Shown: piece by piece, positions 1 to 31,332 of the stretch
Layout of the letters: each line of letters starts with the position of its first letter
Position numbering within the stretch: position 1 is the first letter of the stretch
Virus record (IMG/VR): IMGVR_UViG_3300046002_002488
Span: 1 to 31,332 of that record
DNA: 31,332 nucleotides
Reading direction: 5' to 3' (one strand)
From: a virus
The notes under the pieces: generated by a model
The model's input: only the letters and a program-made list of their open reading frames with translations
Told to the model about the DNA's origin: nothing
The model's database searches: none
Translations under genes and position numbers: made by a program

Positions 1-20
1 GGTCATAGGAATAATGACTA

Positions 21-728
21 CTAGGATGGCCACAGAATTTCCTTGTTCTCATTTAAATGAGTACCAGCAAATTCTGTAGCGAATGCTTCAAATAGGCGAC
101 GTCCGAACATGTTCTCACGAGCAGTTTGGATGTCTTCTTTTAGTTGTGCCAATTCTGAGCCTAGATTTTGTGCCACTGCTTCCTTAACAAGTCCGGCACT
201 GCGTTTAACAAAAGCTGACTGTAGTTCTGCTAATTTAGATTTAGCTTCTGCCACTAGTTTAACTTTAGTTTCTACGACTGCTTGCTTGTCTTGGTCAAAC
301 TCTTTGATCTCTTCAGCTAGTGCGTGGATAACAAATTTTTCTAACTTAGCGACTGCTTCAGTTTGAACTTTCTTATCTTGACGCAATTCTTTGATTTCTT
401 CTGCAAGTTTAGTAACCATGAAGTCATTAAACTTACCAGCACTTTCAACCATATGACGTTTAAATTTCACTCGGTCTTCAGTAAGAGCCTGTTTCTCTTC
501 GGCAAACTCTTTGAGTTCAGCGGTGAGACTTTCAGTAACCATTTTGTCTAGAGCTTCAACCATTACATTTTTGTCGTGCTCATAGCGGCCAGCGAATTCT
601 TCACGCAATTCAGCGCGAATAACATCACGTGCTTCATTTAACTTAGATTCCCAAGCTTCATTTAAAGCTGATTGAGTTTCTTCGTTAATGATACCACTAT
701 CTAACAATGGTTTGATAGCATCTAACAT
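21..728 (-). CDS. 22: Prohead core scaffold protein, gp22-like (short C-terminus)
   Basis: This is the major internal scaffold on which the T4-type prohead assembles and which gp21 later degrades. The 235-residue protein is almost entirely charged and helical. It contains three similar coiled-coil units around residues 63-93, 104-132 and 133-162, each built on an L(T/A)(A/E)E(I/L)KE core. It starts at ATG with AGGAG a few bases upstream, 9 bases after gp21 ends, and it is last in the order 20-67-68-21-22, as in T4. After the family-typical segment GRRLFEAF...HLNEN the frame stops at ILWPS. Homologues that I remember continue with more coiled coil at this point, so the C-terminus looks cut short. 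A frameshift, a sequencing error at the contig edge, or a genuinely short protein could explain it. Identity comes from position and composition. Confidence 0.82.
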   Translation of the reverse strand: MLDAIKPLLDSGIINEETQSALNEAWESKLNEARDVIRAELREEFAGRYEHDKNVMVEALDKMVTESLTAELKEFAEEKQALTEDRVKFKRHMVESAGKFNDFMVTKLAEEIKELRQDKKVQTEAVAKLEKFVIHALAEEIKEFDQDKQAVVETKVKLVAEAKSKLAELQSAFVKRSAGLVKEAVAQNLGSELAQLKEDIQTARENMFGRRLFEAFATEFAGTHLNENKEILWPS

Positions 729-737
729 TACGATCTC

Positions 738-1379
738 CTATTTAATTTTAAGATCTTTGATAAGGCCTTTTACGGCTTCTCTTAGATATTTCTGTACTTT
801 TTGATCTGCGCTGGCCTCTTTAGCCATTTCGAATACCTTACTGCCACCACGCATATTCATCAGTCCTTCGTAAATCGCTGTTGGATATGCATTTGGTGCG
901 CTTGGTTGCGCAACTACATCTACTGTGACTATTTCAAAGTCACTTACTTTGCCGTCAGTCTCATTCACGTTGCCGCTACCACGAGAGCTAACACCAAGTT
1001 TTACTCCTGACTCCAACATTGTTGTTACCAACAATCCCATCGGAGTAGGAAGAACCTTTAATTTACCAAAACCATTAGGACCATCCATCCACATGTCTGT
1101 AATCAGATGTGAAACGCGATCTAAATTAATTTTCAAATCATCAGGGTGATCAACTTCGCCTAAGACGCTGTAACCACCCTTGATTTGTTCATTTAGTGTG
1201 CTAACAGCTTTTTCAATCTCATTTACAGGATATACACGCTCATTGTGATTTTTAACACCACCTTGGATGAATATGCCTTTCATGTAAAGATTCTTACCTT
1301 TGCCGTCAGCTGTGCCTTCAGTGATAACTTCCATGCGGGCTGCGTCAAATGTCAAGTTCTCTTTAAGATATAAAGCCAT
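738..1379 (-). CDS. 21: Prohead core protease gp21 (peptidase S77)
   Basis: This serine protease sits inside the prohead, cleaves scaffold and capsid proteins after assembly, and then digests itself so DNA can enter. The 213 residues match the T4 gp21 family in length and motifs. The strand around residues 74-80 (GEVDHPDD) supplies the catalytic His78, and GVSSRG at 129-134 carries the serine nucleophile (Ser131 or Ser132). The segment DFEIVTVDVVAQPSAP is also typical of the family. The start is ATG with AGGAAA upstream. It lies between the acidic core protein and the gp22 scaffold, its main substrate, with short gaps that imply one transcript. No motif is missing, so it should be active. Confidence 0.95.
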   Translation of the reverse strand: MALYLKENLTFDAARMEVITEGTADGKGKNLYMKGIFIQGGVKNHNERVYPVNEIEKAVSTLNEQIKGGYSVLGEVDHPDDLKINLDRVSHLITDMWMDGPNGFGKLKVLPTPMGLLVTTMLESGVKLGVSSRGSGNVNETDGKVSDFEIVTVDVVAQPSAPNAYPTAIYEGLMNMRGGSKVFEMAKEASADQKVQKYLREAVKGLIKDLKIK

Positions 1380-1392
1380 TATAGTTTCCTAA

Positions 1393-2247
1393 TTATTTTG
1401 CTACTGGTGCTGTTTTATTAACTGCACCTTCTTCTTTATTGACTGCTGTTTCTTTTTTAGCAAATGCTTTACCAGCATTAGCACCTGGTTTGTTAAGAGG
1501 ATCATTAACTAATTGACCTTTTGGTTTTTCGCTAGCTGCAGGACTGTTTCCGTCTTGATTAGCTGAGCCACCGGCTGTTACGTTAACTGCTTTGCCACCC
1601 ATGTCATTTTTACCAGCTACTGTTGATTTTTTGTTAACTGCTACACTTTTACCTGTACCAACTGCTGCACCTTCTGTATTAGCTGGTGTAGCTACTTTTT
1701 CAACGTATTCACGAACGATAGATTCATCAACATCTTTGTCTTCTTCTTCGTCATCTTCTTCTTTAGCTTCATAGAATTCTTCTTCCTGCATCGCATCATG
1801 ATTCATGCCGCCATGCATTTCTGCCATTTCGCCATCGTCATCACCGTGGATACCAGGCATTGCTTCTTCTTCGTGCTCTTCACCAGCCATTAGTGCATCA
1901 AATTCTGCTTTAAGTTCGTCTAATGCAGATTCAAGATCAACTACGCGATCTTCTAATTCTTCTGCATCACCTTCTTCAGCACCAAGCTCAGCTTCTTCAG
2001 CACCAGCTAGTTCTTCAGCACCTTCTTCGCCTTCTTCTTCTTCAGAAATACCTTCTTCGTCTAAAGAGATTTCGTCAACAAGTTCTTCAACTTCGTTGCC
2101 GCCAACTTCAGCTAGGTCTTCTTCTGCTACTAGGTTTTCGTAAATATCACGTGATTTTTCTACTACGATTTGGTGGAAAAGTTCACGAGCTTTGTCTGTT
2201 TCATCGTTGATGATGAATTCGACTAATTGTTCGTATTTGTTGTTCAT
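1393..2247 (-). CDS. 68: Acidic prohead core protein, gp68-like
   Basis: This is probably an internal prohead core component that shapes the head with gp22. The first 45 residues (KARELFHQIVVEKSRDIYENL region) resemble the short T4 gp68 protein. Roughly residues 40-175 are extremely rich in Glu and Asp with a Met/His patch near 128-150. The last 100 residues change to a Lys, Ala, Asn and Gly-rich tail with several VNK-type repeats. At 284 residues it is about twice T4 gp68. The ATG start has a strong AAGGAG site. It sits where T4 has gene 68, directly upstream of the protease gene. The switch from acidic to basic composition suggests two separable functions, perhaps separated by gp21 cleavage. 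Position carries much of this call. Confidence 0.7.
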   Translation of the reverse strand: MNNKYEQLVEFIINDETDKARELFHQIVVEKSRDIYENLVAEEDLAEVGGNEVEELVDEISLDEEGISEEEEGEEGAEELAGAEEAELGAEEGDAEELEDRVVDLESALDELKAEFDALMAGEEHEEEAMPGIHGDDDGEMAEMHGGMNHDAMQEEEFYEAKEEDDEEEDKDVDESIVREYVEKVATPANTEGAAVGTGKSVAVNKKSTVAGKNDMGGKAVNVTAGGSANQDGNSPAASEKPKGQLVNDPLNKPGANAGKAFAKKETAVNKEEGAVNKTAPVAK

Positions 2248-2269
2248 TATGAACTCCTTAAAAATTAAT

Positions 2270-2285
2270 ATTAATCCGGACTAAT
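2270..2285. repeat. 16-base near-perfect palindrome upstream of the gp68-like gene
   Basis: The bases form two 8-base arms centred on TCCGGA with a single mismatched pair (2274/2281). There is no loop, so it fits a DNA site for a dimeric protein better than an RNA hairpin. It lies about 20 bases before the start codon of the gp68-like gene. Confidence 0.3.
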
Positions 2286-2304
2286 ACTCAATTGAAATGT
2301 ATTA

Positions 2305-2312
2305 TGTTTATA
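2305..2312 (-). promoter_or_regulatory. Possible late promoter for genes 68-21-22
   Basis: On the minus strand this reads TATAAACA, 7 of 8 matches to the T4 late promoter TATAAATA, about 57 bases upstream of the gp68-like start. The 129-base gap here (2248-2376) has no gene and is very AT-rich, so chance matches are likely. Confidence 0.3.
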
Positions 2313-2376
2313 TATTTAACAGATTTGTTACAAAAGGGGGTTAAATGCTATGTTTTTGAATCGTTTTGAAAGATAA

Positions 2377-2598
2377 CTACATCATTGGTGCTGCTGCGGG
2401 AGCTTTATATTGCTGTTGAACACTGTCTATCTTCTTCTCGTGCTCTAATTTACGTACATCATTCATGATACGCAGGCGATTTAACTGTTTTAGAGTCAAT
2501 TTGGTTTTACGTAAATCGCTGAGTTTTACCGCAGAATTGTCGTCTTTTTCTGTGGCATAACCTGCAGGAGTAGGTTCAAAAATTTCTAAGATGTTCAT
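2377..2598 (-). CDS. Small conserved protein in the gp67 position
   Basis: This 73-residue protein begins MNILEIFEP at an ATG. A longer version would need a TTG codon 15 bases further upstream with no clear binding site, so the ATG was preferred. Its middle (residues 25-55) is basic and helical (RKTKLTLKQLNRLRIMNDVRKLE), followed by a short QQQYKAPAAAP tail. I recall similar small proteins just after the portal gene in cyanophages. In T4 this slot holds gene 67, an 80-residue prohead core protein that is acidic, so the relation may be positional only. Translation begins 20 bases after gp20 ends, and the two are probably co-transcribed. Confidence 0.6.
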   Translation of the reverse strand: MNILEIFEPTPAGYATEKDDNSAVKLSDLRKTKLTLKQLNRLRIMNDVRKLEHEKKIDSVQQQYKAPAAAPMM

Positions 2599-2618
2599 AA
2601 GAGTATTTACCAAAAAGC

Positions 2619-4334
2619 CTATAAACCTAGACCACCAGCGGGTGCACCGGCACCTGCGGCAGGTTGGCTAGCAGGAGCACCGACACTTTCAGGGCCTGCA
2701 CCAGGAACAGCGCCAAGCGTAGGTTCAATTGGTGCCACCGACTCAAGATCTTGCTGTATACCAGCGTTGGTAACTCCGACCGCACGTAGGCCAGCATCAG
2801 GTAATTCTGTATCCGCAACAGTACCATTTTCCTGTGCCCATAGTTCATCATTGCGAGTCATTTCTTCTTCGCTGAGATCTAGATAGCGTTCTAGTAGGAA
2901 ACGTTTGCTTAGATAAGGAATTGGTTCTAATTGTGTAAATGTGGTGATACGCACTTGATCTACTTCTGCTTGACGATATTTAGCAAAGTTCTGCGGTTCG
3001 TTGAAACGTAGATCAAACAAATTATTGTCAATGTTGATGCCTCTCCAGCGCATGAACATCTTAAACTCTTGATCTAGTTTGTCCACAATTAGAGTTTGTA
3101 ATCTGATACAATATTGATTAAATCGCCACTCTTGGATCAATGCTGTGGTTGTTTTACCATCACTGTAACTACGTTCGCTTTCATCTGTGCCTGTAGGCAA
3201 GTAACTGCTAGGAATACGTAGACCACGGAACATCTTGTTGGTAAAGTAACGTAGGTCAGTGATCTCACCTAGATTAGTACCGCCAGGAAATACTTCCACT
3301 GTACTACCACGACCATCTGCTGTAGTTGGAAAGAAATAGTCTTCGTTAGTTGATAATGGATTATATGTAGCATCCATCATGTTTTGTCCGCCACCAGTTT
3401 GTGTAGGAATTCTGCGTTGATGGATTTCATTTTTAACACGGTCAACATAGGCCATGGCCATGTGTGTTGGCATGTTACCCACGTCGATTTTAAAGATACG
3501 GCGTTCTGGAGCACGTTGTATACGATAGATGATAATAGCATCTTCAAGCAATTCTTTTTGTTTGAATATCTTAAAGATACTTTCTAATACCGAATTACCA
3601 AATGGCCAGTTTAAATCTAAGCCTTCTGTAAGTGATATATGGACTACGTGTTCTGCATCAATAACTGCTTCATTTTGCGCATGGCTAAAGCGTGATCCAC
3701 CACTGTAAGGTGTTTGTGGTTGTGTGTAACTACCACTTGGACCGCCTACCTGTGGGTGATTGATGAATGTATCGCTACTACTTAATGCTGTAGCAGTCAA
3801 GTTCATGAAGTTAATGTTTAGATCTTTGATGATATACTGTTCTGGTTTTTTACCTTCAGCTTCGTTAACGATAACTTTAACCACTTTAAACATCTCTGTC
3901 CAAAATAGTTTAAATGTTTCAGGATCACGTAGGAAAACTTGATCGCCATATTTAATTGTGTTACGTACTAGTTTAAACAGGCGTTTGTTAAGATCATTTA
4001 GACTGACCCATTGTTGCAGTTGATCTTTGAGTATATTAACTTCGTTGTCTGTGGGATCTTCTTTGAAGAATAAATCAAAACCTGTACCATTTTCGATATT
4101 GGTCTGTGTCATAAACTCAGCAAGGATGTCTAAGGCAGCATTGACTTCACTGTCCATATCCATCTGTTCATATTGATTGTAGCGTTCTGTACGATTTGGA
4201 TGACCGATGTAGACTTCTGGTAATTGGCTAGCAAAGTTTCTGTAGCCAGCATCTGGTAAGTTGTTATTGCTACCACTAATTGGGCTCATCGAGCCAGAAT
4301 TATTAGCAGTCTTAAAGTATTTTTTCCATGCCAT
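2619..4334 (-). CDS. 20: Portal vertex protein gp20
   Basis: Twelve copies form the ring at one vertex of the head through which DNA is pumped and to which the neck attaches; the ring also nucleates head assembly. The 571 residues cover the T4 gp20 fold (524 residues in T4). Recognisable family segments are SEVNAALDILAEFMTQTN near residue 62, the GTDESERSYSDGKTT region, FNQYCIRLQTLIVDKLDQEF and the FAKYRQAEVDQVR segment. The last 60 residues are an Ala, Pro and Gly-rich tail, extra compared with T4. The start is ATG with GGGAA upstream, 22 bases after a late promoter. It begins the head-core transcript. Confidence 0.95.
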   Translation of the reverse strand: MAWKKYFKTANNSGSMSPISGSNNNLPDAGYRNFASQLPEVYIGHPNRTERYNQYEQMDMDSEVNAALDILAEFMTQTNIENGTGFDLFFKEDPTDNEVNILKDQLQQWVSLNDLNKRLFKLVRNTIKYGDQVFLRDPETFKLFWTEMFKVVKVIVNEAEGKKPEQYIIKDLNINFMNLTATALSSSDTFINHPQVGGPSGSYTQPQTPYSGGSRFSHAQNEAVIDAEHVVHISLTEGLDLNWPFGNSVLESIFKIFKQKELLEDAIIIYRIQRAPERRIFKIDVGNMPTHMAMAYVDRVKNEIHQRRIPTQTGGGQNMMDATYNPLSTNEDYFFPTTADGRGSTVEVFPGGTNLGEITDLRYFTNKMFRGLRIPSSYLPTGTDESERSYSDGKTTTALIQEWRFNQYCIRLQTLIVDKLDQEFKMFMRWRGINIDNNLFDLRFNEPQNFAKYRQAEVDQVRITTFTQLEPIPYLSKRFLLERYLDLSEEEMTRNDELWAQENGTVADTELPDAGLRAVGVTNAGIQQDLESVAPIEPTLGAVPGAGPESVGAPASQPAAGAGAPAGGLGL

Positions 4335-4355
4335 GTTTAAGTTCCCTAGATGCAG

Positions 4356-4363
4356 TATTTATC
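4356..4363 (-). promoter_or_regulatory. T4-type late promoter for gene 20
   Basis: The minus strand reads GATAAATACTG, 7 of 8 to TATAAATA, ending 21 bases before the gp20 start and just after the stop codon of the upstream gene. The same GATAAATAC form recurs before gene 6. It would be read by host RNA polymerase carrying gp55, with the gp33 and gp45 partners known from T4. Confidence 0.7.
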
Positions 4364-4366
4364 AGC

Positions 4367-6493
4367 CTACATGCTGTGCTGTAAAATTCCTGAGGTTAGG
4401 CTATTCGTATCTCGCATGGTTCTGAGTATTTCGGTTAAGATACCACTTTGTTGATGCACTGCGGCTGTTAGTGCGCCAGTGTCCATACTAACTGGTATAC
4501 TGCGATTGTCTGATAATGGGACTACTGCTTCTGTGCCATGTAAGGTAGCTGAGTAACCACTTTCTGGACCAGATGATACACCACCTTCGGAAAATCCACC
4601 AACCATTTTATCATACATTTCACCGCCAATTGCAGCACCTCCTAGCACCGTAGGAATGCCAACTGCCAAACTTGCTCCCATTGTCGCTGGTGCAGCTGCT
4701 ATAGTAGCCCCTATACCAGCTATCCCCCCTAATACCACAGCGGTTCCTCTGCCTAGACTAGAACCAGAAGATTTACCAGAAGCACCATCAACTGCTTTCC
4801 TGACACTAGCTATCACATCATTTGCTACTTTACCAAATGTTTTAATAGATGGAGTTAGGATATCTTGGATAGACATTTTCAATGACTGTGCCGCAGCTTC
4901 AACCCCGGTTAGTTCGTTTTGTAATCCCGAATTTGCTCCTGATAATTGTTCAGCATCGGCTATGGCTTTATTAATATTAGCAGATTCTGTTTTAAATGAC
5001 ATGTTATACAGTTCATCATAACTTTTAGCAAGATCACCGTTTGCGCCAATTAACATACTCTGTTTACTTAATGCTGTTCCAAGTTGATCAGTTCCCGATT
5101 GCATTCTATCACTAAGTTCAGCTGTGCCTCTGCTTAACTCTTCCACCGATGTTCGTCCAGCATTTACACTATCCCCCCATTGCATAGCAGATTTGCCACT
5201 ATCCTGCAACATTGCCGCTGTATTTGTAATTGCACCACTTACATAATACTGCATGGCAGCTATTTTTTGGTCTTCTGATTTTAAGGCCAATGATGCTTTA
5301 AGACGTTCTGCTAGGAATGGATCATTTGTTGCTTTTGCTATTTTATTAACTTTTTCTGCATAAGCATATTGAGTTGCTAGTTTTTCTGTTGCCTCACGAC
5401 GAGATTTAGCTTCATCACCTAGTATGTCTGATACTATTCTCATGTTTTTAGCCATAGATACTGTGGCTTCTGCCATTTCTCTATTATTAGCCTGAGAACC
5501 AGCACGTTTGTATCCAACCATAACTTGTGCTACAAGCTCAGCTTGTTCAGCAAAACCAAAACCAAGATTCTGCATTTCTTTTTGCAAGGTCAGTCCACTC
5601 TTGCCTGTATCCTTGGCTAGTCTAGAGGTCACATCAGCAACAGCTTTAGCTGCGGTTGTAACTGTTAGACCGCTATCTGCTAGTGCCTGGCTGTTGTTTT
5701 TAATTACTTCACTAAATTGTTCAACAGTTAGTCCTGCACGGGTAGCATACATGCGCATGTCGTCCATGCCACGACCAAACAGTGCCCCTGCTGATGTTGC
5801 TGTCTGGAACGCTTTGATTGTTTTTTCAGCTTCTGTAGCCAGAAGTCTAACACCTTCTTTAGCGGCTGATGTAACTGCCGATGTAAAAAACTCTAATGCT
5901 GTTGATGCGATAGCCATCCTGCCGCCTAATTTGGCAGTCTTACCACCAGCGGCCATCATAGCAGTGCCCATTGTTTCACCAGTTTTTGCTATTCCAGTGA
6001 ACACACTTTGGGTAGAATCTAATGCAGTCTCCATTAGATCAGCGGCTAACTTAACTCCACTGCCACCACCTTGAAGGTTATTAACTAAGGTTTTTGTAGC
6101 ATTGAATAACCCTTTGACCAGAGTTACCCCAAGTATTTTACTAAAGTCAAGCCCAGCTTTTTTGTTAGTGTCTGTTAGGAATTTTTGTGCTAGGATATTG
6201 CGTTCAATTTCAAGCTTCTGACGTTTTAGTGGGTCTGTGACATCATCGATGTTTTGATTAAGTCTTTTTAGGTCTTCACCTAGATCAATGTATTGCTTGC
6301 GACCTTTTTTCAACTGTTCGTTTAGGTCAGCAAACTTTTTAGCTGTAGCATCATATAGTTCTTTTTGCTTCTGCTGTTTTTTCTCTGCAGCATCGAGATT
6401 TTTATTGGTATTACTGATATTTTTACCAAACTCACCCATACCTAGTTTTTCAAAGGCAGCGGCTAGTATCTCGGCTAAACGTTCTTCATCCAT
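4367..6493 (-). CDS. Tail tape-measure-like protein
   Basis: The 708-residue product has the layout of a tail tape measure, the elongated protein that sets tail length and is ejected with the DNA. Residues 25-110 are strongly coiled coil, rich in Lys, Glu and Gln. The middle is a long run of alanine-rich helices. A Gly/Ala-rich hydrophobic stretch lies near 580-622, and the C-terminus has GFSEGG at 633 followed by HGTEAVVPL at 652-660, a motif common at tape-measure C-termini. T4's equivalent is gp29 (590 residues), but I see no specific gp29 signature, so no gene symbol is given. No convincing ribosome binding site precedes the ATG. It is transcribed toward the portal gene and away from gene 26. 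Confidence 0.7.
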   Translation of the reverse strand: MDEERLAEILAAAFEKLGMGEFGKNISNTNKNLDAAEKKQQKQKELYDATAKKFADLNEQLKKGRKQYIDLGEDLKRLNQNIDDVTDPLKRQKLEIERNILAQKFLTDTNKKAGLDFSKILGVTLVKGLFNATKTLVNNLQGGGSGVKLAADLMETALDSTQSVFTGIAKTGETMGTAMMAAGGKTAKLGGRMAIASTALEFFTSAVTSAAKEGVRLLATEAEKTIKAFQTATSAGALFGRGMDDMRMYATRAGLTVEQFSEVIKNNSQALADSGLTVTTAAKAVADVTSRLAKDTGKSGLTLQKEMQNLGFGFAEQAELVAQVMVGYKRAGSQANNREMAEATVSMAKNMRIVSDILGDEAKSRREATEKLATQYAYAEKVNKIAKATNDPFLAERLKASLALKSEDQKIAAMQYYVSGAITNTAAMLQDSGKSAMQWGDSVNAGRTSVEELSRGTAELSDRMQSGTDQLGTALSKQSMLIGANGDLAKSYDELYNMSFKTESANINKAIADAEQLSGANSGLQNELTGVEAAAQSLKMSIQDILTPSIKTFGKVANDVIASVRKAVDGASGKSSGSSLGRGTAVVLGGIAGIGATIAAAPATMGASLAVGIPTVLGGAAIGGEMYDKMVGGFSEGGVSSGPESGYSATLHGTEAVVPLSDNRSIPVSMDTGALTAAVHQQSGILTEILRTMRDTNSLTSGILQHSM

Positions 6494-6517
6494 TAATTAA
6501 ACACCCAGTTTATCGTC

Positions 6518-6525
6518 TATAAATA
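6518..6525 (+). promoter_or_regulatory. T4-type late promoter for gene 26
   Basis: An exact TATAAATA ends 36 bases before the gene 26 start codon, in the short divergent region between the tape-measure-like gene and gene 26. A GGAAAAA run before the ATG can act as the ribosome binding site. Confidence 0.75.
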
Positions 6526-6541
6526 CTTTACAAGTATATAC

Positions 6542-6549
6542 TATTTATT
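6542..6549 (-). promoter_or_regulatory. Possible late promoter for the tape-measure-like gene
   Basis: The minus strand reads AATAAATA, 7 of 8 to the late consensus, 48 bases before the start codon of the minus-strand gene. If real, it crosses the plus-strand late promoter, giving face-to-face transcription over about 25 bases. Confidence 0.35.
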
Positions 6550-6561
6550 GGAAAAATAACC

Positions 6562-7404
6562 ATGACTCAATCAAACCCATTAGCTAAACATTTTCGCCAG
6601 CCTGCGATCTATTTAAAGCTACCTAGCCAAGGACGTTATTGGTCCGATGACGCCTTAACACTAGGTGCTACAGGTGATATACCAGTGTATCCTATGACTA
6701 CCAAAGATGAGATCACATTACGCACACCAGACGCACTGATGAATGGTACTGGTGTGGTCAGTGTCATACAGAATTGCATTCCGGCTATTGCAGACGCCTG
6801 GGCTATGCCTAGCATAGATGTAGATGCTTGCTTGATCGCTATACGTATCGCCAGCTATGGTAACGACATGAATGTCACTAGTAATTGTCCAAAATGCCAA
6901 CACTCCAATGACAATACCATTGAACTAACATCTGCACTAGAGCAGATCTCCATGCCCAACTATGATAATCTATTAAAAGAAAAAGATCTAACTATTAAAC
7001 TAAAGCCGCAGACATATTTTGCATTGAATAGAAGCAATACCATATCATACAAAGAACAACGTATACTAGATGTCCTGACTAAAGAAGATGTTTCACCCGA
7101 GGATCGCGAACGTAATCTCAAAGCAGTAACAGACGAGCTGATCGAACTTAATGTAGATACCTTGACTGCCAGCACAGAATATATCTTGATGAGCGACGGA
7201 ACCAAAGTAACACAATCAGATTTCATCAAAGAGTTCTATTCAAATACCAGCGGTGCACTAGTTAAAAAAATACAAGACAAACTAGCAGAAATTGCGGCAT
7301 CAGCAGGGCTACGTCCTTATAAAAATGTCTGCACAGAATGTGAACATGAATACCAAACAGATGTGACGTTTGACTACGCAAATTTTTTCGGACTCGGCTC
7401 TTAG
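6562..7404 (+). CDS. 26: Baseplate hub / assembly protein gp26-like
   Basis: This belongs to the T4-type baseplate hub or hub-assembly family labelled gp26 in cyanophage genomes (Pfam T4_baseplate as I recall it). The N-terminal segment HFRQPAIYLKLPSQGRYW and the block TTKDEITLRTPDALMNG are characteristic. Two CxxC pairs, Cys109/Cys112 (CPKC) and Cys257/Cys260 (CTEC), probably bind one zinc ion. It is 280 residues if translation stops at TAG 7402. The final codons lie on a run that fits a -1 frameshift site, and a long open frame without a start codon follows, so a second, 352-residue product is likely (separate entries). That paired short/long arrangement resembles the tail assembly chaperones of other long-tailed phages. 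Confidence 0.85.
   Translation: MTQSNPLAKHFRQPAIYLKLPSQGRYWSDDALTLGATGDIPVYPMTTKDEITLRTPDALMNGTGVVSVIQNCIPAIADAWAMPSIDVDACLIAIRIASYGNDMNVTSNCPKCQHSNDNTIELTSALEQISMPNYDNLLKEKDLTIKLKPQTYFALNRSNTISYKEQRILDVLTKEDVSPEDRERNLKAVTDELIELNVDTLTASTEYILMSDGTKVTQSDFIKEFYSNTSGALVKKIQDKLAEIAASAGLRPYKNVCTECEHEYQTDVTFDYANFFGLGS
7380..7389 (+). promoter_or_regulatory. Slippery sequence for -1 ribosomal frameshift
   Basis: The run AAATTTTTTC holds two overlapping heptamers of the X XXY YYZ type, correctly phased to the gene 26 frame: A AAT TTT (7380-7386) and T TTT TTC (7383-7389). Slipping back one base at either enters the frame that is open from 7374 to 7619. The previous stop in that frame is at 7371-7373 and the gp26 stop is at 7402, so any shift must happen in a window of about 30 bases, and the slippery run lies inside it. 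Confidence 0.75.
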
Positions 7405-7619
7405 CTCTCAGCAATGAAGAAATTGTCGGCTATATCGAACAGCTCGACAAAGAGATAAGAGCCTTAAAAGAAGATGCCCTCAGGATGTGCTGGTATATGC
7501 GTGGTGGGCTCAGCTACGATGACAGTATGCTATTAAGTAAATCTGAACGCGATATCATAGGCGAAATCATCAAAGACAACTTAGAAACAACCAAAAAATC
7601 TAAGATGCCGTTCTTCTAA
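7389..7619 (+). CDS. C-terminal extension of gp26 reached by -1 frameshift
   Basis: This open frame encodes 76 residues beginning RTRLLALSNEE and ending KKSKMPFF. It has an acidic/basic helix (EEIVGYIEQLDKEIRALKED) and a MCWYMRGG motif near residues 33-40, which I recognise from short proteins next to gene 26 in T4-like marine phages. The frame contains no ATG, GTG or TTG before codon 33 (7485), which would delete the first helix. Frameshifting from gp26 at 7380-7389 gives a 352-residue fusion instead. It might correspond to T4 gene 51, which follows 26, but I cannot confirm that. Translation from a rare ATT codon at 7422 is the main alternative. No ribosome binding site was seen. Confidence 0.75.
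   Translation, partial: RTRLLALSNEEIVGYIEQLDKEIRALKEDALRMCWYMRGGLSYDDSMLLSKSERDIIGEIIKDNLETTKKSKMPFF
7396..7463 (+). other. RNA structure downstream of the frameshift site
   Basis: Bases 7396-7403 pair perfectly with 7456-7463 (8 pairs). The enclosed loop contains a second helix, 7423-7428 with 7445-7450 (6 pairs), which can continue past a one-base bulge with 7429-7431 and 7441-7443. The outer stem starts 6 bases after the slippery run, within the usual 5-9 base spacing for stimulating a -1 frameshift. Confidence 0.6.
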
Positions 7620-7680
7620 GAAGTGTAATTTATCCCAATCCTACAGTCATTAAACTCCATTACTATTGAAGTCTAACCGA

Positions 7681-7688
7681 TTTAAATA
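7681..7688 (+). promoter_or_regulatory. Possible late promoter for the small membrane protein
   Basis: TTTAAATA matches the late consensus at 7 of 8 positions, 47 bases before the start codon. The rest of the gap 7620-7735 shows nothing else recognisable. Confidence 0.35.
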
Positions 7689-7735
7689 GATTACCCATTG
7701 CGAAAGCAGTGTTGGTTTTAACGGAGGTCCAGATA

Positions 7736-7969
7736 ATGGATATCTTAGCAACAGTAAAGAAATGGTCAGGTGCTATCGCTGACACAGCAGTAAGTGTACT
7801 AGCACTACTAATCGTATTAGAAGTGTTACTCAAAGGCGCAGCATTACCTTTCTTGCCAGCAGTAGACGTTATTGGTAACGTTACATCTATCGTCAAAACA
7901 CTAGGCGGTGAAGGTGTTGTTGGTTTAGTGGCAGTATGGGTACTGTATTCAATTTGGAAGAACAAATAA
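7736..7969 (+). CDS. Small two-helix membrane protein
   Basis: The 77-residue product starts MDILATVKKW. The ATG at 7736 is preceded by a near-ideal GGAGGT site at 7723-7728, so the longer frame from 7709 was rejected. Residues 14-35 (DTAVSVLALLIVLEVLL region) and 59-73 (GVVGLVAVWVLYSIW) form two hydrophobic helices joined by a short polar loop with a GNVTSIVKTLGGEG segment; both ends carry lysines. It has its own strong binding site and a terminator 27 bases after the stop codon, which suggests high and independent expression. The size and two helices would suit a holin-like or virion membrane protein, but no family signature supports either. I have an impression of similar small proteins in aquatic T4-like phages. 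Confidence 0.7.
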   Translation: MDILATVKKWSGAIADTAVSVLALLIVLEVLLKGAALPFLPAVDVIGNVTSIVKTLGGEGVVGLVAVWVLYSIWKNK

Positions 7970-7996
7970 GTCTTAGGTTCTTTTAGTTATAAAACC

Positions 7997-8029
7997 AGCG
8001 TGGATATTCATTTATATTCACGCTTTTTT
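7997..8029 (+). terminator. Rho-independent terminator
   Basis: An 11-pair stem (7997-8007 with 8014-8024, one G-T pair at 8003/8018) with a six-base loop is followed by a run of T. It ends the transcript of the small membrane protein gene. Read on the other strand the wobble pair becomes a mismatch and the T run is shorter, so the plus direction is favoured. Confidence 0.85.
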
Positions 8030-8039
8030 ATTGACTCCG

Positions 8040-8475
8040 TTTTAAGATGTCTACGACATCTGCATTTTCGCTCGCGCTCAATGCTTTTCCTTCTAAGCTA
8101 TAAACTTTGATTTAGTGTTAGTTCTTCTTGCTTTATCTAGATCTTTCAGTCGTAATTTACCTACAACAGGCAAATTACAACGAAGACTTTATCTGAGTCC
8201 TTCTCGCGTACTAACTAAAAGAGATTGCATTCACTTGCACGGAGGCGGTCAGCCGGTACCCCCTACTCTAGATTCTTCTGGCGGTAGCTCACATAGCCGT
8301 AGTTAGCCAACTATGTTTTTGCTCTCAGGTTGGTTTGTTTCAGAGCCTGAATCTTTTGGTTTTTACACCTAATTGATTGCCGTGCCGTCATGTGCTTAGT
8401 CTTGTCTAAGCGTTCCACCTGCGGCCATAACGCGAGCAGGATCTCCTCATGACACAGTATAAACTGCGATTGTGG
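8040..8475 (-). ncRNA. Candidate structured non-coding RNA, unknown family
   Basis: About 430 bases between convergent genes carry no convincing coding frame but many short-range inverted repeats. Perfect helices are 8045-8051/8055-8061, 8291-8296/8311-8316, 8394-8399/8406-8411 and 8387-8392/8448-8453; the last encloses 8394-8411 and a further 5-pair stem 8418-8422/8436-8440, making a three-way junction. A 10-pair hairpin at 8152-8161/8169-8178 has one imperfect pair that is A-C on the plus strand but G-U on the minus strand. It lies within a longer closure, 8111-8122/8210-8219. The wobble favours transcription on the minus strand. No tRNA, tmRNA, RNase P or group I intron core was recognised. 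No promoter is assigned; it could be the processed 3' region of the SGNH transcript. Confidence 0.5.
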
Positions 8476-9291
8476 CTAAAAATTTGTTTCTACGTATTGC
8501 TTAACTAGATTATAATATAATTGATTACTTTTAATGCCCGGGTGGCTGTTGTCAAAATTTAGGTCTAATTTTAATTTTAAAAAAGAATCATATAAGTTTA
8601 CCCAACTATCAGGGTCAACCCCACCTGTTTCGTCATAATTATCATGTTGCAGAGTATATAACTTATATATTTCTTCATCATCTCTATTTTTACAATTTAG
8701 AATTTCTTTTTGTGTAAATTCAGATAAATCACTAGGATAAAAATTGCCCACTTTCCGGACAAAAAAACCATTATCCCATGGACATAGTCCATTTATGTTT
8801 ATGATTTTAATATTTTTTGCAATATTTTTAATCATATTCACATATCTTAATAGATCTACTATTTCATAATGTATATGAAGTAGTGTTACGTATCTATTCA
8901 AACAATTTTGTATATAACTGTCTGTTAGTGTATGGCCATTTAGATAATGTGTTCTATTAGTAAGTTCCTTATTCCAAAATGCTGTAGTATCATATAATTC
9001 AAATCCTACATGAATTTTATTAATTCTTGGTATTGACGTCCACGCACAAATCACATATTCAATATTTGAATAGTCACCGAATGCCTTTATCACCTGCTCA
9101 AAAATATCAGAATTGTTCGCACCTGCATAAGCTACATTAACAGGAACTAAGTTTTTAAATAATTTGATATTTTCAGAACATAAATTTACCCATAGATCAG
9201 GAAATTCTTTACAGTCCCTACCTAGATCAGTTTCGTCGAAGCCAGTACCAGATGTAAATGAACAGCCAGCATATACAATTTTTTTGCTCAT
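8476..9291 (-). CDS. SGNH-hydrolase-like protein (271 residues)
   Basis: The protein has the layout of an SGNH/GDSL hydrolase, a fold that usually cleaves or transfers acyl groups on sugars or lipids. The N-terminal strand ends in AGCSFTSG, giving nucleophile Ser11. Gly57 and Asn59/Asn60 (YAGANN) fit the oxyanion positions, and FDNSHPG near the C-terminus supplies the Asp247-x-x-His250 pair. All catalytic positions are therefore present. The middle is variable and aromatic-rich with no recognised domain. No signal peptide is visible, so it acts in the cytoplasm or virion. It starts 6 bases after the GIY-YIG gene ends, with no obvious ribosome binding site. A hand count of 8521-8820 gives 29% G+C, against about 41% in gene 46, suggesting separate acquisition. 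Substrate unknown; surface-polysaccharide modification is a guess. Confidence 0.65.
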   Translation of the reverse strand: MSKKIVYAGCSFTSGTGFDETDLGRDCKEFPDLWVNLCSENIKLFKNLVPVNVAYAGANNSDIFEQVIKAFGDYSNIEYVICAWTSIPRINKIHVGFELYDTTAFWNKELTNRTHYLNGHTLTDSYIQNCLNRYVTLLHIHYEIVDLLRYVNMIKNIAKNIKIININGLCPWDNGFFVRKVGNFYPSDLSEFTQKEILNCKNRDDEEIYKLYTLQHDNYDETGGVDPDSWVNLYDSFLKLKLDLNFDNSHPGIKSNQLYYNLVKQYVETNF

Positions 9292-9297
9292 TGAGTC

Positions 9298-9732
9298 TTA
9301 GTTGTCTAACTTTAAATCTTTAACGGAATTCTTACCTAGTTTGATCTGTATGATGCCATTGTAGTTGTCTTCTCTCAACAGCACGCCTTCAGTAAATTGG
9401 TAATAGGCTTCCATGTAATTAGTTTCGCCACGTGATTTACACAAGTGTATGATTTCGCGTGTGAACTTATCCTTGCCTAGTGTGTCTATGTCTGCTTGTA
9501 ATCTGGGACTACTGCCCCAGTATTCTTTCCAATCAGTTTCGACTGTTTCCCTGCGCTTGTTTTTCTTGCCTTTTAGAGGTGGTCTCTTTTTGACTGTAGT
9601 AAAATATTTGCGGCCAACATAATCGTGACCATTTGTAGTGTTTGTTATTCTGTAGATAAAGCCATAGTTGTCCTGAATATCCTCAGAGTCAAACAGTTTA
9701 CCATTATAAGTCCAAGGATATTCATATGACAT
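9298..9732 (-). CDS. GIY-YIG-like nuclease
   Basis: The 144-residue protein has a relaxed GIY-YIG core: YGFIYRITN at residues 23-31 stands for GIY and YVGRKYF at 38-44 for YIG, including the conserved Arg of that motif. A later segment, GETNYMEAYYQF, has Glu and Tyr residues in the place of the family's catalytic Glu helix. The KKRPPLKGKKNKRR stretch is strongly basic and could bind DNA. Free-standing GIY-YIG nucleases in T4-like phages are often homing endonucleases (Seg proteins), but this one has no recognised C-terminal DNA-binding module and may have another role. No intron is evident nearby. The start is the ATG at 9732, without a clear binding site. Confidence 0.65.
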   Translation of the reverse strand: MSYEYPWTYNGKLFDSEDIQDNYGFIYRITNTTNGHDYVGRKYFTTVKKRPPLKGKKNKRRETVETDWKEYWGSSPRLQADIDTLGKDKFTREIIHLCKSRGETNYMEAYYQFTEGVLLREDNYNGIIQIKLGKNSVKDLKLDN

Positions 9733-9740
9733 AGTGTTAT

Positions 9741-9932
9741 TTATTTTGCAGCCTTGGCAGCGTTTTTCTTCTCTTGGATCTCAGCACGACGAGCTTTTGA
9801 TAGCTTGCCTAGATCACCGAGTGCGCCACGAGCACGTGTACCTGCTGCGCCTACACCCTTGCCTTCAAATTTTTCATTTTCTGCGATATATGCTTCATAT
9901 GCTGCTACGATCTGTTCATGTGTTGTTGCCAT
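9741..9932 (-). CDS. Small histone H1/Hc1-like basic protein
   Basis: The 63-residue protein has a helical N-terminal half (EQIVAAYEAYIAENEKFE) and a segment AAGTRARGALGDLGKL followed by KARRAEIQEKKNAAKAAK. This resembles the bacterial and chlamydial Hc1 histone-like family, where KAAGTRxR and a Lys/Ala tail are typical. Such proteins bind and compact DNA with little sequence preference. It starts at ATG with AAGGAAAC upstream and lies between another tiny basic protein and the nuclease gene, all on the minus strand. Family membership rests on motif resemblance alone; a ribosome- or virion-associated basic peptide would look similar. Confidence 0.6.
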   Translation of the reverse strand: MATTHEQIVAAYEAYIAENEKFEGKGVGAAGTRARGALGDLGKLSKARRAEIQEKKNAAKAAK

Positions 9933-9955
9933 TTTAGTTTCCTTTTTTAAAAAAA

Positions 9956-10150
9956 TTATACTGCTAGTCTTGCCTGTTTGCGGGCAATTTCTCTCGCAAT
10001 TTTTGATTTATCTTTCTTACGTTGTGTTTTGTCGATTAATGCAGTTAATTGTGCAACATTAAGTGGACGTAATCTTGGTTTACCGCTTTTATATTGTAAA
10101 GGATGATTGTGCCTTTTACTTGGGTGTACTCTTGCAGATGGTCCTGCCAT
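9956..10150 (-). CDS. Small basic conserved hypothetical protein
   Basis: This 64-residue protein is strongly basic, beginning MAGPSARVHPSKRHNHPLQ and containing SGKPRLRPLNVAQL and a lysine/arginine-rich C-terminal helix (KKDKSKIAREIARKQAR). I recall similar short proteins with the HPSKR-NHPLQ start in aquatic T4-like phages, with no known function. It has an excellent AAGGAG site before its ATG and sits 21 bases after gene 46 ends, next to the Hc1-like gene. Binding to nucleic acid is plausible from charge only. Confidence 0.65.
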   Translation of the reverse strand: MAGPSARVHPSKRHNHPLQYKSGKPRLRPLNVAQLTALIDKTQRKKDKSKIAREIARKQARLAV

Positions 10151-10171
10151 GTTAGTCTCCTTTTACTTTAG

Positions 10172-11944
10172 TTATACTATGTCGATATCAGTGTTGTAAG
10201 ATGTGAATCCGTTCTCTTTTACCACCGTCATTACATTACTTACTCGTCCACCTAGCTCATCTCTGTGTGATACTAACCAAATTGATTTATGTGCATCACG
10301 TGACATCTTCTTAAGAATAGCCATGGCGTTTTCTACACCTGATGCATCCATACCCGAATCGATCAATTCATCGATAAACAACAAGTTGATAGGTTGGTAT
10401 AAACTTTCCCATACATCACGAAATGCCCATGATAATGAAAGTATAAGTCTATTACGTTCACCTCGACTCAAGTTGTCAAAGTCTAGTTCTCTGCCTAGCT
10501 CTGTTATGTTTACGGTCAAGTCGTTCATAAACACCACGGTATGGGGTAAGCCAATACGGTCAAGATATTGGCTTAATCTCGCGTTCAAGTAGCTGAGATT
10601 TTGATCGATAATTCGTTTACGTATGTACGAATCTTTGTTAGTTAAGAGTTTGTACAAGAACTCTTGATGTTCTTTGATACGAGCAAGTTCATTCATGTTA
10701 GTGTAATCAATTTCGGCCAGTGCTGTTTGTCGCATCTCAACAATCTGTTCAGCATACGGGTCTTCTTCTATAGATTTAGCTTCTAGTTGTGATTGTAAAC
10801 TAGCCAATGAACTACGATGGTGGATGGCATCCTCTTCTTTGTCATAATAAACTTTTGGTTGCACACCTAGCTCGCCTAATCCTTGTTTTGCTAGGATCAG
10901 TGCTTCTAAATCACCAGCATGGACACCTTGCTGTGTTTCAGCATCTTTAAGTTTGCTTTCTTTAATTGCCAACAGTTCTTCGTGTTTATTGTCATGTAGG
11001 TCTTGCCCACAGGTATTACACTTGTGATCACGCAACTGTTGAATATCGTCTGTTAAATTAGCAATACCTTTGACTTCTCGAGTTAAATCTTGTTCACTAC
11101 GAGCAATGGCTTTGTCTAAGTCTGCTAGGTCCTTACGTCGTTGATCGTATGCAGATAATTCTTTGTGCGCTGCAATCTCGGCGTCAATATCTAATTTAAG
11201 TAATTCATCTAACGCTGTCTGTAATTTAGCAACGTCATCCTTACGTTTAGTCAACCACAACATCTGCCGACGCTGTAGACTTTCTATCTGTTCTTCAATA
11301 CGCTTATTGGCATCAGTCACTGCCTTGATGTTGGCTTCTTCCTGTTGAATGGCGTCCCTTGTAGCCTTACTTTGCTCTTTGAGTAGTTCTGCCTTCTCAC
11401 TCAATAAGGTAATACCTAACAGTTGCTCGATTATAGCACGCTGATCGTTTGGCTTTAATGCTAGGAATGGTTCTGTATATGTATTCAGAGCCACCACGTG
11501 CTTGAACATCTCATGACTCATGCCCAATAAACGTTCAATTTCTTGTTGCGTTTCTCTGCTGTCGCCTTGACTGTTGTCGTCCTTGGCTTCTTGTTCTTGT
11601 TCACCTATGTAGAATTTTAATACATTAGGTTTACGACCACGCTCAATCTTATAGTCAACGCCATTAACTTCAAAGTCTACAGTGACTAACATGGCCTTTT
11701 GATTAGTCTTATTAACCAAATTATCTTTACGTATGTTTGTCAAAGCCGTACCATACAAACTATAACTTAGTGCGTTGATAATAGTGGTCTTACCTGTACC
11801 GTTACGTGCACCTGTGTCGTCACCACCTAGATCAATGTTCTCACCTAGGACTAAGGTCAAGTCCTTGCGGTCAAAGTTAACCGCCTGGGTACTATTGCCC
11901 ACACTCATAAAGTTTTTAACTGTGAGATATTTTATTTTGAACAT
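10172..11944 (-). CDS. 46: Recombination endonuclease subunit gp46 (Rad50/SbcC family)
   Basis: With gp47 this ATPase resects DNA ends for phage recombination-dependent replication and takes part in degrading host DNA. In its 590 residues, Walker A is GARNGTGKTT at 45-54. Long coiled-coil arms (about 190-300 and 325-400) flank a zinc hook, Cys309 and Cys312 (CNTC). The ABC signature LSRGE lies at 492-496 and Walker B LLFIDE at 521-526, followed by the SHRDE switch region. All expected parts are present and the length matches T4 gp46 (560). Its start overlaps the end of an SGNH-like gene by 13 bases, so translation is probably coupled. In T4, genes 47 and 46 are near neighbours, so the two genes between them here are insertions. 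Confidence 0.97.
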   Translation of the reverse strand: MFKIKYLTVKNFMSVGNSTQAVNFDRKDLTLVLGENIDLGGDDTGARNGTGKTTIINALSYSLYGTALTNIRKDNLVNKTNQKAMLVTVDFEVNGVDYKIERGRKPNVLKFYIGEQEQEAKDDNSQGDSRETQQEIERLLGMSHEMFKHVVALNTYTEPFLALKPNDQRAIIEQLLGITLLSEKAELLKEQSKATRDAIQQEEANIKAVTDANKRIEEQIESLQRRQMLWLTKRKDDVAKLQTALDELLKLDIDAEIAAHKELSAYDQRRKDLADLDKAIARSEQDLTREVKGIANLTDDIQQLRDHKCNTCGQDLHDNKHEELLAIKESKLKDAETQQGVHAGDLEALILAKQGLGELGVQPKVYYDKEEDAIHHRSSLASLQSQLEAKSIEEDPYAEQIVEMRQTALAEIDYTNMNELARIKEHQEFLYKLLTNKDSYIRKRIIDQNLSYLNARLSQYLDRIGLPHTVVFMNDLTVNITELGRELDFDNLSRGERNRLILSLSWAFRDVWESLYQPINLLFIDELIDSGMDASGVENAMAILKKMSRDAHKSIWLVSHRDELGGRVSNVMTVVKENGFTSYNTDIDIV

Positions 11945-12507
11945 AATTCTTTTAACAGCACTTGATAGATATGTATATTACCAGGTTGATTGTAATGCAT
12001 CACTGGTCCTTTGTTTTCTAAATAAAATTCATAAAAGTTTATAATATTAGGAAATTCAAACAATTTTGAGTAATCAAAATGTGTGATATGTGTGACTGAT
12101 TTCCCATTGACTAAACTTTGAATTTCTTTACATATCATATTATGCACATCAATAGCATAGTCTAGATCAAATATATGTTTAAAATATTGCTGACATGCTA
12201 CTGAAAATTGATCAGTGCGATTCTCAATGTCAGCAAGTATAATGTCACAATTTTTATGATACTGGCTTTCACTATGAATAGGATTGTGGTTTACATGCAC
12301 CCGTGTTGCGCTAGTGTGAGTGATTATTATATGATCAAACTGCTCTAGATCACTATTCCTTAGTTGTTCTAATATTTTATACTCACCGATACCACATTCG
12401 CAATGATTAATAATATCATAATGGGCTGATAATAATGAAAACCAACCACTGAACTCGTCAGTCTGTTTAGCAACCCCAAAACTATCACCAAATAGGCCTA
12501 TTTTCAA
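11932..12507 (-). CDS. SGNH-hydrolase-like protein (191 residues)
   Basis: The N-terminus MKIGLFGDSFG is a classic SGNH block I with Asp8 and nucleophile Ser9. A glycine turn (ECGIGEYKI) and the strand IIITHTSATRV occupy the places of blocks II and III. Near the C-terminus MHYNQPGNIHIYQ offers His171, but no Asp three residues before it, so the Asp-His pair is not conventional and activity is uncertain. The start codon is TTG at 12507, supported by GGAG seven bases upstream; TTGA overlaps the stop of the preceding SGNH gene. The 3' end overlaps the gene 46 start. G+C is low (about 27% by hand count of 12001-12120). No signal peptide. It may act with the adjacent 244-residue relative; partner and substrate are unknown. 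Confidence 0.6.
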   Translation of the reverse strand: MKIGLFGDSFGVAKQTDEFSGWFSLLSAHYDIINHCECGIGEYKILEQLRNSDLEQFDHIIITHTSATRVHVNHNPIHSESQYHKNCDIILADIENRTDQFSVACQQYFKHIFDLDYAIDVHNMICKEIQSLVNGKSVTHITHFDYSKLFEFPNIINFYEFYLENKGPVMHYNQPGNIHIYQVLLKELCSK

Positions 12508-13238
12508 TTAGTACTCCACAAATTAGCAATAAAATCAGCAAGATATCGTTGACCTTCAATTGAAGGATGTTTAGTACCCGGGTCCAATAACTTCAATTGA
12601 ACGCAGGCGTCAGATAAACTGAAGTTAGTTGGTTGATAATAATTAGTTAAATCAAATTGATCGTAGATATTTTTTATTTCTAGTTCTTCAGCGGCAATCT
12701 GAACGTCGTTCATAGAGTCAAACGCATCAAGATAGATTATTTTATCGTTAATTGGTAGTTTGGTCAACTGTAACCAATTTGATAAATTATATGAATCAGA
12801 ATTAATAAACAAATAATTATAAGATTTATTTTTTAAATACTCTTGAAACATCAATATTTTTTGTAGCGTAAGTTTTAAATCAAATAGATCATTAGACCAA
12901 TAACGATAGTGCAACGACAGATATTCTTTATATTCTTTAGTATCGCCGTACAATGCGTTAGACATAGTAGGATTACCGTTAACTAAAAAATTATTATCTC
13001 GGCGTACCATTAATGTACGACGGAGAGCCGGCCAAGCTATAATTACATTATCGTACTTGTTAGCGGACAAGTATTTCATAGTAGTATAGATCACATAATC
13101 TACGCTTGCACCACGTGTGGCTAAGTTTGTTATTTGAGCACCAATTTTTCTCCCAAAAAGAATTGGCCACGCATGTTCTTTGGGATCGTCCAATCCATCA
13201 CCATAGGTATAACTAGCGCCGTTAATTAAAAAACTCAT
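12504..13238 (-). CDS. SGNH-hydrolase-like protein (244 residues)
   Basis: The N-terminal strand INGASYTYGDG resembles SGNH block I, with Ser9 as presumed nucleophile. The next conserved turn is TNLATRGASVDY (Gly in block II), and VIIAWPALRR matches the third strand. The C-terminal DPGTKHPSIEGQRYL carries His224 with Asp219 five residues before it, a wider spacing than the usual three. The ATG overlaps the gene 47 stop codon (ATGA), and its own stop overlaps the next SGNH start, so it is fully embedded in the 47-46 operon. G+C is very low (about 25% over three sampled lines) compared with 47-52% in two lines of gene 47. It is the largest departure in composition seen in the window. Confidence 0.6.
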   Translation of the reverse strand: MSFLINGASYTYGDGLDDPKEHAWPILFGRKIGAQITNLATRGASVDYVIYTTMKYLSANKYDNVIIAWPALRRTLMVRRDNNFLVNGNPTMSNALYGDTKEYKEYLSLHYRYWSNDLFDLKLTLQKILMFQEYLKNKSYNYLFINSDSYNLSNWLQLTKLPINDKIIYLDAFDSMNDVQIAAEELEIKNIYDQFDLTNYYQPTNFSLSDACVQLKLLDPGTKHPSIEGQRYLADFIANLWSTN

Positions 13239-14251
13239 AGGTGCCTATAGATATCAAGTAATAAGTTTGGATCGTAATGCTCACTAGCAATATTAGTCAA
13301 TTGATTAGTGACAATAGTATCGATACTTTCAAATTGTATGTTGCCTAGGATGATGTCTTGCCCAATGTCCATATTTTTGACTGGTAACAATGTTAGTTCT
13401 CTTAAACTGTAAGTACCAACGAATGTTTCTTTGATAAATGTAGCTTCTTCGTAAGTGATATCAATATCTAGATTGACACGACAGTGCATGTTTGGTAGTA
13501 GTAATGTTTCTGGAGCCTTAAGCACATCACTTAAATTCAACACACGATAGCGAGGTTGTCCTGGCCATGAATGGAACACGGGCTCTTGCCCCCATTCGAT
13601 TATCATCATACCACGATCGTCATCACCAGCGTCAGCATAGTTGTGCGGAAAACAGTTGCCCATATAGGTAATATTGCCACGTGTCTGGCGTTTATGGAAG
13701 TGTCCAGTGAACACCTTCTCTACACCGTTGAACGCCCCTTCTTTGATCTCACCAGTGTCTGGCATGGCTACCATGGCATTCATATAGAAGTGCGGAAGTT
13801 CCAAATGTCCAAACATATACTTGGCTGAAATCTTACCTAGTTTTTTATGATCATCACCAACTAACCAAGGGACGATACTGACATCACCTTCTTTGTAGAA
13901 GTCGTTGATGATCTCAATGTTGGGAATATGTCGGGCCCACTCTGCTGATTGTATGTCACGTTTGTCCCTATAGTATAGATCGTGATTACCTGGAATGAAG
14001 AACACACGATCAAAGGCCTTGCCTAGTAACTCTAGGGCAGTAAGGCTATAGTTGAGTGTGACTATGTTGATCGCCGCGCGATTGTTATGCCAGTCACCTG
14101 TCATGAAACAGGTATCACAGCCCTCAGCCTTGGCGGTTTCTATAAACCATTTGACAAAGTTAAGACAATCGTCGTTGTGAGTACTACTGTTAGACTTTAA
14201 TCCAAAATGAATGTCAGTCAGAACAGCTGCTTTCTTGAATAGATTAGCCAT
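13235..14251 (-). CDS. 47: Recombination endonuclease subunit gp47 (Mre11/SbcD family)
   Basis: This metallophosphoesterase is the nuclease partner of gp46. Metal-binding motifs appear in order: Asp13 and His15 (TDIHFG), Asp53 and His55 (GDWHNN), Asn89 and His90 (PGNHD), and His184 and His186 (GHFHKRQTRG). The length of 338 residues equals that of T4 gp47 (339). The C-terminal part is probably the capping domain that contacts gp46. There is no Shine-Dalgarno sequence before the ATG; instead a host-type promoter ends six bases upstream, so the transcript may begin at or beside the AUG. Its stop overlaps the start of an SGNH-like gene, and gene 46 comes only after two such genes. Confidence 0.97.
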   Translation of the reverse strand: MANLFKKAAVLTDIHFGLKSNSSTHNDDCLNFVKWFIETAKAEGCDTCFMTGDWHNNRAAINIVTLNYSLTALELLGKAFDRVFFIPGNHDLYYRDKRDIQSAEWARHIPNIEIINDFYKEGDVSIVPWLVGDDHKKLGKISAKYMFGHLELPHFYMNAMVAMPDTGEIKEGAFNGVEKVFTGHFHKRQTRGNITYMGNCFPHNYADAGDDDRGMMIIEWGQEPVFHSWPGQPRYRVLNLSDVLKAPETLLLPNMHCRVNLDIDITYEEATFIKETFVGTYSLRELTLLPVKNMDIGQDIILGNIQFESIDTIVTNQLTNIASEHYDPNLLLDIYRHL

Positions 14252-14257
14252 AGTTAT

Positions 14258-14286
14258 AGTATACGCGACTTAAGAGTGTAGTGCAA
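14258..14286 (-). promoter_or_regulatory. Sigma-70-type promoter for gene 47
   Basis: On the minus strand TTGCAC (14281-14286) and TATACT (14258-14263) are 17 bases apart. Only six bases separate the -10 box from the ATG, so transcription would begin at about the first base of the codon and give a leaderless message. Confidence 0.5.
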
Positions 14287-14301
14287 ATCTAATGTTGCCA
14301 A

Positions 14302-15183
14302 TTATTCTTCGTAGTGCCCGCCACCAGCACCCCAATCCCCCTGGCGAGTATAGCTGGGACTGTACCCACTTATCTCTAGGATGTCATCACGGATATTCTG
14401 ATTGCGTTTCTCGATGTTCAGCACGCGAGTGAAGCTGTTGGTGATGGCAGCAGTATAGTAGGCAAAGGGATTTTGTGATTTAGCTTCGTCAAACTGTAGC
14501 CCAATTTGACTTAGTTGTAATAATGCCTGGCTACGCATCTCATCGTTGTAGGTATATCCACGCCAGTTTGATCTAGTAGCATAACGTTCACATAGTTTAA
14601 TAAACATGTGCGCTAGTTTATTGGTCATCGTGCCGTGATCTTTTGAAAATTTACCTTTTTCAACGCCGCCCTTCCAATGGCTTTTGCCTACGCAGATGGG
14701 TGTGCCTTCTTCGTCGACTTTAAAATGTTGAAATGGAGGAAAGTTTACTTTGGTATACTTGATAGCGCCTTTGACTACTACTGGTTCATCATACTCGGTT
14801 TCAAAGTTTTCTTCATCTGCATCATACTCTTCTTGTGCTTTGGCATCGGCTTTTTTCTGTTTAGCTTCGTCTACAGGTATATGTGCCCAAGTCATCACAC
14901 GGAAAACAACGTCTGTTTGTGGAATATCTTTGGTGGGAGTAAGGTATTCATCTAGTTTTTTCTTAACGCCATTTAATAGATCCGCTTCTTGTACTTCTTT
15001 AGCTAGGCGTTCTGCACGTAGTTTGCGTGCTTCAGCAATGGCTTTTTTAGAGATCTTGTCAACACCTGTGACGATCATGTCATAACTTTTAACTGTATCG
15101 TCCACAAAACTACAATAAGTCAACTTACTTTTAGCGATTTCTTTAAGTATGTCTTTATTGTTTAAATAATTCACCTTTCTCAT
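14302..15183 (-). CDS. 55: Late-transcription sigma factor gp55
   Basis: gp55 redirects the host RNA polymerase to late promoters of TATAAATA type. The conserved core is in the C-terminal third: LCERYATRSNWRGYTYNDEM, then NPFAYYTAAITNSFTRVLNI and EKRNQNIRDDIL (residues 238-269), matching the T4 gp55 core. At 293 residues it is longer than T4 gp55 (185). The extra N-terminal region (YCSFVDD, AEARKLRAERLA, NFPPFQHF, GKSHWKGG) resembles the long form I recall in pelagiphages and other aquatic T4-like phages; its role is unknown. The start is ATG with AAGGAAAA upstream. A sigma-70-type promoter lies just upstream, fitting expression before the late phase. The gene reads toward 47, which follows after a 50-base gap. 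Confidence 0.9.
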   Translation of the reverse strand: MRKVNYLNNKDILKEIAKSKLTYCSFVDDTVKSYDMIVTGVDKISKKAIAEARKLRAERLAKEVQEADLLNGVKKKLDEYLTPTKDIPQTDVVFRVMTWAHIPVDEAKQKKADAKAQEEYDADEENFETEYDEPVVVKGAIKYTKVNFPPFQHFKVDEEGTPICVGKSHWKGGVEKGKFSKDHGTMTNKLAHMFIKLCERYATRSNWRGYTYNDEMRSQALLQLSQIGLQFDEAKSQNPFAYYTAAITNSFTRVLNIEKRNQNIRDDILEISGYSPSYTRQGDWGAGGGHYEE

Positions 15184-15211
15184 CGTTAAGTTTTCCTTTT
15201 AAACTACTACT

Positions 15212-15240
15212 ATTATATAACCTATAAATACAGTATACAA
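15212..15240 (-). promoter_or_regulatory. Sigma-70-type promoter for gene 55
   Basis: On the minus strand TTGTAT (15235-15240) and a perfect TATAAT (15212-15217) are separated by 17 bases, followed by a short leader and AAGGAAAA before the gene 55 start at 15183. Confidence 0.65.
15223..15230 (+). promoter_or_regulatory. T4-type late promoter for the gene 48 operon
   Basis: An exact TATAAATA ends 25 bases before the gene 48 ATG, with AGAGGT as ribosome binding site. It lies inside the spacer of the opposing gene 55 promoter. Confidence 0.8.
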
Positions 15241-15255
15241 GAGGTATTTGATAAA

Positions 15256-16254
15256 ATGGCATTTTTCCCACAACAAAACATAGGTATACCATCACCTACC
15301 AGCGTAAACTTCACTGGCAGTAACACTGTGTTTGATCTATTGAAACCCAGCACTAGTCGATTAAACATAGCTGGATTACTTCCCGGTGGTGCTAGCAGCC
15401 TAGGCAAAAATATTCCTAATATTGGTTTCCAAAGTCTAGCAGGCACAGGCGGTGCTACTGCTGCAGCTGAAGACGATTGGCGTGTGCGTGTTAGTCTAAG
15501 CCCTAATGCTAAGATATTCTATCAAGATCTCAGCTTAGGACCTAATGCACTGCAACATCCTCTAATAGAAACCAACGGCGTTATTTGGCCATACACTCCA
15601 CAGATTACTGTGAATCACAATGCAGGGTATTCAACAGCACATCTTACACATAGTAATTATCCCGCACATTTTTATAACAGTTCGGAAGTGGCAGCCATAC
15701 AAGTGTCAGGGGATTTCACTGTGCAAAACATGGAAGACGGACAATATTTGATGGCCGCTGTGTATTTCTTCCGCTCAGCCACAAAGATGTTTTTTGGACA
15801 AGGCAGTAATGTAGGTAATCCGCCACCCATAGTATTCTTAGATGGATACGGCAGTCACTATTTCCCACATGTGCCCTGTGTGATAACACAGTTTAGCCAT
15901 ACATTGCCCAGCGAAGTTGATTACATCCAAGTTCCTATCAGCCAAACTGTGTTAGATACTAGCCCGACAGATCCTAATCGCAGTGTTAATCTGACACCCG
16001 ACGAACAAAAAAATGTTCCTAGCCTGCTAGTTAGTAATACACAGGCTACTACACCTAGCACACAGGCTACTGTGCGTGCTAGCAGAACCAAAACTATTAC
16101 AACTACCACACGTGTACCAACTACTAGTACCGTTTCGGTAACACTACTTCCAGTATACAGTCGTAAAAATCTACATGAACGATTTGATCTTGAAAAATTT
16201 GCCGCAGGTGGTTTATTACAAGATAACGACAATGGGTTTGGAGGATTCATTTAA
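15256..16254 (+). CDS. 48: Baseplate tail-tube cap/initiator protein, gp48-like
   Basis: In T4, gp48 and gp54 sit on the baseplate hub and start tail-tube polymerisation. The segment DDWRVRVSLSPNAKIFYQ near residue 74, the block GVIWPYTPQITVNHNAGY and the stretch YLMAAVYFFRSATKMFFGQG-PPPIVFLDGYG match the proteins called gp48 in cyanophages. The 332 residues are close to T4 gp48 (364) and gp54 (320), so the exact T4 counterpart is not certain. The last 80 residues are a Thr/Ser-rich tail. It is the first gene of the plus-strand baseplate operon. Its stop overlaps the gp53 start by one base, and the gp53 binding site GGAGG lies inside its C-terminal codons. Confidence 0.8.
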   Translation: MAFFPQQNIGIPSPTSVNFTGSNTVFDLLKPSTSRLNIAGLLPGGASSLGKNIPNIGFQSLAGTGGATAAAEDDWRVRVSLSPNAKIFYQDLSLGPNALQHPLIETNGVIWPYTPQITVNHNAGYSTAHLTHSNYPAHFYNSSEVAAIQVSGDFTVQNMEDGQYLMAAVYFFRSATKMFFGQGSNVGNPPPIVFLDGYGSHYFPHVPCVITQFSHTLPSEVDYIQVPISQTVLDTSPTDPNRSVNLTPDEQKNVPSLLVSNTQATTPSTQATVRASRTKTITTTTRVPTTSTVSVTLLPVYSRKNLHERFDLEKFAAGGLLQDNDNGFGGFI

Positions 16255-16556
16255 TGGCTATAACTTACAATAGAACCAGTCCCTATGCCAACACAGACAC
16301 ATATGGATTCTTCCTAGATGTGGCAAATATTCCTCAGATACCATTGGATCCCAGTGATGTTCAATATCAGATAGATGCTATCTACAAAGGTCGTCCGGAT
16401 CTATTGGCATTTGACTTGTATGGTGATAGCACATTGTGGTGGGTATTCTCTATCCGTAATCCAAATGTCTTGCAAGATCCCATATATGATTTCCAACCAG
16501 GCGTGATTATCTATGTGCCAAAAAAGCAAAATCTAACCACAGCATTAGGATTGTAA
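16254..16556 (+). CDS. 53: Baseplate wedge protein gp53-like (short)
   Basis: The central part GRPDLLAFDLYGDSTLWWVFSIRNPN is the gp53 hallmark, followed by DPIYDFQPGVIIYVP, which resembles the LysM-like fold of T4 gp53. In T4, gp53 joins wedges around the hub during baseplate assembly. At 100 residues it is about half the T4 protein (196) and close to the short aquatic forms. The ATG overlaps the gp48 stop codon, and GGAGG precedes it at a good distance. The next gene starts three bases after its stop. Confidence 0.85.
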   Translation: MAITYNRTSPYANTDTYGFFLDVANIPQIPLDPSDVQYQIDAIYKGRPDLLAFDLYGDSTLWWVFSIRNPNVLQDPIYDFQPGVIIYVPKKQNLTTALGL

Positions 16557-16559
16557 TAG

Positions 16560-19500
16560 ATGGCAGATTCGAATACCTTATCGGCTCGACGTGCTAAAGG
16601 ATATCTCAGAGAACTTGGCTGGACCAACAATCAAGCCGCAGGGCTAGTTGGCAACTTCCAGCAAGAATCAGGTGTAAATCTTGATCCCAGCATTACTAGT
16701 CCAGATGGTACCAGTTATGGTATCGCACAGTGGACTGCTCCTAGACAGAACATATTCAAACAAACTTATGGTAAACCCATACAAGGTACTAGTTTAAAAG
16801 AACAACTAGATTTTGTAAACTACGAATTAAACAATAACGAAAAAGCCGCAGGTGATGCTCTACGAGCAACTACTACAGCTAGTGAAGCTGCTTTGGTAGT
16901 ATCCAATCGATACGAACGCCCTAGCCCTGCATTTGCTAATAATAGCCAACGGGTGGCTTATGCTAACAATGTAGCCCCCACCCCGATCACTGTGGCTGCC
17001 AACGACACTCTCAGTCAGAATGAACAAGAGAAACTAGACAATCAAGCGCCCAGTGAAGAAGGTGAAGCTATTAGACAAACTCTGCAACGTGAAGCAGATT
17101 CTGAATTTGGCGAAGGCAAAGTTGAGATCGGTGAAGTTACCTTTGTTGAAAATACTGAAACCCCAAACGCAGCCAATACCACAGCGACCAATACCACTAC
17201 TATCAGCACCAAACCCTTGCCTAATAGGCTTCATCAATACCCAACTTATATCTATGGTTTAAGCCTACACATACTTTCTGATCTACAGTATAATAAGGTA
17301 GTAGAACAACAAACCTATACTCCAGCTAATGTTCTTATAGCCAGTGCTGGTAGATACAGTAGTTCATTCCCACGCAATGAATTCTTTAACGAGGATTTTT
17401 ATTTTGATGATTGCGATATCACAACAGTTATCGCGCCAAATGATACGAGTCGCAACACCAATGCGATCGAAATGAAATTTACCATCATCGAACCATATGG
17501 ATTTACCTTGGTAGAAAGACTTTTACGTGTAGCAGATGCACTTAAGAGCAAAAATTATCTAGACATGCCTTATCTGTTACAGATAGATTTCTTTGCTATG
17601 GATGATGCTGGTAATATCGTAGGCAGCATAAATGATCTGAGAAAACGCATACCTATCAAGATAATTAAAATGGACATACGAGTCTCGGGCAAAGGCGCAG
17701 AATATAAGATCGCCGCAGTGCCATTTAATCACAGTGCTTACGAATCAACCAGCGTTACTACTCCGGCAAACTTTGAAATCACTTCGTCCACAGTGGCTGA
17801 GTTCTTCCAAAGTGCCGCGGATGCAGATCAGTTTAGTCAACTGTTAGCTGCGCAAAATGCACAAGAAAGAGAAACAACAAACAAGAATGCACCAACTCCA
17901 TCAACTAATGCCAATGCCAATAGATTATCCACAGCAAATTTTGCCGCAGGACCTATACCAACTACCGCAAGGAATGCAGGTAAAAATCCTCCCCCAACTA
18001 AAAGAACTTTTACTACAGTCAAGAGCTATGGTAGTGCTATCAATGATTGGTATCGTGCATTAAAAGAAAGTCGCAAGACCAGCAGCAATGACATTTATAA
18101 GTTTGAATTCCTTCCAGATCCTGAAACTGGTGAAGACATGATCGGGTCTGCACAGTTCATACAAAAAAACATCAACACACCAAAAGATACTCCTATGAAG
18201 AGTAATCAGAATGTCAATGATCAAGTCACTATGGCTCGATCTGATTTGGGTGATACCAGCACAGGTATACATGACATCACCAAGGCCATATTCCAAGTGC
18301 AGTATGGAACTACCATTGAAAAATTATTAGAGTATGTGATACGTAACAGTGACTATATCCAACGACAATTAATTGTTCCCGAAGATCCAGATTATGATAG
18401 ACAAAAAGAAGCATTCAAAAATAAACCACTTTATTGGTTTAAGATCGTGCCAATAGTTAGATTACTAGAATTTGATAAAATTAAACGATTATGGGCCAGA
18501 GAAATCACCTATACAGTGCAACCTTATAAGGTTTATAATGTCCGTCTCGATGTTGGCCCACAAGGTGTGCAACTTTACCCAGTAAAAAATTATAATTACA
18601 TCTACACTGGACAAAACGACGATGTGTTTGATTTTGACATTAACTTTAATGCTCTTTATTATAATCAAGTTACTGCGTTTAGAGATAATCTAGGTGAATT
18701 AAATCCCAGCGGGGATTCCTATACGCAAGACTATTTGGTGCAGAATGCACCAAATTACGGTGGCGGTGAACCACCAAAAAGCATTGATTATAATGCAGTA
18801 ATGCCTATGGTAGTTAAACCTATAGTGCAGAATTCTAAAGCACAGGCCACGGGTGGTGCAAATACGGCCAAAGAAGTAGCTTCAGTTGATCTGGCAGATA
18901 GCCTCATGACCAATAGCCAGGCTGACATGCTGAAATTAACTCTGAAGATCCTAGGTGATCCGGATTATATAAAACAGGATGATATATTCTATAGGCCAAG
19001 ATTGATAGGCGAAGAAAAAAATTTAGCGAGTCAACCAAACAACGATCCTCGTCTGCTGCCCAACAATGGTAGTTTGGTCATGGATGGTGGTGGAATATAC
19101 ACACAGGTATTATTTAGGACACCAACAGACATCGATGAAAACACAGGGCTGATGAAATTTGATCCTAATTACAAGCACAGTGTGTTCTCTGGATTATACC
19201 AAGTAATTAAAGTAGTTAGCCATTTTTCAAACGGACAGTTTACACAAGATGTAGAAATGGTTCGCTTGCCACGACAAGTAGCATTTGACTATGTTAGTAA
19301 CAATCAAAATAACAAGTCATCTAATAGGGATGAAAGTTCACAGCAGACACAACCGGGATTAAGCCCACCAAACCCTACGCCAAATCCTAGTACGTTAGTC
19401 TCAGGTGGTGGAGCTCCAGCAAGTCCAGCAGATCTAGCAGACACAGCTACAGATCAAACACCCGGAGGCGATCAACCAGCTGCTGAAGCTGCAAACAGTG

Positions 19501-19793
19501 AACCACCTCCTGCTCAGGCTGATTTGCGTTCTCCATTGGCAAGAGTCAGAGATACAGCACCAACACAGACTATAGATGTAAATACTCGACCACCACAGTT
19601 AGGCAATGACGCTACTGATGCACAATTGGCAGAAAATTATAGACAGAAAGCTACATATTTCCAAAATTTAGCAAACAAAGCATCAGCGTCAGGAGATAGT
19701 GAATTAGCTGCCGCATATCAAGAACAAGTTCCAGTGTATCAAGGATATGCCGCACGTCGTCAAGCATTAGCAGATGGCACATCAAATCAATAG
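16560..19793 (+). CDS. Baseplate hub protein with N-terminal tail lysozyme domain
   Basis: This 1077-residue structural protein combines several parts. Residues 1-140 resemble phage tail lysozymes of the type RAKGYLRELGWTNNQAAGLVGNFQQES, with Glu36 as likely catalytic acid and a YGIAQWT motif further on; such domains cut peptidoglycan during DNA entry. A Gln/Asn/Thr-rich linker follows to about 225. Residues 230-930 hold the hub body (FTIIEPYGFTLVERLLRVADAL, YLLQIDFFAMDDAG, MDIRVSGKGAEYKIAAVPFNH), matching a large hub protein of aquatic T4-like phages and possibly serving the gp27 role. The C-terminal 140 residues are Pro/Ala/Gln-rich. It lies directly before the gp5-like spike, as gp27 would be expected to pair with gp5. 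Which T4 protein it replaces is inferred. Confidence 0.75.
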   Translation: MADSNTLSARRAKGYLRELGWTNNQAAGLVGNFQQESGVNLDPSITSPDGTSYGIAQWTAPRQNIFKQTYGKPIQGTSLKEQLDFVNYELNNNEKAAGDALRATTTASEAALVVSNRYERPSPAFANNSQRVAYANNVAPTPITVAANDTLSQNEQEKLDNQAPSEEGEAIRQTLQREADSEFGEGKVEIGEVTFVENTETPNAANTTATNTTTISTKPLPNRLHQYPTYIYGLSLHILSDLQYNKVVEQQTYTPANVLIASAGRYSSSFPRNEFFNEDFYFDDCDITTVIAPNDTSRNTNAIEMKFTIIEPYGFTLVERLLRVADALKSKNYLDMPYLLQIDFFAMDDAGNIVGSINDLRKRIPIKIIKMDIRVSGKGAEYKIAAVPFNHSAYESTSVTTPANFEITSSTVAEFFQSAADADQFSQLLAAQNAQERETTNKNAPTPSTNANANRLSTANFAAGPIPTTARNAGKNPPPTKRTFTTVKSYGSAINDWYRALKESRKTSSNDIYKFEFLPDPETGEDMIGSAQFIQKNINTPKDTPMKSNQNVNDQVTMARSDLGDTSTGIHDITKAIFQVQYGTTIEKLLEYVIRNSDYIQRQLIVPEDPDYDRQKEAFKNKPLYWFKIVPIVRLLEFDKIKRLWAREITYTVQPYKVYNVRLDVGPQGVQLYPVKNYNYIYTGQNDDVFDFDINFNALYYNQVTAFRDNLGELNPSGDSYTQDYLVQNAPNYGGGEPPKSIDYNAVMPMVVKPIVQNSKAQATGGANTAKEVASVDLADSLMTNSQADMLKLTLKILGDPDYIKQDDIFYRPRLIGEEKNLASQPNNDPRLLPNNGSLVMDGGGIYTQVLFRTPTDIDENTGLMKFDPNYKHSVFSGLYQVIKVVSHFSNGQFTQDVEMVRLPRQVAFDYVSNNQNNKSSNRDESSQQTQPGLSPPNPTPNPSTLVSGGGAPASPADLADTATDQTPGGDQPAAEAANSEPPPAQADLRSPLARVRDTAPTQTIDVNTRPPQLGNDATDAQLAENYRQKATYFQNLANKASASGDSELAAAYQEQVPVYQGYAARRQALADGTSNQ

Positions 19794-19803
19794 GAAGTAG
19801 TAT

Positions 19804-21888
19804 ATGGCAATAGATCACAGAATAGGCAGTAAGGTAATCAAAAATGCACGCAGAGAAGAAGCTACAGGCACTCGCGTTGATCCCTATCCATACATTGGTA
19901 TAGTCAAAAACAATCTTGATCCTACACGCAGTGGTCGCCTACAGGTGTATATTCCAGATCTGGGTGGACCACAAGATGAGCCTAACAACTGGCGCACAGT
20001 GAGTTACGCTAGCCCATTCCAAGGATATACTCCCTTAACAGAAAAAAGTTCAGAAAAGCCCAGCACAGCCAATAGATTTGAAACTGTACATCATACCTAT
20101 GGTATGTGGATGGTGCCTCCAGACATCGGTGTGCAGGTAATAGTATTGTTCGTAGGCGGTGATCCCTTACGTGGTTATTGGTTAGCCTGTGTGAACCCTC
20201 ATCTAAGCCATTTTATGTTACCAGGTATGGCAGGAACACCCAATGTAGATCCTGAAACACTCAGTGCCAGCGAAAAGAAAGCCTATCTAAGCGGAACAGC
20301 GATAAATTTACCTACGGCAGAATTTAATGAATATACTAAAGATTTTACTAACGAAGCCTACTATAATAATAATAAGCCAATACACAGGATACAACTTGAA
20401 ATATTAAAATTACAGGGCCTAGATAGAGATCCCATACGCGGTTCAATATCCAGTTCAAGCCAGCGTGAAAGCCCTAGCCATGTATTTGGTATATCAACTC
20501 CTGGTCGACCCTTGATCGATCCTGCCGACGATAAAGCAAAATATCTTGAACAGCTTAATACTGGTAACATAGATAAGAAATATCTGTTTGTCAAATCACG
20601 CAAAGGTGGACATCAGTTCGTCATGGATGATGGCGCGGCTTTGGGCGAAGATCAATTGGTTCGATTGCGCACAGCTAAAGGTCATCAGGTCCTTATGCAT
20701 GACACTAATAATACGATCTATATTGGTCATGCAGATGGTGAAAGCTGGATCGAATTAAATGCTGATGGTGGAATGAATGTATTTACAACATCATCACTAA
20801 ACATGCGAGCTAAAGGCACTATCAATCTACACACAGACAGTGATTTTAATCTAAATGCTGATGGTGATGTGAATATTTCTGCAGGTGGCAAGTTTGCTGT
20901 TAACAGCCAAGGTACTGAACTATTACAATCTTTCTTAAGCATAGAAAGCACAGGTAGAGTTGGTATAAAAACCGGTGGGGATTTCTTAGTTGATGCACAG
21001 GGCAAGATCAGCCTCAAAGCTGGCGGTATATTTGCCTCAGAAGGCAGTGGAATCTATCAGAATAGTGGCAAGACAGTAAGTATCCCTGCATTTAAACCTA
21101 TACAGGTCAATAAACTGCCCGATACAGAGGACCAAGGCGGATATTGGAACATAGTGCCCGGAGCACTATCTACTATAGTCACTGCTGCACCAAGCCATGA
21201 ACCATATTTTAGAGGTGAGACTGGGGTATTCTTCCTACCAACAAGCCCTGGCATACAGCCCGGCGCTGCATGGTCAGAAGCAGTTGATACTACTAAACAA
21301 GCACAGGATACAGGAGTGCAAAATCCTGCACAAGATAAAGATCTACGCAATCAACCTGCCTGTGATTGCAGTTTAGGTAATCTTGATAGTGATCAGCTGA
21401 CAGCGTATTTTGCACAAATTGGCAAGAGTGAAAGCGGTGGTAACTATGCGGCAGTAAACACCATAGGATATGTAGGCAAATATCAATTTGGTTATCCTGC
21501 ACTGATCGATACAGGCTATGTTAAATCAAGCTGCACATCAAATGCGCAACTACGCAATCCTAATGTGTGGACAGGTAAAGGTGGGATCGACAGCTTAGAA
21601 GCTTGGTTGGCTAGCTCAGCTGAACAAGAATCAGCTATGTGTGATTATACCAAACGTAATTACGCTACTATGTGCCGTATTGGTGCAGTTACAGCTGATC
21701 AGACATCTGAAGATGTTGCTGGTATGTTGGCAGTAAGCCATCTGTTAGGTCCTGGTGGTGCTAAAAAATATCGCCAAGGACAGAATAGTGCAGATGCCTA
21801 TGGTACTACTGGTGCTACTTACTTTAACAAAGGCAAGTATGCAGTCGCGGTCCTCGCACCTAAATTACCAGCCATAAATGCCGGATAA
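19804..21888 (+). CDS. 5: Baseplate central spike gp5-like with C-terminal murein hydrolase-like domain
   Basis: A trimer of this protein should form the membrane-puncturing spike. Residues 28-132 are the OB-fold seen in gp5 and VgrG (YPYIGIVKNNLDPTRSGRLQVYI; YGMWMVPPDIGVQVIVLFVGGD). Residues 299-422 form repeating strands (GHQVLMHDT, INLHTDSDFNLNADGDVNI, FLVDAQGKISLKAGG) of a triple-stranded beta-helix. After a linker, residues 519-694 form a separate globular domain with four cysteines close together (CDCS, SSC, MCDY) and a KSESGGNYAAVN motif, with Glu543 as candidate catalytic residue, like a soluble lytic transglycosylase or lysozyme. In T4 gp5 the lysozyme sits between the OB-fold and the helix, so the domain order differs. 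AGGAAG precedes the ATG. Confidence 0.88.
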   Translation: MAIDHRIGSKVIKNARREEATGTRVDPYPYIGIVKNNLDPTRSGRLQVYIPDLGGPQDEPNNWRTVSYASPFQGYTPLTEKSSEKPSTANRFETVHHTYGMWMVPPDIGVQVIVLFVGGDPLRGYWLACVNPHLSHFMLPGMAGTPNVDPETLSASEKKAYLSGTAINLPTAEFNEYTKDFTNEAYYNNNKPIHRIQLEILKLQGLDRDPIRGSISSSSQRESPSHVFGISTPGRPLIDPADDKAKYLEQLNTGNIDKKYLFVKSRKGGHQFVMDDGAALGEDQLVRLRTAKGHQVLMHDTNNTIYIGHADGESWIELNADGGMNVFTTSSLNMRAKGTINLHTDSDFNLNADGDVNISAGGKFAVNSQGTELLQSFLSIESTGRVGIKTGGDFLVDAQGKISLKAGGIFASEGSGIYQNSGKTVSIPAFKPIQVNKLPDTEDQGGYWNIVPGALSTIVTAAPSHEPYFRGETGVFFLPTSPGIQPGAAWSEAVDTTKQAQDTGVQNPAQDKDLRNQPACDCSLGNLDSDQLTAYFAQIGKSESGGNYAAVNTIGYVGKYQFGYPALIDTGYVKSSCTSNAQLRNPNVWTGKGGIDSLEAWLASSAEQESAMCDYTKRNYATMCRIGAVTADQTSEDVAGMLAVSHLLGPGGAKKYRQGQNSADAYGTTGATYFNKGKYAVAVLAPKLPAINAG

Positions 21889-21896
21889 ATATTATT

Positions 21897-22274
21897 ATGG
21901 CTACTACATATAAAGGATTCAGCACTCAAGCAGGTAATAAAAATTTCCGCTTGACTGACTTTGATCTAATCAAACAGGACATCTTAAATCACTTTAATAT
22001 CCGCAAGGGCGAAAAATTGATGCGTCCAAATTTTGGTACTATCATATGGAACGTCCTACACGAACCCTTTACTGAAGACCTAAAGAGTGTAATAACACAA
22101 GATGTTCAGGCTATTGCCAGCTATGACCCACGTGTTAGTTTTGATAATATTATCATCACAGAGTATGATCAAGGCATACAGATAGAGCTACAACTACGCT
22201 ACGTTCAAACTAATCAGACTGATCTTATGCTGATGACGTTTAATGGTGATGCTAACAGACTCACAGCCAGTTAA
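21897..22274 (+). CDS. 25: Baseplate wedge protein gp25
   Basis: The 125 residues match the gp25/GpW-like lysozyme-fold wedge protein (132 residues in T4), which joins sheath initiation to the inner baseplate. Family features are the DLIKQDILNHFNIRKGEKLMRPNFGTIIW segment, with the conserved RxG..R..FG pattern, and the HEPF turn, followed by the short strands YDQGIQIELQLRYV. It begins eight bases after gene 5 ends. There is no strong ribosome binding site, so translation may be coupled to the gene 5 stop. Confidence 0.95.
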   Translation: MATTYKGFSTQAGNKNFRLTDFDLIKQDILNHFNIRKGEKLMRPNFGTIIWNVLHEPFTEDLKSVITQDVQAIASYDPRVSFDNIIITEYDQGIQIELQLRYVQTNQTDLMLMTFNGDANRLTAS

Positions 22275-22297
22275 TTAACTACACAGTTTATTTTCCT

Positions 22298-22305
22298 GAT
22301 AAATA
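22298..22305 (+). promoter_or_regulatory. T4-type late promoter for gene 6
   Basis: GATAAATACTATA matches the late consensus at 7 of 8 positions plus the T4-preferred downstream CTAT-like bases. It ends 21 bases before the gene 6 ATG, and AGGAAAA serves as ribosome binding site. Confidence 0.7.
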
Positions 22306-22326
22306 CTATATAATAGGAAAACAAGC

Positions 22327-25300
22327 ATGGCGATTACCACCAGACAAACCAGTTTATTAGTTGCAGAAGATTGGACCAAGCTGTATCAAACTTTCCGTAA
22401 CGCAGATTTTCAAAGCTATGACTACGAAACTCTGCGTGCTAGCATGATCAGTTATCTGCAGTTATATTATCCTGAAGACTTTAATGATTTTATTGAATCA
22501 AGCGAATTTATCGCATTGATTGATATGATCGCTTTCCTAGGTCAGAGTCTGGCTTTCCGCGCTGATCTAAATGCTCGCGAAAACTTTATCGACACAGCAC
22601 AACGCCGTGATAGTATCCTTAAACTAGCACGCCTAATCAGCTATAATCCTAAACGTAACATTAACAGCAAAGGCTATTTAAAATTTGAAAGTGTTAGCAC
22701 AACAGAAACTATCTATGACAGCAATGGCCTCGATCTTAGTGGATTAGTGATAAACTGGGCTGATGCTGGTAATGGTAACTGGTTAGAACAATTCACTCTG
22801 ATCTTAAATGCCGCTATGGTCAACAATCAAAGCGTAGGCAAACCCAGTAGTAGCCAGATTATTAACGGTATTACCAACGAAGAGTATCAGATCAATCTAG
22901 TACCTAATATATTAGCTAGATTTCCGTTCTCGGCTACAGTAGCCGGTACACAGATGACATTTGAATCAGTTAGTCCTACCAGCAGTGGCAAAACCTATAT
23001 ATATGAAGCCAATCCTTACTTAAATGCACCGTTCAACATCTTATATAAAAATGACAATCTAGGTAATGGTAGTATTAATACAGGATTCTTCTTATACTTC
23101 GTACAAGGCACATTACAAAGCCAAGATTTTAATTTTGCTGAAAGTATTCCTAATCGTGTATATAGTTTGAATACTAATAATATCAATAACACTGACGTTT
23201 GGCTATACAGTCTAGACAGCAACGGTAATTTAGATATCCTATGGGAACAAGTTCCAGCAGTAGCTAATACTAACGTCATTTATAATCAAAGCCAAAATCG
23301 TAATATCTATCAGATAAACACACGTGCAGGAGATCAAATCGATCTAGTATTTGGCGATGGTAGTTTTGCTAATCTTCCACAAGGTAATTATAGATTATAT
23401 TACAGAACTAGTAATGCTTTACAATATAAAATAACTCCAGACGAAATGCAAGGAGTTATTGTTCCGGTGAATTATGTTAGTGCCGGTGGTCGTGTAGAAA
23501 CACTGAATATTTCAGCTAGTCTACAATATACTGTAGCTAATGCTACTACACGAGAAAGCCTAGACGATATCAAACAGAAAGCACCACAACAATACTACAC
23601 ACAGAATCGTATGATCACCGGTGAAGATTATAATATTTTACCTTATACCTTATTCAATGACGTGCTTAAGATCAAAGCTGTAAACAGAACAAGTAGTGGC
23701 ATCAGTCGTTACTTGGATGTGATCGATGTTACTGGCAAATATTCTAGCACAAACATCTTTGCACAAGATGGTATGTTGTACGAAGACACATTTATCAACA
23801 CATTTAGTTTTGATTATAATACTACAAATGATATCTATCGCGTGATCTATGATCAAGTGCAACCCATAGCAGAAGCACCAGAGACCAAGCAATTTTTCTA
23901 CGCTGACTATCCATTGATAGAACTTAACGACATTTATTGGCATACATCAACAACTATCGCTAATGGATCAACTGGATTTTTCGTTGATGCCAGTGGTAAG
24001 ATCCTACAGATTGGATCGGCTGTAACTAGTAGTAATCGATACATCGCCCAAGGATCAATAGTGCGTTTCTCGGCAGGTCCTCCACCGAGTCCTGGTAATT
24101 TGCCCTCTTACTTCGATGCTAATAACTATGTTAAAGTAGGAACACCAAGCCAACCAGGTGACAAATACTATATCTATGCGGCTGTTGAGCTAGTAGTTGG
24201 TGACGGAACTAACGGTGGTCAAGGTAATTTATCAAGTGGACAAGGGCCAGTCACCATCAACGCTGTAATCCCTAGCATTGGTCTTGACTTGTCAGAACAA
24301 ACTATCATAGGTGATAAAGTATTTGCGGTATTCAACAACAATTTTCCTAATAGCCTAGTAGCGCAGATGGTCAGCTACATACAAGCGTTTGCTAATTTTG
24401 GTCTGCGCTATGACGTACAATCTAGCACCTGGAAAACGATTACACCTCAGGATCTAAACACTGTAGATGCATTTAGTTTGACTAATGCAGGTGATACTAG
24501 TGGTCAAGCACTCGATTCTAGCTGGATTATTGCATTTGAAACAGTAGGACAAACCTATACTGTTAGTTATCGTGGTTTAAATTATGTTTTCCAAAGCGTA
24601 CAAGAAACCAATTTCTACTATGACGGAACTACTAAAATTTTCGATGCTGCTACTGGAATCACAGTTCGAGATCAAATTAAAGTATTAAAAGTCAACAGCA
24701 ATCCTGATAATGCTAATCCACTAGCTTTAGATTATATTTGGTATGTTTACAAGAGTGTTACCAACGTTGATGGTTATGTGGATATCAACAAGATATTACT
24801 AACATTCTCAGATAGTGATAACGATGGTATCCCAGACAATCCCGAATTGTTTGATCTGATCGTTAATCCAACAGTTAACACCAACAGCAAATATGTTTAC
24901 TTCAAACAGACCGTGGGCTATGATAATTTTGCAGTACAGGAACCTGTAGACAATACTACGGTAGTATCTATTTACAGTTCACTACGAGATGCACAGATAG
25001 CAGCAACACTATATCAAAATGGACAGTTGTTCTATATACCAGCTGACAATAAATTCTACAAACTCAGCGTGAGTGGAGCGGTATATACCTTAGTAGAGCA
25101 AACAGGCTCTAACGGTACCGATTTCTACACAGCCAAATTTGGTCGCCAAAGTCTATATTTCCAATATCGTCATAACAGTCCTAACAATCGTCGCATTGAT
25201 CCAAGTCCAAACAACATCATTGACTTGTATATCATGACACAGCAATATGCCACTGACTATATCGCCTGGGCACAAGATATCACCGGTACGATAGTAGAGC

Positions 25301-25785
25301 CTACCGCACCAAGCAGTGAAGAATTAGAAACAAACTACAACACACTAGATAATTACAAAGCCATCAGTGACACTATTATCTATAATCCAGCGGCGTTTAA
25401 ACCTCTGTTTGGCAGCAAGGCGATTCCAGCACTCCGAGCTACATTTAAAGTAATCAAGAATCCCAATGTTGTCGTAAGTGATAATGATATTAAGACCTCA
25501 GTGATCGCAGCCATCAATCAATATTTTGATATTGCAAATTGGGATTTTGGTGAAACATTCTATTTCAGTGAACTAGCGGCTTATCTGCACGTGCAATTAG
25601 TACCAAAGATTTCCAGCATCATCATAGTACCAGCCAACGAATCAGAAGTGTTTGGTAGCTTGCTGCAGGTAAATGCCAACATCAATGAGATTATTACCAG
25701 CTGTGCCACAGTTGATGATGTTAAGATTATTTCAGCAATCACAGCAGCACAAATTAATACCACTGGTATAGTAACTACAGTTTAG
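22327..25785 (+). CDS. 6: Baseplate wedge protein gp6
   Basis: gp6 dimers form the ring of the inner baseplate that rearranges when the sheath contracts. The N-terminal MISYLQLYYPEDFNDFIESSEFIALIDMIAFLGQSLAFRADLNARENF and ARLISYNPKRN regions are strongly gp6-like, and the C-terminal part (FGETFYFSELAAYLHVQLVPKISSIIIVP) matches the J-like baseplate fold. At 1152 residues it is far longer than T4 gp6 (660), the extra being beta-rich segments in the middle. One of them carries DSDNDGIPDN at 829-838, an EF-hand/thrombospondin-like calcium loop. It has its own late promoter but follows gp25 within 53 bases. The next gene starts nine bases after its stop. Confidence 0.93.
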   Translation: MAITTRQTSLLVAEDWTKLYQTFRNADFQSYDYETLRASMISYLQLYYPEDFNDFIESSEFIALIDMIAFLGQSLAFRADLNARENFIDTAQRRDSILKLARLISYNPKRNINSKGYLKFESVSTTETIYDSNGLDLSGLVINWADAGNGNWLEQFTLILNAAMVNNQSVGKPSSSQIINGITNEEYQINLVPNILARFPFSATVAGTQMTFESVSPTSSGKTYIYEANPYLNAPFNILYKNDNLGNGSINTGFFLYFVQGTLQSQDFNFAESIPNRVYSLNTNNINNTDVWLYSLDSNGNLDILWEQVPAVANTNVIYNQSQNRNIYQINTRAGDQIDLVFGDGSFANLPQGNYRLYYRTSNALQYKITPDEMQGVIVPVNYVSAGGRVETLNISASLQYTVANATTRESLDDIKQKAPQQYYTQNRMITGEDYNILPYTLFNDVLKIKAVNRTSSGISRYLDVIDVTGKYSSTNIFAQDGMLYEDTFINTFSFDYNTTNDIYRVIYDQVQPIAEAPETKQFFYADYPLIELNDIYWHTSTTIANGSTGFFVDASGKILQIGSAVTSSNRYIAQGSIVRFSAGPPPSPGNLPSYFDANNYVKVGTPSQPGDKYYIYAAVELVVGDGTNGGQGNLSSGQGPVTINAVIPSIGLDLSEQTIIGDKVFAVFNNNFPNSLVAQMVSYIQAFANFGLRYDVQSSTWKTITPQDLNTVDAFSLTNAGDTSGQALDSSWIIAFETVGQTYTVSYRGLNYVFQSVQETNFYYDGTTKIFDAATGITVRDQIKVLKVNSNPDNANPLALDYIWYVYKSVTNVDGYVDINKILLTFSDSDNDGIPDNPELFDLIVNPTVNTNSKYVYFKQTVGYDNFAVQEPVDNTTVVSIYSSLRDAQIAATLYQNGQLFYIPADNKFYKLSVSGAVYTLVEQTGSNGTDFYTAKFGRQSLYFQYRHNSPNNRRIDPSPNNIIDLYIMTQQYATDYIAWAQDITGTIVEPTAPSSEELETNYNTLDNYKAISDTIIYNPAAFKPLFGSKAIPALRATFKVIKNPNVVVSDNDIKTSVIAAINQYFDIANWDFGETFYFSELAAYLHVQLVPKISSIIIVPANESEVFGSLLQVNANINEIITSCATVDDVKIISAITAAQINTTGIVTTV

Positions 25786-25793
25786 GGCATAAG

Positions 25794-28700
25794 ATGGCAA
25801 TCAGAAAGACACAGACATTTTTACCACAGATATTCCAAACTGACACGAATCAAAAATTCTTGTCGGCTACCATGGATCAATTGGTCAGTGAACCAGATCT
25901 GCAGACCTTATATGGATATATTGGTCGTAAATTTGCTCCTACATTTACCAGCACAGACAGTTATGTGATTGAATCTACAGTAGATCGACAAAATTATCAG
26001 CTTGAACCTAGCATAGTAATTAAAGATGAACAAAATAACATAACTTTCTTTGCTACATATCTAGACTTACTAGCTAAGATTCGTTACTATGGTGGTATTA
26101 CCACAGATCAGAGCAGATTATTTGAACAAGAATATTACACATTTGATCCAATGATTAGTTATGACAAGTTTGTTAACTTTAGTCAATACTATTGGTTACC
26201 TAATGGACCTGACCCAGTAGAAGTCAGTACCAGTGGCGTTGACCTAACAGTGACCTACACTGTAGAAAGAGATGCGCCCAACAACAGATATGTGTTTAAA
26301 AATAATGGAGTTGTTGATAATAGTATTATTCTAGCTCGAGGTGGTGTTTATGAATTTATAGTTGACCAACCAGGATATCCTGTATGGATACAAACAGAGT
26401 TAGGTACCAACGGTACATTAATAGCAACACCAACACTAAGTTCACGCGATGTGCTCGGAGTGGAAAACAATGGCACAGATCAAGGCACTATAACATTCCG
26501 CGTGCCACAATCAACAGCTCAAGACAGATTCTTAAGCATGCCTATTGCAGCTGAAGTTGCCTATGCCGCACCATTGCCTTATTATGCATTACAAAATAAA
26601 ACAGTCAGTCAATTCCTTGCCGCATATCCACAATATGGTGGGATCACCGGACAATTAAACGGTAAAGAACTAATATTCATTAACAGCAGTGCCTATGACA
26701 ATCTAGGTGAGACTGCTTGGACTAATCCTATAGTCAGCTATGGGTCACAGACTGCTAATGTAGCTAATATAGCCGCAGTTGGCGGAGTAGGCACTAACAA
26801 GATTAAATTAGAATCAACACAAAATGTCTATGCAAATCTGGTCATATCAGGCACAGGCATCACAGCCGGCACTACTGTAGCTAATGTAGATGTAAGTAAT
26901 CTGACCGTAACTCTAAGTAGTAATTTAACTGCAAATGTCTCAGGCACTTACTCATTTACTAGCACCGCTTACAATTCAGGATATGTAGTCCCTGATAATC
27001 AACGCTTTGACGTATGGAAAGTAGTCTATATTGATGCAGGTATTACCAATACAAACGGTGATGTTGATTACCTAGTTCAGTTAATCCAAACAGACAACAT
27101 CAACACAGATGAAAAAGTCTATATTAAGTATGGTCTGGTCAATGCTAATAAAGAATATTACAAAGATATTGATGGATTCTTTAAACAAGTACCACTTATC
27201 ACAGCGACATTGAACAATTTATGGGTCCAAGATGAGACTGCAGGTAACTTGTATCAACCAGTCCAGATAGTTGAATATGCTGGATGGAATATTGATGTTA
27301 CTACAGAAATCATTGGCCAACAAAACTATACCAGTCCTAACGGAGTAGAGTTTACTTCAGGATTAAAAGTCCAGTTTGGTGATGATGTAACTCCCGCTCA
27401 ATATCAGAATCGACAATACTATGTTGAACAGGTAGGCGACCTAGGTGGTGGAATCCAACTAGTACCAGTCGACGAATTAGTAACTCCGGAATCCTATAAT
27501 GATGAAAATATCACAAACTATCCTATCATAAGAATAGTATTAAGTGAGCAAGTAACAGAAAATATCCCAACAGGCACGATCATAACGATTGGCACCACCA
27601 GTGTGTTAATTTATGAAGAAGTGATCATTGGTAGAAACTATATCACTACGTTGACTAATATTAGCCAAGATGATATTGGTGCTGTAGTGTCCGGCGCAGG
27701 TATACCTACAGGCACTATAGTTGGATCTATTCGCTATGACACAGTATTCCCAGATTATATAACTATTAATAGAGCGAGTATAGATCGCAACGCATGGTCA
27801 CGTAACAATCGTTGGTATCACGTAGATGTGATAATCGCTGCTGCTGAATATAACAGCGTGCAACCGATATTTGATCAAGGTAGTCGAGCACAGCGTCCTA
27901 TCGTGCAGTTTGAAACTAATATACAATTACTCAATGATGGTCGTGTTGCTAAAGCACCAATAGATGTCTTAGATACTACCACATTAAATGCCTTTACAGA
28001 ATTACAAGGAAAGACCTATACCACAGCATTTGGTGTTACATTATTTAATGGTCTGCGTGTGGTTTTTGCTGCTGATCTAGATCCATTGGTCAACAGCAAA
28101 ATTTATATTGTTAATCTTGTTCAATACGATGTTGATGCTAACGGGTTACCAACTGGACCCGAATATATTAATTTGACACTAGCTGATGATGGTGAGGTAG
28201 GACCATATTCTACTACGGTAGTTAAATCTGGCAGATATAAAGGAAGCCAATGGTGGTATGATGGGGTGCAATGGAATCAAAGCCAACAGAAAACCAGCCT
28301 ACAGCAAGCACCATTGTTTGATGTGTTAGACACCACAGGCAAAAGTATTTCAACATATCCTCGTAGCACATTTGTAGGCACTAAGATATTTGGTTATGTT
28401 GAAGGTACAGGCGCGAATGATCCGGTATTAGGTTTCCCGTTAAGTTACAAAACATTCCAAGCACAAGGCGATATTAAATTCCAAAACTATTTTAATATAG
28501 ATACATTTGACTATGTAGATGAGTCTGGAGCAATCGTTACCAAGCTGATTAATCTAAACTACTTACAAAAAATACAAGATGCAGAAACATTAACACCTAA
28601 GAACACGTGGTTAACCGTACCAGAGAACAGTAGACAGTATCAACAAATCAGTTATATCTATGATGGTATAAACAATTCATTTAAGATTGATATAACTCCT

Positions 28701-31332
28701 AATACTGCGGCAAGTATTCCTAGTATTAAAGTGTTTCAAAACTTTGTATATCTGCAGACGGATAAATGGTCATTGGTCAATGATGAGGTCACTGTATCTG
28801 CTGAATTAACAGCAGGTGATCAGATTGATATCTTGATATACAGTTCTGAGATCAGTAAACTAGGATTCTATCAAGTTCCACAGAATTTAGATTTAAATGC
28901 ACAGAACATTGATATTGATACCCTTACACTTGGTCAGGTACGTAACCACTTAGTAGCTCTAGCACAAAACAGTACTATCCTAATAGGTGATGTCCTAGCA
29001 CAGAGCAACTTACGTGACATTGACATCAAACAACAAGGCGGCACGATTCTACAACATAGTGCGCCGACACCTTATGCTAGCTTGTTCTTGATTGATGATA
29101 ATGCAAATTTTGTTAGTAGTCTGAGATTCGCTCAACAAGAATATACCAAATTTAAAAATAAATTTCTAGAGCTCAGCACCAGCTTAAATGGAATTGATGC
29201 TAATGATCCGGTTGCTAGTGTTGATTTAATATTAAATAAAATTAATCAAGTTAAAAATAAAACATTCCCATGGTACTATAGTGACATGGTACCGTACGGA
29301 CCATTGAAAAATATCGTGGGACAGATCGGTGATATCGATGGATTTGAAATATTTGATCCTTTAAAACTAAACTATGAAATCACAGAAATATTTAACGATC
29401 AAGAATTAAGTAATCTAGCAGTATTGATCTATCTTAATAATGTTCAATTGACCAAAGGCGTTGATTATAACTTTAGCAAAGATACTCCAAGTATTAACTT
29501 TACCACAGAACTTGCTGTGGGGGATATAGTTAAGATCGTAGAGTATTCGAATACCGACGGTAACTATATTCCAGAAACTCCTAGCAAGCTAGGGTTATGG
29601 CCAACATTCATCCCTGAGATATTCTTAGACAACACTTATAGAACACCTACTAATGTAATTCGTGGACATGACGGTAGCATCACACCTGCGTTTGGTGACT
29701 ACAGAGATAATTTCCTATTAGAATTAGAATTACGTATCTATAATAATATCAAGTTACCACAGAATTCTACATTTGGTGATATATTCCGTGTAATGCCAGG
29801 TAAATTCCGCAATAGTGATTACTCACTTGCTGAGATCAATCAACTAATTAGTATAAATTTCTTAAACTGGATCGGCAATAATAAACTAGATTATTCAACC
29901 AATGATACGTTTGATGCCAATGATCAATTTACTTGGAACTATGCAGATTCTACAGATAGGATTGATGGAAGTAAGTTGCAAGGTTCGTGGCGTGCCTGTT
30001 ATCAATACTTCTACGATACGATCCGCCCACATATTACCCCATGGGAAATGTTAGGATTTGCTACTGAGCCAGACTGGTGGCAGGCATTCTATGGTCCTGG
30101 ACCATATACAGGTGGTAACAAACTATTGTGGGATGATCTTGAAGCAGGATTAATACGCTACGGGGATCGTGCAGGTATAGATCTAAATTATGCACGTCCA
30201 GGATTAAGTGCAGTTATACCTGTTGATGTTAATGGTAATTTATTGTCTCCAGCACAAGCACTTTCAAAATCATTTAACAGCAAAAGATCAGCAAGTGCGT
30301 GGTCTGTTGGACAATATGGTCCTGTAGAATTTGCCTGGAGAACCAGCAGTGAATATCCGTATGCTGTGCAACAGGCATTAGCATTAGCTAAACCAGGCAA
30401 GTATTTTGGTTCATTAATTGATACATATAATTACACTCCATTAAACGTACTATATTCGCTTGATGAATTATCTGACGGCACAGTTACAGGATCTGAACAA
30501 TATCTGACTCGTACCACCAATCATCACATCACACAAGATGCCATTGATTTCAATGGTGATGTTACTGCTGGAATAGTATACAGAGGAGCAGGATACCTAA
30601 ACTGGATCGCTGATTATCTAACAAACTTAGGCATCACGCCTGCAAATTATTTAATTCCACTAATAAGAAAATTCCAAGTAAATCTTGGATATAAGGTAGC
30701 AGGTTTTACAGATCAGGCATATCTAGAAGTTTTAGCAGAACAAGTTAGCCCTACAAGCACAAATGCCAGCGTTCTTATACCATCTGAAAATTATCAAGTT
30801 TATCTAAATGAAACTCCAGTACCAGTTAACAAGATTATTTACAGTGCCGTGATTGTTGAAAAAACCACCAATGGATATACTGTACGAGGATACAATCTAT
30901 TCAACAGTTTCTTTACTATTATTCCTAGCATAGTAAACTCAAATGCCAGCAGGATTTCAGTACAAAATAAATCTGCTATTATCTATAATGATTATCAGAA
31001 TATAAAAATTCAGATTCCTTATGGTTATGAGTTTACATCATCTCAGCAGTTGTCAGATTTTTTAATCAGCTATGAGCGTTATCTTATTGCACAGGGATTT
31101 ACTTTCACTGACATAGATCCTACTCTGAACGAGATACGTAATTTCAAACTCAGTGTAAAAGAATTCCTGTATTGGATACAGCAGGGATGGAAACCAGGTG
31201 CTGTCATAGTACTAAGCCCGGTAGCAGAAACAATCAATGCTGTTTCTTTGAATTCTATCACGGCTGGGATAGAAGATAGTCAATATGGAAGCAAAGTTCT
31301 TGATCAAAACTTTAATTTAATAAAAAATATTT
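25794..31332 (+). CDS. Very large baseplate wedge/structural protein, gp7-like (runs past the window)
   Basis: The frame stays open from ATG 25794 to the window end, 1846 codons with no stop seen in the stretches I translated. It begins MAIRKTQTFLPQIFQTDTNQKF, then LDLLAKIRYYGG and KFVNFSQYYWLPNGPDP, and has RPHITPWEMLGFATEPDWW near residue 1410. These are hallmarks of the very large structural protein that follows gene 6 in cyanophages and pelagiphages. In T4 the gene after 6 is 7 (1032 residues), a long wedge scaffold, so gp7 is the likely role; the homology is not proven here. Two beta modules share VxSGxGIxxGTxV (near 26850 and 27690). The C-terminus is missing. Confidence 0.8.
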   Translation, partial: MAIRKTQTFLPQIFQTDTNQKFLSATMDQLVSEPDLQTLYGYIGRKFAPTFTSTDSYVIESTVDRQNYQLEPSIVIKDEQNNITFFATYLDLLAKIRYYGGITTDQSRLFEQEYYTFDPMISYDKFVNFSQYYWLPNGPDPVEVSTSGVDLTVTYTVERDAPNNRYVFKNNGVVDNSIILARGGVYEFIVDQPGYPVWIQTELGTNGTLIATPTLSSRDVLGVENNGTDQGTITFRVPQSTAQDRFLSMPIAAEVAYAAPLPYYALQNKTVSQFLAAYPQYGGITGQLNGKELIFINSSAYDNLGETAWTNPIVSYGSQTANVANIAAVGGVGTNKIKLESTQNVYANLVISGTGITAGTTVANVDVSNLTVTLSSNLTANVSGTYSFTSTAYNSGYVVPDNQRFDVWKVVYIDAGITNTNGDVDYLVQLIQTDNINTDEKVYIKYGLVNANKEYYKDIDGFFKQVPLITATLNNLWVQDETAGNLYQPVQIVEYAGWNIDVTTEIIGQQNYTSPNGVEFTSGLKVQFGDDVTPAQYQNRQYYVEQVGDLGGGIQLVPVDELVTPESYNDENITNYPIIRIVLSEQVTENIPTGTIITIGTTSVLIYEEVIIGRNYITTLTNISQDDIGAVVSGAGIPTGTIVGSIRYDTVFPDYITINRASIDRNAWSRNNRWYHVDVIIAAAEYNSVQPIFDQGSRAQRPIVQFETNIQLLNDGRVAKAPIDVLDTTTLNAFTELQGKTYTTAFGVTLFNGLRVVFAADLDPLVNSKIYIVNLVQYDVDANGLPTGPEYINLTLADDGEVGPYSTTVVKSGRYKGSQWWYDGVQWNQSQQKTSLQQAPLFDVLDTTGKSISTYPRSTFVGTKIFGYVEGTGANDPVLGFPLSYKTFQAQGDIKFQNYFNIDTFDYVDESGAIVTKLINLNYLQKIQDAETLTPKNTWLTVPENSRQYQQISYIYDGINNSFKIDITPNTAASIPSIKVFQNFVYLQTDKWSLVNDEVTVSAELTAGDQIDILIYSSEISKLGFYQVPQNLDLNAQNIDIDTLTLGQVRNHLVALAQNSTILIGDVLAQSNLRDIDIKQQGGTILQHSAPTPYASLFLIDDNANFVSSLRFAQQEYTKFKNKFLELSTSLNGIDANDPVASVDLILNKINQVKNKTFPWYYSDMVPYGPLKNIVGQIGDIDGFEIFDPLKLNYEITEIFNDQELSNLAVLIYLNNVQLTKGVDYNFSKDTPSINFTTELAVGDIVKIVEYSNTDGNYIPETPSKLGLWPTFIPEIFLDNTYRTPTNVIRGHDGSITPAFGDYRDNFLLELELRIYNNIKLPQNSTFGDIFRVMPGKFRNSDYSLAEINQLISINFLNWIGNNKLDYSTNDTFDANDQFTWNYADSTDRIDGSKLQGSWRACYQYFYDTIRPHITPWEMLGFATEPDWWQAFYGPGPYTGGNKLLWDDLEAGLIRYGDRAGIDLNYARPGLSAVIPVDVNGNLLSPAQALSKSFNSKRSASAWSVGQYGPVEFAWRTSSEYPYAVQQALALAKPGKYFGSLIDTYNYTPLNVLYSLDELSDGTVTGSEQYLTRTTNHHITQDAIDFNGDVTAGIVYRGAGYLNWIADYLTNLGITPANYLIPLIRKFQVNLGYKVAGFTDQAYLEVLAEQVSPTSTNASVLIPSENYQVYLNETPVPVNKIIYSAVIVEKTTNGYTVRGYNLFNSFFTIIPSIVNSNASRISVQNKSAIIYNDYQNIKIQIPYGYEFTSSQQLSDFLISYERYLIAQGFTFTDIDPTLNEIRNFKLSVKEFLYWIQQGWKPGAVIVLSPVAETINAVSLNSITAGIEDSQYGSKVLDQNFNLIKNI

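Follow-up and report, generated by a model that had tools for sequence, protein, structure and literature searches.

A predicted programmed −1 frameshift, followed by a covarying RNA stem, in the gp26-like, probable tail assembly chaperone gene of an uncultured jumbo phage lineage

In a 31.3-kb virus record from IMG/VR (the whole stretch of DNA analyzed here, hereafter the window), a relative of T4 gene 26 very probably gives rise to a short and a long form of a chaperone by programmed −1 frameshifting. The sequence-level evidence comprises an overlap of two reading frames, a conserved slip site, a −1 protein that is conserved from the slip onward, a covarying downstream stem, and homology to T4 gp26 and gp51 (Table 1); the occurrence and the efficiency of slippage, its stimulation by the stem, and the chaperone role are what we infer from these features. 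The −1 extension of gene 26 that a preliminary description of this DNA had proposed thus found strong comparative support, with the slip site present in 345/347 related loci and a putative stem at the usual distance behind it.

Table 1. Features of the gp26-like locus and its surroundings (window coordinates)
Feature	Position	Strand	Basis or remark
gp26-like protein of 280 aa, predicted short form (TAC-N) of the tail assembly chaperone	6562..7404	+	PF12322, phrog_150, alignment A1, AlphaFold2
TAG stop of the short form	7402..7404	+	ORF reading
−1 frame, open from stop to stop	7374..7619	+	81 codons; stop at 7617-7619
C-terminal half of the predicted long form (TAC-NC), sense part past the slip	7389-7616	+	76 codons
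Slippery heptamer T_TTT_TTC	7383..7389	+	344/347 related loci; T_TTT_TTT in 1 more
Spacer between slip site and stem, 6 nt	7390..7395	+	4-6 nt in 131/132 relatives with a significant stem
Putative stimulatory stem, 5′ arm GGCTCTTA	7396..7403	+	Folding; overlaps the TA of the TAG stop
Putative stimulatory stem, 3′ arm TAAGAGCC	7456..7463	+	Exact reverse complement of 7396-7403; covariation
Probable tape measure protein of the tail (708 aa), presumed chaperone client	4367..6493	−	phrog_4704 (E = 2e-4); synteny
T4-type late-promoter octamer TATAAATA	6518..6525	+	Consensus match only; 44 nt before the gp26 ATG

RESULTS

A gp26-like gene overlapped by an open −1 frame

The gp26-like open reading frame (ORF) matched PF12322 (T4_baseplate; E = 1.4e-16, 61.3 bits versus a curated cutoff of 24.5) and phrog_150 (baseplate hub; E = 9.9e-20), and the two cysteine pairs of its product, C109/C112 and C257/C260, were invariant among the relatives in alignment A1. 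Its 3′ codons read AAT TTT TTC GGA CTC GGC TCT TAG, for a protein that ends in ...ANFFGLGS. The overlap reported in the preliminary description (gp26 stop at 7402, −1 frame from 7374, 352 versus 280 residues) holds in all its numbers, the predicted fusion amounting to 276 + 76 = 352 aa. So does its count of 32 start-free codons: the first ATG, GTG, or TTG of the −1 frame is an ATG at 7485, 32 codons past the slip and without a usable Shine-Dalgarno (SD) sequence.

AlphaFold2 returned a confident mixed alpha/beta model for the gp26-like protein (mean pLDDT of 85) and an all-helical one for the −1 domain (mean pLDDT of 88). A Foldseek search of the PDB with the gp26 model gave no significant match and did not recover the HK97 gp13 tail assembly chaperone (TAC) fold; sequence searches of the PDB with profiles of gp26 and of the −1 domain likewise gave no match. 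The −1 domain alone had nothing convincing in Pfam or PHROG, where the best hits were phrog_36 (E = 0.034) and DUF1192 (E = 0.09).

A slip site conserved in phase and place

Within the overlap, the slip region reads AAATTTTTTC (7380-7389), and the codons of its heptamer T_TTT_TTC are AAT TTT TTC in frame 0 and TTT TTT CGG in frame −1. By itself, TTTTTTC is not rare, occurring 10 times in the AT-rich window versus 8 expected; judged from the comparison below, the signal is the phase, place, and conservation of the heptamer, not the bare string. Relatives were gathered from GenBank phages and IMG/VR, using collection scans seeded with single proteins and with a closer alignment (A5), one scan being queried with the −1 domain only. 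This yielded 360 gp26 loci, 13 of which had a truncated gp26 and were left out, leaving 347 with an intact gp26 3′ end. T_TTT_TTC was found in phase in 344 of these and T_TTT_TTT in 1, 0 to 11 codons ahead of the 0-frame stop, where the sequences share kinship and the counts are not independent events. The overlap therefore holds a conserved, in-phase heptamer of the form X_XXY_YYZ, as in a −1 frameshift signal, and at each slip-site locus with sufficient contig the −1 frame continued past it for 56 to 77 residues. The slip-site loci include those of jumbo phages (Atu_ph07, Phosso, SCTP-2, 121Q, PA5oct, RaK2, GAP32, CBB, XbC2, BF, and Munch) and of other phages (marine cyanophages, Methylophilales phage Melnitz, Vibrio phi-ST2, Aeromonas ZPAH1, and Delftia W-14), a set that takes in vibriophages as well as giant enterobacterial, Pseudomonas, and rhizobial phages.

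Codon usage around the heptamer sets it apart from the rest of these genes. Away from the slip site, ~4 to 13% of the Phe-Phe pairs in these loci were encoded as T_TTT_TTC (17/379, 8/110, and 4/31). Ahead of the slip-site pair, the residue may be S, N, D, T, A, H, or R, but T is invariably the third base of its codon, compared with 45 to 61% in the gene bodies. The preliminary description had pointed to two slippery heptamers, and both are indeed in phase; T_TTT_TTC is the conserved one, whereas A_AAT_TTT is not conserved, because the preceding codon varies among relatives (also AGT, TCT, GAT, GCT, CAT, ACT, or CGT).

A six-T homopolymer, present in 345/347 loci and longer in Melnitz (AGTTTTTTTTAA), might also cause RNA polymerase to slip, such that an extra U in some transcripts would put the −1 frame in frame and yield the same two proteins. 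We consider this improbable: in 344/347 loci the run has six T, no more and no fewer, and then a C; it shows no drift toward greater length and keeps to tandem-slip phase throughout, while a stem behind a 4- to 6-nt spacer and an SD-like element in cyanophages (both described below) fit a ribosomal signal.

The exceptions to the slip site, 2 of the 347, were Ackermannviridae phages 3M and VAP7, which have no T-run. Both retain the −1 extension, with CAG GTT TTC ATC TGA in place of the run in 3M (L027, 3150-3210) and CAC GTT TTT CGC TAATG in VAP7 (L031, 2980-3030); perhaps they use another slip site (GTTTTT-like) or re-initiation. An in-frame start combined with a missing slippery run, the pattern that the preliminary description had named as speaking against a frameshift, was found solely in these two, in VAP7 with the TAATG overlap.

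A −1 product conserved ahead of any possible start

The first −1 residues past the slip (R-x-R-L-L) are conserved ahead of any possible start codon, with R at +1 in 141/141 sequences and L-L at +4/+5 in 128/141 and 138/141, respectively. An SD-like sequence preceded the first possible −1 start in just 5/141. The alignment of relatives that the preliminary description had proposed as a check bore it out on both counts, with the slippery run in 345/347 loci and a −1 frame that offers no possible start in PA5oct and Paride. For Munch, S-RIM8, and Melnitz, the heptamer is also where this frame becomes open, and several phages have it closed one or two codons upstream. With the −1 frame closed just upstream of the heptamer, or devoid of start codons, the change of frame must therefore occur there.

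The downstream frame might instead be a separate small gene, translated by re-initiation or from a hidden start; it is annotated as such in many relatives (as "baseplate hub assembly catalyst" or as a hypothetical protein), and the TAATG stop-start overlap of VAP7 would suit this arrangement. We regard it as very unlikely given that the first start in the window lies 32 codons past the slip, that PA5oct and Paride have none, that the residues ahead of any start are conserved and SD-like sequences so few, and that a separate gene would leave both the conserved heptamer and the stem unexplained. Less probable still is a frameshift that one long gene acquired recently by mutation or owes to an error in sequencing, for which the single-frame look of the window, and nothing else, speaks: the same layout recurs in independently sequenced phages and in hundreds of contigs, the 0-frame stop being retained 0 to 11 codons past the heptamer everywhere, and this conservation of the arrangement refutes it.

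Under programmed −1 frameshifting, the reading that we prefer, most ribosomes would end at the TAG (7402) and release the 280-aa TAC-N. At the heptamer (7383-7389), tRNA-Phe paired on TTT TTC would re-pair on TTT TTT, the stem located 6 nt downstream would aid the slip, and a fraction of ribosomes would go on in the −1 frame to complete the 352-aa TAC-NC. A short protein together with a frameshifted long form that carries a conserved C-terminal extension is the composition of a G/GT-type pair.

A putative stimulatory stem downstream of the slip site

Folding of the 84 nt past the slip revealed an 8-bp stem in the window (7396-7403 with 7456-7463; z = −2.8), which a 65-nt fold misses (z = −0.12) because the 3′ arm sits at +67 to +74. 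The stem begins at +7, and its spacer of 6 nt falls within the 5 to 9 nt usual for −1 stimulators (PMC7618472). When synonymous −1 codons were shuffled, two runs placed the minimum free energy (MFE) of the window from +1 to +84 at z = −4.3 and z = −3.6; since only synonymous codons were exchanged, the stability of the stem is not a by-product of the protein. Across 164 sequences of the clade, chosen as distinct within the first 45 residues of the extension, the mean MFE z was −2.9 versus codon-preserving shuffles, and a control stretch further down gave 0.09 (n = 32). The best helix starting at +5 to +9 scored 22.7 versus 12.1 in shuffles that take no account of the few codons shared by the two frames, with p ≤ 0.05 in 80% of the 164; the 132 significant cases had a median of 10 bp, loops mostly of 42 to 50 nt, and 84 distinct 5′ arms.

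The two arms change together. In an alignment of 83 sequences, picked by gp26 kinship and not by the stem, 101 cells were changed on both sides, compared with 39.7 after shuffling and no more than 44 when the partners were slid, and the covariation score was 0.254 versus 0.143 and at most 0.111, respectively. Examples are the arms GGCTTTTGTATCTT/AAGATACAAAAGCC in one relative (L075) and AAGGCTTCTATCTTT/AGAGGTAGAAGCCTT, with G-U pairs, in another (L071). Conservation of the stem as an RNA structure is well supported by these comparisons, and that it raises frameshifting is, on balance, probable. A search of Rfam returned only chance matches below threshold.

Little or no stem signal was observed in 14 more distant phages (121Q, RaK2, PA5oct, W-14, and others; mean z = −0.65), and the stem is therefore a feature of the window's clade, not of the whole family. 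In cyanophages, the post-slip structure signal was moderate (z = −1.5), and an SD-like GAGGG/GAAGGG occurs just upstream, ~8 to 13 nt before the heptamer, in Glu-Gly codons. Their codon choice is biased at this element (GAG, 62% versus 32% background; GGG, 36% versus 10%), as would be expected of an upstream ribosomal stimulator. We lean toward a model in which, in the jumbo clade, a long-range hairpin (7 to 15 bp, spacer of 4 to 6 nt, loop mostly of 40 to 50 nt) strongly stimulates the shift, sits within the −1 coding sequence, and is kept by compensatory changes; the short-to-long ratio would be set by the hairpin here, by the SD-like element plus a weaker structure in cyanophages, and by gene duplication in T4.

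Relation to T4 gp26 and gp51, and a predicted chaperone role

T4 gp26 (E = 8.8e-64) and T4 gp51 (E = 3.9e-52) both match PF12322 and are therefore paralogues. T4 gp51 carries ~48 residues more, as a C-terminal extension (~200-249), and profile comparison by hhalign linked this gp51 C terminus to the −1 domain of the cyanophages (E = 2e-10 to 3.2e-12) and of the jumbo phages (E = 1.4e-5), making the extension of the predicted long form homologous to that of gp51. T4 would accordingly be seen as having two genes, 26 (short) and 51 (long), where these phages appear to have one frameshifted gene. In cyanophages and marine vibriophages, gp51 was described as being without the first ~200 residues of T4 gp51 and as alike at the C terminus (Sullivan et al. 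2010, PMC3037559); we read the cyanophage "truncated gp51" as the −1 half, the missing part of which gene 26 would supply via the frameshift.

Among the T4 proteins, gp26 and gp51 have been listed as chaperones of hub assembly, gp51 being needed for assembly and absent from the particle (PMC3004832). A role as TAC is likely for the gp26-like gene as well. On the model of lambda gpG/gpGT, short copies would be many and long ones few, the N part of both would cover the tape measure protein, and the tail tube protein would be brought in by the helical domain encoded in the −1 frame. The two forms in T4 would come from the duplicated genes 26 and 51.

Neighboring genes

The tape measure candidate adjoins gp26 in divergent orientation, its identity being based on phrog_4704 (E = 2e-4) and on position: jumbo phages, too, have a gene here, flanked by portal and gp26, and the RaK2 annotation for it is tape-measure-like. 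Sequence similarity to the jumbo counterparts was marginal (E of at least 0.016). The late-promoter octamer upstream of gp26 has one other copy on either strand (TATAAATA at 15223-15230, plus strand), 33 nt before the ATG (15256) of a plus-strand gene, and two copies are not above chance frequency across the window.

Downstream on the plus strand, the product of positions 7736-7969 (77 residues, no family match) is probably a membrane protein; its ORF has a GGAGG ribosome-binding site and is followed by a terminator-like hairpin at 7997-8024. Three minus-strand ORFs (8476-9291, 11932-12507, and 12504-13238) have N termini that, by eye, resemble SGNH/GDSL hydrolases (GCSFTSG, GDSFGVA, and GASYTYG); they are seemingly a local family, situated around a GIY-YIG-like ORF and gp46.

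DISCUSSION

A 2016 review names T4 as the exception to a G-T frameshift that long-tailed phages otherwise conserve (PMC5009743). This exception and the cyanophage gp51 lacking ~200 residues (PMC3037559) fit one picture, in which most of the T4 superfamily would frameshift gene 26 for the long chaperone and T4 would have split it in two. The −1 half is recorded as a separate gene, or is missing, in hundreds of phage records, and re-annotation is needed; among the relatives in which it is unannotated or has been given an internal ATG start are NC_019526, NC_071039, OR805295, and MK493324. The covarying stem leads to a testable claim on the means by which the two chaperones are kept in proportion in phages.

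Compared with the lambda pair gpG/gpGT and its counterparts in HK97, P2, and Mu, the pair predicted here has no detectable sequence relation. The slip sites differ, being G_GGA_AAG in lambda (PMC7618472) and T_TTT_TTC in the window, as does gene order, with the tape measure candidate of the window divergent on the opposite strand, in contrast to the G-T-H order of lambda. Certain tailed phages seem to shift without a stimulatory signal (PMC5009743), whereas the window's clade has a conserved stem. The −1 signal of bacterial dnaX combines a heptamer with a close downstream stem, as here, and its upstream SD-like element is matched by the cyanophage relatives only (PMC3711429); unlike the window, dnaX is a host gene with an A-type heptamer. 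The TAC locus of Vandenendeviridae/Andersonviridae is, as far as the consulted portions of the phage Adele paper go (PMC12846349), likewise a computational case, for a −1 shift that is conserved and takes place at a T-rich site close to where TAC-N ends, differing in its slip motif (GTTTTT), in its protein family, and in that those portions report no RNA stem.

Closest are the T4-like phages themselves. T4 gp26/gp51 share with the window gene both the family (PF12322) and the short/long logic, T4 having two genes and the window one frameshifted gene. The preliminary description had proposed a short and a frameshifted long chaperone-type product, which is strongly supported; it had also put such a pair as not being known for a T4-type gp26, and the novelty is smaller than that, these genes having been published as TACs. 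As related in the consulted portions of PMC10885494 and PMC12846349, T4-like TAC genes were identified by Vladimirov, Gautam, and Davidson (2022, Virology 566:9-15); the former (PRFect) cites that work for some T4-like phages that carry a short gene plus a long fusion gene, and the latter credits it with the poly-T slip sites in T4-like TAC-N genes. In the accessible literature, which covers that study through papers citing it and not as full text, we found no description of a covarying downstream stem at a T4-type chaperone slip site, and the citing papers, so far as consulted, do not mention one like that of the window's clade. The core phenomenon is thus already known in kind, and the window is an additional member from a lineage of uncultured jumbo phages, set apart by its covarying stem.
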